NCBI RefSeq assembly: GCF_028368935.1
Contig: NZ_JAQNDK010000004.1
Coordinates: 124,001-188,000 of the forward strand
DNA length: 64,000 bases
From: Sorangium aterium
GTDB taxonomy: Bacteria; Myxococcota_A; Polyangia; Polyangiales; Polyangiaceae
Direction of reading: 5' to 3'
Below, one piece after another: positions 1 through 64,000 of the stretch. The position numbers were made by a program, and so were the translations under genes. Below the pieces are notes generated by a model. That model was not told the DNA's origin. It saw only the letters and a list, made by a program, of their open reading frames with translations, and did no database searches. The first letter of the stretch is position 1, and each line of letters opens with the position of its first letter.

Positions 1-884
1 CCAGCCACGGCATCAAGACGGTGCGCGTGCCCGTGGCCTGGGACACCTACGCCGCCAACGGCACGATCGACGCCGCCAAGATGGCCCGAGTCAAGGAGGT
101 GGTGGGCTGGATCGAGGCCGCCGGAATGTACTCGATCGTGAACATCCACTGGGACGGGGGCTGGATCTACAACGAGGACAATACCGATAAATACAAGCTC
201 ACCGACGCCGTCAAGACCAGGTTCGCGTCCTACTGGACCCAGATCGCCACGGCCTTCAGCGACGTCGGCCACAAGCTGATCCTCGAGGGCATGAACGAGG
301 AGGGGAACTACTGGGTCAACGGCGTTCATGACGGCGGGACGCCGGACTACGCCGCCCTGAACGAGATGAACCAGCTCTTCGTCACCACCGTGCGCGAGCA
401 GGGCGGCTACAACGCGAGCCGCGCCCTGCTCATCGCCGGCTTCGTGACGGACGTCGACAGGACCTGTGTGAGCGATTTCAAGGTGCCGACCGATCCGGCC
501 GGCACGAAGAGCCTCTTCCTCTCGATCCACTACTACACGCCCTACACCTTCTGCGGCCTCGACACGGTGGAGAGCTGGGGCTCTCCCAAGACGACGTGGG
601 GCTCGGAGCCCGAGAAGGCGGAGCTGAAGAGCAAGTTCGACACGCTCGGCGCGTTCAGCGCGCAGCGGAGCATCCCGATCATCCTCGGCGAGTTCGGCGT
701 CACGCTGGGCACGAACTACCCCCGTGAGCCCGCGTCGCGGACGCTGTGGATGCGGTCGGTGGTGGAGGCGGCGAAGTCGCGCGGCGTCGTCCCCGTGCTG
801 TGGGACACGGGGACGGACATCAAGCGCACGGACGGCTCGTTCTCGACGGAGTGGCAAGCTGTCGTGAGCGCCGTCAACCGGTAG
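1..884 (+). CDS. Glycoside hydrolase family 5 (endoglucanase-like), 3' part
   Basis: The reading frame is open from base 3, so the true start and any signal peptide lie outside the window. The fragment is a GH5-type (beta/alpha)8 barrel. An Asn-Glu pair inside the motif LEGMNEEGNYW supplies the acid/base Glu (codon 297-299), and ILGEFGV supplies the nucleophile Glu (codon 690-692). Upstream motifs RVPVAW and NIHWDGGW also fit GH5. The family cleaves beta-1,4-glucans such as cellulose, or related mannans and glucans, by a retaining mechanism, usually outside the cell. The protein ends right after the barrel, so any carbohydrate-binding module would have to be N-terminal. Substrate cannot be fixed from the fragment. 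Confidence 0.9.
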   Translation, partial: SHGIKTVRVPVAWDTYAANGTIDAAKMARVKEVVGWIEAAGMYSIVNIHWDGGWIYNEDNTDKYKLTDAVKTRFASYWTQIATAFSDVGHKLILEGMNEEGNYWVNGVHDGGTPDYAALNEMNQLFVTTVREQGGYNASRALLIAGFVTDVDRTCVSDFKVPTDPAGTKSLFLSIHYYTPYTFCGLDTVESWGSPKTTWGSEPEKAELKSKFDTLGAFSAQRSIPIILGEFGVTLGTNYPREPASRTLWMRSVVEAAKSRGVVPVLWDTGTDIKRTDGSFSTEWQAVVSAVNR

Positions 885-1038
885 TCGGCGCTCCGGCGGC
901 GCGGAGGGCGCGCCGCCGGCCGTCGCTTGGTTCGGCCACCGCGAAGCTGGACGGTGGCGCGAAACCACCGAGCGTTGCCCGCGTACCTGGGGTGGCTGGA
1001 CGAGATGGATCGGTCCAGGCCACATCAAGGAGAGGGGC

Positions 1039-2895
1039 ATGTCATCGACACGCAACGTCGGGATGGCGAGATTTTCTGCGTCCACCGTGCTGTTCTTCGC
1101 CGCGGGGGCCTTCGCCGCGTGCGCCGTCCCCGAGGGCGCCGAGCCGTCGGGCGATGAGGAGGGCGCAGGGCCCTCCGGCGATCCAGGTGAGCTGCAGGCC
1201 GCGGCCGAATCGACGGCCGAGGCCGACAGCGAGCTCAAGGTGAACGACTGCGTGAACCCGCACCCGTTCGCCGGCTGTAACGACGCGGCCGTCCAGAGCT
1301 GCGTTTGCGCGGCGGACCCGTTCTGTTGCAACACCCAGTGGGACTCGCTCTGCGCCGCAGAGGTGACGAGCCTCCACTGCGTGCCGCCGTCCGCGGCCGT
1401 CATCGGGCGCCTGCAGTGCGCCGCGCCGGACGGCGCGGGGACCGTCACGAGCGCGCTCGCGTTCGCGCCGCTCAGCATTCCCGGCCTCGGGAGCGGCGTG
1501 ACGGACGCGAACGGCGATTTCAGGATCCCCATCTCGTCGACCGCGAGCGCGAGCGTGCACCTCGACGTGACGTTCGACGGCGTCGTGAGCTCGAGCGGCG
1601 TGACGACGCCGCTCACGATCATGGACGACCTGCACGCCCCGCGCGGCCAGGGGGTCGACGTCGCCGGCAGCCCGCGCTCGAGCGGCGATCTCGACGTGGA
1701 TGTGGTTACGCTGAGCGGCGTCGACTGCGAGCTCTGGCGGCTCGGCGTCGATACCCTGCGCGACTTCCACGCTGCCCGCGGGGCCCAGCCGCCCGCGCAC
1801 GCGCTGCGCATGCTGCGCTGGAGCGGGGTCTACGTGGGCACGCCCTTCACGTTCTACGATTACATCAACATTCGCACGGACTTCCTCACGAGCACCTGGG
1901 GGAGCACGGCCGCGGAGCGCCGGAGGGTCATCACCCACGAGTTCGGGCACAGCGTGCGGCACGTCGCCGACGGCGATCTGAACCACTGGAATGGTGACGA
2001 CGTGGCCTATGTCTATGGACGCTCTCACGATGGCTCCGAGATCGCCAACCCGGGGTACGCCTTCAACGAGGGCTTCGCGAACTACTGGGAGCAAGCCCGG
2101 GTCGGCGCGCGCGGCCGCCTCTGCGGCGGCGGGGCCGCGTGCCCGTCGACCCAGTACCGGGACTGGAACGAGAAGCGCATCGCCAACGCGCTGCTCGATC
2201 TGTCCGATGTCGTGGGCGACGGCGCGATGATCCAGGTGCTGGAGGCGAACCCGGGTGCGATCCACAGCCTTTACGAGTTCCAGGCGCGCCTCCACGTGCA
2301 GAACCCCGCCGTCCCGGCCCCCGCCGCGGTGCCGGCCTGCCCGCCCGGCTTCAGCGATGACGGCGCGACGTGCTCCTCCACGGTGGCAAAACCGAGCTAC
2401 GGGCGCGGCGTCGGCACGGCGCCGACGCTCTGCGGCGCGGGCCAGCAATACGACGCGGGTCTCTGCTATCCGGCCTGCGCGTCGGGCTACTACGGGGTCG
2501 GCCCGGTGTGCTGGCAGAGCTGCCCGTCCGGGTACTCGGACGACGGCCTCACGTGCCGGCGCGACGCGCAGATCATCAACGCCAACAACTCCGCGTGCCC
2601 CTGGTATGACGCGTGCGGCCTGACCTTCGCCAAGGGCTGCTCCACGTGCCCGACGGGGTATACCAACGACGGCTGCACGTGCCGGCGCGACGCGCACATC
2701 TTCGCCAAGAGCTCTTACGGGCGCGGCGCCGGCTCCGTGCCGACGAGCTGCGGCGCGGGCCAGCAATACGACGCGGGTCTCTGCTATCCGGCCTGCGCCT
2801 CCGGCTACAGCGGCGCGGGCCCCGTGTGCTGGGGGAGCTGCCCGGTCGGCTATATCGACTTCGGCGCGACGTGCACGAAGGTCATTTCGAAGTGA
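1039..2895 (+). CDS. Secreted gluzincin-like zinc metalloprotease with Cys-rich C-terminal repeats
   Basis: 618 residues; an AAGGAGAGG ribosome site ends four bases before ATG 1039. An N-terminal hydrophobic stretch ending in AAGAFAAC looks like an export or lipoprotein signal. Residues about 70-110 carry a Cys/Trp motif (DPFCCNTQWDSLC) of a kind I associate with myxobacterial secreted proteins. About 115-200 resembles a carboxypeptidase-regulatory beta-sandwich. HEFGH at 300-304 is a zinc-binding HExxH motif, and NEGFANYW, with Glu344 about 40 residues later, matches the third ligand of gluzincins (M1-like). From about residue 430 to the end there are degenerate CPxGxxxDGxxC and CGAGQQYDAGLCYPAC repeats. 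Predicted extracellular peptidase; substrate and peptidase family are not assigned. Confidence 0.75.
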   Translation: MSSTRNVGMARFSASTVLFFAAGAFAACAVPEGAEPSGDEEGAGPSGDPGELQAAAESTAEADSELKVNDCVNPHPFAGCNDAAVQSCVCAADPFCCNTQWDSLCAAEVTSLHCVPPSAAVIGRLQCAAPDGAGTVTSALAFAPLSIPGLGSGVTDANGDFRIPISSTASASVHLDVTFDGVVSSSGVTTPLTIMDDLHAPRGQGVDVAGSPRSSGDLDVDVVTLSGVDCELWRLGVDTLRDFHAARGAQPPAHALRMLRWSGVYVGTPFTFYDYINIRTDFLTSTWGSTAAERRRVITHEFGHSVRHVADGDLNHWNGDDVAYVYGRSHDGSEIANPGYAFNEGFANYWEQARVGARGRLCGGGAACPSTQYRDWNEKRIANALLDLSDVVGDGAMIQVLEANPGAIHSLYEFQARLHVQNPAVPAPAAVPACPPGFSDDGATCSSTVAKPSYGRGVGTAPTLCGAGQQYDAGLCYPACASGYYGVGPVCWQSCPSGYSDDGLTCRRDAQIINANNSACPWYDACGLTFAKGCSTCPTGYTNDGCTCRRDAHIFAKSSYGRGAGSVPTSCGAGQQYDAGLCYPACASGYSGAGPVCWGSCPVGYIDFGATCTKVISK

Positions 2896-3091
2896 TCGGC
2901 GGGCCGTTTGCCTCCTCGAGGAGGGCGGGCCTCGTTGCACCCCGCCCACCCGCGCGGTAGGCCGAGGAGCACCACGCCGCTCCGCGGTAGGCGGAGCACC
3001 GAAGAGGCGCTCCCCTGCACCACGAGCAGGGTACGAGCCGCCCTCGTCGGCCCCGCGCGGCGCCTCGTCTGTTCGGGTCGGGCGCCGGACA

Positions 3092-3360
3092 CACGCCGAC
3101 CGGAGCGAGCTCGTCACGCGGCTGCTCCCGGCAGCCCCGAGCGACGCGGACGCGGGCGACGTGCGCCCCCTCGCCGTCGGCTCCCTCATCCCCGAGGAGG
3201 GACGCGCCCTCGCGCTGGCCTTCCTCGGCGCGAGGCCCTCTCCTTCGATCGTGCCGCGGAGCACTTCGCCGCCGCGCTCGCAGCGGCGCCGGCAGGCGAG
3301 GGCGAGGCGCACGGAACAGGACGACCGGCGGCTCGTCGCCGGCGCTCCGAGGGGCTCCTC
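3092..3360 (+). pseudogene. Decayed coding remnant with one apparent frameshift
   Basis: The 549-bp gap between the protease and the acyl-CoA ligase is not empty. Frame 2 from 3092 reads protein-like sequence (VRPLAVGSLIPEEGRALALA), then turns into Arg-rich noise near 3235. There frame 1 takes over with protein-like sequence (LSFDRAAEHFAAALAAAP, TPR-helix-like). No start, ribosome site or intact frame covers both parts. I read this as the remains of a gene broken by a frameshift. Nearby, 2911-2924 is a perfect 14-bp palindrome, and 2979-2997 is a hairpin with a 7-bp stem and 5-base loop without a T-run, possibly ending the upstream transcript. Confidence 0.3.
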
Positions 3361-3368
3361 GACGCTGA

Positions 3369-3398
3369 TTGACAATGCCCCGGCGGCTCCCGCATCCT
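3369..3398 (+). promoter_or_regulatory. Candidate promoter of the acyl-CoA ligase gene
   Basis: A consensus -35 box TTGACA (3369-3374) is followed after 18 bp by a weak -10-like CATCCT (3393-3398). Transcription would start near 3405, about 40 bases upstream of ATG 3445. The -10 match is poor, so only the -35 half is convincing. Confidence 0.35.
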
Positions 3399-3444
3399 GG
3401 CCATCCCGCGACCCCCCCCGAGGCTTTGAGCCGCAGGAGATGCC

Positions 3445-5241
3445 ATGAGCACCGTCCTCCACCGTCTGGAACAGTGGGCTAACGAATCTCCTGACGCGCC
3501 GGCCCAGCGCTTCAAATCTCAAGGCGAGTGGAAGACGCTGACCGCGCGCGAGTACCGTGACCGGGTCCACCACATCGCGCTGTTCCTCGAGTCCAAGGGC
3601 TTCGACGCGAGCCAGGTCGGCGCGATCCTCTCGTACAACTGCCCGCAGTGGGTCCACGTCGACCTGGCGGCGTTGCTCGTCGGGGGCAAGTCGGCGGGCC
3701 TCTACCCGAACTCCACGGCGAAAGACATCCAGTACATCCTGAGCCACACCGAGGCGACGCTGCTCTCGGTGCAAAACAAGGAGTACTTTCAGAAGATCTC
3801 CGGGGAGAAGGGCGAGTATTCCGCCCCTGACAGCGTGAAGTGGATCCTCGTCTTCGATGGCGACACATCGATCTCTCCCAAGGCGATCTCGTACGAACAG
3901 GCCCTGGCCGAGGGCCGCGCGCTCGCGGGGCAGCCGGGCGCGAAGACGTTCGCCGACTACCTCGCGAAGATCGACCCCAGGGCCGGCGCGTTCCTTATCT
4001 ACACCTCGGGTACGACGGGCAACCCCAAGGGGGCCATGCTGTCGCACGACAACCTGGCTTACACGGCCGACATGGCCGTGAAGTACTGGAACCTGCCGTT
4101 CGCGCGGGGCACGATGTTCTCGTTCCTCCCGCTCTGTCACATCGCCGAGAAGCTGCAGTGCGTCGGGGCCGGCCTTACCCAGCGCTACACCGTCAACTTC
4201 TGCTCGAAGTTCGAGAACGTCTCGAGCGAGCTCCCCGAGGTGCAGCCCACGCTGCTGCTCTGCGTGCCGCGGCTCTGGGAGAAGATGATGGAAGGCGTGA
4301 TGGCGAAGGTGCGCGGCGGCAAGGGCGCCAAGAAGAAGCTGGCCGAGTGGGCGCTCGCCGTGGGCGCCCGCGTGGCCCAGGCGAAGTACGCGCAGCGCGC
4401 GCCGAGCGCGCTCGACGCGTTGCAGCTCGCGCTCGCCGACAAGCTCGTGCTGGGCAAGGTGCGCGCGGCGCTCGGCCTGGGCAAGGCCGAGGTGCTCGCC
4501 TCGGGCGCGGCGGCGCTCGCGCCGCACATCTCGACGTGGTTCCGCGCGCTGGGCCTCGAGATCCTCGAGGACTTCGGCCAGACCGAGTCGACAGGCGTCA
4601 TCTGCATGACCGAGCCGGGCATCGAGGGCGCGGGCACCGTGGGCAAGCCCGTGCCGGGCGTCGAGTTCAAGCTGGCCGAGGACGGCGAGATCCTGACGCG
4701 CGGCCGGCACGTGTTCGTCGGCTATTACAAGGACAAGGCGGCGACGGAGGCCACGCTCGAGGACGGCTGGCTGCACACAGGCGATCTCGGCGAGTGGAAC
4801 GAGCGCGGGCAGCTCAAGATCCGGGGCCGCAAGAAGGAGATCCTCAAGACCTCGGGCGGCAAGATGATCGCGCCGCTCCCGATCGAGGAGAGGCTCAAGG
4901 CGGCGGAGATCATCAGCCAGGTGTGCATGGTGGGCGACGGCCGCAAGTACCTCTCGGCGCTGATCACGCTGACCGAGGGCAAGCTCGCCGAGCTGAAGGA
5001 GCGGGGCGCCCTGGGCGGCGACGCCGCGATCACGAGCCCCGAGGTGGTCGGCCAGGTGAAGGCGCACGTCGACGCCCTGAACGCGGAGCTCGCCAGCTTC
5101 GAGCAGATCAAGCGGTTCACGGTCCTCGGCCGCGAGTTCTCGGTGCAGGACGGCGAGATGACGCCGACGCTCAAGATGAAGCGCAACGTGATCGAGCAGC
5201 GCTTCCGCGGGACCATCGACGAGATGTATCCCGCCGAGTGA
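3445..5241 (+). CDS. fadD: Long-chain fatty acid--CoA ligase (AMP-forming)
   Basis: 598 residues, the normal length of the FadD15 / long-chain acyl-CoA synthetase class. The AMP-binding loop is YTSGTTGNPKG (residues 186-196). Further ANL-superfamily motifs are FGQTES, the hinge motif GWLHTGDLGEWNERG and the C-terminal RGRKKEILKTSGGK with the catalytic Lys region. The enzyme activates a fatty acid with ATP to acyl-AMP, then transfers it to CoA, feeding beta-oxidation or lipid synthesis on the cytoplasmic side of the membrane. AGGAGA (3435-3440) precedes ATG 3445. The next gene, 112 bp downstream on the same strand, is lipase-like, so joint action on lipids is possible but inferred only from proximity. 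Confidence 0.93.
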   Translation: MSTVLHRLEQWANESPDAPAQRFKSQGEWKTLTAREYRDRVHHIALFLESKGFDASQVGAILSYNCPQWVHVDLAALLVGGKSAGLYPNSTAKDIQYILSHTEATLLSVQNKEYFQKISGEKGEYSAPDSVKWILVFDGDTSISPKAISYEQALAEGRALAGQPGAKTFADYLAKIDPRAGAFLIYTSGTTGNPKGAMLSHDNLAYTADMAVKYWNLPFARGTMFSFLPLCHIAEKLQCVGAGLTQRYTVNFCSKFENVSSELPEVQPTLLLCVPRLWEKMMEGVMAKVRGGKGAKKKLAEWALAVGARVAQAKYAQRAPSALDALQLALADKLVLGKVRAALGLGKAEVLASGAAALAPHISTWFRALGLEILEDFGQTESTGVICMTEPGIEGAGTVGKPVPGVEFKLAEDGEILTRGRHVFVGYYKDKAATEATLEDGWLHTGDLGEWNERGQLKIRGRKKEILKTSGGKMIAPLPIEERLKAAEIISQVCMVGDGRKYLSALITLTEGKLAELKERGALGGDAAITSPEVVGQVKAHVDALNAELASFEQIKRFTVLGREFSVQDGEMTPTLKMKRNVIEQRFRGTIDEMYPAE

Positions 5242-5353
5242 GCGGGGCCGCGGGGCCCGGAGCGCTGGGGGGCGCCTGCTCGATACGAGATCGTCTGGCT
5301 GTGCTCGTCTCCGGAGCGGGTGAGCGCAGCTCGTCAAGTGGGAGGGAAAAGGC

Positions 5354-6907
5354 ATGAGTCAATCAAGAAGCCACCTCGTCCTCGTGCCCGGATTTGCGGG
5401 CTTCGATATCCTGGGCTCGGTCTCCTATTACTACGGCGTCACGGAGGTGCTCCGGAAGGCCGCCGCCGGGGCGTATCGGGCCCCGCTCTCGGTGCATTGC
5501 TTTGCGAACCTGCCCACGGCGAGCGTGGACACGCGCGCGCATGGGCTCCTTCACTGGCTCGCGGATCGCTTCAGGAAGGGGGTGTTCTACGGGGGCGTGG
5601 GCACCGACCAGCGGGACTGCCTCCATCTCGTCGGCCACTCGACGGGCGGTAGGGACATCAAGACGCTCATGCTCCTGCTCCTGGCCGCGACCGAGCAGGG
5701 CCGGTCGGTCTACGGCGTCCCGGCGCAGACCCTCCTCGAGAGCATCTGCTCGATCCAGTTCCTCTCGACGCCGCACCGCGGGACGAACCTCGCCCACGTC
5801 TTCCGCCGGTGGAGGCCTGGCGTCATGTCCACGGCCGGAGTCGCCCACGGTCTGCTCAGCATGACTGGCCAGAAGTACGCGAGCGTCACGGCCCGCCTCG
5901 CAAGGAGCGCCCTGCGGACGCTCGGCCAGTCGGACGGCATCGCCCGCGCCGCGCTCGACACGATCGATCGCTTCCACGCCGCGAAGCGCGACGGCCTCTC
6001 CATGGCCGAGGCGCGCAGCGAGTACTTCAACGTGCTCTGCTGGTTGCTGAACGTCGCGGAGGACACCGATGCCTTCGACGATCTCGATCCGCTGTCGTCC
6101 TCAGGCACGCCGCGGCGCGCCGGGGGCCACTCCCGACGTCGCCTGGCCGTGAGCAGCGTCGCCGCCTGGCGGCGCGAGCTCGCCGTCTGCGCCGAGAGCG
6201 CGAAGAAGACAGGGAAAGCCGGGCTGCTCGGGGCCGAGGTCGAGGAGGACCTGAGCGACTACTACAGGCAGAAGGGCATCGCGCTCCGGTCGATCGTCAC
6301 CAGGGCGAAGCGCGATCCCGGCGGGTCGTTCCTGGGCATCTTCAGCCTCCTTTACGGCATCACGGCCGACGTGATGGGGCGTCCGAAGGTGGTCGAGGCC
6401 CTCGGGCCCTCCTGCGCCGTCCCCTGGCTCGATGACCCGAGCCGGAGCGAGCGGCTCACGCCCGAGATGAACGACGGGATCGTCAACTCCGTATCGATGG
6501 TCTACCCGGACGCGGCGCATAGCATCCTTGTCGACGCCGACCACGCGGATGTCATGGGCCATTATCGGTTCATCGATCCGGAGGACGGCGACGGGGCCGA
6601 TCCGACCTACGGCGGGTACGACCTGCTCCAGTCCCGCTCCGGCTTCGATCAGAGCCAGTTCGAGAAGCTCTGGAACAGCATCGGGGAGTTCGCGATGGCG
6701 AGCGACAGGTGCACGACCGCTTCGCGCCGCAGGCCGGCTGTCGTACCTGCGGAGGCGCCGGCGGTGTCCCCGGCCTCGGCCTCGGCGGCGTCCCCGGCCT
6801 CGGCGGCGGCGGCGGCGCCGGCCTCGGCGGCGGCGGCGTCCCCGCCCTCGGCGCCGGCGGTGACCCATTTCCGCGCCGAGCCGTCGGACCCGGAGGGCGG
6901 CGCGTAG
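5354..6907 (+). CDS. Lipase-like alpha/beta hydrolase
   Basis: 517 residues with GGGAGGG (5340-5346) seven bases before ATG. The N-terminus LVLVPGFAGFDILG is a typical first strand plus oxyanion-loop region of lipases. LVGHSTGG, with Ser96, is the nucleophile elbow (GxSxG). The rest shows no clear family signature, and the acid and His of the triad are not obvious; AHSILVDADHADVMGHY near residue 400 may hold the His. The C-terminus (about 460-505) is Ala/Pro/Ser low-complexity sequence. No signal peptide is visible, so it is probably cytoplasmic. It follows the acyl-CoA ligase and ends 42 bp from a convergent gene; the GC-rich hairpin between them (about 6910-6930) could serve both as terminator. 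Confidence 0.65.
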   Translation: MSQSRSHLVLVPGFAGFDILGSVSYYYGVTEVLRKAAAGAYRAPLSVHCFANLPTASVDTRAHGLLHWLADRFRKGVFYGGVGTDQRDCLHLVGHSTGGRDIKTLMLLLLAATEQGRSVYGVPAQTLLESICSIQFLSTPHRGTNLAHVFRRWRPGVMSTAGVAHGLLSMTGQKYASVTARLARSALRTLGQSDGIARAALDTIDRFHAAKRDGLSMAEARSEYFNVLCWLLNVAEDTDAFDDLDPLSSSGTPRRAGGHSRRRLAVSSVAAWRRELAVCAESAKKTGKAGLLGAEVEEDLSDYYRQKGIALRSIVTRAKRDPGGSFLGIFSLLYGITADVMGRPKVVEALGPSCAVPWLDDPSRSERLTPEMNDGIVNSVSMVYPDAAHSILVDADHADVMGHYRFIDPEDGDGADPTYGGYDLLQSRSGFDQSQFEKLWNSIGEFAMASDRCTTASRRRPAVVPAEAPAVSPASASAASPASAAAAAPASAAAASPPSAPAVTHFRAEPSDPEGGA

Positions 6908-6949
6908 GCGCCCCCCGGCGACGGGGGACGCCCAGGCCGCCTTCGTGAA

Positions 6950-7672
6950 TCAGGCCTTCGCGAGGTAGGCTTCGAGCTCGTCGGCGCCGCCGATGTACTT
7001 GCCGTCGACGAAGACCTGCGGGGTCGTGCCCTTGCCGCTCACCGCGCGCAGGCGGCGCGGCGAGGCCGCCACCTCCTCGTAAGGGATCTTCCGCGCGTCG
7101 AGGAGCTGCTTCGCCTTGGTACAGTAGCCACACCCCGGCTTCGTGAACAGCAGCACGTCGTGCGGCGCCTTCGACGACGGATCCAGGTACTTCAGCATCG
7201 TGTCGGCGTCCGACACATCGAATGGATCGCCCGCGACCTCGGGCTCGATGAACATCTTCTTGATCACGCCGTCGTCGACCAGCATCGAGTAGCGCCACGA
7301 GCGCTTGCCGAAGCCGAGGTTCGCCTTGTCGACGAGCATGCCCATCTTCTCGGAGAACTCCCCGTTTCCGTCGGGCAGGAACAGGACCTTGTCCGCCTCC
7401 TGCGCCTTGCACCACTCATCCATCACGAACGCGTCGTTCACGGACACGCACGCGATCGTGTCCACCCCGCGCCGCTTGAACTCGTCCGCGAGCTCGTTGT
7501 AGCGCGGCACATGGCTGCTCGAGCAGGTCGGCGTGAAGGCGCCCGGCAGCGCGAACACCACCACCTTCTTGCCAGCGAACACGTCCTTGGTGGCCACGTC
7601 CTTCCATTGACCGTCGACACGGGTGCGAAACGTGACATCCGGAACGCGCTGCCCTTCGAGGTTCTTCAGCAT
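6950..7672 (-). CDS. Hybrid peroxiredoxin-glutaredoxin
   Basis: 240 residues. Residues 1-165 form a Prx5-type peroxiredoxin with PGAFTPTCS and peroxidatic Cys50. Residues 170-240 form a glutaredoxin with active site CGYC (181-184), the cis-Pro motif TTPQVFVDG and the GG motif YIGGADEL. The fusion, known from Haemophilus and other proteobacteria, reduces hydroperoxides at Cys50 and is recycled by its own glutaredoxin domain with glutathione. Cytoplasmic; no signal peptide. The gene stands alone: a convergent hydrolase gene lies on one side and a repeat-bearing spacer upstream of it. Confidence 0.95.
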
Positions 7673-7805
7673 GACTGTCGTGCTCCTTGCGTGCTCTTCT
7701 CGTCGCCATCGGCGACGGCAACCTTGTCCAGCGTCGTGCGGCGCTCCACGCGGCGCTCTCGGGCCGGCGAGAACTTAGCCCCGAGCCTCGACGCCGGCCA
7801 GCGTG

Positions 7806-7955
7806 ATGGCGAGCCCGACCGAGGGGCGCGCCGCAATGGCGAGCTCGACCGAGGGGCGCGCCGCAATGGCGAGCTCGACCGAGGGGCGCGCCGCAATGGC
7901 GAGCTCGACCGAGGGGCGCGCCGCAATGGCGAGCCCGACCGAGGGCCGCGCCGCG
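7806..7955. repeat. Five tandem 30-bp repeats
   Basis: Five head-to-tail copies begin at 7806, 7836, 7866, 7896 and 7926. Copies 2-4 are identical; copies 1 and 5 differ at one or a few bases. Each unit begins ATGGCGAGC and contains GGGGCGCGCC, whose GGCGCGCC core is a perfect 8-bp palindrome (GGCCGCGCC in copy 5). The array fills the 366-bp space between the peroxiredoxin gene and the 3' end of the Ogt-AlkA gene, both on the minus strand. Because 30 is divisible by three, both strands read repetitive open frames, but no frame has a ribosome site and I do not call a gene. Confidence 0.9.
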
Positions 7956-8038
7956 AAGGCAGCCCGCCTGGGCGGCGGCGGCCGCGCCGGAGGAGGCGCC
8001 CCCCGGGCAGCCCGAGCGCCGCTGTGGGGGGCGAGGCC

Positions 8039-9226
8039 TCAGCCGCTCCGCGCCAGATCCACCGCGCGCCAGAGGTACCAGCTCGCCACCGTGCGGTACG
8101 GCTTCCACCGCGCGCCGCGCTTCTCGAGGTCCGCGCGCGCCGGCGGCTCGGGTCGCTTGAACGCGATCCCGAAACCCTTGCGGATGCCGTAGTCGTCCAC
8201 GGGCAGCACGTCCGGGCGGCCGAGGCGGAACATGAGGAGCATCTCCACCGTCCACCGGCCGATTCCGCGCACCCGCGTGAGGTGCTCGATGATCGCCTCG
8301 TCCTCCATGCCGTGGACCTCCGCGAGCGTGGGGAGCTCGCCGTCCTCCGTCTTCCGCGCGAGGTCGCGCAGCGCGAGGAGCTTCGCCTGCGAGAGGCCGG
8401 CGCCGCGGAGCTTCTCGTCGGAGACGCGCAGGAGCTGCGCCGGCGTGGGGCCCTCGTGCGCTCGCGGGAAGAGCGCGCGCACGCGCGCGAAGATGGTCGC
8501 GGCGGCCTTCCCGGTGAGCTGCTGGTAGACGATCGACTCCGCGAGCGCGAGGAAGAGGCTCGACGTCCTGTCGATCCGCATGGCGAACGGCCCGACTGCG
8601 TCGATGACGCGCGCGAGCGCCGCGTCGGACGCGCGCAGGTGATCGACGGCGGCGCCCGGATCGAAGCCGAAGTCGCCGCCGGGCGCGGCCTCCGGAGCGC
8701 CGCGCGCCTGGCCGCTCTCGATCGCGAGGAGGCGGAGCTTCGTCGTGACGCCGCCGTTCGCGGAGAAGCCGCCGGCCTTGCCGCCAGCGGCGAGCACGCG
8801 GTGGCACGGCACGATGATGGCGAACGGGTTCCGCCCGAGCGCTTGCCCCACGGCGCGCGCCGAGCCGCTCGCGCCGAGGCGCGCCGCGACCTCGCCGTAG
8901 GTCAGCGTCGCGCCCGGCGGGATGGTGCGCGCGACCTCGTAGACGCGGCGGTGGAACGGCGGCACCCGATCCATGTCGAGCGCGACGGCGGACAGGTCGC
9001 TCGCCTCGCCGCGCAGGAGCGCGACGATCGCGTCGACCGCGCGCTGCACCTCGGGCGGCGGCGCCGCCGCCCGGGCGCCCGGGAGGCGCTGGAGCAGGCG
9101 CGATCGCGTCTCGGGCTCGCGCGCCTCGGGGAGCTGCAAGGCGGCGACGCCGCGCTCGCCCCACGCGATGCCGCAGCGGCCGATCGCCGTGTCGAACAGG
9201 AGGAATCCGTGTGCCGTTGCTGTCAT
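8039..9226 (-). CDS. Fused O6-methylguanine-DNA methyltransferase and 3-methyladenine DNA glycosylase
   Basis: 395 residues. The N-terminal half (1-175) is Ogt/Ada-C-like: it carries the methyl-acceptor motif PCHR with Cys141 and a downstream Gly-rich stretch ending near 160. The C-terminal half (about 185-395) is AlkA-like: a helix-hairpin-helix GIGRWTVEML (321-330) and the catalytic-Asp motif LPVDDYGIRKG (Asp344/345). It would remove methyl groups from O6-methylguanine directly and excise N3-methylated bases, combining the two effector activities of the adaptive response to alkylation. The upstream AraC-type regulator is 45 bp away on the same strand, so an operon is likely. Domain linkage within one uninterrupted frame is clear. 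Confidence 0.92.
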   Translation of the reverse strand: MTATAHGFLLFDTAIGRCGIAWGERGVAALQLPEAREPETRSRLLQRLPGARAAAPPPEVQRAVDAIVALLRGEASDLSAVALDMDRVPPFHRRVYEVARTIPPGATLTYGEVAARLGASGSARAVGQALGRNPFAIIVPCHRVLAAGGKAGGFSANGGVTTKLRLLAIESGQARGAPEAAPGGDFGFDPGAAVDHLRASDAALARVIDAVGPFAMRIDRTSSLFLALAESIVYQQLTGKAAATIFARVRALFPRAHEGPTPAQLLRVSDEKLRGAGLSQAKLLALRDLARKTEDGELPTLAEVHGMEDEAIIEHLTRVRGIGRWTVEMLLMFRLGRPDVLPVDDYGIRKGFGIAFKRPEPPARADLEKRGARWKPYRTVASWYLWRAVDLARSG

Positions 9227-9271
9227 GGGGATGCTCGCGGGCAGGCAGGGCGCCCGCGTCCGGCGGCCATC

Positions 9272-10114
9272 CTAGGAGCGCGCGGCGAGGCGATCTTGGA
9301 AGATCTTGCGATCCCCCCTCGCCGCCTTCCGGAAGCCGCGGGGCGAGACGCCGGCCGCGCGGTGGAAGGTGCGGACGAAATTGGAGAGGTCGCCGAACCC
9401 GACGTCGAGCGCGATGTCGGTGATCGACCGGGCCTCGTCGGCGAGGAGGCGCGCGGCGCGGCGCAGGCGGGCGCGGACCAGGTACTGGTGCGGGGTCACG
9501 CCAAGGACCTTCCCGAAGACCCGCAGGAAGTGGAACGGGCTGAGCCCCACCTCCCGCGCCGCGCCCTCGAGGTCGATCGGCTCGTGCGCGTGCTCGTCCA
9601 GCCAGAGCGCCGCCTCGACGGCGCGGCGGCGGTCGCGCGCCCCGATGTCCCGCGGCCTTCGCTGCCGGCCGGAGGCGACCTCGACGAAGCGGGCGGCGAG
9701 GAGCACCCCCACCTCGTCGACGCCGATGTCGCTCCTGCCCTCGGCGGCCGCCTGCGCGAGCTCGCCGAGCACCATCAGCTCGGGCAGCGGCGGCAGGCCG
9801 CCGGCACGGAACGCGCCGCCGCCGTCGCCGAGCGCCTCGACGAGCGCCGGCGCGAGCTGGAGCGACAGGCACTCGTCGCCGACGACGTGCTCGTGCGAGC
9901 ACGTGTACTCGTCGCCGGGGTGGCCGACCAGGAGCGACCCGGCCACGAGCTCGAACGCCTCCCCCCGGACGCGGTAGCTGAAGCTGCCCTTGCGCACGTA
10001 GGAGACGGAGAAGCCCCGGTGGAGCTCGGCGAACGGCGCGTCCCCAGGTCCAGAGCTGCACCGGTAGTCGACCACCGAGATGGCCTCGCCCCGCACCAGC
10101 GTCGTGACCTCCAT
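9272..10114 (-). CDS. AraC-family transcriptional regulator
   Basis: 280 residues. The N-terminal part (1-150) is a cupin-like sensor with a His/Cys cluster [13 protein letters not shown]. The C-terminal about 100 residues are a double helix-turn-helix AraC domain, with the signature [20 protein letters not shown]. It lies just upstream of, and co-oriented with, the Ogt-AlkA fusion. In E. coli the adaptive response is run by Ada, an AraC-type domain fused to methyltransferase domains; here regulator and repair enzymes are on separate but adjacent genes. Control of that repair gene is an inference from position. Whether the Cys residues sense alkylation is unknown. Confidence 0.88.
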
Positions 10115-10234
10115 GGGTCACCGAATGTATCTGCGGCGGCGAGGCCGAGCAACGCGCCCAGCGCTCGCCCTACGCCGCCGCGCGGCGGCCGTGCCAGGTG
10201 TGCGTTCATGGCGTTGGCTCCTTGGGCGTCTTGC

Positions 10235-11401
10235 CTAAGGCAGGGTGTCCTCGCGGGCGATCGACGACGCGCGGAAGCGGGCCACCTGCGCGTCCACCTC
10301 GGCCTGCGACAGGATGGCATCCTTGGCGAAATAGACCCAGTCGACGTCCTCGGCGTACGTCCGTGGCTCGGTCTGCCCAGCGGCGAGCTCGTCGAACCAC
10401 AGATTGAAGTCGAGGTGCTGGTTCGTCTCGGGGACGTACGTCGCACCGTGCGTGCAGAGCAGCGTGCCTTCGATGTAGTAGCGGATGTCGGACTCGGTGA
10501 TCTGGATGAGGAGCCTCTTCCAGCCGGACTGGTCCCCGGCCGCATGGTTCGACTGCGTGTTCTCCAGCGTGGCCGTCTCCCACGAGGTCAGCCACAGCGT
10601 GCTGGTGTCTTCCTGACCCCACCCGCCGTTGGGCATGTACTCGAAATCCTGCTCCGAATAGCCGGGATCGGTCTCGGGGTCGTTGATCCACGGGCTGATC
10701 GCGAAGAACGTCTCGACCGGCTTGTCGGCGAGGTGCCGGGTCCCGGTCAGAGGCGTGTTGCTGAATTTTACCCGAGCGGAGTACGTCCCCAGGCGGAACT
10801 TGTCGTCGTTCGATTGAAGCTCTGCGTGCGAGGTGCTCTCGCCGGACCCGCGTGTGGTCGCCTCGAGCCGTAGCAGCCTGTTCGAGGCGAGATCGGGATC
10901 ATCGATGAACGACACATTCGACGGCAGCCATCGGGCGCCGTCGACCCCGGGCGCTCCGTCTTCCGCGCGGACCCACCACCAGCTCGTGAGATCGTCGTCG
11001 GTGATGCCGGTGTAGGTGAAGTCGTCGAAGAGCTCGGCCGACACGGTGACGTGGCCACCGCCACCTCCGTCACCGCCACCTCCGTCACCGCCACCTCCGT
11101 CACCGCCACCTCCGTCACCGCCGGCGCCGCCACTGCCGGCGCCGTCACCGCCGGCGCCAGCGCCGCTGTTCCCGTCGCTGCCGCCATGACCGCCGTTGCC
11201 CCCGGCGTCGCCGCTGCCACCGTCACCGCCGTTGCCCCCGGCGCGTCCGGCACCGCTGTCGTTGGCGGCGGTGTCATTCGAGCAAGCCACCAACACTTGC
11301 GCCGCGAGAAGCATCATGCCCGCACGGCGGATGCAGCGCACGCCGCGAAGCGCCCCGTCCTTCGAAGCAACGACGCCCTGAGATTCGCGATGCGTTTTCA
11401 T
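10235..11401 (-). CDS. GH16-like glycosidase lipoprotein with Gly-rich linker
   Basis: 388 residues from ATG 11401, chosen because GGAG lies eight bases upstream; the frame is open to 11473. A signal peptide ends at lipobox VLVAC (Cys40). Residues about 48-117 are an extreme Gly/Asp/Ser linker encoded by short triplet-like repeats (11050-11250). The remaining domain has the GH16 pattern E-x-D-x-E in SEQDFEYM (Glu250, Asp252, Glu254), with FSNTPLTGTRHLADKPVETF and many aromatic residues around it. GH16 enzymes hydrolyse beta-1,3/1,4-glucans or galactans by retention. Predicted to be tethered to the cell surface. Substrate is not determinable by eye. Confidence 0.72.
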   Translation of the reverse strand: MKTHRESQGVVASKDGALRGVRCIRRAGMMLLAAQVLVACSNDTAANDSGAGRAGGNGGDGGSGDAGGNGGHGGSDGNSGAGAGGDGAGSGGAGGDGGGGDGGGGDGGGGDGGGGGHVTVSAELFDDFTYTGITDDDLTSWWWVRAEDGAPGVDGARWLPSNVSFIDDPDLASNRLLRLEATTRGSGESTSHAELQSNDDKFRLGTYSARVKFSNTPLTGTRHLADKPVETFFAISPWINDPETDPGYSEQDFEYMPNGGWGQEDTSTLWLTSWETATLENTQSNHAAGDQSGWKRLLIQITESDIRYYIEGTLLCTHGATYVPETNQHLDFNLWFDELAAGQTEPRTYAEDVDWVYFAKDAILSQAEVDAQVARFRASSIAREDTLP

Positions 11402-11507
11402 CAAGACTGCTCCATTCCAGATCGAGCGCCTGGCCGCACGCAGTGAGACGTCTGGTGAGGGGCCAGATACCACATCTTCCTGTTCCTCGAAGGAGAGCGA
11501 ATTGGGT

Positions 11508-12737
11508 CTACGAGATGGAATGCCCCTTCGGTGGGCGTGGCGTCTGCGGGCCGGGCGCCGCCGCGGGCGACGGCTCCGCAGCCGGGTGGAGCGGGAGCGG
11601 GGCCGCCGACCCGACGGGGGCTCGCTTCGTCTGCGCGACGGTCGCCTGCGCGACGGTCGCCTCGGGGCGCCGGGCGGCGCCGCGCCGATCGCGCGCCTCG
11701 ACGTCTTGATCGGACCGGTTGAGCGTCACCTCGGTCGGATCGGCCGCCGCGACGGCGCTCGGGGCGGCCATCGCGATCTCGGCGGGAGCCTGCCACGCGG
11801 GCGGTGCGCCCGGCACCTCGACGCCGACGACGACGCGCACCGCCGCGAGCGCTGCTTCCTCCGCGAGCGGGAAGCTGCGTCGCCAGACCAGCGAGCACGA
11901 CTGCCTGTCGCCGTCGATGTGCAGCGTGTCCAGCACCAGATCGAGCGGCTGCCCCTCCGTGACGCCGAACGCCGAGAGGCCGTGCACGCGCGCGAGGGCG
12001 CGCGCCCCGGGGAGCCGCGTCCGCAGCGCCGGGAGCGTCGGGTGGAGCCCCGCGAGCACGAGCCACTCGTCGCCGACCAGCGCTTCGACGCGCTGATCGG
12101 GAGGGGCCGCCTGGAAGTAGCTCCAGTCGAAATCGTCGGGGATCTCGAGGAGGGGACCCTCGAGCGCCTTGTGGGGCGTACGCCCGAGCAGCCGCCTGCG
12201 CGACGGCCATACGCTCCCGATCGGCGCGAAGCCCGCCGGGTGGTCGCGCCGCGAAGGGTCCAGCACGGCGGGGCGATCGGTGCCGAACGGGTTGTCGGCC
12301 ATGCCGATCCCCCCGAACGCGCGCTCGTAGGCGAGCGGGACCGCCTTCTCCGCGCCGCCGGGCTCGATCGAGAGCGCCTTGTCGAGGATCGGGCGCTCGC
12401 CGGCGAAGAGCGCGAGGCGCACGGAGAAGGGCGCCGCAGGCGGGCCCGGCGGCGCGTGCGCGTGGCCCGTGAAGAACACGTCGATGCGCGCGAGGTAGGG
12501 CGCGAGGTCGCTCGTCAACCGGACGCTGCGGCCCGGGTTGTTGTGATGGTGGATGTCGGCGTCGATGATCGGCTGCGGCTCGACGGGGACCATCGGCGCG
12601 CCGTCGACGAAGGCGAAGGTCGCCTTGGCGATCACCGTGAGGTGGAGCCGCCCGCGCGCGCGCCACAGGACCCCCGCTGCTGCCGTTCCGGAAGGCGCCG
12701 CGGGCGCGCTGGGAGTGGGCGAGGCATCCGATGTCAC
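11508..12737 (-). CDS. DUF2169 domain protein
   Basis: About 409 residues from GTG 12737; GTG 12764 is an equally possible start, and neither has a strong ribosome site. The frame is open much further upstream, but that part overlaps the next gene and lacks protein character. The core begins LTVIAKATFAFVDGAPMV and contains the His-rich stretch DIHHHNN, the features I use to assign DUF2169. Proteins with this domain are frequent in myxobacteria and are often encoded near type VI secretion loading or effector genes; no such gene is seen here. The last about 90 residues are Ala/Pro-rich and low in complexity. The function is unknown. Confidence 0.7.
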   Translation of the reverse strand: MTSDASPTPSAPAAPSGTAAAGVLWRARGRLHLTVIAKATFAFVDGAPMVPVEPQPIIDADIHHHNNPGRSVRLTSDLAPYLARIDVFFTGHAHAPPGPPAAPFSVRLALFAGERPILDKALSIEPGGAEKAVPLAYERAFGGIGMADNPFGTDRPAVLDPSRRDHPAGFAPIGSVWPSRRRLLGRTPHKALEGPLLEIPDDFDWSYFQAAPPDQRVEALVGDEWLVLAGLHPTLPALRTRLPGARALARVHGLSAFGVTEGQPLDLVLDTLHIDGDRQSCSLVWRRSFPLAEEAALAAVRVVVGVEVPGAPPAWQAPAEIAMAAPSAVAAADPTEVTLNRSDQDVEARDRRGAARRPEATVAQATVAQTKRAPVGSAAPLPLHPAAEPSPAAAPGPQTPRPPKGHSIS

Positions 12738-12892
12738 CGTGCCATGAGAGCACCGGGGCTTCACGAGGGTCAAGCCTGCCCCGCAACGACACCGGAGCGT
12801 CGTCGCGGGGTTCAGCCGACCGCCCGGGGAGCGTTCGCTCGTGGGGCGGCCTCGGGCTGCCGTCGGTGGTTCGAACGAATGAAATCGATGCG

Positions 12893-13378
12893 CTAGAGAC
12901 GATACCCCGGATCGCCTGGCAGCTTGCCGTCGACGCGAAGAATTTTGACGTCCTTCCCGGCCGCGGATGCGCGAACGAATCCGATGGCCCCGTCCACCCT
13001 GCCCACGATCCACAGGACCGCAGCCGCATCCGGGACGTGCTTCGGCGGACCGGCTTGTCCACGAATCTTGCGATCGATCCAGTAGAGGCCAATTTGCTCG
13101 GGCGACATGCCGAGGACCGCCTTGTCGAAGCCGATGCGCTCCGGAGAACCCCTGGGATACGTGATAGGGACCAGCGGCTTCCCGTTGGCTACGACCGGGC
13201 TGCCCATGTAGGCGCGCTTCAGATCTCCAAACGAGATCTCGTTCGTGGGGAAGCTCTTCGAGACGACGATCGCCAGAGGTCCCACGTTCTCCGCGCCGTA
13301 CGACTCGGCCAGCGTCACCGAGGTGATCGCCGCGAATGCGAATGCGCACGATATCAAGAGGGTTCTTCGATCGATCAT
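12893..13378 (-). CDS. Small periplasmic PstS-like substrate-binding protein
   Basis: 161 residues with a signal peptide (MIDRRTLLISCAFAFA, cleaved near residue 25). The mature part resembles one lobe of a phosphate-type periplasmic binding protein: VVSKSFPTNEISFGDLKRAY and a final GAIGFVRAS strand are typical. It is about half the length of true PstS, so a full two-lobe ligand site is unlikely. The ATG starts one base after the porin stop codon, so it is the third gene of a coupled operon with a Cys-rich lipoprotein and a porin. A role with that porin, for instance in uptake of an oxyanion, is inference. Confidence 0.72.
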   Translation of the reverse strand: MIDRRTLLISCAFAFAAITSVTLAESYGAENVGPLAIVVSKSFPTNEISFGDLKRAYMGSPVVANGKPLVPITYPRGSPERIGFDKAVLGMSPEQIGLYWIDRKIRGQAGPPKHVPDAAAVLWIVGRVDGAIGFVRASAAGKDVKILRVDGKLPGDPGYRL

Positions 13379-13379
13379 C

Positions 13380-14924
13380 CTAGAAACTCCACGCGACCTG
13401 CGCGACCAGCTGATCCATGTCGGGGCTCTTCTTTTTCAGGTAGGGCATCCATACATGCACGCCGACGAGCTTCAGGACGACGTTGTCCGTGGGGCGGATG
13501 TTCAAGCCGCCGACGGCAGCGGCCCCCTCAACCACGGGGCTGGACTTGCCGAGGCGGTCGTACTCGAGGCCGAACCAGGGCATGATGCCGTACCAGGGCA
13601 ACCGGTAGCCCGTTTGAAAGTAAGCGCCCCAGGTGCGGTTGTCGGGAGCCCACGTCCCCGGGATGATCCCAGCCGGCCGATAGTCGTCGTCGTAGCGTAC
13701 GTCATGCATGATGTACTCGGACTGGAACAGGAACTCGCCCCAGGTGTACTTGAGATCGGCGGCCAGGCCGAGCTCGTCGTACCTCGCGGTGACGGGGAAC
13801 TTGGTGACAAACGCGCCGTCCTCCAGCGCTGCGACCTGCGCGGCGTCGGTGTAGCGGCCCTTGTAGCCCGATGTGCCGACCGTGACGGTGCCGTAGGGAG
13901 TGTCTTGCTGAAGCCAGAGACGCCAGCCAACGGCCTTGTTCTTGTCCAGATCCATGTAGCTGTCGACCGGGCCGCGGCCGTTTGAAACGGTGAGGTGGTA
14001 GCCCACCTGTGTGTCGCTGATGCCATGGCTGCCATACGCTTCGATGCCGGTCTGTCGTTGCGGCAGCCACTCGGCGCCGATGATATAGGGTCGCGTGTTG
14101 CTCAGGATGACCGGTGACCCGTGGTCGACGTTCCAGATCCCATAGGGGGTGAGCCACTGTCCGGCCCGGATGTTGAAGAGCGGATGGGCTGCGTATTCGA
14201 GCCACGCGCGCTCGATGATCACCCCACCCACCTTCTTCGTCCTGGAAAAGTCGGTGTAGTCCGGAAAGGCGGCGCTGACGCGGGTGTTCTGGAACGTCGC
14301 CGGATCGAACATGACCGCCCCGTCGGGCAGGTAAGTGAAGCGGACCTCGATCAAGGAGCGGAACTTCTTGCCCAAATTCGAGTCGAGGTAGACGTTCAGA
14401 TTGCCGACGTAGAAGCTCGGATTCGGGCCCACGCCGGTCGAGGCGCCCGACGTCTTCGCGTCGCTGAGCAGCGTGGAGAACGTGAAATCAGCAAAGCCAT
14501 AGATGCTGATCTTGGTCGCTTCGTCGGTCAGGTCCTCCGCGATCGCCTCGGCGGCCGGCGCGTAAGCATCCGCTCCTCCGCCGGCCTTCGGGGCAGCGCT
14601 GGCGTCGACCGTGCCGGCAGCCCCTGTCCCTGGTTGAGGTGCCACGGCGCCCGGGGCCGGGCTGGCTGCCAGCGCAGGCGCGTTCGCTGCGCCCGGCTGC
14701 GCGCTCGTGCCGGGTTGAGCCGGAGAGGCTGGCTCCGAAGGTGGAGCCGCACCCGACGCGTCCGGCGCCGGAGCCGGTCCGGAGGGGGCTGCTGGACCAG
14801 CCGTCTCCGCAGGCGTCGGAGCTGCTTGAGCCGCCGCGAACGACGACCCGAGCAGCAGCGCGGAGGACATGGCCAAGGTAACGTGAATGGGCACGCCACG
14901 GAATGCAACGGATCGCGTTCTCAA
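13380..14924 (-). CDS. Outer-membrane porin-like beta-barrel protein
   Basis: 514 residues if it starts at TTG 14924. This start is preferred because GGGAG lies nine bases upstream, the TTG overlaps the TGA of the upstream gene (TTGA), and the resulting N-terminus MRTRSVAFRG followed by LAMSSALLLGSSFAAAQA is a good signal peptide. A later GTG (14894) or ATG would damage the signal sequence. Residues about 30-115 are Ala/Pro-rich linker. The rest alternates aromatic and polar residues in strands such as ISIYGFADFTFSTL and FNIRAGQWLTPYGIWN, and ends with Phe (VAQVAWSF), the usual outer-membrane barrel C-terminus. It is probably a porin, translationally coupled to both neighbours. Confidence 0.78.
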   Translation of the reverse strand: MRTRSVAFRGVPIHVTLAMSSALLLGSSFAAAQAAPTPAETAGPAAPSGPAPAPDASGAAPPSEPASPAQPGTSAQPGAANAPALAASPAPGAVAPQPGTGAAGTVDASAAPKAGGGADAYAPAAEAIAEDLTDEATKISIYGFADFTFSTLLSDAKTSGASTGVGPNPSFYVGNLNVYLDSNLGKKFRSLIEVRFTYLPDGAVMFDPATFQNTRVSAAFPDYTDFSRTKKVGGVIIERAWLEYAAHPLFNIRAGQWLTPYGIWNVDHGSPVILSNTRPYIIGAEWLPQRQTGIEAYGSHGISDTQVGYHLTVSNGRGPVDSYMDLDKNKAVGWRLWLQQDTPYGTVTVGTSGYKGRYTDAAQVAALEDGAFVTKFPVTARYDELGLAADLKYTWGEFLFQSEYIMHDVRYDDDYRPAGIIPGTWAPDNRTWGAYFQTGYRLPWYGIMPWFGLEYDRLGKSSPVVEGAAAVGGLNIRPTDNVVLKLVGVHVWMPYLKKKSPDMDQLVAQVAWSF

Positions 14925-15715
14925 TTGATGCAGCTCCCTTCCGCGACGCACTGGTACTGGGCAACACCATAGGCGGTAAAGTCGCAGCATACGGTGCCGG
15001 TGAAGCAGTTGTCCGGCGAGAGCGTGCAGCCTTGAACCTGGCACTTCTGCGTCACGGCGGTATTGCAGTACGTGGCCTCGGTCCCCGCACACTCCGCGTC
15101 GCTGGCGCAAGGTTTTCCCGCCCCGACGGGCGGTCGGCGACAGTAGGATGGGGTGACCGTGAGATCGCACATGTGTCCGCCGGCGCAGTCGGCGGAGCTC
15201 GTGCATCCTTGGCTGGTGCAGTAGCCAGCGGTCCCCGAGACGGCGTGGCAGTGATTGTACGTTGCGTCGGGACAAGGCGTCGTCGCTGTATCGCATGCTG
15301 CGTCCAGGCCGGCGGGGGTCGCCGTGCAGGGCGCCCCGGCGGACGCCCTGCTGAAGCCCGTCGCGCATTCGCATGCCCCTGTCGCTCCAGTCACTTCGTT
15401 CTCGCCACAGGCATCGCAGGGGGCCGCGGCGTCAGCGCGGCCATATCCGGCTTTGCAGACACAGCCATTGGCCCCGGCCTCCTCGTTTTCGAGGCAGCGC
15501 ACGCAGCCCTTCTTCGTCGCGGCATAGCCCTCGGCGCAGACGCAGAGCGCCGAGTATTCGGAGTTGGCCTTCAGGGTCTGGCCGGGCCCACACGGCTGAT
15601 CACTGTCGTAGACGCAGCCAATGATCGGGAAAGTGACGGCAGTTGCCATCAGGAAGACTCGGCCCCATCGCCGTGACGCCGACGCTGCAGATTCATGTGG
15701 CAGTCTCGCGCACAT
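14921..15715 (-). CDS. Cys-rich secreted lipoprotein
   Basis: 264 residues from ATG 15715, which has AAGGAA ten bases upstream; the frame extends to 15784 without support. The signal peptide ends in lipobox PIIGC (Cys34). The mature protein has about 35 Cys in EGF- or TNFR-like spacing: C-x-C-AEGYAATKKGC, C-x-C-KAGYGRADAAAPCDAC, then CTSSADCAGGHMC and CASDAECAG blocks like those of many myxobacterial surface proteins. It is first in a three-gene operon with a porin and a small binding protein. The upstream spacer (15716-16193) has a perfect 12-bp palindrome that could be an operator. Predicted to be surface-anchored; function unknown. Confidence 0.75.
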   Translation of the reverse strand: MCARLPHESAASASRRWGRVFLMATAVTFPIIGCVYDSDQPCGPGQTLKANSEYSALCVCAEGYAATKKGCVRCLENEEAGANGCVCKAGYGRADAAAPCDACGENEVTGATGACECATGFSRASAGAPCTATPAGLDAACDTATTPCPDATYNHCHAVSGTAGYCTSQGCTSSADCAGGHMCDLTVTPSYCRRPPVGAGKPCASDAECAGTEATYCNTAVTQKCQVQGCTLSPDNCFTGTVCCDFTAYGVAQYQCVAEGSCIN

Positions 15716-16193
15716 TGTGCTCGTTCCTTGTCGTTGGGTGAGTGGGGACACGGACCCGCTTGAGTCTGATCGCAGCACGCTCAAGTGGCGCTCATGGATT
15801 GTGCATGGCCGTGATGGCTCATGGATCCCCCGTCGAGCTCAGCCAACCGCAAATTTGCGTTAAAAGCAATGCTTTCTCGCCCCCCCCAATCGACGTTGGC
15901 TCCGCGGAGGCAAGGAATCCTGGCGGCGTGGTGTGACCAACAGATCTGTGTGAGTGTCACGCCTGCGATGTCGCTCCGAGGCTTCGCAGCGCCGCTCGAA
16001 GCGGCGGACCTTCCTCCGGATCGTGAGCTTTTGCCCCGCGCCCGTATCGGGGCACGCGCAGCGCCGTCACACCCTCGATTCCGGGCGGGAGCTCGGGCCC
16101 GCTCTGAGCCGTGCCCGGCGCATCGCCGGCGCCGCGCCGCTCGGCCCCGCAGGCTGTGGAGTGAAGGCGGCAGGCCCTCCGGGGGCGGGGGCC
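15716..16193. promoter_or_regulatory. 478-bp spacer with AT-rich island and 12-bp palindrome
   Basis: No convincing gene is present in this stretch. Between about 15845 and 15905 the base composition drops to AT-rich. The perfect palindrome CGCAAATTTGCG sits at 15848-15859, about 135 bp before the start of the lipoprotein-porin operon, which reads leftward. A second weak inverted pair, CTTGAG/CTCAAG (15759-15785), lies nearer the gene. The palindrome is a plausible operator or promoter-proximal element. I could not place a clear -35/-10 pair. Confidence 0.35.
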
Positions 16194-17039
16194 TCAGGCT
16201 GCGCCCTCGAAGCCGGGCAGGGGATCGTAGTCCTGATCGGGGTCGTCCTCCTCGCCGGGCTCGGCGCAGACCGGCTCGTCGCCGTCCTCTCCCGTGCTGC
16301 CGGTGTCGTCGAGCAGCCCATCGAACGGTCCGGGGAGCGGCTCGTCCTCGTCCGCCTCGAGCAGCGCGTCCATGCCCTCCACCTCGCCGGTCTCCAGGTA
16401 ACGCTCCCACGCGTCCGGGTGATCCCGGGCGCAGAGCGCCGAGAGCGCGGCGACGCCCAGGCGCACGATCGGCTTGCCATCCGTGCTGCTGCGGGGCCGC
16501 GCCCTCAGATCGCGCGGGGCGTACACCGTGAGCTCCAGGGGCGCCGCGTCCGCCACGTGGTAGTGGACGTACTCCCGGAGCTCTCCGCCCTTCTGGAGGG
16601 TCACGCGCTCGCGGTCGAACGTCCAGCCGAGCGCCCGCACGTGCCGCTCCAGCGCCTCCTCGTCGGCGGGGAACACGTGCAGATCGACGTCGCTGCCACG
16701 GCGGATATGGCCAGTGGAGACCGAGCCGATGAGCCGCGGCGAGAACGGCGCGAGCGCGCGCATGGCCTCCAGCGCCACGATGCGCAGCGCGAAGAGCCGG
16801 CGCGTCCGCTGGCTCCCCTCGGCGCGCTCGGCGAAGAGGAGCAGCGCCTCGCGGATCTCGCCGTTGGAGGGCAGGTCCGCGGGCCGGTAGCGCGCCCGCC
16901 GCCCCTCCACCGCGCCGAGGATCCGCTTCGCGGCCATGCGCTTCGCGGTGAAGTACTGGTCCACGCCCTCCTCGTACATGAGGCGCGCGGCCTCCGCGGC
17001 GATGCGGGCTCGCAGCCCGCCGAAGCGCTCGGCGCTCAT
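16194..17039 (-). CDS. Nucleotidyltransferase-fold protein
   Basis: 281 residues. The central motif LIGSVSTGHIRRGSDVDLHV is the polymerase-beta-type nucleotidyltransferase signature: GS at 105-106 and Asp117-x-Asp119 for metal. A conserved N-terminal helix reads RLMYEEGVDQYFTAKRMAAK. The C-terminal 50 residues are very acidic. Such folds move nucleotides to RNA, protein or small molecules. The gene overlaps the preceding HTH gene by ATGA, and that gene overlaps an HD-hydrolase gene, so the three are surely co-translated. Nucleotidyltransferase plus HD pairs occur in RNA-end and nucleotide-second-messenger systems; the target here is unknown. Confidence 0.75.
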   Translation of the reverse strand: MSAERFGGLRARIAAEAARLMYEEGVDQYFTAKRMAAKRILGAVEGRRARYRPADLPSNGEIREALLLFAERAEGSQRTRRLFALRIVALEAMRALAPFSPRLIGSVSTGHIRRGSDVDLHVFPADEEALERHVRALGWTFDRERVTLQKGGELREYVHYHVADAAPLELTVYAPRDLRARPRSSTDGKPIVRLGVAALSALCARDHPDAWERYLETGEVEGMDALLEADEDEPLPGPFDGLLDDTGSTGEDGDEPVCAEPGEEDDPDQDYDPLPGFEGAA

Positions 17040-17434
17040 CTCGCCACCCGCGCCGCGCGCGTCGCCGGCGCCGCCGCCGCGGCGACCGCCGGCTCGAGGG
17101 CCTGCCGCAGCCGGAGCATCGCGCCGCCGACCACCCGGCCGCCCCGCGGCGCCCCGAACAGGCGCTTCTGCACGACCTGCTGCGCCACGCCGAGGCGGCG
17201 CGCGATCTCGCCCTGCGACAGGCCGTCGAAGAAATAGGCCTCGACGACCTCCCGCTGCTTCGCCGTCAGCGCGGTCTCGACCGCGTCCCGCACCGCGGCG
17301 CAGAGCCGCGCTCGCCCGGGCGGCTCGGCCTCGCCGCCCCAGAGCCGGCGATCGTCGCCCCAGCGGTCGACGTCGTCGCAGAGGACCTCACGGCGGATCT
17401 TGCGCTCAGGCGAGCGGCTCCTTTCGCAGGTCAT
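17036..17434 (-). CDS. Sigma-70 region 4-like HTH protein
   Basis: 132 residues. The middle (about residues 55-95) reads LTAKQREVVEAYFFDGLSQG and continues EIARRLGVAQQVVQKR. This is a sigma-70 region 4 type helix-turn-helix, but region 2 is missing and an unusual FGAPRGGRVVGGAMLRLRQAL tail follows the recognition helix. It is therefore a DNA- (or possibly RNA-) binding adaptor, not a full sigma factor. It starts inside the HD gene (29-bp overlap) and ends in the ATGA start of the nucleotidyltransferase gene. The start is the only ATG in frame before the HTH. It could autoregulate the cluster. Confidence 0.7.
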   Translation of the reverse strand: MTCERSRSPERKIRREVLCDDVDRWGDDRRLWGGEAEPPGRARLCAAVRDAVETALTAKQREVVEAYFFDGLSQGEIARRLGVAQQVVQKRLFGAPRGGRVVGGAMLRLRQALEPAVAAAAAPATRAARVAR

Positions 17435-17903
17435 CGGAGGGGGCGGGCTCGCCGCCGATCGACAGGAGGGTCCAGTCTGCGCCGTCGAGCAGGAGCTCCA
17501 CGGCGGCCTCGGGGCGGAGCACGGTCGCCTCGGGCGAGCGGCCGCCGACGTCCCAGCGGCGGAGCCGCGCGAGGTCCACGAGCGCCTTCGTGCGCCGCAG
17601 GCGCCGCCTGGTCGCGCCGGGCGCGCGCAACAGGTGGAGGTGGTGCCGCACGAGCCAGACCACCCGCGGGCACACGAGCTCCGCGAGCACGTCGGCCCCC
17701 TCCTCGGCGTGATCGGCGCAGGCGAACGCCTTGCCGACGTCGTGGAGCAGGGCCGCGGCCCAGAGCGAGCGATCCGCGGTCTCGCGGCGGGCCAGGTCGA
17801 ATACCTGCAGGGAATGGAAGAGCGCGTCGCCCTCGGGGTGCCAGCGCGGATCCTGCGGCACGCGGTCGAGGGCGAGGAGGAGATCGAGGAGGTCCTGGTG
17901 CAT
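17406..17903 (-). CDS. HD-domain phosphohydrolase
   Basis: 165 residues. HSLQVFDLA (His30) and LLHDVGK (His54-Asp55), followed by Asp/His positions in CADHAEEGADVL and VRHHLHL, give the metal-binding pattern of HD hydrolases. The family hydrolyses nucleotides, cyclic dinucleotides or RNA 2',3'-cyclic ends. It is first in a minus-strand trio whose next gene, the sigma-4-like HTH, starts 29 bp before this stop codon. The HD and nucleotidyltransferase domains, one fused chain in bacterial CCA-adding enzymes, are on separate genes here with a DNA-binding protein between them. Confidence 0.8.
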   Translation of the reverse strand: MHQDLLDLLLALDRVPQDPRWHPEGDALFHSLQVFDLARRETADRSLWAAALLHDVGKAFACADHAEEGADVLAELVCPRVVWLVRHHLHLLRAPGATRRRLRRTKALVDLARLRRWDVGGRSPEATVLRPEAAVELLLDGADWTLLSIGGEPAPSDDLRKEPLA

Positions 17904-18039
17904 CGACGGGAGGGCGGTCAGGCCGCCCGCGGGCTGCGGGCGAGCGGTGCCCCTTCACCCTGGGGCGCGGTCACACCCACCGGGAGGCCGCGCTCGCCGG
18001 GCGAGCCGAAGCATAGCGCGGGCGCGCCTGCGCCAGGCG

Positions 18040-19230
18040 TCAGGGAGTGAACAGGGTGGCCGATCGCTTCTTCGGCGCGGTCGGCGGGTGCGCGACCGTC
18101 TCCGCGGTCTGACGTGCGCCTGCGGCCTCCAGGCGGACCAGCCTGAGCACGGTGCCCCCGACGATGATCTGGCCGTTTTGCGGGAGCAAGGCGCTCGTGA
18201 TGCGCTGATCGTCGATCTTGGTCCCGTGCGTGCTTCCCTGGTCGATCACGCGCACCTCATCCGCTCCGACGACGATCGTCGCGTGCTTTCGCGACACCTT
18301 CGGATCATCGAGGCGGATGAAGCAATCGGGCTCTCGCCCCACCCTGAACTCTCCAGGGTGCAGCACGAACCGCCGACCTTCGAGGGGCCCGTTGCACACG
18401 AAGAGCTCGTAGGTGATCGCGGCGTTCCCGCCCGACGCCGGGATCGTGGGCCGGAGCGGGGCCTTCGCGATGCGCAGCCGCCCTTCGTACTTCTGCGTCC
18501 ACATCTGCGGGGTTTGCCGGCCTCCCTCGGCCTTGATGCTCGCTTGCACGTACTCGCAGAGCTCGTGGACATCGACGTATCCGTCTCGGTCCAGATCGGC
18601 TGTGCCGGTCGACAGGCCCTCGACGAGGTGGCGCGTGAAGATCGACTGCGAGGGCACCCCCACGGGCTGGTCGGCCTGCCATGCCAGCTGAACCGACGTC
18701 GTGGCGGAGATCACGACGCGACCCGAGCCGTCTCCCATGAACGTCCCGGCGATGTCGACGCTGTCCTGCTCGCTCTTGGCGGAGTTCTCGTACGCGCCGC
18801 TGTAGCAGCAGTCGAGGATCAGGACGATGCGCTTCGCGGGGCACTGATCGATCTGGCGGCTGATCCATGCCGCGTCGACCGAGGTCGCGCTGAAGAGCTC
18901 TTTCTCCGTGTCGCGCGCGGCGAGGTGGAGGTGACCCCAGTCGTCCTTCAGGCCATGACCGGAGTAGTAGAGGACGAGCAGATCCTCCGGATGGCGACGA
19001 TGGAAGAGCGCGCCGATGGCCTTCCGGACCTCGAGCTGGCTGCCATCGACGCAGAGCTGGACGCGGAAATCGCCGATGTCCGGGCTTTCCAGCGTGTCGG
19101 CGAGCTTCGATGCGTCGAGGGCGGGCGCCTGAAGCGAGCGCAACCTGCCGTCCGCATACATTCCGTTCGCGATGATGAGCGCGATGCGGTCCCGTCCACC
19201 GAGCAGTAGATCTCTGTCCAGGGCTGTCAT
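18040..19230 (-). CDS. Caspase-like protease with EF-hand and FHA domain
   Basis: 396 residues from ATG 19230; the frame is open further, but this ATG overlaps the stop of the upstream gene (ATGA). Residues 12-205 are a C14 caspase/metacaspase fold: catalytic His92 in YYSGHGLKD and Cys142 in LILDCCYSGAY. Residues 212-223 (DLDRDGYVDVHE) match a canonical EF-hand calcium loop at all six positions. Residues 290-365 are an FHA domain with GRE (298-300), SRKH (313-316) and STHGT (333-337), which would bind phosphothreonine. No signal peptide or membrane segment. I infer a cysteine protease gated by calcium and phospho-signals, coupled to an EACC1-like membrane partner. Confidence 0.88.
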   Translation of the reverse strand: MTALDRDLLLGGRDRIALIIANGMYADGRLRSLQAPALDASKLADTLESPDIGDFRVQLCVDGSQLEVRKAIGALFHRRHPEDLLVLYYSGHGLKDDWGHLHLAARDTEKELFSATSVDAAWISRQIDQCPAKRIVLILDCCYSGAYENSAKSEQDSVDIAGTFMGDGSGRVVISATTSVQLAWQADQPVGVPSQSIFTRHLVEGLSTGTADLDRDGYVDVHELCEYVQASIKAEGGRQTPQMWTQKYEGRLRIAKAPLRPTIPASGGNAAITYELFVCNGPLEGRRFVLHPGEFRVGREPDCFIRLDDPKVSRKHATIVVGADEVRVIDQGSTHGTKIDDQRITSALLPQNGQIIVGGTVLRLVRLEAAGARQTAETVAHPPTAPKKRSATLFTP

Positions 19231-19586
19231 TTGATTGCGCTGATGCGGCGCGCGAGGTCGAGCACTTCCTTCTCCCCGAGCGGCTTGTCCGAGGTGAACT
19301 CGACCTCCAGACCGTTCTTCCCCCGGATGCGAATGCGGCGCTTCGGCGCGCGGACGACCCACTCATTGACGAGCTGAATCACCTGAGGAAGCACCGCGGG
19401 GAGCGCGGCGACCGCGATCGCGCCGACGGTGAAGGCGTCTCCCTTCGCGTTCTTCGGGAGGCGCCCTTCGACGACGCGGGCCGGGGTCGCGCCTGCGGTG
19501 CCGACGTCGCGCATCAAGCTCTCGAGCATCGCGTCCAGCTGGTCCGCCTCGACCTCGGCGTCGTGAAAATTGAATTGCATGTCCAT
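19227..19586 (-). CDS. EACC1-like small membrane partner of the caspase
   Basis: 119 residues; AGGAGG lies ten bases before ATG 19586. The N-terminal 45 residues are acidic and helical, a hydrophobic segment lies at about 52-77 (FTVGAIAVAALPAVLPQVIQ), and the C-terminal beta-rich tail reads RIRIRGKNGLEVEF then GEKEVLDLARRI. This layout matches what I know of effector-associated constant component 1 (EACC1), a small protein found beside caspase, trypsin and other effectors in bacterial conflict systems. It is coupled to the caspase gene by a four-base overlap. It probably tethers or senses at the membrane. The family assignment is from memory of its architecture, not from a profile search. Confidence 0.68.
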   Translation of the reverse strand: MDMQFNFHDAEVEADQLDAMLESLMRDVGTAGATPARVVEGRLPKNAKGDAFTVGAIAVAALPAVLPQVIQLVNEWVVRAPKRRIRIRGKNGLEVEFTSDKPLGEKEVLDLARRISAIK

Positions 19587-19871
19587 TGGCCATGCACCTC
19601 CTCGCTGTTACGAGTCGCCGAGGAGCGTATCAGCGCTCGCCGGAAGGTGCCAGCCGCGCGGGGGAGTCGCGTGGTGCGCGCGGCGCTGTCTCGACCTGCG
19701 GGGCGCGCCTGAGGCCTGCTTCGCGATCGTCCAGCCCATCTCATGTCCATGCTGATTCCCACGTGAGAGGCCTTGGCGGATCCGTGCAGGTCGGCCAGCA
19801 GCGAAGGTGCTCCTTGCGCGTCGTCGTGACTGCAAAGACACACGAGGCGGAGGTGACGGGAACATACTGCC

Positions 19872-20492
19872 GTGCGAGCTATCCTGCCCCTCGTGCTCTC
19901 CCTCGCTCGCCCCTCGGATGCCGTGATCCACGCCTTCCTCGCTCGCCAGGCGGATCGGCCGCTCTCCTACGCGGAGGTCGGCTGCACCGGCGCCGGCGAC
20001 GGCCGCCCGCGGCCGCCTGCCGGCTTCAACGTCGACCACCACCGCGTGGTGCTCGGCCGGGGCGCCGCGCTCTTCGACCGCGCTGTCGAGGCGATGCGGT
20101 GCTGGGCACAGTTCCGGCTCGGCTGGGTCGAGCTCTGCTATCCCGACGCTCCCCTCCAGACCGGCGTCACCGTGGCGATCCTCGTCCGCGTGCTCGGGAT
20201 TCACTGGCTCAACGCGTGCCGGATCGTCTACACGGTCGATGACACGAGCGGCCCTGTGCGCCGGTTCGGCTTCGCCTACGGGACGCTCGAGGAGCACGGC
20301 GAGCGCGGCGAGGAGCGCTTTCTCGTCGAGCACGACGAGCATTCCGGCGAGGTCGCCTACGACATCTTCGCCGTCTCCCGGCCGAACCACCTCCTCGCCC
20401 GGCTGGGCTTTCCCTACGCGCGCCGGGTCCAGGCGCGGTTCGCCCGCGACTCCATGCGCGCCATGTGCAGCGCCGTGACCTCGCAGCCGTGA
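19872..20492 (+). CDS. DUF1990 family protein
   Basis: 206 residues from GTG 19872; an internal GTG at 19890 is possible and no ribosome site decides. The motifs LSYAEVG, FNVDHHRVVLGRG, WVELCYP, NACRIVYTVDD, RRFGFAYGTLEEHGERGEERF and FAVSRPNHLLARLGFPYARR follow the DUF1990 pattern closely. The family is of unknown function, found in actinobacteria and some proteobacteria and, in fused form, in plants; its fold is thought to be START/SRPBCC-like. No signal peptide. It is transcribed away from the EACC1-caspase pair across a 285-bp divergent spacer in which I see no further gene. Confidence 0.82.
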   Translation: MRAILPLVLSLARPSDAVIHAFLARQADRPLSYAEVGCTGAGDGRPRPPAGFNVDHHRVVLGRGAALFDRAVEAMRCWAQFRLGWVELCYPDAPLQTGVTVAILVRVLGIHWLNACRIVYTVDDTSGPVRRFGFAYGTLEEHGERGEERFLVEHDEHSGEVAYDIFAVSRPNHLLARLGFPYARRVQARFARDSMRAMCSAVTSQP

Positions 20493-20704
20493 GGCGCGCC
20501 GGGAGCGGAGCGGTCCCCGTGACGGGACCCGCGCGCCGAGCGCCCCCTCACCACATCACGCGAGGGCCCGCACGGCCATCCGCCGGCACCCGGAATCGCA
20601 TCCTCCGCAGCGCCCTGAAGCTCCACAGCACTCGGATCCGCCTTCGCAGAGTTCCCCGGGAGCAGGTCGATGCGCGGGTGGGGCTGCGCGTCGGCTCCTG
20701 AAAG

Positions 20705-20900
20705 TGAAAAATCATACAAAAGTGGCTGCGGCGCCTCATCCGGAAGTAATCCAGCGTGCAGATATGCCTGCGACGCCTCATCCGGAAGTAAGCCGTCATG
20801 CAAATCTGCCTGCGCGCGTGCCTCCCGATGAAATGCATCATACAGACCTGCCTGTGGCGGCTCGCTCAGGTACGCGGGCGCATGCGACTCTGCATGATAC
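20705..20900. repeat. Degenerate tandem repeat of about 42 bp
   Basis: This repeat fills much of the 462-bp space between the DUF1990 gene and the next gene. Two good copies share GCCTCATCCGGAAGTAA at 20733 and 20775, 42 bp apart, and weaker copies follow near 20820 and 20862. The tract is AT-richer than its surroundings. On the minus strand a GTG-started frame (20905 down to 20414) reads 14-residue repeats such as AQADLHDGLLPDEA and SQAYLHAGLLPDEA. It has no ribosome site, uses codons rare here (TTA, CTT) and overlaps the DUF1990 3' end, so I do not call it a gene. Confidence 0.6.
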
Positions 20901-20954
20901 CTCACCAGATTACAGACGATGACCGGCCGCTTTCGCTCGTGATGACCGCTTCTT

Positions 20955-21857
20955 ATGGTCCGCGATATGGCGAGAACGAAAAGCCGACAAGAGAGCGCCC
21001 CGCCGGCGGATGCGGGAGACGAGCAGACCCGGAGTTACGAGGCCCTTTACAGACAATACCTGCCGATGGCAGCGGAGATCCCGGAGGCCGAGGTGCAGGC
21101 GTGCCGCGCCGACCCGCGCATCGTGCTGGTCAATGTGAAGCGCGGCGTCGCGGCGATGTGCGGCACGAGGAAGCAATCCCAGGCCGTGAGCGAGCACCTG
21201 CCCAGGATCCCTCTGAAAGAGGTGCTGCAGCTGCCGGACATCGCCAGGGCGCTCCTCTTCGCCTCGCGCGAAGCGCTGCCGCGCACGGCGAGCCCGAGGG
21301 AGATAGAGCGGGCGCTGCAGGAGGTCAGCGGCCCGCGCGAGGAGCTGCTGACGCAGGCGGAGCTCTTCGCCCGGCGCGGGCTGCTCGACAAGGACCGGGT
21401 CGCGCAGATCCGAGCCGGCACCGGCAAGTACGATATGGCCCGCGACGGGATGGAGCTCGCGGCGCTGTTCATGCGGCAAGCGAGTGCCCTGAAGGGGCTG
21501 CACCCGTTCACGCGGGAGGAGATCGAGAAGCTCGGGCGCACGAGCGAGTGGCTGCTCGAGAACCTGACCCCGAACGGCGCGCGGGTCGAGGTGAAGAAGA
21601 AGGAGAGATCGCCCGCCGAGGACGCGCGAGATCGGTTGTGGACCCTGATCGTGCGGCGTCACCAGCACCTCCGGAGGATCGGGTACTATTTCCACGGCGA
21701 CGACTTCGAGCAGATCACGCCGCGCCTGCTCGCGCGGGCGCAATCGGCTCAAGGCGGGGAGCAACAGCAGGAGCCAGCAGAACACGCCCCAGTCGACGGC
21801 GAGGAGGTCGAGCAGGGCACGGTCGGAGACGACATCGTGCAGCAAGGGAATCCCTAG
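20955..21857 (+). CDS. Conserved-looking protein of unknown function
   Basis: 300 residues from ATG 20955; ATG 20967 is also possible. I do not recognise a domain. The N-terminus is basic and polar (MARTKSRQES), followed by a mainly alpha-helical body with a conserved-looking GTGKYDMARDGMELAALF stretch near residue 155 and a basic KKKERSPAEDARDRLW segment near 215. The last 45 residues are Gln/Glu-rich. There is no signal peptide, transmembrane segment or Cys pattern. Third-position GC is high and even along the frame, which supports coding. It sits alone between an AT-richer repeat tract and a convergent HAD gene. Confidence 0.7.
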   Translation: MVRDMARTKSRQESAPPADAGDEQTRSYEALYRQYLPMAAEIPEAEVQACRADPRIVLVNVKRGVAAMCGTRKQSQAVSEHLPRIPLKEVLQLPDIARALLFASREALPRTASPREIERALQEVSGPREELLTQAELFARRGLLDKDRVAQIRAGTGKYDMARDGMELAALFMRQASALKGLHPFTREEIEKLGRTSEWLLENLTPNGARVEVKKKERSPAEDARDRLWTLIVRRHQHLRRIGYYFHGDDFEQITPRLLARAQSAQGGEQQQEPAEHAPVDGEEVEQGTVGDDIVQQGNP

Positions 21858-21938
21858 CCTCGACTCGGTCGTCGCCGGCGTGCCCCGTCGGTCACGCCCG
21901 CTGCCTCGACGCAGGCGCCGAGGGCATGGCCCCGCCGG

Positions 21939-22748
21939 TCACGCCCTCTCCTTCACGAACTCCACGAGATCCGACAGGCTCACTCCCGTCGCGTCGGCGC
22001 TCACGCCCAGCTCCTCGGGCGGCAGGCCCAGGCGGTTGACCCAGAACGTGGGATAGCCGAACCACCGGGCCCCCGCGGCGTCCCAGCCGGCGAACGCGAC
22101 GAACGCGATCTCCTCGCGCGTGAGGCCGAACGCGTCGAGCGCCATCCGGTACGCGCGAGGATCCGGCTTGTACGTCCTCGCCCTGTCCGTGCTGAGCACG
22201 TGCTCGAACAGGCCCCCCAGACCGGAGCTCTCGATGGCGGCCCCGAGCATCTTCGGGGTGAAGTTCGACAGGAACGAGAGCCGGATCCCCGCGCCCCTCA
22301 GCGCCCCGAGCGCCGGCAGCACGTCAGGCCACGCCCGGAGATCGAGGTACGCGCCGAGGAGCCGCGCCCGCTTCTCCTCCCCGAGATCGAGCGCCAGCGC
22401 GCGCTCGGCGAACACCAGCGCATCCGCCGTCACCTGCCAGAAGTCGGCATACTCGTGGGAGGCGACCCGGAGCCACGTGTACTCGAATTGCCGGGTGCGC
22501 CACGCCTCGCTCAGCAATGCACCCTTGCCCGGACAGAGCTCCTCCGCGAGCGCGGCGATCGGCCGCGGATCGAAGATCGGAAAGGCGTCGAAGGCGACCG
22601 CCTTGATCCTCGACCCCGCCGCGGGTCGCGGCGGCGCCGGCCCATGCTGCGCGGCACAGGAGGTGTTCGCGGCCGGGACAGAGCCCAGGAAGCCCGCCGC
22701 GGCCGTGCCGGTCACGCGGTGGAGAAACTCACGACGATTCGTCAACAT
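21939..22748 (-). CDS. Tat-exported HAD-family hydrolase (haloacid dehalogenase-like)
   Basis: 269 residues from ATG 22748, set by GGAGG five bases upstream. The N-terminus NRREFLHRVTGTAAAGF is a twin-arginine signal with a possible lipid or cleavage site near Cys31. The HAD core follows: motif I AVAFDAFPIFD with nucleophile Asp54, motif II FLSNFTP, motif III Lys in YKPDPRAY, and the helical cap between them. The spacing is that of type II L-2-haloacid dehalogenases. Export is unusual for this family, which is normally cytoplasmic. A LysR-type gene is divergent across a 288-bp spacer that holds an 8-bp microsatellite, suggesting possible control by that regulator. Confidence 0.82.
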   Translation of the reverse strand: MLTNRREFLHRVTGTAAAGFLGSVPAANTSCAAQHGPAPPRPAAGSRIKAVAFDAFPIFDPRPIAALAEELCPGKGALLSEAWRTRQFEYTWLRVASHEYADFWQVTADALVFAERALALDLGEEKRARLLGAYLDLRAWPDVLPALGALRGAGIRLSFLSNFTPKMLGAAIESSGLGGLFEHVLSTDRARTYKPDPRAYRMALDAFGLTREEIAFVAFAGWDAAGARWFGYPTFWVNRLGLPPEELGVSADATGVSLSDLVEFVKERA

Positions 22749-22789
22749 GCCAGCCTCCATCCGACCATTCGAGGTGAAACACACGACCT

Positions 22790-22893
22790 GCGAGAGCGCG
22801 AGAGCGCGAGAGCGCGAGAACGCGAGAACGCGAGAACGCGAGTGCCCGAGTGCCCGAGCGCCCGAGCGCGAGAGTGCGAGAGTGCGAGAGTGC
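22790..22893. repeat. 8-bp microsatellite, 13 units
   Basis: Thirteen consecutive 8-bp units run without a break: three GCGAGAGC, three GCGAGAAC, then GCGAGTGC, CCGAGTGC, two CCGAGCGC and three GAGAGTGC. The array sits between the divergent HAD hydrolase (start 22748) and LysR gene (start 23037), inside what should be their shared promoter region. Variants are clustered in runs, as expected from repeat slippage. Copy-number change would move promoter elements relative to each other. Confidence 0.93.
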
Positions 22894-23036
22894 GCGGGGT
22901 CGCGGGTGCGCGAACGCACGCTGGAGAGCATGCGCGGTCCGCCGTTGCGGGGGGATCCACCATCGACGTAGACTCGGCATGCACCTTTGCATGGCGCGGA
23001 GCGCTCTCCGGCAGCAGCGCCCCGTGCCCCGGAGCC

Positions 23037-23975
23037 ATGCTCGACTGGGACGATCTGCGCTACTTCCTCGCCGTCGCGCGGCACGGCAACCTCTCCGCCG
23101 CCGCGCGCGCGCTGAAGGTCACCCAGCCGACCGTGGGGCGGCGCGTCGCGGCGTTCGAGCGGCGCCTCGGGGCGAGGCTCTTCCAGCGCTCGCCGTCGGG
23201 GTTCACGCTCTCGGCCGCGGGCGAGAGCGTGCTCGGCCACGCCGAGCGCATGGAGCAGGACGCGCTCGCGGCCGAGCGCGCCGCCGCCGGGCGCGACGCA
23301 GGCCTGAGAGGCCACCTCCGCATCACCGCGTCCGAGTGGCTCGCCACGCGCGTCCTCGGGCCGCTGCTCGTCCCGTTCCTCGCGCGCCACCCCGCCATCT
23401 CCGTCGATCTCATCGCGGACGCGCGGTGGCTGAGCCTGCCGCGGCGGGAAGCGGACATCGCCCTTCGCCCCGCCGCGTTCGAGCACCACGAGGTCTTCCA
23501 GCGCGAGGTCGCGCGGATCGCGTTCGGCCTCTATGCATCGGAGGACTACCTCGCCGAGCACGGCCCGCCGGACTGGGGCCGGCAGTGCGAGGGCCACGCC
23601 CTCGTCACCATGAACGACGATCCTCCGGCGATCGCCGACCTGTCGTGGGTGCGCGCCGTCGCCGCGAAGGCCCGCGTCGCCGCGCGCACCAACGGCCGCG
23701 AGCCCCAGGCGACGATGGGGGCCGCCGGCGTCGGGCTCGTCTGCCTGCCCCGCTACCTCGGCGACGCGACCGCCGGCCTCCGCCTGCTCTCGCCGCCCTC
23801 GCCGCCGCCAGGGCGCAAGCTGTGGCTCGGGGTGCACCGCGATACGCGCGGGGTGCCGCGCGTGAAGGCGCTCGTCGCGTTCGTCGTCGACGCCCTCGGG
23901 CCGCTCCGGAGCGCGCTCGACCCCGGCGCGCGGCCGCGCGCGTCAGGCGGCGAGCGCCCCCGCTACCGGCCCTGA
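23037..23975 (+). CDS. LysR-family transcriptional regulator
   Basis: 312 residues from ATG 23037. The N-terminal winged HTH reads LDWDDLRYFLAVARHGN, then SAAARALKVTQPTVGRRVAA, the standard LysR start. Residues 90-290 are the periplasmic-binding-like effector domain (GLRGHLRITASEWLATRVLG onward). The frame is open far upstream but only the LysR part has protein character. It is divergent from the Tat-exported HAD gene, the classical arrangement for a LysR regulator and its target. Its 3' end overlaps the convergent lipoprotein gene by 13 bp. The inducer is unknown. Confidence 0.9.
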   Translation: MLDWDDLRYFLAVARHGNLSAAARALKVTQPTVGRRVAAFERRLGARLFQRSPSGFTLSAAGESVLGHAERMEQDALAAERAAAGRDAGLRGHLRITASEWLATRVLGPLLVPFLARHPAISVDLIADARWLSLPRREADIALRPAAFEHHEVFQREVARIAFGLYASEDYLAEHGPPDWGRQCEGHALVTMNDDPPAIADLSWVRAVAAKARVAARTNGREPQATMGAAGVGLVCLPRYLGDATAGLRLLSPPSPPPGRKLWLGVHRDTRGVPRVKALVAFVVDALGPLRSALDPGARPRASGGERPRYRP

Positions 23976-24457
23976 TCGCGCTGACACGCCCTGAGCTCCT
24001 CGAACGGCGCGTCGCACGTCTGGGGCAGGAAATCGGTCCTGCACTCCCGATCTCGCCCGCTCAGGCAATCGAAGAGCGACGCGATCGACGGCGCGAGGAA
24101 GTCGCAGGGGATCCGGTCCGCGGAGACGATGGTCTCGCCCATGCAATCGAAGAAAGGAGCGGTCTGCGCGTTGCAGGGGCGCTGCTCGGAGAGCAGGTCG
24201 GCGCAGCGCTCGTGACACCGGAGCTCCGGACACGTGACGCCGTCGAAGAGCGAGCAGAAGAAATCGCACGAGGCCTTCTGCTCTTCGATGGAGGGCCGGC
24301 CGGAGCTCGCCGACTGCGACCCCTCGGCCGCGCCAGCGCCCCCGGCGCCGTCGGAGCTCTCGGGGAGCCCGTCGACGACGACGGCCCCGCCGCAAGCGCC
24401 CGCCCCCGAGAGCACGACGACCGAAGCCAGGAAAGCGAAGAGCGGCGTCGTTCTCAT
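23963..24457 (-). CDS. Small Cys-rich lipoprotein
   Basis: 164 residues. A signal peptide (MRTTPLFAFLASVVVLSGAG) ends at Cys22, a possible lipidation site although the residue at -3 is Ala. A Ser/Gly linker follows, then a domain with about 12 Cys in pairs (CDFFCSLFDGVTC, CHERCADLL, CMGE, CDAPFEELRACQ). I know no named family for it. The even Cys number suggests disulfides in the periplasm or at the surface. Its stop lies 13 bp inside the convergent LysR gene; TypA begins its 3' end 68 bp upstream on the same strand. Confidence 0.7.
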   Translation of the reverse strand: MRTTPLFAFLASVVVLSGAGACGGAVVVDGLPESSDGAGGAGAAEGSQSASSGRPSIEEQKASCDFFCSLFDGVTCPELRCHERCADLLSEQRPCNAQTAPFFDCMGETIVSADRIPCDFLAPSIASLFDCLSGRDRECRTDFLPQTCDAPFEELRACQRDQGR

Positions 24458-24525
24458 CAGGGCATCTTATAGCGCGGCAAGCACGGCAGGGGCGCGCGTC
24501 GGACGTCCCGCGCGCCCCCCGCCGC

Positions 24526-26364
24526 TCACTCCACCGCCTGCGATTGCTCGATCGCGTCCTCGCGGCGCTCCCGGCGGTTGCACGCGAGCACCTTCTTGCG
24601 GACGCGCACCGCGTCGGGCGTGACCTCGACGAGCTCGTCGCCGTCGATCCACTCCATCGCCGTCTCGATCGTGAGCAGCCGCGGGCTGGCCAGGAGGACG
24701 TTCTCGTCCTTGCCGTGGTTGCGCACGTTCGACAGCTTCTTCTCCTTGATGACGTTGACGTCGGTGTCGTTCGGCCGGTTGTGCTCGCCGATGATCATCC
24801 CCTCGTAGACCTCGACGCCGGGGACGATGAAGAACATGCCGCGCGGCTGCAGGTGGTGCAGCGCGTACGGGGTCGCCACGCCGACGCGATCGGCGACGAT
24901 GGCGCCTGTCGGGCGGCGCATCATCGGGCCGCCCCAGGGCGCCCAGCCGTCGAACATCGTGTTGAGCAGGCCCGTCCCGCGCGTCGCTGTCAGGAACTCG
25001 CCGCGGAAGCCGATGAGCCCGCGCGACGGCACCCGGAACTCGAGGCGGGCGCGGCCGAAGCCGGGGTTCGTCATCTTCACCATCCGGCCGCGCCGGGAGC
25101 TGAGGCGCTCGGTCACGATGCCGACGTAGGTGTCCGGCACGTCCACGACCACGAGCTCGAGCGGCTCCATCACCTCGCCGTCGATCTCGCGCGTCACCAC
25201 CTCGGGGTTCGAGAGCTGCATCTCGTACCCCTCGCGCCGCATCGTCTCCACGAGGATCGCGAGCTGGAGCTCGCCGCGGCCGAGCACCACGAACGTGTCG
25301 GGCACCTCGGTCGGCTCCACCCGGATCGCGAGGTTCTTCATCGCCTCGCGCTCGAGCCGCTCCTTCAGGTGACGGCTCGTCAGGAACTTCGACTGCTTGC
25401 TCTTGCCGGCGAACGTCGACGTGTTCACGCCGATCTTCATCTTGATCGTCGGCTCCTCGACCACGATGCGCGGCAGCGCCTCGGGGTGCGCCGGATCCGT
25501 GATCGTGTCGCCGATCGTGACCGCGTCGAGCCCGGCGATCGCGATCACCTCGCCCGCGACGGCGCTCTCGACCGCGACGCGCTTCAGCCCCTCGTAGGCG
25601 TAGAGCATCTTCACGTAGCCGCGCGACTGCCCGCCCTCGCCGAGGAGCGCGACGTCGGCGCCGGACCGGGCGGTGCCGCGGACCACGCGGCCGACCGCGA
25701 GCCGGCCCACGTACTCGTCGTGCGTCGTGTTGCAGACGATGACCTGGAGCGGACCGTCGGGGTCGCCCGAGGGGCCGGGGACCCGCTCGAGGATGGTCTC
25801 GAAGAGCGGCTCGAGGTCCTTCGCCTCGTGCTCGAGCTCGCGCTTCGCCTGGCCGAACTTCGCGATCGCGTAGAGCGTCGAGAAGTCCATCTGCGCGTCG
25901 CTCGCCTCGAGGTCGCAGAAGAGGTCGAACACCTCGGAGAGCACCTCGTGGGCGCGCGCGTCGCTCCGGTCGATCTTGTTGATGACCACGATGACCGGGA
26001 AGCCGCGCTGGAGGCACTTCGAGAGCACGAAGCGCGTCTGCGGCAGCGGGCCCTCGGCGGCGTCGACGAGGAGGAGCGCCCCGTCGGCCATCATGAGCGT
26101 GCGCTCGACCTCGCCGCCGAAGTCGGAGTGGCCGGGCGTGTCGACGATGTTGATCTTGACCCCGCGGTACCGGATGCTCGTGTTCTTCGCGAGGATGGTG
26201 ATGCCGCGCTCCCGCTCGAGGTCGTTCGAGTCCATGACCCGCTCGGCCACGACCTCGTTCTCTCGGAAGGCGCCCGACTGGCGGAGCATGTGATCGACGA
26301 GGGTCGTCTTCCCGTGGTCGACGTGGGCGACGATGGCGATGTTGCGGAGATCGTTACGGGGCAT
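24526..26364 (-). CDS. typA: Ribosome-associated GTPase TypA/BipA
   Basis: 612 residues, the usual TypA length, from ATG 26364; the much longer upstream frame has no protein character. G1 is [10 protein letters not shown] (13-22), switch region ERERGITI, G3 [12 protein letters not shown] and G4 [11 protein letters not shown]-like domains III and V follow, with a C-terminal TypA-specific domain containing [12 protein letters not shown] and [13 protein letters not shown]. The protein is a translational GTPase that binds the ribosome and acts in assembly and stress or cold adaptation. The start lacks a clear ribosome site. It is divergent from the riboswitch-controlled receptor gene. Confidence 0.95.
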
Positions 26365-26546
26365 ATACGGCGGCGGCCGTGTAGCACGCGACCCACGGAG
26401 GAGCGAGCCCATCCTCGCTAGAGCCCGAACGTTCGGCCTGCACGGCAGCGGCGCGGCAGCCGCGCAGGGAGGCGCTCGGATGGAGAGCGCGAGGCACGCG
26501 TAGCGCGGGCGAGCCCGCGCCGGGCGGGCGAGGGGAGCGGTAGCGA

Positions 26547-26576
26547 TTGACAGCCGAAGGCGCGCGGCCATAGGGT
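26547..26576 (+). promoter_or_regulatory. Consensus-like promoter for the cobalamin riboswitch transcript
   Basis: A perfect -35 box TTGACA (26547-26552), an 18-bp spacer and TAGGGT (26571-26576) as -10. The predicted start near 26583 falls right at the 5' edge of the riboswitch, which supports the assignment. The rest of the 26365-26546 spacer shows no gene. Confidence 0.65.
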
Positions 26577-26584
26577 GCGCGCCG

Positions 26585-26770
26585 CGCTGGTGCCCGGGCG
26601 TTCGCCTGGGCCGAAGAGGGAACCCGGTGAAATTCCGGGGCTGCCCCGCAGCGGTAAGCGAGAACGACCTCCACCCCAAGCACTGGCCCGACGAGGGCTG
26701 GGAAGCGGTGGACAGTAGGGAGCCGGCCAGGCCGGAGCGCTCGCGAGCCCGAAGACCTGCCAGCGCCCGG
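26585..26770 (+). promoter_or_regulatory. Cobalamin (adenosylcobalamin) riboswitch
   Basis: The conserved blocks appear in order: GAAGAGGGAACCCGGTGAAA, then TTCCGGGGCTGCCCCGCAGC with GGTAAGCGAG after it, CACTGGCCC, GGCTGGGAAGC, GGACAGTAGGGAGCC and the 3' block CGAAGACCTGCC near 26754. These match the B12-box architecture of the cobalamin aptamer. The TonB-dependent receptor begins 245 bp downstream, so B12 is expected to repress that gene, as for btuB. The expression platform (26771-27015) has GC-rich stems, but I could not decide whether control is by termination or by blocking the ribosome site at 27003-27009. Confidence 0.93.
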
Positions 26771-27015
26771 CGGCGGGAGACATCCGGCGCCGGTTCGACC
26801 TGGGAGCCTCGAGGGAGGCGGTGAGGTCCGAGCCGGTGCAGCTCTGCCTCTGCCACGTCCCGGATACCGAACCGCCCCCGCGTCGCCTTCCGGTCGCCCG
26901 CGGGGGCGAGAGGTCGGTCCAGCGCACCGTGCGATGGCCAGCCATTTCGTCCTCGCGGAGCTCGACGCGAGCGGCCCGAAGCCGCTCCGCGCGATTGCGG
27001 CGAAGGAGGACACGA

Positions 27016-29301
27016 ATGCTGCGCGAGACGGTCACGACGAGCCACGGGCACCGCCATCCATTTCATCTGCTCGCCGCGTTATCCATGGTGCTGGCCGCCG
27101 CGCGGCCCGCGCGCGCCGAGGGCGACACCCCCGCGGCGCCCTCGGCCCCGCCGGAGGCCGCCGCTGCAGAGCCCTCCGGTGAGGGCACGCCCGCGGGCGA
27201 CGCCGCGGCGCCGGTGGGCAGCGCGGGCGCGCCCGCGGGCGACGCCGCGGCGCCGGCGGGCAGCGCGGGCGCGCCCGCGGGCGACGCCGCGATCGAGGTC
27301 ACGATCCAGGCGGAGAGGCCGGGCAGCGAGGCCGCGTCGCGCGTCTCCGTCGGACACCGGGAGCTCGAGCTCAGGCCGAGGCTGCGGCCGGGCGACATCC
27401 TCGAGTCGGTGCCCGGGCTCTTCGCCGTGCAGCACGCGGGCGGCGGCAAGGCGAACCAGTACTTCCTCCGCGGGTTCGACGCGGACCACGGGACCGACGT
27501 CGCCTTCTTCGTCGACGGCGTGCCCGTCAACATGGTCAGCCACGGCCACGGGCACGGCTTCACCGATCTCTACTTCATGATCCCGGAGCTCGTGACAGGG
27601 CTCGACGGCTACAAGGGGCCTTATTACGCCGGCATCGGCGACTTCGGTACGGCGGGCGCCGTCAACCTGCGCTTCGCCGAGAAGCTCGAGGAGAGCTACG
27701 CGCAGGTCAGCCTGGGGCAGTACGGTATCCAGCGCGGCCTCGTCATCGCCTCGCCGGATCTCGGCGACGCGTGGCGCGCTGTGGCCGCGGCGGAGATCTA
27801 CCGGAACGACGGGCCGTTCCTGAGCCCGGAGCGGCTCAAGCGCTTCAATGTGTACCTGCGGGCCACGCACGATCTCGGCGACACCGGGAAGGTCCAGATG
27901 ACATGGATGTCGTATGGATCGACCTGGCACGGCTCCGGCCAGATCCCCGCGCGCGCCGTGTGCGGCGAGGGCGAGCAGGGCGGGCTGAACCCGCCGCCGT
28001 CGGCGTTCGGACAGCCGTGCATCGACCATTTCGGCGCCGTGGATCCGACGGAGGGCGGGGCGACCGAGCGGCACATGGCGTCCCTCGCCTACTCGACGGC
28101 GTGGCGGGACGCCGATCTGAGCGCGCTGGCCTACCTCGTCCGCTACCGCTTCACGCTGTACTCGAACTTCACGTTCTTCAGCGAGGACGCCGTCCACGGC
28201 GATCAGATCGAGCAGAACGACGACCGCACCGTCGGGGGCGCCGATCTCCGGTTCCGCAGGCAATACGAGATCGGCGGGGCGAGGTTCACGACCTCGCTCG
28301 GCGCGCAGATCCGCGCGGACGCGATCGACAAGTCCCTCCACCACGACGAGGCGCGCGAGCGGATCGAGGAGAAGAGCAGGACCCACGTCGACGAGAGCCA
28401 GATCGGCGTCTACGTCGAGCAGGACGCCCGGCTCCGGCGCTGGCTCCGCGTCGTGCTCGGGGCGCGCGGGCAGTGGATCGACGTCAACGTGGACGACCCG
28501 GGCGAGGACCTCGAGAGGACGGGGAACAGATCGAGCGGCACCCGGGGGCAGATGCAGCTGCTCCCGAAGCTCACGGCGATCGTGTCGCCCGTCGAGGGGC
28601 TCGATCTCTTCGCCCACTTCGGGCGGGGCTTCCACTCGAACGACGCGCAGGGCGCGGTGCTGGGCGAGAGGGCGGCGACGCTGATCACGCCCGCGACGGG
28701 CTACGAGGTCGGCGTGCGGGTCGCGCCCTTGCGCGGGCTGTCGCTGAGCGGGGCCGGGTTCCTCCTCGACGTGGACTCGGAGCTTGTGTGGAGCGGCGAC
28801 GCGGGCGCGACCGAGGCGTCGGGGCAGACGCGGCGCTACGGGATCGAGATCGGCGGGCGCTACCGGCTCGGGAGCTGGCTGTTCGCGGACGTGGACGCGA
28901 CCTTCACCCGCGCGCGCTTCCGCGAGAACGCCGGCAACGCGAGCGCGGTCGCCCTCGCGCCGACCCGGACGCTGACCGCGGGCGTCGGCGTGCGCCCGAC
29001 GTTCGGCGCGTTCACGCCGTTCGCGGCGCTGCGGGTCAAGGCGATCGGCGCGCGGCCCGCGACCGAGGACGAGTCGCTCACCGCCGAGGGGTTCACGGTC
29101 GTCGACGCCAACGCCGGGCTGCGGTGGAAGCACGTCGAGGTGGCCGTGGACATCCAGAACCTCTTCGACACGACGTGGCGCGAGGTCCAGTTCGCGAGCG
29201 AGTCGCGGCTGCCGTACGAGCCGGCCCCGGTCACCGGGATCCACTACTCGCCGGGGTGGCCGTTCACGGCGATCGGGCGGGCGACGCTTTACTGGGAGTA
29301 G
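27016..29301 (+). CDS. TonB-dependent receptor, predicted cobalamin transporter
   Basis: 761 residues from ATG 27016, with AAGGAGG six bases upstream. A signal peptide ends at ARPARA. Residues about 30-95 are a linker containing 14-residue repeats ([14 protein letters not shown]) encoded by 42-bp DNA repeats. The plug (about 105-220) has [20 protein letters not shown] and [20 protein letters not shown]. It also has a His-rich loop [15 protein letters not shown]. The 22-strand barrel follows. The protein carries a scarce ligand through the outer membrane using TonB energy. The upstream cobalamin riboswitch predicts B12 or a cobalt corrinoid as the ligand; that is inference, and the His-rich plug loop could also suit a metal complex. 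Confidence 0.9.
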
Positions 29302-29762
29302 GCGCAGCGCCGCCTGAAGCGGTGTCGACTCCGACGGTCCGCGCCGTCCCCGCCGCGCGTTCCACTCCACTCATGCCGGGTGGTCCGCGGGAATGCGCGA
29401 CAACCCTGCTCTCGACCCATCCACGGCGCCGTCATGGCCCCTCCACGCTGCGGCTGGCCGGGGAGCTGGGGCGCCTTAGCGCTCGTCAATCGCGGTCCTC
29501 GAGGTCGGGTGGCTCGCGCTGGACACGCTCGATGGCTCCACAATCGATGAGGCCGCCTTGGCACGCTCGAGCCGCTCCAGCGGGTCGCGGCGGCCCTGCG
29601 CGGCCGCCGGCGGACGCTCTCGACGCCGGCTCATGTGGTCATTGCTGTGCTCGTCACTCGCCGCTGCCGGCCGCCGCGATGACGGCTCGCGGACGCGGAG
29701 AGCAGGACAGGAAGGGAGAGCATGGCGTGGCGAACGTGTAACCATGCTGTAGGCTGTGCCGC
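29302..29762. other. 461-bp spacer without a gene
   Basis: I see no supported gene. Near its end an inverted repeat AGCATGG/CCATGCT (29719-29725 and 29742-29748, 16-base loop) ends 14 bases before the histidine kinase ATG. No Shine-Dalgarno site lies between it and the ATG, so the hairpin might affect translation, or the transcript might be nearly leaderless from TAGGCT (29750-29755) used as a -10. Confidence 0.3.
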
Positions 29763-31667
<1,905 letters not shown>

Positions 31668-31831
31668 GCGCCTCATCCCACCGCGCGCCCCCGAGGCAGG
31701 GGCGATTCCGCCGTGGCGTCGGCAGGCACCATCCGAGCGGTTCTTCGCCCGCTGTAAGCTGCGCCCGGCCGCCCCGTTGCGGAGAGGTGCGCCGCGGCCA
31801 TCTCGCCGAGGCCTCCTCAACGAGGGCTCCC

Positions 31832-32536
31832 ATGCCGTTCTCTGTCCACACGACCCACGCCGCGGCGCGCTGGCGCCTGTCCACGGCGTCCGCCCCGCTC
31901 TTCCTGGCGCTCTTTTCGCTCCTCCTCGTGGGCTGCGGCCCCCGCCTCGTCCCGTTCACGCACGAGCTCCGGGTGCAGCACGACCTGAGCGACAGCGACG
32001 TGAAGAACCTCCAATTCTACGTCTCGCACCAGATCGCGCTGCGCCGCGAGCTCACGGCCGAGAGCTCGCAGGTGACGAGCAGCCACAAGCTCCTGCTCGT
32101 CTCCGGGAAGGTCATCGAGGAGGTCGTCGTCGAGGAGCGCACGCCCGGCGTCGTGGTCGCCGCCCGCGGCGGCGCCCTGTCGGTGAGCTTCGAGCCCGGC
32201 GCGTCGCTCACGTTCTCCGCAGGCCCCGAGCCCTTCGCCTCCTCGCCGCTCGCGCCGCCCGCGCCGTCGTTCCCGGGCTTCGCGACCCCGCCCGACCCGT
32301 TTCCCGGCAACGCGGAGCCGCTCCTCGCCAGCCCGAGCGCGGCCGGCGACGGCGGCGGCCCCGGCGGCAACTACTGGCTCGCGGCCGGGTCAGGCCGCGA
32401 GATCCATTACCAGGGCAAGGTGTTCTCGGCGATCGAGGACAGCCTGCGGGCGCACCTCCTGATCGACGCCGACGCGCTCGACGAGGTCGTCGAGCGCCGC
32501 ACCGTCCTCCCGGGCGTCCGCCTCCCCGGCCGCTGA
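31832..32536 (+). CDS. Lipoprotein of unknown function upstream of a histidine kinase
   Basis: 234 residues from ATG 31832 (GAGGG upstream). The signal peptide ends in lipobox LLLVGC (Cys35). The mature part begins with a conserved-looking helix LRVQHDLSDSDVKNLQFYVS followed by beta-strands (KLLLVSGKVIEEVVVEE, TPGVVVAARGGALSVSFEPG). A Pro/Gly-rich linker is at about 140-190. No family is recognised. Only 21 bp separate it from the membrane histidine kinase gene, so the two are co-transcribed. A role as sensory partner of that kinase in the envelope is inference. Confidence 0.75.
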   Translation: MPFSVHTTHAAARWRLSTASAPLFLALFSLLLVGCGPRLVPFTHELRVQHDLSDSDVKNLQFYVSHQIALRRELTAESSQVTSSHKLLLVSGKVIEEVVVEERTPGVVVAARGGALSVSFEPGASLTFSAGPEPFASSPLAPPAPSFPGFATPPDPFPGNAEPLLASPSAAGDGGGPGGNYWLAAGSGREIHYQGKVFSAIEDSLRAHLLIDADALDEVVERRTVLPGVRLPGR

Positions 32537-32557
32537 CGCGCGGAGGCGCGCCCCGCC

Positions 32558-35107
32558 GTGAGCCCGGGCGCCGTTGCGAGGGCGCGCGCCCTGCGCTTCC
32601 ATGCCGCCCGCCTCGTGACCACGCCGCCGCCGCTCCCGACCGCCGTGCTCCGCGCCCCGCGCGTTCGCGCAGAGCTCGTCGCGACCGGCTGGGAGCTGTT
32701 CTCGGCGCTCCTGTTCCTCTCCGCCGTCGTTCCCGCCGCCCTCACGACGCCGTGGCCGGCGATCCTGCTGCTCGCCTCCCTGGCCGCCTCGGCCGCGCTC
32801 TCGGGCGCGCTGACCCGCCGCGGCGACCGCGGCTTCGCCGTCGCCGCGGCGATCCGCACCCTCTCGTGGCCGCTCGCGGTCTTGCCGCTCGCGTTCCGAG
32901 GCGCCCCGACAGGGCCCCCCTCCTGGCCAGGGCCGCTCGGGATCGGCCGCGCGACGCCGCCGACGTGGCTCGGCCTCCTGGTGACCGCGGTCGCCTTCGG
33001 CGTCATGGCGGGCGGCATGCGCCGCGCGATCTACCGCGCCCTGCTCCGCGAAGGCGCCGTCGAGGGCGGCGCCGGAGACGCCGCCTCGGCGCGCGCCCTC
33101 GCCGCGGCGCTCCGGCCGAGGCTCGCGGAGTCGGCGGCGACCGCGGGCATCGTCGGCGGGCACGTCATGCTGCTCTTCTGCGTCGCGTTCCTCCGCACCC
33201 AGAGCCAGGTCGTGTTCCAGGCGTGGTTCGAGGTCGTCCCGCTCCTCGCCCTCTCCGGCACCCTCGGCTTCACCCTGGCCGTGCGCCCCGCCACGCGCCC
33301 GACCGTGGCCGCCCTCGCGGCCGGCCCTTCCGGCGACCGCGCCCTGCTCGGCCGCGGCCTCGCCGGCGCCGAGCGGCTCCCCGACGTGCTCGCCTCCTTG
33401 AACTTCGCGCTGTGGCTCGGGTGCACCGCGATCGGCATGGCCTACGTGCGCGTCAGCGCCACCTCCAGCGTCGCCGACGCGCTCATGCAGCTCGGCTTCG
33501 GCGCCCTCTTCGCCTTCGGCGTCTCGTTCTACCAGCGCGCCTGGCACAAGGACTCCGTCGCCCGCGCGGTGGACCTCCTGCGCGCCTGGACGGGCGCGCC
33601 CGAGCACGGCGGCGCGCCCCCGATGCCCCTCCGGCGGCGCATGCTCCGCGACTTCGGGCTGCCCCTCCTGTTCACGGGGCTCCTCTCGCTCTTCTCCTCG
33701 ATCGGCCTCTACCGCGCGCTCGCCACCGGCTCGTCCTTCGACGAGGACTTCAACGCCATCGCGGCGCTCTTCGCCTCGCTGTCCCTCCTCGTCCTCGCCG
33801 CCCTCGGCGTCGTCGCGCGGGCGGCGCGCGAGCTCTCCCGGCCGATGGCGCGGCTCGCCCGCGCCGCCGACGAGGTCGCGCGAGGCGAGCTCGACGCCGC
33901 CGTGCCGCGGCTGTCGGGGCCGAAGGAGGTCGTGGGCCTCGGCGAGAGCGTCGAGCGCATGCGGCAGGCGCTGTCCCGGACGATCGCCGAGCTCGAAGCC
34001 GAGCGCGCCGGCCTCGAGGAGAACGTCGCCGCGCGGACCGCCGAGCTCACGCGCGCCCTGTCCGAGCTGAAGCGGGCGCAGGCCGCGCTCATCCAGGGCG
34101 AGCGGCTCGCCTCCATCGGAGAGCTCGTGGCCGGCGTGGCGCACGAGATCTACAACCCGCTGAACGCCATCGCCGGCGCCGCCCAGCCGATCGAGGAGCG
34201 CGCCGCGGAGCTCCGCGCCGTCCTCGACGCGTACCGCGAGGCGGAGCGCGATCTCCCGGACGACCGTCGCCGCGCGCTCGAGGCGCTCCGCGAGCGCCTC
34301 CAGACCGAGGCGGCGCTCGACGATCTCGTCGGCATCTCGACCCTCGTCCACCGCGCTGTCGATCGCAGCGTCCGCATCGTCACGAACCTGAAGAGCTTCT
34401 CGCGCGTCTCGGGGGAGCCGCTGCCGGTCGACCTGCACGCGGGGCTCGAGGAGACGCTGCTCCTGCTCGGCCCGCGGCTCCGGCAGGCCCGCATCGAGGT
34501 GATCAGGCGCTACGGCGAGCTGCCGCCCGTCACCTGCCGGGGCGGCGAGATCAACCAGGTGTTCATGAACCTCCTCGTCAACGCCATCCAGGCGCTCGAG
34601 GCGCCGCCGGCGCCCGCCGCGCCGGCAGAGGAGGGGACCTCCGGCGGCGGCGCGGCGCCGCGTACGCCCGGCGCGCCGGCGATCTGCGTCGAGACCTGGA
34701 TCGACGAGGACATGGCGGCCGTCGCGATCTCGGACAGCGGGCCGGGCGTCCCGCCGGATCTCGCGCAGCGCATCTTCGATCCGTTCTTCACCACGAAGCC
34801 GCGAGGGCAGGGGACCGGCCTCGGGCTGTCGATCTCGACCGACATCGTCCGGAGGCACGGCGGCACGCTCGCCCTCGCGCCGGCGGAGGACGGGCGCGGC
34901 GCAGGCCCGCGCCCGTCCTCCGCCGGCGCGAAAGCCTCGTTCCACGGCGCGCGCTTCGTCTGTCGCTTACCCCTCGATCCTCGCCCAGCGAGCGCCCGTC
35001 CGCAAGGCGATGCCCCCCCGCCCGCACGGCCGCCCGCGGAGGCGTGCCCGCCCGCACGGCCGCCCGCAGAGGCGTGCCCGCCCGTACGACCTGTCGCGCA
35101 GGCTTGA
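32558..35107 (+). CDS. Membrane sensor histidine kinase
   Basis: 849 residues from GTG 32558. The first about 440 residues hold around eight hydrophobic segments (for example ELFSALLFLSAVVPAAL, HVMLLFCVAFL, FGALFAFGVSFY, LLFTGLLSLFSSIG). A HAMP-like linker (ELSRPMARLARAADEVARGE) and a coiled coil follow. HisKA has His529 in GVAHEIYNPLNAI. The ATPase domain has NQVFMNLLVNAIQAL, SDSGPGVP and GQGTGLGLSISTDIVRRHGG. The C-terminus has PARPPAEACP repeats encoded by a 30-bp tandem DNA repeat (35017-35104, nearly three copies). No receiver domain and no adjacent response regulator, so it is an orphan kinase paired with the upstream lipoprotein. Confidence 0.9.
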   Translation: MSPGAVARARALRFHAARLVTTPPPLPTAVLRAPRVRAELVATGWELFSALLFLSAVVPAALTTPWPAILLLASLAASAALSGALTRRGDRGFAVAAAIRTLSWPLAVLPLAFRGAPTGPPSWPGPLGIGRATPPTWLGLLVTAVAFGVMAGGMRRAIYRALLREGAVEGGAGDAASARALAAALRPRLAESAATAGIVGGHVMLLFCVAFLRTQSQVVFQAWFEVVPLLALSGTLGFTLAVRPATRPTVAALAAGPSGDRALLGRGLAGAERLPDVLASLNFALWLGCTAIGMAYVRVSATSSVADALMQLGFGALFAFGVSFYQRAWHKDSVARAVDLLRAWTGAPEHGGAPPMPLRRRMLRDFGLPLLFTGLLSLFSSIGLYRALATGSSFDEDFNAIAALFASLSLLVLAALGVVARAARELSRPMARLARAADEVARGELDAAVPRLSGPKEVVGLGESVERMRQALSRTIAELEAERAGLEENVAARTAELTRALSELKRAQAALIQGERLASIGELVAGVAHEIYNPLNAIAGAAQPIEERAAELRAVLDAYREAERDLPDDRRRALEALRERLQTEAALDDLVGISTLVHRAVDRSVRIVTNLKSFSRVSGEPLPVDLHAGLEETLLLLGPRLRQARIEVIRRYGELPPVTCRGGEINQVFMNLLVNAIQALEAPPAPAAPAEEGTSGGGAAPRTPGAPAICVETWIDEDMAAVAISDSGPGVPPDLAQRIFDPFFTTKPRGQGTGLGLSISTDIVRRHGGTLALAPAEDGRGAGPRPSSAGAKASFHGARFVCRLPLDPRPASARPQGDAPPPARPPAEACPPARPPAEACPPVRPVAQA

Positions 35108-35311
35108 CGTGCGCGCCATCGGCGCCGGTCTCCCACCCCACCTCCAAACGGAGCGCGAAGAGATTCATCGCCACCCTACCGCGGGCCCGTAGACCAGCTG
35201 TTTCAAACCGGATACGTTCAGCGAGCGATCCGACTCACCGCACAGCGCAATAAGGCCCTGAGAGACGCGAACGGCTCATCTGGGGAAGCGCTGAGGAGAA
35301 ACGAAGGCACC

Positions 35312-37036
<1,725 letters not shown>

Positions 37037-37063
<27 letters not shown>

Positions 37064-37119
37064 ACACGGCCGAGCACAGCTGAACACGATCGAGCGCGGC
37101 TGAAAGCGTCCGAGCGCGA
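37037..37119. repeat. Four degenerate 20-bp tandem repeats across a kinase stop codon
   Basis: Units begin CTGAACA or CTGAAAG and end CGAGCGC or CGAGCAC at 37037 (23 bp), 37060, 37080 and 37100. The first lies in the last codons of the Ser/Thr kinase gene and the TGA stop is part of the second unit. A preceding 21-bp duplication gives the GSDQRL/GSDRRL peptide. This looks like a local slippage product at a gene end. Confidence 0.75.
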
Positions 37120-37514
37120 CAGCGCGTGACGGCGTTCGGTCGTGCGCGCTTCTTTCTTCCACCATCGTACGTAATCTCCCTAAGTCATCTCCTGACGTCG
37201 CGCTGCTGACAGGCCTTCTCGTCGTGGGCGCGCATCGCGCCCTCTCGACGGCGTCTCCGGTGCATGGTAGCTAGCGCGCGCCTCGGGGGTCCGGTCACGG
37301 TGGAGGCATGCCTGGCAGCACTGGGCACTCCGTCACCCTCCGGTCGTCGAGGGACGAGGCTGTGCTGAAGCGTCGGCGTTAGAGCAAGAGCCCCTCCGGC
37401 ACGCGCCGGTCCCCTTCCCCTTTACGCAGGCGGCCAACCCCTCGGAACCACGAAGCAGCGGGCGGCGATGGCGCCGTCCTCTGCCTCTGATTTTGCGATG
37501 GAGGCACACCGTCC
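37120..37514. other. Spacer upstream of the pyrophosphatase gene
   Basis: About 395 bp with no supported gene. It should contain the pyrophosphatase promoter, but I could not place a convincing -35/-10 pair. GGAGG near 37510 serves as its ribosome site, ten bases before ATG 37515. Confidence 0.3.
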
Positions 37515-39965
<2,451 letters not shown>

Positions 39966-40082
39966 GCCGGGCGTCTCCTCTCGCGCTCGGCGCTCCCTGC
40001 GCCCCGGCGCTCCCCTCACACACGCTGACCTCCCCCGCCGCCCGACGCCGCTCCGCGGTCGACGGCGCGCGGGGGGAGGGCC

Positions 40083-40109
40083 TTGCGCCCAGCGCGCCCG
40101 CACTATAGT
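40083..40109 (+). promoter_or_regulatory. Candidate promoter of a possibly leaderless small gene
   Basis: TTGCGC (40083-40088) and TATAGT (40104-40109) are 15 bp apart. Transcription would begin about seven bases past TATAGT, that is at or just before ATG 40118, and no Shine-Dalgarno site is present. The short spacer weakens the call. Confidence 0.4.
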
Positions 40110-40117
40110 GACCCTTC

Positions 40118-40321
40118 ATGCGAGCGCTCTGCCCCACCTGCGGCTTCCATCACGAGGTAGTCCGGGTCCTCGAAGACGGACACGGCGAGCAGCGCAAGGA
40201 CGTCTATCAGGTAGAGCCGCTCCTCGGCTGTGAGCGCACCTGGATCTCGGACAAGGAGCTGCTCGAAGCGCGCGCGCGCTTCGGTCAAGACGTCGTCGTG
40301 CCCGATGAGGACGACGAGTAG
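40118..40321 (+). CDS. Small protein with a Cys pair (possible zinc ribbon)
   Basis: 67 residues: [20 protein letters not shown] and onward, with CPTC at 5-8 and a third Cys in LLGCERTW, plus His11 and His12 as further possible ligands. The C-terminus is acidic. Codon third positions are about 80% G/C, as expected for coding DNA here, and the opposite-strand frame over the same bases is judged a shadow. No Shine-Dalgarno site precedes the ATG, but a TATAGT box eight bases upstream suggests a leaderless transcript. The following 241 bp to the PhoX gene hold nothing I can name. Function unknown. Confidence 0.6.
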
Positions 40322-40562
40322 CGCGGCGACGACGAACGCGCGGTGACGACAACCGCGCGGCGATGGCGAGCAGCGCGGCGCCGCCGGTCCTCTGAGGGCA
40401 TCTTCGCCGTGGCGTCCGCGCGTGGTCGCCGGTCGTGCGGTGCTCATGACACGCCTGCTCGAGGGTCGGGCGGTCTCTGACAACAACTCGTCGCGTGAGG
40501 GGCATTGGGGCGCCACCGTCGCCAGGCATCGTCTGCGGCCATTACCCGGCGGAGACGAGGAA

Positions 40563-42986
40563 ATGATGACGAGGCGGACCCTGAGGACGGCGTTGCTTCT
40601 GGTGCTCGCAGGCGGCCTTGCCGCGATCGGGAGCGGTTGCGGCGAGGATGGCGCGAAGGGCGCGCCCGGTGAACAGGGCGCACCGGGCAAGGACGGCGCG
40701 AACGGTGAGCAGGGGAAGCCCGGTGAGCAGGGTGAGCAGGGTGAACCCGGGGCGCCCGGTGAGCCTGGAGCGCCCGGTGAACCTGGGGCGCCCGGTGAGC
40801 CTGGGGCGCCAGGTGAGCCCGGGGCGCCCGGTGAGCCTGGGGCGCCTGGTGAGCCCGGAGCACCCGGCGAGCCCGGTGCGCCCGGCGAGGATGCGCCGGT
40901 GTGGAGCAGCGCCGGGAACCTCGCGGACTACGTGAGGGAGCGCGTCGCGCTGTTCGCCACCGGCACCTTGCCCGAGGGCGAGCAGTTCCCGCTCCGCGCG
41001 GCCGCGACCGACACCATCCGTGCGCTCGCCGGCGTGCGCTCCGACATCGTGGTGACCTGGCTCGATCCGCTGACCTTCAGCACCGCGCCGGACGCGCCCC
41101 GCTTCGGCGCCAACAACGATTACACCGCGTTCTTCGGCGAAGGGTGGGCCGCCACCGCGGGGGACGCGCCGCAGTGGAACGGCTCCGCCATGGCCGGGTG
41201 GCTCTGGGTCAACCACGAGTACGTCTCCGGGCGAAGCCCGACGGTCAGCTCCGCGCCGACGGGGCAGCACCTCACGCTGGCCCGGCACCTGCGCAAGCTC
41301 GGCGTCCTCACGAACGACGTCGAGTCGAACGTCTGGTCGCAGGCGGACGTCGACACCTATATCCGCTGGGAAAAGAAGGAGGTCGGCGGCTCCTGGCTCC
41401 GGACCGTGCAGGACCCGGCGACGGGCGCGTGGTCGGTCGACCGGAGCGCGACCGCCGTGCGCTACGACGCGACGAGCAAGACGCTGAGCCGCCTCGCGGG
41501 GCACGAGCTCTCGAGCCCGGGTCACGACGACGCGACCGGCGCGGCGCTCGCGGGCGGGCTCGTGGCCGGCATCATGGGCGACTGCGCCGGCGGGCAGACG
41601 CCGTGGGGCACGGTGATCACCGCCGAGGAGAACGTGCAGGACTATTACGGTGATCTCGAGGCGAGCTGGTCCGGAGATCAGCGGTTCCTCACCGGCCGGG
41701 GCTTCGACCCGGGCGCGCCCGTGAGCCCGGTCTTCGAGGCGAGCACCAGCGCGGAGTTCGGGCGCATCTCCGATCCGAACGGCCGGCAGCCGCGCGACCA
41801 CTACGGCTACCTCACCGAGATCGACCCGGGGCAGCCCGCGGGCGAGTACGACGGCAAGACGCAGCCGGGCACGGGCCACAAGAAGTTCGGCTTCATGGGC
41901 CGCGCCCGCTGGGAGGCCGCGACGTTCGCTGTCGACGACGCGTGGAAGCTCGTGCCGGGCCGGCCGATCGTTGTCTACGGGACCGACGATCGCCGCGGCG
42001 GCCGCATCTACAAGTACGTGACCAGCGGCAACTACACGGCCGGGATGACGCGGGCGGCGATCCGCGCGCTGCTCGACGAGGGCAAGCTCTACGCGGCGCA
42101 CATGGCAGGGCTCGACAACACGACCGGCAACACCCTTGTCGCGACCCACGCGGCCCCGACCGAGGCGGCCCCGGGCACGGGGCAGTGGATCGAGCTCTCC
42201 GTCGACAGCGCCGCCCTCGCGCCGAACGCGGCCGCGCTCGGCGCGCCGGCCAAGACCGTCGGCGACGCGCTGCGCGACGTGAGCTGGAACCGGATCGGCG
42301 GCTTCCAGACCGATTATGACGTCTGGCGCGCGCTGTTCACGGCGAGCAACAAGGTCGGGATCATGGAGCTGAACCGGCCCGAGGACATCGAGTGGAACCC
42401 GCGCGACCCGAGCGGCAAGCCGCGCATCTACGTGGCGTTCACCAACCACACAGGGCAGACGTCGCTCGATCAGGGCGGCGCTGTCTACGATCCGGCGACC
42501 CACGCGACCCAGTCCCCGAAGCGCGCGGACGCGGTGGGCTCGATCTTCTCCCTGGAGGAGTCCGACCCCGAGAACCCGGGCGCGTCGACCGAGTTCCTGT
42601 ACTTCGAGGTGTGGCACGGCTCGAAGGGGCAGGGCGACTTCGACGCCTCCTGCCCTGACAACCTGCTCCTCGACCGCGATGGCGGCGTGTGGTTCGGCAC
42701 CGACGGCAACTTCGGCGTGGCCTCCCACGCGGACGCCTTCTACTACCTCGATCTCGACCCCGCCCACCGCGCGGGCCAGCCGGGCGTGACCCAGCCGAGC
42801 TTCGGCAAGGCGTTCCGCGTCGTGGCGCTGCCGAGCGACGCGGAGGCGACCGGCCCGTCCTTCACGCCCGACATGGGCACGATCTTCATGTCGGTGCAGC
42901 ACCCCGGCGAGAACGCCTACAGCACGTGGCCGAAGGGCGACGCCTCCCTGTCGAGCGTGATCGCGGTCACCTTCCTGCCCGAGTGA
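40563..42986 (+). CDS. PhoX-family (DUF839) lipoprotein with collagen-like stalk
   Basis: 807 residues from ATG 40563; the frame extends upstream without support. The signal peptide ends at Cys26 in AIGSGC. Residues 30-109 are Gly-X-Y collagen-like repeats, including eight perfect GEPGAP units. The large C-terminal domain has PhoX/DUF839 motifs: VNHEY (217-220), TAEEN (355-357), [27 protein letters not shown] and [11 protein letters not shown]. PhoX is a calcium/iron alkaline phosphatase releasing phosphate from organic esters. The protein is predicted to sit on the cell surface at the end of the stalk. The diheme protein gene follows within a few bases. Confidence 0.85.
40740..40883 (+). repeat. 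Eight 18-bp repeats encoding GEPGAP
   Basis: Eight in-frame copies of GGTGAGCCTGGGGCGCCC and close variants, nearly all differing at third positions only (GAA/GAG, CCT/CCC), so the peptide GEPGAP is unchanged. That pattern points to selection on the collagen-like protein sequence. Copy number is expected to vary between strains, changing stalk length. Confidence 0.93.
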
Positions 42987-42994
42987 TCTCCGCC

Positions 42995-44647
42995 ATGCCC
43001 GCTCGCCGCGCGCGCCTGCTGTCCGCGCCCCTGGCCTTCGCGGCGGTGTCCGCCGTCCTCGCAGCGGGCGCGCGCTGCGGCGGGGGCGGCTACGACCCGC
43101 TCGCCACCGCGGCCGCGCGCGCAGGCGACGCGGGCAACCCCGAGGCGTCGATCCCGCCGATGTGTTACGCGACCACGGCCAGCGGCGCGAACGGCTGCTG
43201 GACGTGCCACACGATCGGGATCGGACCGAACACGCTCGCCGATCACGAGCTCCAGCGCGAAACCACGTTCTCGGACGCCGCCCGGAAGAACCCCTGGACG
43301 AACCTGCTCGAGGACCTCTCGGCCGCCGCCGCCCGGACGAGCGACGCGGAGATCCTCGAGTACATCCGGGAGGACAACTACGCGCCGCTGCGCGAGGCGC
43401 TCGCCGCGCGCCGGGATTACCCGGGCTACGTGCCGGATCTCGACCTCGGGGCCGGGCTCGACGAGGAGGGCTTCGCGCGTGACGGGAGCGGCTTCCGCGC
43501 GGTCCGCTACAAGCCGTTCCCCGGCAGCTTCTGGCCCACGAACGGCAGCGCCGGCGACGTGTTCCTCCGGCTGCCTGCCGCGTTCCGCGAGGACGCCTCG
43601 GGCGCGCCGTCGCGCGAGGTGTACAAGCTGAACCTCGCGCTGCTCGAGGCGGCGATCGCGTCGCCGTCGCCCCTGGCGAGGGAGGGCGCGGCCGGGCCCG
43701 CCGACGCGGCCGCCGGGCGGGAGGTGGAGCCGGTGAGCGAGCTCCTCGCCGGCGTCGATCTCGACGGCGACGGCGCGCTCGAGCCCGCGGTGACGCGGAT
43801 CGTCCGCCTGCCCGCGCGGTACGCCGGCGGGGCGGCCGGTATCCCGGTGCGGGCGTGGCTCTACCCGCGCGGGGCGGAGCTCCTGCACTCGGTGCGGTAC
43901 CTCGACCCGGATCGCCCGGCGCTGCTCGCCGCGCGGATGAAGGAGCTGCGCCACGCGCGCAAGGTCGACGAGCCGGACGACTGGGCCATCGCGCGCGCGT
44001 ACGAGCGCGAGGCGGAAGAGAAGGACGAGGGGCAGCCGCCGTTCCACCCGGGCGGGCCGGAGGTCGGCCTGCGCAACGCGTTCGGCTGGCAGATCCAGGC
44101 GTTCATCGAGGACGAGCAGGGCCGGCTGCGGCTGCAGACGGCGGAGGAGCACCGGGCGTGCATGGGCTGCCACGGCGCGGTGGGGGTGACGGTCGATCAC
44201 ACCTTCTCGCTGGCGCGCAAGGTGCCCGGCGCCGCCGGATGGCGGCACCAGGACCTGCGCGGCATGCCCGACGTGCCGCAGGCCGGCCACGCGGAGCCGG
44301 AGGTGCTGACCTACCTGCGCCGCGCCCGCGGGGCCGACGACTACCGCGGGAACGCGGAGATGCTCGCCCGCTTCTTCCCGGGCGGCGCGCTCGACGAGGC
44401 GGAGGTGCGGCGCGGCGCGCCCGGCGGCGACCGCGATCTCGCGTACCTCGTGGCGCCGTCGCGCGAGCGGGCCCTCCTGCTGGACAAGGCCTACCGCGCC
44501 CTGGTGCGAGCGCAGCGCTTCGAGGCAGGGCGGGATGTGGCGCTCGGGCCCGCGACGGGCATCCTGCGCGTCGTGGAGGGCGAGTCGACGGGCCTCGGCG
44601 AGGCGCAGCGCGTGTACCTCGACGGCAGGGTCCACCTCGCCTGGTGA
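42995..44647 (+). CDS. Diheme c-type cytochrome-like exported protein
   Basis: About 550 residues from ATG 42995. An alternative GTG at 42983 overlaps the PhoX stop codon (GTGA) and adds four residues; neither start has a clear ribosome site. The N-terminus has an export signal (LLSAPLAFAAVSAVLAAG). Two heme-binding motifs are visible: CWTCH near residue 68 and CMGCH near 389, with over 300 residues between them. No named family comes to mind. The central part is rich in charged residues and mentions an EF-hand-like DLDGDGALEP. The tight junction with the PhoX-type gene implies co-translation, so an electron-transfer or metal-related role linked to that surface phosphatase is possible but unproven. 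Confidence 0.75.
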   Translation: MPARRARLLSAPLAFAAVSAVLAAGARCGGGGYDPLATAAARAGDAGNPEASIPPMCYATTASGANGCWTCHTIGIGPNTLADHELQRETTFSDAARKNPWTNLLEDLSAAAARTSDAEILEYIREDNYAPLREALAARRDYPGYVPDLDLGAGLDEEGFARDGSGFRAVRYKPFPGSFWPTNGSAGDVFLRLPAAFREDASGAPSREVYKLNLALLEAAIASPSPLAREGAAGPADAAAGREVEPVSELLAGVDLDGDGALEPAVTRIVRLPARYAGGAAGIPVRAWLYPRGAELLHSVRYLDPDRPALLAARMKELRHARKVDEPDDWAIARAYEREAEEKDEGQPPFHPGGPEVGLRNAFGWQIQAFIEDEQGRLRLQTAEEHRACMGCHGAVGVTVDHTFSLARKVPGAAGWRHQDLRGMPDVPQAGHAEPEVLTYLRRARGADDYRGNAEMLARFFPGGALDEAEVRRGAPGGDRDLAYLVAPSRERALLLDKAYRALVRAQRFEAGRDVALGPATGILRVVEGESTGLGEAQRVYLDGRVHLAW

Positions 44648-44694
44648 GGCCTGGGGCGCGGGCGCGAAGAGGGCGGAGCGACGCGCAGCGGGAA

Positions 44695-44873
44695 GGCGAA
44701 AAACCGCCAAGGCGCCAAGGCGCAAAAAAGAGAGAAGAATGAGTGAGCGCTGCTGGGCGCACGGCGACGCGCCGAAGCACGGAAATGTGCTGTCCGTGCA
44801 AGACGACGCCCGGAGCTGAGAGAGGCTCTATCTCTCTCCTTGCGCCTTTGCGTTTTTTTCTTCTTCTCTTCTC
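44695..44873. mobile_element. MITE-like element with imperfect terminal inverted repeats
   Basis: The left arm (44695-44739) contains AAAAACCGCCAAGGCGCCAA followed by GGCGCAAAAAAGAGAGAAG. The right arm (44832-44873) is CTCTCTCCTTGCGCC then TTTGCGTTTTTTTCTTCTTC, its imperfect reverse complement. About 90 bp lie between, with no gene. The A-tract and T-tract edges make it stand out from the GC-rich surroundings. Such CGCCAAGGCGCCAAGG sequences recur in many bacterial genomes. It fills most of the 320-bp gap between the diheme gene and the MATE gene and could also end transcription. Confidence 0.5.
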
Positions 44874-44967
44874 GGGTTGGCTCGTTCGTTTCTTTATAAG
44901 CTTTCGTAACTGCTCATCTTTTAGATCTTTGCCCCACCTCCGGCGAGCGCTCCCACCCCGGCGCGCT

Positions 44968-46386
44968 ATGGTGGCGCCCCTTTGTCGAGCCGGTGACCCC
45001 TTGAGCCTTGCTTCCGCCCCTCTCGCCGCGGACAGCACGCGGTCCGAGCTGCGCGTCCTGGCGCGCCTTGCGCTGCCGATCGCGGTGGCGCAGGCGGGGC
45101 TCATCGCGATGGCGCTCGTCGACGTCGCGATCGTGGGGCGCGTCTCGGTGAACGAGCTCGCCTCCTGCGCGATGGGGAGGACCCTCGTCCACACGAGCAA
45201 CGCGCTCGGGACCGGCGTCTCGGCCGCTGTCGATCCGCTCGCGTCGCAGGCGATCGGCGCCGGTCGCCCGGGGCTGGCGTGGGCGGCGCTGCGCGCGACC
45301 CTGCGCGCGAGCCTGCCCGTCAGCGCCGTCGCGTTCGGGGCCGCGCTCGCGGCGACCTTCGCGCTCGCGCCCATGGGCGTCGATCCGGCGCTCGTCCCCG
45401 GCGTGCGCCGGTACATCCTCGGCCACGCGCTGTGGATCTTCCTCTGGCCGGTGTTCCTCGCCGGGAAAAACTTCCTCCAGGCCCACGGCGCGACGCGGCC
45501 CGCGCTCGTCGCCGTCATCGCGGCGAACGCGGTCAACGTCGTGGCCTGCAACCTGATGGTCCGCGGCGACGAGGCGCTGCGCTGGGTGGGCCTTCCGCCG
45601 CTCGGCCTGCCGCAGCTCGGCGCGCTCGGCGCGGGGCTCGCCGCGAGCCTCGCCAGCGCGGTGCTGTCGTCGATCGTGCTCTTCTCCGCGCGGCGCCGGC
45701 GCGCGGCGCCCCGCGAGGAGGAGGGCGCGGTGCCGGTGGCGGCGGTCTATCGGCTCGGCGTGCCGATAGGGCTGCAGCTCCTCGCCGAGGTCGGCGTGTT
45801 CGGGATGACGGCGCTGCTCGCCGGGCGGCTCGGCGCGACCGTGGTCTCGGCGCACCAGATCGCCATCGGGCTCGCCTCCTTCACGTTCATGGGCGCCATC
45901 GGCGTCGGCGGCGCCACCGCCGTCCGCGTGGGGCACGCGGTCGGCGCGGGCCGGTCGCCGCTGCGCCCCGGCGTGCTCGGGCTCCTGCTCGGCGCCGGCC
46001 TCATGTGCGTGAGCGCCTCGACGTACGCCGCGTTCCCTCGCGCCCTCATCGGCGCGTTCACCCCGGACGCCGACGTCCTCGCCATCGGCGTCCCGCTGCT
46101 CCGCATCGCCGCGCTCTTCCAGCTGTTCGACGGGGTCCAGGCGGTCGCCGCCGGCGCGCTGCGCGGGGCGGGCGACGTGCGGTTCCCGTTCTGGGCCAAC
46201 CTCGGAGCCCACTGGGCCTTCGGCCTGCCGCTGTCGATCGGGCTCGCCTTCGGGCTCGACCTCGGCGTCCGCGGGCTCTGGTTCGGGCTCACCGCAGGGC
46301 TCATCGCCGTCGCGGCGGGGCTCTCGGCGCGCTTCGTCCGGCTGGCCCGCGCGCCGGTGACGCGGGCGCTGCCGCACGCCGGGTGA
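44968..46386 (+). CDS. MATE-family efflux transporter
   Basis: 472 residues from ATG 44968 (TTG 45001 is possible). Twelve hydrophobic helices in two halves, with the MATE start LRVLARLALPIAVAQAGLIA and MALVDVAIVGRVS, then GTGVSAAVDPLASQAIGAGR in the first half and the second-half counterpart AHQIAIGLASFTFM. The family exports drugs or metabolites in exchange for H+ or Na+. Substrate is not predictable. The preceding MITE-like element separates it from the phosphatase-cytochrome pair, and panD is convergent downstream with a 75-bp gap. Confidence 0.92.
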   Translation: MVAPLCRAGDPLSLASAPLAADSTRSELRVLARLALPIAVAQAGLIAMALVDVAIVGRVSVNELASCAMGRTLVHTSNALGTGVSAAVDPLASQAIGAGRPGLAWAALRATLRASLPVSAVAFGAALAATFALAPMGVDPALVPGVRRYILGHALWIFLWPVFLAGKNFLQAHGATRPALVAVIAANAVNVVACNLMVRGDEALRWVGLPPLGLPQLGALGAGLAASLASAVLSSIVLFSARRRRAAPREEEGAVPVAAVYRLGVPIGLQLLAEVGVFGMTALLAGRLGATVVSAHQIAIGLASFTFMGAIGVGGATAVRVGHAVGAGRSPLRPGVLGLLLGAGLMCVSASTYAAFPRALIGAFTPDADVLAIGVPLLRIAALFQLFDGVQAVAAGALRGAGDVRFPFWANLGAHWAFGLPLSIGLAFGLDLGVRGLWFGLTAGLIAVAAGLSARFVRLARAPVTRALPHAG

Positions 46387-46461
46387 CATGCGCGCTCCGT
46401 TGGTTGGCTGGGCGCGCGGCGCCGGCGCCTCGGGCGAGGCGCCCGGCCGGCCCGCGCACGC

Positions 46462-46851
46462 TCAGTTGGGGGCGAGCGGCCCCGGCGTCTCGGGCGGCTG
46501 GTCGGCGAGCGGCCGGTTGCGCCCGTCGACGCGGAGCACGCGCGGCGTGTGCCGCCGCGCCTCGGCATCGTCCATGTCCGCGAACGTCGCGATGATCACG
46601 AGGTCGCCGGGCTGATTGAGGTGCGCCGCCGCGCCGTTGATGCACACGACGCCCGAGCCGCGCGCCCCCGCCAGCGCATAGGTGGTGAGCCGGGAGCCGC
46701 GCGTCACGTTCCAGATGTCGACCGCCTCGTAGGGCAGGATGTCGGCGGCCTCCAGGAGGTCGGCGTCGATCGTGACGCTGCCCTCGTAGTGCAGATCCGC
46801 GTCGGTCACGGTCGCGCGGTGGATCTTGCTCTTGAACATCCGTCGGTTCAT
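46462..46851 (-). CDS. panD: Aspartate 1-decarboxylase
   Basis: 129 residues; GAGGG eight bases before ATG 46851. The family start [18 protein letters not shown] precedes the self-cleavage site YEGSVTID, where Gly24-Ser25 is split and Ser25 becomes the pyruvoyl cofactor. Later conserved parts are [31 protein letters not shown] and [11 protein letters not shown]. The enzyme makes beta-alanine from aspartate for pantothenate and CoA. The C-terminal tail ([11 protein letters not shown]) is a short extension. No panB or panC gene is adjacent. Confidence 0.97.
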
Positions 46852-46968
46852 GCGTGATGCCCTCTGCCCTTCCCGACCAGGGACGGCGGCGCGCGCCGCA
46901 GGCCCGCGGGCGAGGCGGGCCTCCCCCGCCAGGGAAAGGACGGGCTACCTCATGCGCGCAGGCGTCGG

Positions 46969-48111
46969 TCAGTCAAGGAACAATCGCTGCCGCAGGAGCC
47001 GGCCACCTGCCAGGTGGACGGCGTTCTCATCGGGCAGCGGGTCGTCTGGGCCCGGCAGCGCGTCGGGGTGGCCGACCACGAGGACGACCTCGCAGGGGCC
47101 CTCGGCGACGTCCCGGAACAGCTCCTCGCGCGTGCCCGAGATGCGCCCGCCGCCGGCGCCGTCCAGCGCGACCTGCACGGACCACGGGCGTGCGCTCCCG
47201 CCCTGCACAAGGAAGGCCCTTACCGCGACCGGCGCTGGCACGCGCGTGCCGGGCGAGAGCGCCATCGTGAGCCTTTCGCCCCTGCCGACGTGGCGCGGGG
47301 TGCCCGGCCCGCGGTCGCCCTGCTGTTGGCCGTCGCCGAGGGTCGTCGCGAGCGTGTAGTCGGGGAGCGGGGCGGCGCCCGGCGCGAACGGCGCGGGCCG
47401 CAGCGCGAGCAGCGACACGAGCGCCGCCGACACGACCCAGCCGACCACGCCCACGGCCGCCCGGGCCCGCGCCGCCGGAGCCGTCCGCCGCGCGGTCCGC
47501 CGCTCGACCGCCAGCTCGGGGTACGGCAGGCCCTTGCGCGGCGGCCTGGCGATGGCGTCCGCGCCGTCCTGCGCGCGCTGGGCAGGCTGCCCAGGCGCCG
47601 CGCTCGAGCGCGGATCCCCCGGCGGCTCCGATGTCCCGGGCGGCACCGATTCGCCGTCGATCGCGCGACACACCGGCGCGTCCGTGGTGGACGGCGCGCT
47701 CGTCCCGCTGAGCGAGTCGGCATCCGCGCCCAGCGGCGAGGCGTCGGCGACGTCGCTCGCCTCCTCCGCGTCGCAGTCCCACTCCTCGGGGCACCGGAAG
47801 CGGATCCCGGACTTCCGATCGACCGCTGGACGCGCCAGCGGAGACGGCGCGGGCGCACCGCCGCGCGGCTCCCGGAGCTGGGCGAGGAGCTGGTCGGCGA
47901 GCCGGGCGCGCGTCTCGTCGTCGAGGGGCGGCCGGACTTCGCGCGCCTCGCGCTCGGCGCTCGAGCGCGCCGCGGTGTCCGCGGCGTCTCCCGGAGCGTT
48001 CTGCGCGTCCTCCGGGCGCGTCTCTTCGGCGAGCCTGCGCCAGCGCGGATCGGTCGTCGGATCCCGCTGTGCGATGCGCGTGAGGGCGCGCAGCAGCTCG
48101 TCGTCGTCCAT
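46969..48111 (-). CDS. Single-pass membrane protein, anti-sigma-like layout
   Basis: 380 residues from ATG 48111, with GGAG six bases upstream; the frame is open to 48162, but the upstream 58-residue gene ends in TGATG with this ATG. The N-terminal part (MDDDELLRALTRIAQRD onward) is acidic and helical, residues 90-215 are disordered Pro/Ser/Ala-rich, one transmembrane helix lies at about 224-246 (VGVVGWVVSAALVSLLAL), and the C-terminal about 135 residues form a periplasmic beta-rich domain. This is the layout of membrane anti-sigma factors, but no zinc-binding HxxxCxxC motif and no sigma gene are present. Function unknown. Confidence 0.7.
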   Translation of the reverse strand: MDDDELLRALTRIAQRDPTTDPRWRRLAEETRPEDAQNAPGDAADTAARSSAEREAREVRPPLDDETRARLADQLLAQLREPRGGAPAPSPLARPAVDRKSGIRFRCPEEWDCDAEEASDVADASPLGADADSLSGTSAPSTTDAPVCRAIDGESVPPGTSEPPGDPRSSAAPGQPAQRAQDGADAIARPPRKGLPYPELAVERRTARRTAPAARARAAVGVVGWVVSAALVSLLALRPAPFAPGAAPLPDYTLATTLGDGQQQGDRGPGTPRHVGRGERLTMALSPGTRVPAPVAVRAFLVQGGSARPWSVQVALDGAGGGRISGTREELFRDVAEGPCEVVLVVGHPDALPGPDDPLPDENAVHLAGGRLLRQRLFLD

Positions 48112-48287
48112 CAACAGCTCCCCGCGTCGAGCCGCGCGGTACCGCGCTCGAACCGCCGGCACCGGCTCAGGAGCGCCGGCGCAGCAGGGGGGACCGGGAG
48201 GGGAGGGCGCCGCTCGCCGAGCGTCAGGGTAGTCACCCCGTCGCTCAGATTCGCCTCGTGGATCAGCGCGAGCGGCCGCTCGGGCAT
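48111..48287 (-). CDS. 58-residue protein coupled to the following membrane protein
   Basis: ATG 48287 reads MPERPLALIHEANLSDGVTT and ends RGTARLDAGSC before TGA. AAGGGA lies six bases before the ATG. The stop and the next gene's ATG share a base (TGATG), the hallmark of termination-reinitiation. Third codon positions are about 88% G/C, as in long genes here. A promoter and a leader hairpin lie just upstream. There is no signal peptide, and two Cys occur near the C-terminus. It could be a cytoplasmic partner of the coupled membrane protein or a leader that meters its translation. Confidence 0.6.
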   Translation of the reverse strand: MPERPLALIHEANLSDGVTTLTLGERRPPLPVPPAAPALLSRCRRFERGTARLDAGSC

Positions 48288-48301
48288 CTGATTCCCTTCC
48301 C

Positions 48302-48362
48302 CTGGGGATCGAAGAACCCCAGTTTGCTATTCACGTTATCCGGTTCTCACCGCGCCCGTCAA
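48302..48362 (-). promoter_or_regulatory. Promoter and leader hairpin of the 58-residue gene
   Basis: On the minus strand TTGACG (48362-48357) and GATAAC (48340-48335) are 16 bp apart, predicting a transcript start near 48328. In the resulting 40-base leader, CTGGGG and CCCCAG (48322-48317 and 48307-48302) form a 6-bp stem with a 9-base loop directly before the AAGGG ribosome site. The hairpin could modulate access to that site. Confidence 0.5.
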
Positions 48363-48489
48363 TGGAGCTCGGGCGCTCCCGGGGGCCTTCTGCCTCCAGC
48401 GCTTCTCGGCGTGATTGTGAACGTAAACATGGTCGATGACGACACGCGATCGCGTTGCGGACGGCGCTGAAATTTTCTCACCATCACGT

Positions 48490-49605
48490 CTATTTTTTCG
48501 GTTTGGCCGCGTTGGTCGCGTTGGTCGCGTTGGTCGCCCCAGGCGCGGTTGCATCGGTTGCGCTGGACGCCTCGGCCGCCTTGGTTGCGTCGGCCGTCAA
48601 GACGCGCACGGTGTCACCGACAATCTCCAGCGCCGCTGGTTTTCCGCCGTAATGCGACGCCATGCCGACGTCGATCCGCCAGATCTTGTCGCCGCAGGCC
48701 GACGTGACGCCGTGCCTCTGGACCGTGTGGCCCACGACCATGCGCTTCGCGGACATCGCCGCGAGGGTCTGGTCCAGCGCCGCGCAGGGGGGCGACCCCG
48801 GGCTCGGCGGCGGCTCGATTGAGTAGAGGCGCGCCCACACCGGGCTGTCCTCGGCCGCGATCACGGCCGGCGTGGAGGGGCTCTTGCCCTCCATCCACGC
48901 GCGCACCTCGCGGTTGATCCGCGCGATGCCGTAGCGCGTGTGGGCCGGGAGCACGCCGCCGTGCGTGAAGACGGTGTCTCCGACCGCGATGATCACGTCG
49001 CGCGCCGCGAGCTTCTTGGCGTAGGGACCGCCGGGGACGAACGCGGCGGCGCGGGCTCGCGCGGGGGGCGGCACCGGCGTGAGGCGAGGGCCCGACGTGT
49101 CGAGCCCCGGCACGTCCTCGAAGTCCTTGAAGCCGCCCTCGGTGACGTAGCGGAAATCGAGCTGGACGTTCATCACCTCGTGGTTGCCGTTCAGCGCGTA
49201 CACGGCGCCGCCGGCGGCGCGCGCCTCGACGGCGAGGCGATCGAAGAGGTCGACGATCTCCTGCTCGCCGTCGCCGCGGTCGATCTCGTCGCCCGTCTGC
49301 ACGAGCACGAGCTTGCCGCCGATCCAGCGATCCGCGCCGTCGATCGCGCCCGCGATCCGCAGGGCCGCGCGCGTCGCCGCGAGGTCGCCGTGGACGTCGC
49401 CGATGGCGACCACGCGTTCGGCGGCCGGGTAGGCGTAGGAGCGATCCGCGTCGGGCGGCGGCGAGGCCGTGGCTTCGGCGGAGCGCGAGGGCGGAGACGA
49501 GGCGGCGGCGGCCGGGCCGTGCGCCGTCGAGGCCGGTCGGTCGGCGTCGCAGCCCGCGGCGAGCAGTACGGCGAGCAGCGCGGTGAGGCGGGGAGCGGCT
49601 GACAT
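48490..49605 (-). CDS. Metallophosphoesterase lipoprotein
   Basis: 371 residues from ATG 49605 (GGAGG ten bases upstream; GTG 49644 is an unsupported alternative). Lipobox LLAAGC (Cys19), then an Ala/Ser/Pro linker to residue 60. The calcineurin-like core has GDVHGD (69-74), GDEIDRGDGEQEI, NGNHEVMN, FTHGG and VVGHTVQRHG, a full two-metal site of the Shewanella-like (SLP) phosphatase type. It is predicted to be a periplasmic or surface phosphatase. The C-terminal tail (ATNATNATNAAKPKK) is encoded by 9-bp repeats near 48500-48540. It lies upstream of, and co-oriented with, the small-gene operon but has its own terminator space. Confidence 0.9.
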   Translation of the reverse strand: MSAAPRLTALLAVLLAAGCDADRPASTAHGPAAAASSPPSRSAEATASPPPDADRSYAYPAAERVVAIGDVHGDLAATRAALRIAGAIDGADRWIGGKLVLVQTGDEIDRGDGEQEIVDLFDRLAVEARAAGGAVYALNGNHEVMNVQLDFRYVTEGGFKDFEDVPGLDTSGPRLTPVPPPARARAAAFVPGGPYAKKLAARDVIIAVGDTVFTHGGVLPAHTRYGIARINREVRAWMEGKSPSTPAVIAAEDSPVWARLYSIEPPPSPGSPPCAALDQTLAAMSAKRMVVGHTVQRHGVTSACGDKIWRIDVGMASHYGGKPAALEIVGDTVRVLTADATKAAEASSATDATAPGATNATNATNAAKPKK

Positions 49606-49687
49606 CGGACGCGATCCTCCAGGGGATGATCGGGGGTGTACCATGGCGAGCGGTGGGCGCGCCGCGGCGGCGCCTCGACGCGCGCGA

Positions 49688-50233
49688 TCAGGCCGGGAGC
49701 TTGGCGGAGAGGAAGGACTTCAGCTTGATCAGGTTCTTCGCGTCACGGCTGAAGCTCGGGGCGGTGTAGCTCGATGCCCAGCCGGTGATCTCGTGCATGA
49801 ACGAGGTGCGGACCTGCTCGTCGCCGAGGATGTCGTCGACGGTGCGGCCGCGCGCGGCGCCCTTCTCCAGCGAGCGCACGTAGCCCTTGAGCCGGGCGTA
49901 GTCGCCGCCGAGCAGCTCGGCGATGAGCTCCGCGTCGCGGGCGAGCCGCGCGAGGGCCGGCGCCTGGTCGCGCAGCTCCGGGCTCTCCGCCGCGGCGAAG
50001 GACGCGGCGACGCGCAGCACGAAGGCGTCGTCGAGGAAGCCGAGATCCTCGATGCCGTCCGGGATGAGGTCGAGCGACTTGAAGAGGTAGTTGAGGCCCC
50101 CCGCGAGCGAGCGGCGCGTGGCCTCCGGGCTGTCCGGCGAGGCGAGCAGGCCCGCAAGATCCGTGGCGTCCGAGGCGAGGCTGCGCAGCCACTCGGGGAA
50201 CGTGTCGAGACAGCGGTCGTCGAGATCGGTCAT
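49688..50233 (-). CDS. DUF1232 (YkvA-like) protein
   Basis: 181 residues; GGGAGG five bases before ATG 50233. The middle holds the DUF1232 pattern LNYLFKSLDLIPDGIEDLGF followed by LDDAFVLRVAAS, and the C-terminal half is helical (ILGDEQVRTSFMHEITGWAS). The family is small and of unknown function, often membrane-associated. No signal peptide. Upstream, across 233 bp, lies a long hairpin and the 3' end of a Cys-rich protein gene; the metallophosphoesterase gene is 82 bp downstream. Confidence 0.75.
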   Translation of the reverse strand: MTDLDDRCLDTFPEWLRSLASDATDLAGLLASPDSPEATRRSLAGGLNYLFKSLDLIPDGIEDLGFLDDAFVLRVAASFAAAESPELRDQAPALARLARDAELIAELLGGDYARLKGYVRSLEKGAARGRTVDDILGDEQVRTSFMHEITGWASSYTAPSFSRDAKNLIKLKSFLSAKLPA

Positions 50234-50402
50234 GGGATCCTCCCGGCGGGAGCCGGAGGGTAGTCCGACCGGCGCGGCGCCGTCCATGCCATCGATGCAG
50301 GCGAAGGCGCTCGGCGCCGCTTCGGGCGCGGGCGCCGGGCGCTGCGACCGGGACGTCCTTGGCAGCGCGAGCGCACGTCGCCGGCGCGAGCGCGCGTCGA
50401 TC

Positions 50403-50462
50403 GGGGCTGCCGCGGGAGAGCGCGCGCACCGCGCGGCGCGCGCTCTCTCCCGCGGCAGCCCC
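50403..50462. terminator. Long hairpin, stem about 25 bp
   Basis: The arms GGGGCTGCCGCGGGAGAGCG... and ...CGCTCTCTCCCGCGGCAGCC pair over about 25 bp with a single two-base bulge and an eight-base loop near 50429-50435. It starts four bases past the stop codon of the CxGxC protein gene (minus strand), the position of a terminator, but no T-run follows on either strand. It could be a factor-independent stop of unusual type, an mRNA 3' stabiliser, or a palindromic mobile repeat. Confidence 0.6.
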
Positions 50463-50466
50463 GCGA

Positions 50467-51657
50467 TCATTGGTGCGTAAACCCGTACCCGACGAGCTCC
50501 GTGACGCTCGAGCTCGCGCGCACGCTCACCTGGATGCGCTCCGACGCGCTCTTCGAGGCCTCGGCCGCCCCGGCGACGCAAGCGAGCGCGTGAGCTCCCA
50601 CGTCGCCCACGAGCCGCGGGAGCGCGGCGCCGACCTGGACCACCGTCTGGGCGTCGCCGAGGAGCCGGTGGCCGAGCGCCTTCTGGGCGTGCAGCAATGC
50701 CGGCAGGTTGGCCTGCAGCGTCGCCGCGAGCCGCGCGGCCATCTCGCCGCCCTGCACCACGCGCGTCTGGACCAGCGTGGGCGTGCAGGCCGCGTGGACG
50801 GCCGCGTACGCGCGGCAGCTCGCCTCGCACTCGGCGTCGCCGCTCGGGGGCCACTCGATCCAGGAGCACTGCGGCGCCTGCCAGGTGCCCGCGCAGCGCT
50901 CGTGGCACGTGTCGTCGCAGCCGCCGTCGCACTTGCCGTCGCACTGCCCCACGCAGCGGCCCTGCGCGTCGTAGGCGGAGCACTGCCCCCCCCAGCACTG
51001 CCCGGTGCAGCGCCCGTCGCACGGCCCGTAGCAGCGGCCCTGGCAGTAGCCGGAGAGCTGCGTGGGCTCGCAGTACACCACGATATCCTCTGGGGTCAGC
51101 TCCACGTTGCACGAGCCGCTGCACCGCGCGCCGCTCGGCTCGCAGTCCGGCTGCATCAGCGTGACCCCCACCCCGGCGTCCTGGAGGAAGATGGCGTCGA
51201 GCGCCGCCGAGACCGGGCCGCAGGCGCCGCTGGCCTGGCCCCCCACCTCGTCGCGCGGCGCCATCTGCGCGGGGGGTACCCCGAGATCCGCGCCCATCCG
51301 GCGGCACGCGTCGGCCACCTGCGCCTCGATGACGACCGACACGACCGCCATGTCCTTGGCGGCCTGCACGAACGTCCTCACCTTCGCGTTCGCCCGGGCG
51401 TCCGCGGTGAGCTGGGCCCCGAGGACGTCGCCCGGGCTGCGCAGCTCGGGGCAGGAGGCCTCGCCGGCGCCCTCGACGTGCGCGAGGTTCGCGGCGAGCT
51501 GGGCCCGGAGGACGTCGCCCTGGCAGCGCAGCTCGGGGCAGGAGGCATCGGCGGCGCCCTCGACGTGCGGGAGCTCGGCGCAGCTCGGGCCGGCGATGGA
51601 CGCGAAGAGCGCGAGGGCGAGAAGCCCCCGCGCCGACCGAGCGCCTTCCCTGCGCAT
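50467..51657 (-). CDS. Exported Cys-rich protein with CxGxC repeats
   Basis: 396 residues with a signal peptide (GLLALALFASIAG) and a possible lipid Cys26. Residues about 30-88 are two 29-residue repeats (HVEGA-x-x-ASCPEL...GDVL-x-AQL), matching an 87-bp DNA duplication (51421 and 51508). Residues about 180-275 hold a dense array GYCQGRCYGPCDGRCTGQC and on to GGCDDTCHERC, with Cys every three or four residues. The rest is helical and ends ELVGYGFTHQ. No named family; the Cys array could bind metal clusters or form a disulfide ladder. The long hairpin follows the stop directly. Confidence 0.75.
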   Translation of the reverse strand: MRREGARSARGLLALALFASIAGPSCAELPHVEGAADASCPELRCQGDVLRAQLAANLAHVEGAGEASCPELRSPGDVLGAQLTADARANAKVRTFVQAAKDMAVVSVVIEAQVADACRRMGADLGVPPAQMAPRDEVGGQASGACGPVSAALDAIFLQDAGVGVTLMQPDCEPSGARCSGSCNVELTPEDIVVYCEPTQLSGYCQGRCYGPCDGRCTGQCWGGQCSAYDAQGRCVGQCDGKCDGGCDDTCHERCAGTWQAPQCSWIEWPPSGDAECEASCRAYAAVHAACTPTLVQTRVVQGGEMAARLAATLQANLPALLHAQKALGHRLLGDAQTVVQVGAALPRLVGDVGAHALACVAGAAEASKSASERIQVSVRASSSVTELVGYGFTHQ

Positions 51658-51704
51658 GCGTGGCGTTTACCACGATCGCGCGGGCCGCGCGCGGCGGCCT
51701 CCGG

Positions 51705-52784
51705 CTACGGGCGCGCGCCGCCGGCCGCGCTCGCGCTCTTCGCATCCATCGCCGGCCGCCAGCCGAGGATGCGCAGCGCGTTCTGCGAGAAGATCTTCAC
51801 GACGTCCTCGCGCGACATGCCGCGCTGCCTGAGCCGCGCGGCGAGCGACGGCAGCGCCGACGCGTCGCCGAGCCCCCTCGGCGGGACGATGCCGCCGTCG
51901 AAATCCGAGCCGATCGCGACGTGATCGACGCCGGCCACGCGGACCATGTGATCGACCTGCGCGACCACGTCGTCGACGTCCGCCTCGTTCGTGCCGTTCA
52001 CGAAGGGGGCGTGGAAGTTGAGCCCCGCGACCCCGCCGCTCCGCGCGATGAGCCGCAGCTGCTCGTCCGTCAGGTTGCGCGGCCGGTTCGCCACAGCGCG
52101 CGCGTTCGAGTGGGTCGCGACGATCGGCGCGCCGTGCGCCGCGGCGATCGGGACGAGATCCGCGAACGCGGCGTCCGAGATGTGCGAGACGTCGATCAGG
52201 GCGCCCTGCTCGTAGACGCGCTCGCAGAACCGCTTGCCGAGCTCGGTCAGCCCGTACGCCGCCGGCTCGCCGGTCGCGGACGACGAGAGCCGCGAGTTCT
52301 TCGCGTGGTTCGGGCTGATGAGCCGCACGCCGCGCGCGATGAAGCGGTCGATCTGCGCGATGTCCGCCGCGAACGCGCCGGCCCCCTCGATCGAGAGGAA
52401 GGTGCTGATCTTCCCCGGCTCGGCCCGCGCCGCGCCGAGCGGGAGGAACACCGGGTTCGCGGCGATGATCGCCTCGATCGTCGCGAGGACCGCGCTGGCG
52501 TCCTCGATCTGCGGGCCCTCGGGGCGCGCCTGGTCGGGCAGGTAGATCGGCAGCACGATGCCGAGATAGTGGCCCGCGACGAGTGTCTCCCTGCGGGCGT
52601 GGCCTTCGCCGAGGCGCCTGTCGCGCCCCTTGAAGTGGACCTGCCAGGGCACGTCGACGTGCAGATCGACGACCGGCACGGGGGGCTCCGCGGGCGGGTC
52701 GCCGAGCGTGGGCTGCGGCGCGCCCAGGGCGCCGGCGGCGCAGGTGACGGCGAGCAGGGCGCGGATGCGGGCGCTTCCGTTCAT
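51705..52784 (-). CDS. Membrane dipeptidase (peptidase family M19)
   Basis: 359 residues with a signal peptide (ALLAVTCAAGALGA). The M19 metal ligands are visible: His42 and Asp44 in VVDLHVDV, Glu in LSIEGAGAF, His in DVSHISDAAF and THSNARAV, and Asp in AIGSDFDGG. The enzyme removes dipeptides in zinc-dependent fashion and, in bacteria, can act on cell-wall-derived or D-containing dipeptides. It is predicted to be periplasmic. It starts four bases after the stop of the Ser/Thr kinase gene, so they are transcribed together; a link between wall-peptide release and that kinase is conjecture. Confidence 0.93.
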   Translation of the reverse strand: MNGSARIRALLAVTCAAGALGAPQPTLGDPPAEPPVPVVDLHVDVPWQVHFKGRDRRLGEGHARRETLVAGHYLGIVLPIYLPDQARPEGPQIEDASAVLATIEAIIAANPVFLPLGAARAEPGKISTFLSIEGAGAFAADIAQIDRFIARGVRLISPNHAKNSRLSSSATGEPAAYGLTELGKRFCERVYEQGALIDVSHISDAAFADLVPIAAAHGAPIVATHSNARAVANRPRNLTDEQLRLIARSGGVAGLNFHAPFVNGTNEADVDDVVAQVDHMVRVAGVDHVAIGSDFDGGIVPPRGLGDASALPSLAARLRQRGMSREDVVKIFSQNALRILGWRPAMDAKSASAAGGARP

Positions 52785-52788
52785 GCGC

Positions 52789-54153
52789 TCACCGGCTCAC
52801 CAGCACGCCGAGCGCGAAGCCGACCCCGAGGCACACGAGCCCGATGAGCCCCACGAGCCACCAGGCAGCGCCCTCCGAGCCACCTCCCTCGGCAGCCAGG
52901 GGGACCTCCACGACCCGCACGTCGTAGTGGCCGCCCGTGAGCGTCGGCACGCCGGCGGGCTGCTGCGCGCTGATGTGGGTTGGCCTGTTGGTTACCGAGA
53001 AGGTCGCCGTGGGCGCCACCGACGGGGACGCCTGGACCGGCGGCGCTGACATGCGCGGCGGGGGCACCGTCGGGATCCTGGACCCGACCGGCGGCACGCT
53101 CTGCACCGGCTGCGTCACGTTCTGCGGCGGCAGCGCCATGTTCTGCGGCGGCAGCGCCATGTTCTGCGGCGGCTGCGTCGCGCTCGGGAGCGGCTGCGGC
53201 GGCGGCAGCGAGGGCAGCTGGTGCGTCAGCGCGGGCGACGCCGGCGCATCGGGCCGCGCGCTGGGCGTCGTGATGCCCGTGCGATGCGCGATGGCGCCCA
53301 GCGTCTGCGCCATCTCCTCGGCCGTCTGGAAGCGCCCCGCCACGTCCTTGGAGAGGGCGCGCTGGAAGAAGAGGCCCCAGGCCGCGAGGTGGGGCGCGAC
53401 CTGCTCGATCGGGCGCACCTCCTTCGCGAGCACGGCGGTGAGCCGCGCGAACTCGTTCTCGGCAGGAAACGGCTGCGTCGCCGTGAGCATCTCGTAGAAG
53501 ATGATGCCGACGCTCCAGAGATCGGCGCGCGCGTCGACGCCCTGCGCGTTCTTGATCTGCTCGGGGCTCATGTAGCCGGGCGTCCCGAGGAGCGTGCCGG
53601 CGCGGGTCTTCAGGCCCATTCCGCCGGCCGCGTCCATCACCTTCGCGATGCCGAAGTCGAGCACCTTCACGCGGAAGCCCCCGCGCGGATCGCGGATGAG
53701 GAACAGGTTCTCCGGCTTCAGATCGCGGTGGATCACCCTGTGGCTGTGCGCCGCCATGAGCGCCTGGAGCACCTCGTGGATGATCGGCACGGCCTGCTGC
53801 GGCGGGATCGGGTTGCCCGCGTCGATGTAGGCGGAGAGCGGGACGCCCTGCAGGAGCTCCATGACGAGGTAGGGCGTGCCGTCCTCGGCGCGGGTCGCCT
53901 CGAAGACCGAGGCGATGTTCTGGTGGGCGAATCCCCTCGTCGCCTCGGCCTCGGCGAAGAACCGGTGGAGGACCTGCTCCTCCTGCGTGAACTCGGGGTG
54001 GAGCACCTTGATCGCCCGCTTGCCCTCGCCGCGCAGGCTCTCGGCCTCGTAGACCGCGCCCATGCCCCCCTCGCCGAGGAGACGCACGATCCGGAAGCGC
54101 CCGTTGAGCACGGCGCCCACGAGCTGATGGGAAGGGCTCGATGGGTCGATCAC
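52789..54153 (-). CDS. Membrane-anchored Ser/Thr protein kinase
   Basis: 454 residues. The kinase domain (18-285) is complete: GEGGMG (27-32), Lys49, HRDLKPEN (142-149), DFGIAKVMD and GTPGYMSPEQ. A Pro/Gln-rich linker (about 300-400) contains the repeats PPQNMALPPQNMALPPQN. One transmembrane helix near the C-terminus (about 427-450, WWLVGLIGLVCLGVGFALGV) ends the protein with four residues outside, so there is no external sensor domain. Signals probably come from partners in the membrane or cytoplasm. The dipeptidase gene follows after four bases. Confidence 0.93.
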   Translation of the reverse strand: MIDPSSPSHQLVGAVLNGRFRIVRLLGEGGMGAVYEAESLRGEGKRAIKVLHPEFTQEEQVLHRFFAEAEATRGFAHQNIASVFEATRAEDGTPYLVMELLQGVPLSAYIDAGNPIPPQQAVPIIHEVLQALMAAHSHRVIHRDLKPENLFLIRDPRGGFRVKVLDFGIAKVMDAAGGMGLKTRAGTLLGTPGYMSPEQIKNAQGVDARADLWSVGIIFYEMLTATQPFPAENEFARLTAVLAKEVRPIEQVAPHLAAWGLFFQRALSKDVAGRFQTAEEMAQTLGAIAHRTGITTPSARPDAPASPALTHQLPSLPPPQPLPSATQPPQNMALPPQNMALPPQNVTQPVQSVPPVGSRIPTVPPPRMSAPPVQASPSVAPTATFSVTNRPTHISAQQPAGVPTLTGGHYDVRVVEVPLAAEGGGSEGAAWWLVGLIGLVCLGVGFALGVLVSR

Positions 54154-54253
54154 ACGCGGACTCTACCAAAGCTTCACCGCGGCCCGCTCGCCGAAACCTC
54201 GGCGGCGCGCGGCTTCCGCCGGCGCTTCGGCGCGCGGCTTCCGCCAGCGCGGG

Positions 54254-56833
54254 TCAGGGCGCGGCGTTCGCCACGGCCGAGCGCGCGGCCGGGCTCGCGG
54301 GGAGCGGCGTCCGCAGGGCCTCGCCCGGCTGAGCGCCGGCGTAGAGGAGCTCGTAGACGGCGAGGCTCGTCATCACGCGCTTCGTGTAGAGCCGCGTCTC
54401 CTCGTACGGGATGCGCTCGACCCACAGGTCGAAGCTCTGCGAGGGGCGCTCCGCGATCCATCGCTTCGGCGCGCCGCCCCCCGCGTTGTAGGCGGGGATC
54501 GCCAGCAGCGGGTTGTCCGAGAACTGGCCGCGCAGCTCCGAGAGGTAACGGCAGCCGAGCGCGATGTTGACCTCGGGGCGCTTCAGCGCGTCGGCGCTCC
54601 ACGGCAGCCCGAGCGGCTTGGCCACCCGCTTCGCGGTCGGCACGATGAGCTGCATCAGCCCGAACGCTTGAGCCGGCGAGGCCACCCTCGGGTCGAAGGC
54701 CGACTCCTCGCGCATGATCGCGTAGGCGAGGGCCTCTGGGATCCCGCTCCGCTTGGTCTCCGCGGTGACGACGTCCACGAAGGGGCGCGGAAAGGCGAGC
54801 TCCCACGCGCCGCGCCAGCGCCCGACCGGGTAGTGATCGACCCACTCGCCCGCGAGCTCGACGGCCGTCGGCGCCGCCATGGCGGTGCGCAGGATGCTGT
54901 ACGACTGCGGCAGCGCGCCCGCGCGCGCCAGCAGGAACGCCGAGGCCCACATCACCTCGCGCGGCGCCGTCTTGCCCCCGACGCCGAGCAGGTCGAGCTC
55001 GCGCCGCGCGAGCCTCGCTTCCCCCTGGCGCGCGAGCTCGACCGCGCGCGTGAAGGCGGGCTGCGCGAAGAGCGGGCTCCTGAGCTCGGTGTACGGCGCG
55101 CTCGCGTCGCGCTCCAGGGCCGCGGACAGGGCGCGCTGGGCGGCGGCCGGGTCCACGTCGGCGAGCCGCGCGTGGGAGAGCGCCATGTAGAAAGAGAGCG
55201 GGTAGTCGCGGATCACCTGCTCGAGCAGCGCCTTCCCCTTGTCGGGCGAGCCCGTCTCGATGTGGGCGCGCCCGAGGTAATAGGGGAGCCTGCCGGCGGC
55301 GTGGTACGCGCGCTCGTGCGGGAACCGCTCGAGCGCGCGCTCGAGCGGCCTGACCGCGCCCGCCCAGTCGCCGCGCTCCATCTCGAAGAGCGCGAGCTCG
55401 AACAGGCCGTCGGCGACCATGTCGCCCGACGGGTAGTCGTCGGGCATGGCGGTGAGCAGCTGCACGAACTGCGCCTGGTCCCCGAGCCCGAGCAGCGCGC
55501 GCGCGCCGAGGTAGCGCGCGTCGTCGGCGAGCCGGTGATCCGGGTATTCCTTCTCGAGCAGCGCGAAGCGCGCGGCCGCCTCGGCGTGCCGATCGACGCG
55601 GAGCGACGCGCGCCCGGCGTTGTAGAGGGTCTCGGGCCGCCGCGGGGCGGGCGGTCCGCTCGCGGGGGCGGGCGTCACGCCTGCGGCGGCGGGCGTCACG
55701 CCTGCGGCGGTGGGCGCGCTCGCACCTGCAGCGGCGGGCGCAGCCGGCCCGCAGCGCTCGATCGCCGTGCCGAAGAGGTCGGCGGCCTCGGCCCGCCGCC
55801 GGAGGCGCCCGAGCGCCTCGCCGCGCGCGGCGAACGCGTCGCAGGCGAAGGCCGAGGGCGCCTGCGCCTCGGGGAGGGCGATCAGCGCGTCGGTGACGGC
55901 GAGCGCTTCCTTGTCCTGGCGCGAGGCGAGCAAGGCGCGCGCGCGGGCGAGCAGATCGGCGGGGCCCAGATCGAGGAACGGCTTGCGCTGCGCGAACGGC
56001 AGCGTCGACAGGGCCTGGTCCTGGATCTCCTTCGCCTCCCCGGCGCCGGCGCCGCCCGGCGCCTCGTCGATGACGCGCCGGGCGACGCGGACCGCCTCCT
56101 CGGCGTGCTCTTCGCTCGGGTGGCGGAGCAGCGCGCGCGCGAAGCGGAGCGCCTCGGGCACCCACGTCGACGCCGGCAAGCTGCGGGAGAGGTACGCGCG
56201 CCAGCGCGCGGCCGCGCCCTCGATGTCGCCCTTGTCGGCGAGCGCGCCGGCGACGACCCGATCGAGCTCGTCGGCGATCGCGACGTCCGACGCGACGGCG
56301 CGCGCGCGCTCGAGCGCCGCGTCAGGCTGCCCCGCCCTGGCCAGGAGATCGGCCGCCGCGAACCTCGCGTGATCCGCGAGCGGCCCGCCCGCCGCCGCGG
56401 CGGCGTCGTACTCCTTCGCGGCGCCCAGGGGATCGCCCGCGAGGGCGCGCAGCCGCCCGAGCTGGTAGCGGAACGCCGCCGCGTCCGCGGGCGACAGGGG
56501 CGCCGAGAGCGCCTGGGCCATCGCCGCGGCCGCGCCTGCGTACGCCTCCTGCTCGACGAGCTTCTGCACCTGCGCGAGCCGCGGGTCATCGAGCACGAGG
56601 GTGAGGCGCTCGGGGTCGAACGCCGGCGCCTCGCCCGGCGTGCCCGGGACGACGGGCCCCGGCGGCGCTGCGCTCGGCGAGGCCGCCGGCTGCGGGCAGA
56701 GCGGCGGGCAGGCCGTCGCCCCGCGCTGCGCGGCGGGCGCGCCGGCGCACGAGGCGCCGAGCGAGGCGGTCAGCGCGAGCGTGGTGGCCAGCACGAGCGC
56801 GGCGGCCCCGGAGCGGGCATCCAGCCTGAACAT
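54254..56833 (-). CDS. Lytic transglycosylase with TPR-like N-terminal region
   Basis: 859 residues from ATG 56833. A signal peptide ends near Cys28 (ASLGASC). About 60-660 is a helical-repeat region with TPR-like helices (AAFRYQLGRLRALAGDPLG, RLADDARYLGARALLGLGD), interrupted by an Ala/Pro linker near 380 holding the short repeat TPAAAGVTPAPA. The SLT domain (about 690-850) has catalytic Glu710 in REESAFDP, then FGLMQLIVPTAKRVA, NIALGCRYL and PAYNAGGGAPKRW, the soluble-lytic-transglycosylase signature. It cleaves murein glycan strands to 1,6-anhydro ends in the periplasm. The architecture matches Slt70-like enzymes. Confidence 0.92.
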   Translation of the reverse strand: MFRLDARSGAAALVLATTLALTASLGASCAGAPAAQRGATACPPLCPQPAASPSAAPPGPVVPGTPGEAPAFDPERLTLVLDDPRLAQVQKLVEQEAYAGAAAAMAQALSAPLSPADAAAFRYQLGRLRALAGDPLGAAKEYDAAAAAGGPLADHARFAAADLLARAGQPDAALERARAVASDVAIADELDRVVAGALADKGDIEGAAARWRAYLSRSLPASTWVPEALRFARALLRHPSEEHAEEAVRVARRVIDEAPGGAGAGEAKEIQDQALSTLPFAQRKPFLDLGPADLLARARALLASRQDKEALAVTDALIALPEAQAPSAFACDAFAARGEALGRLRRRAEAADLFGTAIERCGPAAPAAAGASAPTAAGVTPAAAGVTPAPASGPPAPRRPETLYNAGRASLRVDRHAEAAARFALLEKEYPDHRLADDARYLGARALLGLGDQAQFVQLLTAMPDDYPSGDMVADGLFELALFEMERGDWAGAVRPLERALERFPHERAYHAAGRLPYYLGRAHIETGSPDKGKALLEQVIRDYPLSFYMALSHARLADVDPAAAQRALSAALERDASAPYTELRSPLFAQPAFTRAVELARQGEARLARRELDLLGVGGKTAPREVMWASAFLLARAGALPQSYSILRTAMAAPTAVELAGEWVDHYPVGRWRGAWELAFPRPFVDVVTAETKRSGIPEALAYAIMREESAFDPRVASPAQAFGLMQLIVPTAKRVAKPLGLPWSADALKRPEVNIALGCRYLSELRGQFSDNPLLAIPAYNAGGGAPKRWIAERPSQSFDLWVERIPYEETRLYTKRVMTSLAVYELLYAGAQPGEALRTPLPASPAARSAVANAAP

Positions 56834-56971
56834 GCCTGCACCATACTCCGGATCGCGCGGTCGCACAGCGTATCGAGGCGAGCGGCGCGCCGGGGAGCCG
56901 CCGGAGCGCCCTCTCGTGAGCTGGCGCGCCGGCGTTCGGACGTGAGAAAAGTGGGCGTGGCGGGCGCGGCG

Positions 56972-57373
56972 TTACTGGGCCGCGTCGCAGGCGAGGTAGA
57001 CCCGGATGGCCTCGATCGTGTCGTCGGAGAGCTTCGAGCCGATGGGCATCCCGTCCCCGCCATTCGCCCCGCCGATCCGGATCTCCGCGAGGATCTCCGC
57101 CGCCTCGGCCCTGACGCTGGCGGCGTCGTCGACGTTGACGTCTTCCGGAGCGCCGATGCGCGACGCGCCCTCCGAGCTCGACAAATGACAGGGCGCGCAC
57201 TGGGTCTGGAGCGCCTGGTAGCCCGTATCCGCCTGCGCGGCCGAGTCCGGCGGACATTCACCGAGCGGCGATCCCCCGGAGGTGTCGCCCCCGCCGTCAT
57301 CACCGCCGCAACCTTGGAGAGCGCCAATGACGAAGGGCGCGAAGCAGAGCAAAAGCATCGTACGAACGGGCAT
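56972..57373 (-). CDS. Monoheme c-type cytochrome lipoprotein
   Basis: 133 residues from ATG 57373 (GAGG seven bases upstream). Lipobox ALQGC (Cys22), a Gly/Asp linker, one heme motif CAPCH (59-63) and a probable axial Met in GDGMPIG near residue 110. The size and order fit class I cytochrome c domains. It would carry electrons in the periplasm while anchored by lipid. Two direct repeats containing the palindrome CTTGTACAAG lie 160-230 bp upstream and may regulate it. Its redox partner is not visible here. Confidence 0.82.
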   Translation of the reverse strand: MPVRTMLLLCFAPFVIGALQGCGGDDGGGDTSGGSPLGECPPDSAAQADTGYQALQTQCAPCHLSSSEGASRIGAPEDVNVDDAASVRAEAAEILAEIRIGGANGGDGMPIGSKLSDDTIEAIRVYLACDAAQ

Positions 57374-57530
57374 CAAAGCACCTCAACAGCTTGTTAGGGG
57401 AAGGGGAGCGAGCCGGAGTCGAGCCTCCAGCCATGCAGGCCGGCCGGGCGCTGCGCGCCGATGGTGCCTGGGGCCGCGCACCGGGTCAACAAAGACGGAT
57501 CGGTGTGAACGGAAAGAAACCAGGGTCGTC

Positions 57531-57607
57531 CGAGGGGGGCAACCTTGTACAAGTTCGAGGCGCCGCGGGTCGCCCGAGGGGGCAACCTTGTACAAGTTCG
57601 AGGCGCC
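57531..57607. repeat. Two 33-34-bp direct repeats with a 10-bp palindrome
   Basis: Copies at 57531-57564 and 57575-57607 share AACCTTGTACAAGTTCGAGG and flanking bases. Each has the perfect palindrome CTTGTACAAG at its core. They lie upstream of the cytochrome gene (start 57373) and beyond the 3' end of the histidine kinase gene (57743). Paired palindromes about 44 bp apart look like operator sites for a dimeric repressor. The remaining 57374-57742 spacer shows no gene. Confidence 0.8.
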
Positions 57608-57742
57608 ATGGGGATCCATGCATCGACGATGAGGCAGCCTTCGCTCCACGGCCTGTGGGTCTCCCGCTCGCCGATGCGCCGCTCTTTCGCGAGCGGCGTC
57701 CTCGCGTCGCTCGCAGAGCGACCGGGCGCAGTATCCCGGAGG

Positions 57743-59197
57743 TCACGGGCTGGTGCTCGAGCCGATCTCGAACGCGCGCGCTGACGCGGCGCTCGCTCTG
57801 GGCAGCTCGAACCAAAAGAGGCTCCCTTTGCCCACGACCGTGCGGAGCCCCACGCGGCCGCCGTGCGCCTCTGTCAAGCGTTTGACGGTGGCGAGTCCCA
57901 GGCCGAGCCCCGGCACTCGAGCGCCTTGCGCTCGGACATGGGGCTCGAACACCATCTGCTCGAGGGCCGGCGCGATGCCGGGCCCGGTGTCCTCCACCTC
58001 GATCCGCACAGCATCTCTCTCGTCGAGCACCCGGATCACGACGCGACAGACCGCCGCGTCGCCGAGGTACTTGAGCGCGTTGCGGATCAGGTTGGCGAGG
58101 ATGCTGGTCAGCACGCCGGGGCTCGCGGCCACCGCGCACGGAGCGAAGGGCTCGACGCAGAGCTCCGCGCCGAGCTCTGCCGCGGCAGGGACGAGCTCGG
58201 CCATGAGATCGTCGACGACGGGGCGCACCTCGGCGCGCGCGCCTGGCTCCGGCCTCGCGCCCGCGCGAGCGAACTCCAGGAGTCCGTCGGTCATGCGCTT
58301 GACTCGCATGATGGCCTGCCGGCCCCGTTCGAGCGCCTTGCGCGCCGGTTCTCCCTCACCGTACCGCCGCAGGGCGAGATCGAGCGCGAGCGCGACCGCG
58401 CCGAGGGGGCTCAGCACGTCGTGCGCGACCCGGCCGGCGAACTGCTCGAGCTCATCCGCTCGACGCTCCAGGAGCACGCCCTGCTGCCAGAGCAGCCTCA
58501 CATGGCGCCGGATCTGCACGGCGGCCGCCGCGCAGGCCAGCACCGCGAACGTCACGCTCACCGTGTTGAGCACGAGCGCGATCCGACGAGAGCGGACACG
58601 GTTGGCTGCTATCTCGATCGCCAGATGACGTGCCTGCCGCGCGTTGAGCTCGATGCTGTCCATCACAGCCTCGCTCGTCGAATTGAAGTCCGCCCGCAGC
58701 GCGCCGTCCACGAGCTTGTTGGCCTCGTCCGGACGGCCGTTCGCCACCAGCGAGAGGGCCCGATCGGTGTCCAGATCGAGCTTGCCGAGCGCCTGCGCGA
58801 CGGTCTGCCATTGCTTGAGCTCGCCCGGATAGACGGGCATGCCGAGGTAAACGTCGATGCTCCGGGATAGATTGTCGCGCGCCTCGTCGAGCTCGCGGCG
58901 GTCGCGCGGGCGGCCCAGCGCGGCGTCGTTGACAAGGTCGCTCAGGAGCGCCTGGGTATGCCTCAGCTCGGCGCGCGCGGCCGCCAGGGCCATGATGCTC
59001 GGCGTGGCGTTCTCCGCCAAGCTCATGGCCGCCTCGTCGATCTCGGTGGCCCGGTGCTCTGCGTAGCCAGCGGAGATCACGAAGCTCGCGATAGCCACGA
59101 AGAACGCCGCAAACAGCGGCAGCAGGATGGACGGCAGCCGATCGAGCATAAGAGAAGACTTCGACCTCGCCGCGTCCTTCCGCCCTCGCATCTCCAT
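57743..59197 (-). CDS. Sensor histidine kinase with four-helix sensor
   Basis: 484 residues. TM1 is at about 23-43 (ILLPLFAAFFVAIASFVISA) and TM2 at about 208-228 (LVLNTVSVTFAVLACAAAAV). Between them lies a helical domain of about 160 residues, of the CHASE3/4HB type. HisKA has His259 in RVAHDVLSPLGAV. The ATPase has LANLIRNALKYLG, EDTGPGIAP and GLGLGLATVKRLTEAHGG. No receiver domain and no adjacent regulator, so it is an orphan kinase. Its upstream region carries two copies of an 11-bp palindromic motif within 17-bp direct repeats. Confidence 0.92.
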   Translation of the reverse strand: MEMRGRKDAARSKSSLMLDRLPSILLPLFAAFFVAIASFVISAGYAEHRATEIDEAAMSLAENATPSIMALAAARAELRHTQALLSDLVNDAALGRPRDRRELDEARDNLSRSIDVYLGMPVYPGELKQWQTVAQALGKLDLDTDRALSLVANGRPDEANKLVDGALRADFNSTSEAVMDSIELNARQARHLAIEIAANRVRSRRIALVLNTVSVTFAVLACAAAAVQIRRHVRLLWQQGVLLERRADELEQFAGRVAHDVLSPLGAVALALDLALRRYGEGEPARKALERGRQAIMRVKRMTDGLLEFARAGARPEPGARAEVRPVVDDLMAELVPAAAELGAELCVEPFAPCAVAASPGVLTSILANLIRNALKYLGDAAVCRVVIRVLDERDAVRIEVEDTGPGIAPALEQMVFEPHVRAQGARVPGLGLGLATVKRLTEAHGGRVGLRTVVGKGSLFWFELPRASAASARAFEIGSSTSP

Positions 59198-59292
59198 TCC
59201 GGGATGCTGTTACGCCGTCCGCCCCAGCGCAACGCGGGAAGCGCGCCGGAGCCGCGCAGGATCGCCCTCGCTGCATCAGCGAATGTCGTCTA

Positions 59293-59336
59293 GGCTCGTG
59301 TCGAGGGATATGTCCCCTCGGCTCGTGTCGAGGGAT
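59293..59336. promoter_or_regulatory. Two direct repeats with the palindrome CTCGTGTCGAG
   Basis: GGCTCGTGTCGAGGGAT occurs at 59293-59309 and 59320-59336, 27 bp apart. Each holds CTCG-TGT-CGAG, an inverted repeat with a three-base centre. They sit 95-140 bp before the start of the histidine kinase gene on the minus strand, a fitting place for operators. Confidence 0.6.
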
Positions 59337-59432
59337 GATAAACTGACCACGTTCACGATTACGTTGGTGAGCGCTGGGGGATCGCGCTTGGTGCTCTGAG
59401 CGCGACCGAACGAGCTTGATGAACACCGAAGA

Positions 59433-59596
59433 GGCCCCCGGAGAGGGGGTCCGTGGGGCGGCGTGGGGGACGGACCGCTGTCTGAGCCCGATCGACGTTC
59501 TCTCTCCGGCGTGCGTAGCGCGCCGGAGAGAGAACGTCGATCGGGCGAGTTCGGTGGGGCCCCCGCGCCGCCCCACGGACACCCTCTCCGGGGGCC
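59433..59596. repeat. 164-bp nested inverted repeat
   Basis: The outer arms of 31 bp (59433-59463 and 59566-59596) are reverse complements with one mismatch. The inner arms of 25 bp (59487-59511 and 59521-59545) are perfect, with a nine-base loop at 59512-59520. The intervening 20-23 bp on each side pair only in part. The inner arm reads CCCGATCGACGTTCTCTCTC and the outer begins GGCCCCCGGAGAGGGGGTCC. The element lies 46 bp past the stop of the SRPBCC gene (minus strand). It could fold as a very long terminator-like hairpin or be a MITE or other palindromic mobile sequence. No gene is inside. Confidence 0.9.
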
Positions 59597-59642
59597 GGGC
59601 GGCCGGGGCCAGCGCCCTCTCCAGGGGCCAGTCGGCGCAGCG

Positions 59643-60107
59643 CTAGCTCGCCCGCCGTCGCTCCAGGTGCGTCTTCATCGCCTTGAGATCCCCGTGCACC
59701 GCCTTCTTGAAGCTGCCGATGAACAGCCGCCCCACCGTCTCCATGAACCAGCCCATCCCGGCGATCTCGCCCTCCATCTTGAGCAGCGTGCCGGCGCCCT
59801 CAGGCTCGAAGACATACCGGAAGCGGTAGGCCCCCCGCCCTGTGGTGCCCTTCTGCCCGTCGACGAAGAGGTCCAGACGCTTGCCAGGCTCCGCCGCCGT
59901 CACCTCGAACAGCTCGGTCGATTCCTTGCCGAACATCTTGCGGGTCTCACGCCACATCGCGCCCTTGCCGATGACGGCGCCCGTGAGCTTCTCTGCACGC
60001 ACGAAATTGGGCATCCAGTCGCCGAACGAATCGATGTCGGTCGCGAGCCGGAAGACGTCCTCGGGCGAGGCATCGAAGCGCTCTTCAATGGTGAACAGGA
60101 GCGGCAT
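59643..60107 (-). CDS. SRPBCC (polyketide cyclase/START-like) protein
   Basis: 154 residues from ATG 60107, chosen for GGAG nine bases upstream; the frame runs to 60173. The sequence begins LLFTIEERFDASPEDVFRLA and continues DIDSFGDWMPNFV, the usual opening of SRPBCC ligand-binding folds (strand, helix-loop with D-x-D-x-F/Y-x-x-W). Alternating strands and a long C-terminal helix FIGSFKKAVHGDLKAMKTHLE complete the helix-grip. The family binds lipids or polyketides; no ligand can be named. It stands alone, followed by the long nested palindrome and preceded by a 189-bp spacer with no gene. Confidence 0.82.
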   Translation of the reverse strand: MPLLFTIEERFDASPEDVFRLATDIDSFGDWMPNFVRAEKLTGAVIGKGAMWRETRKMFGKESTELFEVTAAEPGKRLDLFVDGQKGTTGRGAYRFRYVFEPEGAGTLLKMEGEIAGMGWFMETVGRLFIGSFKKAVHGDLKAMKTHLERRRAS

Positions 60108-60296
60108 CTCGTTCTTCTCCCAGGTTGGCCCGCGCGCCGTGCCATCGTGCCGGAACCGCTCCTTCTCCGTCAACGAGCGCGTCGGGCGCGCGCCGCCGCC
60201 GAGACGCCGGCGCTGCGGCGTCTCCCGTCGTTCTCGTCGTCCTCTTCGTCCCCGTCGTCCGTCCGAGTCGCGCGGCCCGGATCCGGCGTCGCGAGC

Positions 60297-61571
60297 TCAG
60301 CCCTTCTTGCCGGGCGGCAGCAGCATGCCCCGGTTGCCCGTCGCCCCCTGCATCGGGCGGTGAAGGACGATCTTTCGCCCCGCCTCGCGCCCGTGCGCGT
60401 GCGCCGCCGTCCGCTGGTTGCCCGCGTGGCGCAGGTGCTGCACGTGCGGGTGGCGCGTCCGATAGTAGCCGTCCAGATCGGCGTCCCTCACCCAGACGAG
60501 CCCCTGCTCCACGGAAACCTTCCGCTCCGTGTTCAGCTTCTCCAGGAACCCGAGCATCACCCCGGCCTGGTAGGTCCGCCGGTCCTTGTTGCCCTTCACC
60601 CCGTGGGTCCGCTTGTGCTCGCGCCACAGCTGCTCGGCCGTGTGGTGCAGGAACGCGTGCACGTAGGCCGCCATCTCCAGGTTCGCCGGCGTCCCGCAGA
60701 TCTCGAGGACGCTGCCCCGCTTGCCCTCGAGAGGCACGTAGACAGGCACCCAGATCGCCTCGACGAAGAAGTGCTTCCCGAGGATGCCGCCGACGATCCG
60801 CTCGGTCTCGCCCACGCGCCCGCTCGGCGCGCCGAGGTGGCGGAAGCCGTACTGCCGCGCGGCGCGCGCCTTCGCGACGTCGAGGTTGTACTTCAGCATC
60901 AGCCGCTGCGCGGCGCTCATCGCCGCCTGCGCCTCGTTCGCGTTCGGGCTGTCGGCGAGCGCGAGCAGCCGCGCGATGCGATCGAGGATCCGGGCGTCCA
61001 CGCTCGCCTCCGACGCGTCCCCGTCGCCGCGCGCGGCCGGATCCGCCGGCGAGCGCCCCGCGGCTGGCATCCCGGCCGCCGTCCCGTCGATGCCGAGGCG
61101 CGTGCACACCTCGCGGAACGCCGGCCCGTGCGCCGCCTCGTCCCTGACGCCCAGCACCTCGTGCACGTACTGGTGCGCCATCTCGTGCTTCAGCACCTCG
61201 ATCACGACGCCCCACGGCTGCGTCAGGACGAGCGGCCGCGAGATCTCGATCGCGCGCGCCTCCGAGACCCATCGCCCGAGCCGGCTCGCGGCGTCGGACA
61301 GCTCGATGGACGCAGACCGCAGCTTTCGCCGGAAATGCGTGTAGTTCAGGCTCTGGTACGCCGCCATGAGCTCGCGCACGAGCGCGGCCTCCAGCTCGGC
61401 GCTGAGCCTGGCCGCCGCCTCGAGCGGCGGCTCGGGCGCCGGCGCGCCCGGCGACGGCCGCGGCTCGGGCTGCGCGGCGGCCTCGGTCGACGCGGGTTCG
61501 GCCGGCGGCGCCGCGGCCCCGGGGGCCTGCTGCGCGCCGCGGATCCCGTTCAGGAAGAGCTGCTCCGCCAT
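60297..61571 (-). CDS. SprT-like metallopeptidase fused to DUF2786
   Basis: 424 residues from ATG 61571 (GGAGG seven bases upstream). An Ala/Pro-rich head (15-55) precedes a SprT-like domain: HEMAHQYVHE (zinc His129, Glu130, His133) and a third-ligand motif AAHGPAF (His148). DUF2786 follows at about 193-232 (ILDRIARLLALADSPNANEA, then AAQRLMLKYNLD). A further conserved-looking helical part reaches KIVLHRP and a Gly/Lys tail. SprT/SPRTN relatives degrade DNA-protein crosslinks in eukaryotes. The bacterial role is not established; cytoplasmic, with no signal peptide. It is divergent from the sulfatase-fold gene across 153 bp. Confidence 0.85.
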   Translation of the reverse strand: MAEQLFLNGIRGAQQAPGAAAPPAEPASTEAAAQPEPRPSPGAPAPEPPLEAAARLSAELEAALVRELMAAYQSLNYTHFRRKLRSASIELSDAASRLGRWVSEARAIEISRPLVLTQPWGVVIEVLKHEMAHQYVHEVLGVRDEAAHGPAFREVCTRLGIDGTAAGMPAAGRSPADPAARGDGDASEASVDARILDRIARLLALADSPNANEAQAAMSAAQRLMLKYNLDVAKARAARQYGFRHLGAPSGRVGETERIVGGILGKHFFVEAIWVPVYVPLEGKRGSVLEICGTPANLEMAAYVHAFLHHTAEQLWREHKRTHGVKGNKDRRTYQAGVMLGFLEKLNTERKVSVEQGLVWVRDADLDGYYRTRHPHVQHLRHAGNQRTAAHAHGREAGRKIVLHRPMQGATGNRGMLLPPGKKG

Positions 61572-61724
61572 GCGAACGCCTCCATGGCACGCCTCGCGCG
61601 GCGGTCGAAGGGTTTTCTCGTCCCCCGGGCGGGCAATCCCGGCCGGCGCCGTCACCCCGATGCCACCGAGCCGACTCAGAAACGTTCCCGGTACGCCACG
61701 TCCCCGGTAAACTCGCGCGCCTCC

Positions 61725-63785
61725 GTGCTCCGCTCCAAGGCGCTCAACGATCCCCCGTCGGTCGAGGCCGACGCCGCAAGCCGCTCGTCTCGCGGCCTCG
61801 CCCGCGATCTGGGCGCAGATCGCGCCGCGGCGCGCGCGCGGCTGCGCGCCGTCGCCCGCGTCCGCCGCCGCTACGGCCGCCTGTTCCTCGCGCTCCCGCT
61901 GCTCCTCATCGTGGTGGCGGACGTCCACATCCGCGGCGATCGCCTGCTCGATCTGGGCGGGAAGCACATCGCGAGCTACGTCGGCGCGATGGTCGAGAGC
62001 GCCGCGCTCTGGGGGCTCCTGCTCTTCGCGGCCTCGTCGCGGCGGGGCGCGTCGCGGTGGCTCGCGGCGCTGCTCTTCGTGGCGCTCGCGACGCTGTCGC
62101 TCGGCGGCCAGCTCTACTTCCACCGCCAGTACGCGACGTACCTCAACCTCGACGCGACGCTCTTCGGGACCTCGCTCTCGGCCAGCCTCTTCGGCCAGCT
62201 CCGGGCCGACGGCGAGAACTTCCTCCGCTCGGTCCTCCCGCCGCTCCTGCTCGCGATCGGGCTCGTGTGGCTGGGCCGGCGGATCGTGCGGCCCGGCCGC
62301 ACGGCGTGGGCCCGCGCCGCCCGCCTCGCCGCGCCCGCGGTCGTGGTGGCCGCGTTCGTCCTGCCGTGCTCCTACCGCACGGTGCAGGCCTCCACGCCCG
62401 ACGTCATCTACTTCCACGCGATCGGCGGCCTGCTCAAGGAGCTCGCCGGCGTCCAGACCACCGCGCAGGTGCGCCCCGGGCTCCGCACGCCGCCCTCGCT
62501 GCCGCCGGTCACCCCGCGGCCGGGCCCGCGGCGCAACGTCCTCTTCATCCTGACCGAGAGCGTGCGCGCCGACGCGACGTGCTCCGCGCGCGTGCCCGTC
62601 GGCGTCGGCGTCGTTGCCGGTGAGGCGCCCGTCGCGTGCCCCGGCACGCCGCGCATCGACGCGGCGGTCCCCGATCGGCTCCCGCTCACGCAGATGCGCT
62701 CGAACGCCTCGACGACGGCGATCGGGCTCGCGGTGCTCTGGTCCGGCCTCCAGCCGACAGCGACCCGCGAGGCGCTCCACACGGCGCCGCTCGTCTTCGA
62801 CTACGCGCACGCCGCCGGCTTCGACAGCGCCTACTGGACGAGCCACCACATGATGTTCGCCAACTCGCGCCTCTACGTGCAGGACCTGCCGGTCTCGCAC
62901 CAGTGCGGCGCGACCGAGCTCGATCCGCTCGCCGACATCGATCTCGGGGCCGACGACCGGCTGCTGTCGGCGCACGTCCAGTCCGAGGTGCTCTCGCTGC
63001 GCGAGCCGTTCCTCGCGGTCGCTCACTTCGGGAACACCCACGTCCCCTACCTCGTCGACCCGGAGGACGCGCCGTTCCAGCCCGCCCTCGAGAGCAAGGC
63101 GCCGGACGACAACGAGGCGTACCGCAACTTCTACAGGAACGCGGTCCACCGTCAGGACGCGGCCATCGCGGAGCTCATCCGCTTCGTCCGCAGCTCTCCG
63201 GTCGGCGAGCGCACGGTCATCGTCTTCACGTCGGACCACGGCGAGGCGTTCCGGGAGCACGGCCAGCTCGGCCACACGGGCTCGATCCTCGACGAGGAGA
63301 TCCGGGTGCCCGGATGGGTCGACGCGCCGCCGGGCACCCTGACGGCCGCGGAGGAGGGCGCGCTGCGCGCGGCCCGGGACGAGCCCGTCTTCCACACCGA
63401 TGTCACGCCGACCGTGCTCGACCTGATGGGCCTCTGGGAGGAGCCGGCGCTCGCGGAGTACCGGGCGGCGATGGTCGGGCACAGCCTGCTCCGGCCGTCG
63501 CCGGGGCCGGCGGCGCTGGCGCTCACGAACTGCACAGGGATCTGGGGCTGCGCGTTCAAGAACTGGGGGATGATGCGCGGCAACATGAAGCTCGAATCCC
63601 GCGCCTGGGACACTGCCTGGCACTGCTACGACGTGCTCGCCGACCCCCGCGAGCAGCGCGACCTCGGGCCGGCCGCCTGCGGCGACCTGCCCCGGCTCGC
63701 GGACGCCCTCTACGGCGGCCCCGCCGGCAGCGTCGACGTCCCCGCCCACCTCCGCGACCTCGCGGCGGTGCCTCGCCACGACTGA
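61725..63785 (+). CDS. LTA-synthase-like membrane sulfatase-fold enzyme
   Basis: 686 residues from GTG 61725. The frame is open far upstream, but only this part has protein character, and other starts in frame are not obvious. Five hydrophobic helices (for example LFLALPLLLIVVADV, AALWGLLLFAAS, WLAALLFVALATLSLGG) precede a large external domain with the sulfatase/alkaline-phosphatase fold: NVLFILTESVRADATCS near 285, YWTSHHMMFAN, HFGNTHVPYL and VIVFTSDHGEAFREHGQLGH with metal ligands. This is the plan of lipoteichoic-acid synthases and opgB/eptA-like phosphotransferases. In a Gram-negative host it probably moves a phospho-head-group onto an envelope glycan or lipid. Confidence 0.82.
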   Translation: MLRSKALNDPPSVEADAASRSSRGLARDLGADRAAARARLRAVARVRRRYGRLFLALPLLLIVVADVHIRGDRLLDLGGKHIASYVGAMVESAALWGLLLFAASSRRGASRWLAALLFVALATLSLGGQLYFHRQYATYLNLDATLFGTSLSASLFGQLRADGENFLRSVLPPLLLAIGLVWLGRRIVRPGRTAWARAARLAAPAVVVAAFVLPCSYRTVQASTPDVIYFHAIGGLLKELAGVQTTAQVRPGLRTPPSLPPVTPRPGPRRNVLFILTESVRADATCSARVPVGVGVVAGEAPVACPGTPRIDAAVPDRLPLTQMRSNASTTAIGLAVLWSGLQPTATREALHTAPLVFDYAHAAGFDSAYWTSHHMMFANSRLYVQDLPVSHQCGATELDPLADIDLGADDRLLSAHVQSEVLSLREPFLAVAHFGNTHVPYLVDPEDAPFQPALESKAPDDNEAYRNFYRNAVHRQDAAIAELIRFVRSSPVGERTVIVFTSDHGEAFREHGQLGHTGSILDEEIRVPGWVDAPPGTLTAAEEGALRAARDEPVFHTDVTPTVLDLMGLWEEPALAEYRAAMVGHSLLRPSPGPAALALTNCTGIWGCAFKNWGMMRGNMKLESRAWDTAWHCYDVLADPREQRDLGPAACGDLPRLADALYGGPAGSVDVPAHLRDLAAVPRHD

Positions 63786-63790
63786 TCCGG

Positions 63791-64000
63791 ATGACCCAGG
63801 ACATCGACCGAGAGGGCGGCGCGCTCGCCGAGCCGCCCGCGTCCCCCGCCATCAGCCTGCCCGCGCACGCGGACGATCGCCCCGCGCGCGCCGACGCTCG
63901 CGCCGCCCGCGCCCGCCCGCGCGCCGCGCGGAAGGCCGCGCTCCGCCGCGGCCGGCTGATCAGCGTTGCTCTCCTGGCCTCGCCGGCGCTCTGGCTCCTC
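63791..64000 (+). CDS. Unknown protein, 5' part (cut by window end)
   Basis: ATG 63791 is five bases after the stop of the sulfatase-fold gene, and the frame stays open to the window end (70 codons). The visible part starts MTQDIDREGGALAEPPASPA, then Arg/Ala-rich cytoplasmic sequence, then a hydrophobic stretch beginning LISVALLASPALWLL, a likely first membrane helix. It is probably a membrane partner co-transcribed with the preceding enzyme. No family can be named from this fragment. Confidence 0.6.
   Translation, partial: MTQDIDREGGALAEPPASPAISLPAHADDRPARADARAARARPRAARKAALRRGRLISVALLASPALWLL

Follow-up and report, generated by a model that had tools for sequence, protein, structure and literature searches.

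In the window, the stretch of 64,000 nucleotides of Sorangium aterium DNA that we analyzed (from a genome of 13.5 Mb in seven contigs), three overlapping genes encode an HD-domain protein, a helix-turn-helix (HTH) protein, and a nucleotidyltransferase (NTase). The HD and NTase genes are paired in distantly related bacteria and are fused in planctomycetes. We are confident that their products act in one process, which probably consists of adding nucleotides to a common acceptor and removing phosphodiesters from it. The explanation that best fits the evidence, put forward tentatively, is a two-activity enzyme module whose most likely acceptor is an RNA 3′ end, with a lineage-specific DNA-binding protein as an add-on.

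Table 1. Features of the trio and its upstream neighbors, in window coordinates.
Feature	Coordinates	Strand	Evidence
EACC1 (putative)	19227..19586	-	PF19953, 18.8 bits against a cut-off of 23.6, nearly the whole model aligned
Caspase-FHA protein	18040..19230	-	NF047832, 160 bits against 140; EACC1-associated caspase type
Leader/promoter region of the trio, conserved	17904..17994	-	Window aligned with three congeners
HD-domain phosphohydrolase/phosphodiesterase (predicted), 165 aa, first gene	17406..17903	-	PF01966, 36.4 bits; pLDDT 93.5; ligands conserved
HD dyad H54-D55 of the di-metal site	17739..17744	-	Kept in 55/55 aligned relatives
Sigma-70 region-4-like HTH protein, 132 aa, accessory middle gene	17036..17434	-	Sigma70_r4_2, 36.9 bits; between HD and NTase in 20/25 family loci
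Region-4 helix-turn-helix, residues 55-93 of the HTH protein	17156..17272	-	Pfam stretch
Polymerase-beta-type NTase, 281 aa, with N-terminal helical domain, last gene	16194..17039	-	Conserved family; AlphaFold pLDDT 85
NTase catalytic motif G105-S106...D117-x-D119	16683..16727	-	Invariant in the 58-row NTase alignment

Gene structure of the locus

The sequence-only reading had described three small genes that share their ends. The open reading frames and coordinates are as it gave them, and so are both overlaps (29 bp between HD and HTH; 4 bp, ATGA, between HTH and NTase). Among the aligned relatives, the lowest identity to the protein of the window is 42 per cent for the NTase, 44 per cent for the HD protein, and 51 per cent for the HTH protein, and the species-wide scan described below found near relatives of 88–92 per cent identity in named Sorangium cellulosum strains. 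Because relatives preserve all three frames at the protein level, we read them as true genes and not as chance open reading frames.

About 90 bp ahead of the HD start are conserved in an alignment of the window with three congeners, one of which has a 1-nt indel there. The indel argues against a coding role for this leader, which is a candidate operator. It has no match in Rfam, and its predicted RNA folding is ordinary (z from +0.3 to -1.7). A search for a consensus promoter found none. A single terminator was predicted, at chance level.

Conservation of the HD–NTase pair

We searched 108 genomes of the family, including that of the window itself. NTase matches were strong in 25 genomes and absent from 83, and because of these absences the trio looks dispensable. 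In the twenty-five strong loci, where start codons were chosen by script, HD adjoins NTase in all but one. The HTH gene lies between them in twenty, each time with the 4-bp HTH/NTase overlap. Four loci (L015, L016, L022, L023) have HD and lack HTH, and in three of these HD and NTase overlap directly by 4 bp; L025 has neither HD nor HTH. One further locus with a weak NTase match (L026) was not matched by the trio profiles.

The species-wide scan returned fifty-seven loci, two of which (L082 and L083, with matches of 23–50 aa) are excluded from all counts, leaving fifty-five. The homologues are not scattered, the outcome that would have spoken against the sequence-only reading: HD lies beside NTase in 54 of the 55 (the exception is L078), in Myxococcota, Thiotrichaceae (Thiomargarita and Parabeggiatoa), and Phycisphaerales. 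A phylum-level search of 377 genomes found the NTase in twenty, with HD adjoining in every case; these loci are in part the same as those of the species-wide scan. We regard the pairing as ancient.

Fused genes were found in a sample of 294 genomes from the phylum to which the Phycisphaerales contig L080 belongs. The NTase had a match, in a few cases weak, in thirty-seven of them, and thirty loci were retrieved. In twenty-eight of these, NTase and HD are joined in a single open frame with the NTase first. No HD was found in the other two (L171 and L173), and their NTase motif is lost; three of the fused proteins (L169, L170, L172) also lack the catalytic DxD. Two fused relatives pass the PF01909 cut-off of 21 bits (24.7 for L150, 21.2 for L144). 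An ACT domain was absent from all four fused proteins scanned and from the HD and NTase of the window. That NTase and HD form one polypeptide in planctomycetes strongly indicates that both predicted activities serve one process and makes it very likely that they share the molecule on which they act. The sequence-only reading had treated HD and NTase as halves of a single functional pair, and this part of it is borne out by the adjacency kept across distant bacteria and by the planctomycete fusions. What the sequences themselves show is a conserved pairing, a fusion, and active sites that are intact in nearly all HD-linked members.

NTases without an HD partner differ in this respect. We surveyed 369 genomes of the class to which the gamma-type contig L061 (‘Gammaproteobacteria bacterium’) belongs and found an NTase homologue in 178, nearly all of them more distant. 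Seventy of these loci were inspected, namely the thirty best with about 1.5 kb of flanking sequence and forty on long-enough contigs with about 5 kb on each side. HD adjoins NTase in only two, L115 and L114, the latter being the genome on which the search was centred. The orphan NTases retain the N-terminal helical motif and a late PxSxxDGxPMxR motif, and the catalytic DxD is nearly always lost. Among 161 distinct NTases, a count that omits L001–L026 and L103–L112 (largely repeats of other loci) as well as identical matched sequences, DxD is kept in 87 of 90 that are linked to HD and absent from 69 of 71 that are not, most of the latter being orphans of the gammaproteobacterial class. The two that have DxD and no HD are L078 and L188. 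Five loci counted as lacking HD (L123, L125, L141, L173, L200) lie near contig ends, where an HD gene could be missed.

A tree of 126 of the 161 rows places three changes in each trait (HD and DxD) and gives three independent pairs; because there are only these, a Fisher P-value for the association is not a valid probability. The correlation comes down to a single deep divergence with a handful of exceptions, and it is suggestive, not proof, of coupled loss. Between thirty-one and thirty-five of the forty orphan loci have a common neighborhood, with genes that we take, from their sequences and not from a database, to be a penicillin-binding-protein-like gene and pilM-, pilN-, and pilO-like genes.

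The HD protein

The HD protein falls in the HD phosphohydrolase superfamily by its Pfam match, well over the PF01966 cut-off of 22 bits. According to an excerpt of one source (PMC8177086), phosphodiesterases of this superfamily carry H..HD..H..HH..D, phosphatases have an Arg that is typically placed three residues ahead of the first His, and PhnZ and TmpB have a YxxE gate; the same excerpt states that cofactor and substrate cannot be deduced from sequence alone. Our fifty-five aligned relatives have the phosphodiesterase motif. H30, H65, and H88 are present in all, as is the dyad, H87 in 54 (one has Arg), and D118 in 54 (one has a gap), so the loss of catalytic residues in relatives that would have spoken against the sequence-only reading is not seen. 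The Arg of nucleotidases and phosphatases is missing, position 27 being A in 50, V in 3, and T in 2. The YxxE gate is incomplete: E24 is found in all 55, and the Tyr position is Y in 36, W in 9, H in 7, and F in 3, with W in the window.

Several comparisons point to the HD domain of tRNA nucleotidyltransferases. The HD protein has V15, HPExD, H30, HDxGK, H65, H88, and DxxGR in common with E. coli Cca and gamma-type Cca, and hhalign aligned it to E. coli Cca with a probability of 94 (E = 1e-7). All 55 HD proteins match the Cca model PRK10885 at an E-value of 0.01 or better, with that of the window scoring 28.5 bits, below the whole-protein cut-off of 451. Two next-best HD loci from gamma-type genomes, L111 and L112, are Cca, with 57–60 per cent identity. 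The HD domain of the E. coli tRNA nucleotidyltransferase reportedly (Yakunin, 2004) has 2′,3′-cyclic phosphodiesterase, 2′-nucleotidase, and phosphatase activity.

Other models and structures match as well. The Phn-HD model TIGR03276 matches all 55 HD proteins at an E-value of 0.01 or better, and GlnD HD models match 37 of the 55 (best E = 2.3e-9). A profile search found PhnZ at E = 6.6e-13 with all metal ligands aligned. The highest matches to the AlphaFold model are also oxygenases, PhnZ (VIA Z = 16.7, 2.4 Å over 141 residues, 28 per cent identity) and TmpB (Z = 15.4), followed lower down by MIOX (10.4), exopolyphosphatase (10.1), and a Cca-type tRNA enzyme (9.9). We class the protein as a predicted HD of the phosphodiesterase type and of the Cca kind; an oxygenase reaction is a minor alternative.

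The NTase

Pfam gives the NTase of the window only sub-threshold matches (DUF4269, Polbeta, NTP_transf_2). NCBIfam has a single match to it, MntA at E = 0.1, and PHROGs has no matching family at an E-value of 0.01. The one paper found in a literature search for DUF4269 is off-topic by its title and abstract. The core is nonetheless intact (GSVSTG...SDVD...ELTV) and has the pattern of the Pol-beta superfamily, G[GS]...DxD...D/E. In addition to the invariant residues of Table 1, E169 is present in at least 90 per cent of the 58 rows. The AlphaFold model has a helical N-terminal domain, a Pol-beta core, a helical C-terminal part, and an acidic tail of low confidence.

The sequence-only reading had proposed that the predicted structure might tell whether the NTase resembles CCA-adding, MNT, or cyclic-nucleotide enzymes. 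The best Foldseek match is Cid1, a weak one at E = 4e-3, and the VIA scores of the core are weak and generic (Cid1 Z = 8.3 over 87 residues, PolX 7.5, an alarmone synthetase 7.5, CCA 7.3). Cid1, CCA, and PolX enzymes are among the best matches of the core, and drug-modifying NTases and alarmone synthetases are among the weak matches too. We detected no homology to the NTase head of Cca (hhalign probability 0.1 against E. coli Cca) and no match to PF01743, the PolyA_pol head. The PDB sequences closest to the NTase profile are minimal NTases and MntA, again weak (E = 0.006–0.06). The N-terminal domain has a mean net charge of +4 (range 0 to +7). R10 is invariant in it, and position 33 is K or R throughout; its basic character is compatible with RNA binding, no more.

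The HTH protein

The Sigma70_r4_2 match of the middle protein is above the cut-off of 25.7 bits. Only region-4 stretches match in it; Pfam found no region 2, the part that binds core RNA polymerase, which sets it apart from ECF and sigma-70 factors. Its C-terminal extension is conserved (GxxRxGxxVGGA..LR), and it is distinct from its next relatives in its own genome (E = 6e-57 against 1e-6).

In the species-wide scan the HTH gene lies between HD and NTase in thirty-three distinct loci. It is found only in loci of the myxobacterial type, not in all of these, and is absent from every contig of that scan titled Gammaproteobacteria, Thiotrichaceae, Thiomargarita, or Parabeggiatoa. Because the HD–NTase pair also occurs without it, we take the HTH protein to be accessory and, most simply, a regulator. 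As a member of the trio it is thus real and conserved, as the sequence-only reading had it, but restricted to one lineage and not part of every pair.

Neighboring genes

The putative EACC1 gene and the caspase-FHA gene lie upstream of the trio in the same direction, and the trio begins 136 bp downstream of them. EACC1 with a caspase is a two-gene conflict system, described as System 4 in an excerpt of PMC7159879. The sequence-only reading had noted that the trio sits directly beside this caspase pair. This is true of the window, but a link between the two is not supported. By tblastn at an E-value of 1e-3, neither this caspase nor EACC1 is among the matches listed beside the trio in the fifty-five other loci, thirty-one of which have more than 4.5 kb on both sides. 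A phmmer search of the caspase domain and EACC1 at E = 1 against locus open reading frames of at least 40 codons found one other caspase-like frame, a caspase-FGE-sulfatase protein in a Thiomargarita locus (L062), encoded on the other strand at a distance of about 3.4 kb from the pair.

Nor was co-occurrence of the two, a check proposed by the sequence-only reading, seen in the other family genomes. None of the 107 other family genomes has a full-length orthologue of the caspase, and twenty-four of those have the NTase. The best relative is a fragment of 43 per cent identity at a contig end, in a family genome (G081) that lacks the NTase, and the further caspase-FHA matches listed in family genomes are partial, most often covering the FHA part only. 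Homology of congener DNA upstream of the trio ends at about 18019, short of the caspase gene. We rejected the link after these searches (tblastn of 55 loci, phmmer, and the 108 genomes), the lone Thiomargarita case being too little to revive it. Most simply, the caspase is a separate, lineage-specific neighbor, and the EACC1–caspase system is independent of the trio.

Neighboring genes in the fifty-five loci were called by a rough script and clustered, and their names are partly our own reading. Among the matches listed, those that recur are protein-kinase-like (seven), response-regulator-like (five), and FGE-like (four), and no RNA-metabolism, receptor or effector, PhnY-like, or phosphonate gene recurs. 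The clustering also returned the trio itself, antisense artefacts, and Polyangium synteny. The trio has no match on PLSDB plasmids, and none of fifty-five pattern matches in IMG/VR was confirmed. Phage matches involve only the HD half and are mostly to genes annotated as tRNA nucleotidyltransferases; one query protein (P0001) had three weak phage matches of mixed annotation.

Possible functions of the pair

In the scheme that we infer, the NTase would use an NTP to place a nucleoside monophosphate on a hydroxyl acceptor. The HD protein, as a free-standing di-metal phosphohydrolase of the Cca type, would cleave phosphodiesters or a 2′,3′-cyclic phosphate on that acceptor, either healing the end prior to addition or undoing the addition. 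The acceptor would most likely be an RNA 3′ end, in repair or tailing, and in myxobacteria the sigma-4-like HTH protein would probably autoregulate the operon. We consider an RNA 3′ end plausible rather than probable as the acceptor, given the Cca-kind HD, the Cca-like NTase-HD order, and the basic N-terminal domain. The pair resembles E. coli-type Cca in the HD motifs (HPExD...H, HDxGK, H, H, DxxGR) and in the NTase-then-HD order of its fusions. It differs in that its NTase is not of the class II/PolyA_pol type, its HD has an extra His (HH), and it is missing from most family genomes searched. The source genome has separate matches to the PolyA_pol family, and for that reason the trio is not needed as a tRNA CCA enzyme. 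Counting against an RNA end is the fact that the best predicted HD fold is that of the oxygenase PhnZ, well above Cca-type structures. Further points against it are the lack of detectable homology, by hhalign, between the NTase and the Cca head, the lack of a recurrent RNA-metabolism neighbor in the fifty-five loci, and the three fused proteins without DxD. The weak fold matches of the NTase, drug-modifying NTases and alarmone synthetases among them, and the matches of the Phn-HD and GlnD models to the HD proteins count against it as well.

The main rival is reversible nucleotidylation of a protein in the manner of GlnD, with the NTase adding an NMP and the HD removing it; a possible target in myxobacteria is the HTH protein. 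We think this rather unlikely. GlnD also unites a Pol-beta NTase with an HD in one protein or unit; an excerpt of PMC4285133 places its NTase ahead of its HD and gives it UTase and UR activities, and the planctomycete fusions follow that order. The GlnD model matches to the HD proteins favor it too, but the proteins here are small, the fused ones scanned lack ACT, the NTase has its own N-terminal helical domain, and the peripheral motifs of the HD are Cca-like. Many pairs also lack the HTH protein, which can therefore be no general target. A bolder reading, which we rate as improbable, is an undescribed writer–eraser nucleotidylation system built of a new Pol-beta NTase family and a freed Cca-type HD, in which the myxobacterial HTH protein would be the transcription factor that is switched and the orphan gamma branch, having lost HD and catalysis, would be non-enzymatic, moored beside PBP1A/pilMNO. 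If true, such a system would consist of separate genes in myxobacteria and giant sulfur bacteria and of a single fused gene in planctomycetes.

The remaining explanations fare worse. We give little credence to a second-messenger or alarmone pair, in which the NTase would make a small nucleotide signal and the HD degrade it. A synthase with an HD hydrolase follows the logic of Rel/SpoT, and the weak VIA similarity between the NTase core and alarmone synthetases (Z of about 7) agrees with it, but the GS..DxD..E core is of the transferase type, PADLOC cyclase-type models match poorly (best for the NTase, E = 0.014), and no receptor or effector recurs nearby. It is very unlikely that the HD is a PhnZ-like di-iron oxygenase whose substrate the NTase activates or tags: the fold and profile matches to PhnZ and TmpB, all six metal ligands, and TIGR03276 speak for it, while the gate Tyr varies among relatives, the HH pair typical of phosphodiesterases is retained, and neither PhnY-like nor phosphonate genes recur among the neighbors. 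Similarly, a toxin–antitoxin system of the MNT type, with the NTase silencing a toxin, is highly unlikely. Such MNT-HEPN systems also place a Pol-beta NTase in a compact operon, and the PDB sequences nearest to our profile are of that kind, but here the partner is an intact HD enzyme, no protein of the trio has a HEPN match, and NTase and HD can be fused. The NTase also has extra domains and is about two to three times the length of those MNTs (98–150 aa), and the plasmid and viral searches gave nothing confirmed. Last, membership of the trio in a caspase-centered conflict system is suggested by the co-directional EACC1–caspase-FHA pair and the Thiomargarita protein, and is largely refuted by the searches of other loci and genomes and by the end of congener homology.

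Significance

To our knowledge, few bacterial systems unite a nucleotide-adding enzyme with its own phosphodiesterase, Cca and GlnD being the well-known cases. The HD–NTase pair is not described in the titles and abstracts of the open-licence literature that we searched. Its parts belong to known superfamilies; neither this NTase family nor its combination with a Cca-type HD, free or fused, turned up in that literature, and the pair is apparently unnamed. A third pair of this kind, patchy over several phyla and present as separate genes or as a fusion, makes a small, testable module, and the catalytically degenerate orphan branch provides a natural contrast for the role of the active pair. In bacteria whose genomes are large and complex, the module might lead to a modification of RNA ends or proteins that is new.

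Leader and neighbouring genes

The leader ahead of the trio of HD, sigma-region-4-like HTH and NTase genes is strongly conserved in an alignment of the window with three congeners and is possibly an operator. No Pfam match was found for the 664-aa ORF at E 1, and those of the Cys-rich ORF were sub-threshold only.

Features of the window
Feature	Position	Strand	Remark
664-aa ORF	13380-15374	-	porin-like by eye
Cys-rich ORF	14921-15784	-	EGF-like, secreted-looking; beside 664-aa ORF
Leader	17904-17994		ahead of trio
EACC1-like and caspase-FHA gene pair	18040-19586	-	published two-gene kind

NTase homologues and caspase genes

Catalytically degenerate orphan NTase homologues, without an adjoining HD gene, occur in the gammaproteobacterial-class loci L174-L213 (around 5000-5600). 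Their neighbourhood, with penicillin-binding-protein-like/pil-like genes, is conserved in 31-35 of the 40 loci, and by sequence they are candidate pseudoenzymes. Three planctomycete NTase-HD fusions (L169, L170, L172) retain HD and have lost the NTase active site. Elsewhere in the window's own genome, one 7956-codon open frame contains two PolyA_pol-family matches (G000:C7:31798-37848), an unusual setting for this family.

On a Thiomargarita contig, a caspase and FGE-sulfatase fusion protein (L062, 12-2078, minus strand) is encoded 3.4 kb from an HD-NTase pair. The 107 other family genomes searched held no full-length orthologue of the window's EACC1-like/caspase-FHA pair, which, as judged from sequence comparison, is lineage-specific.
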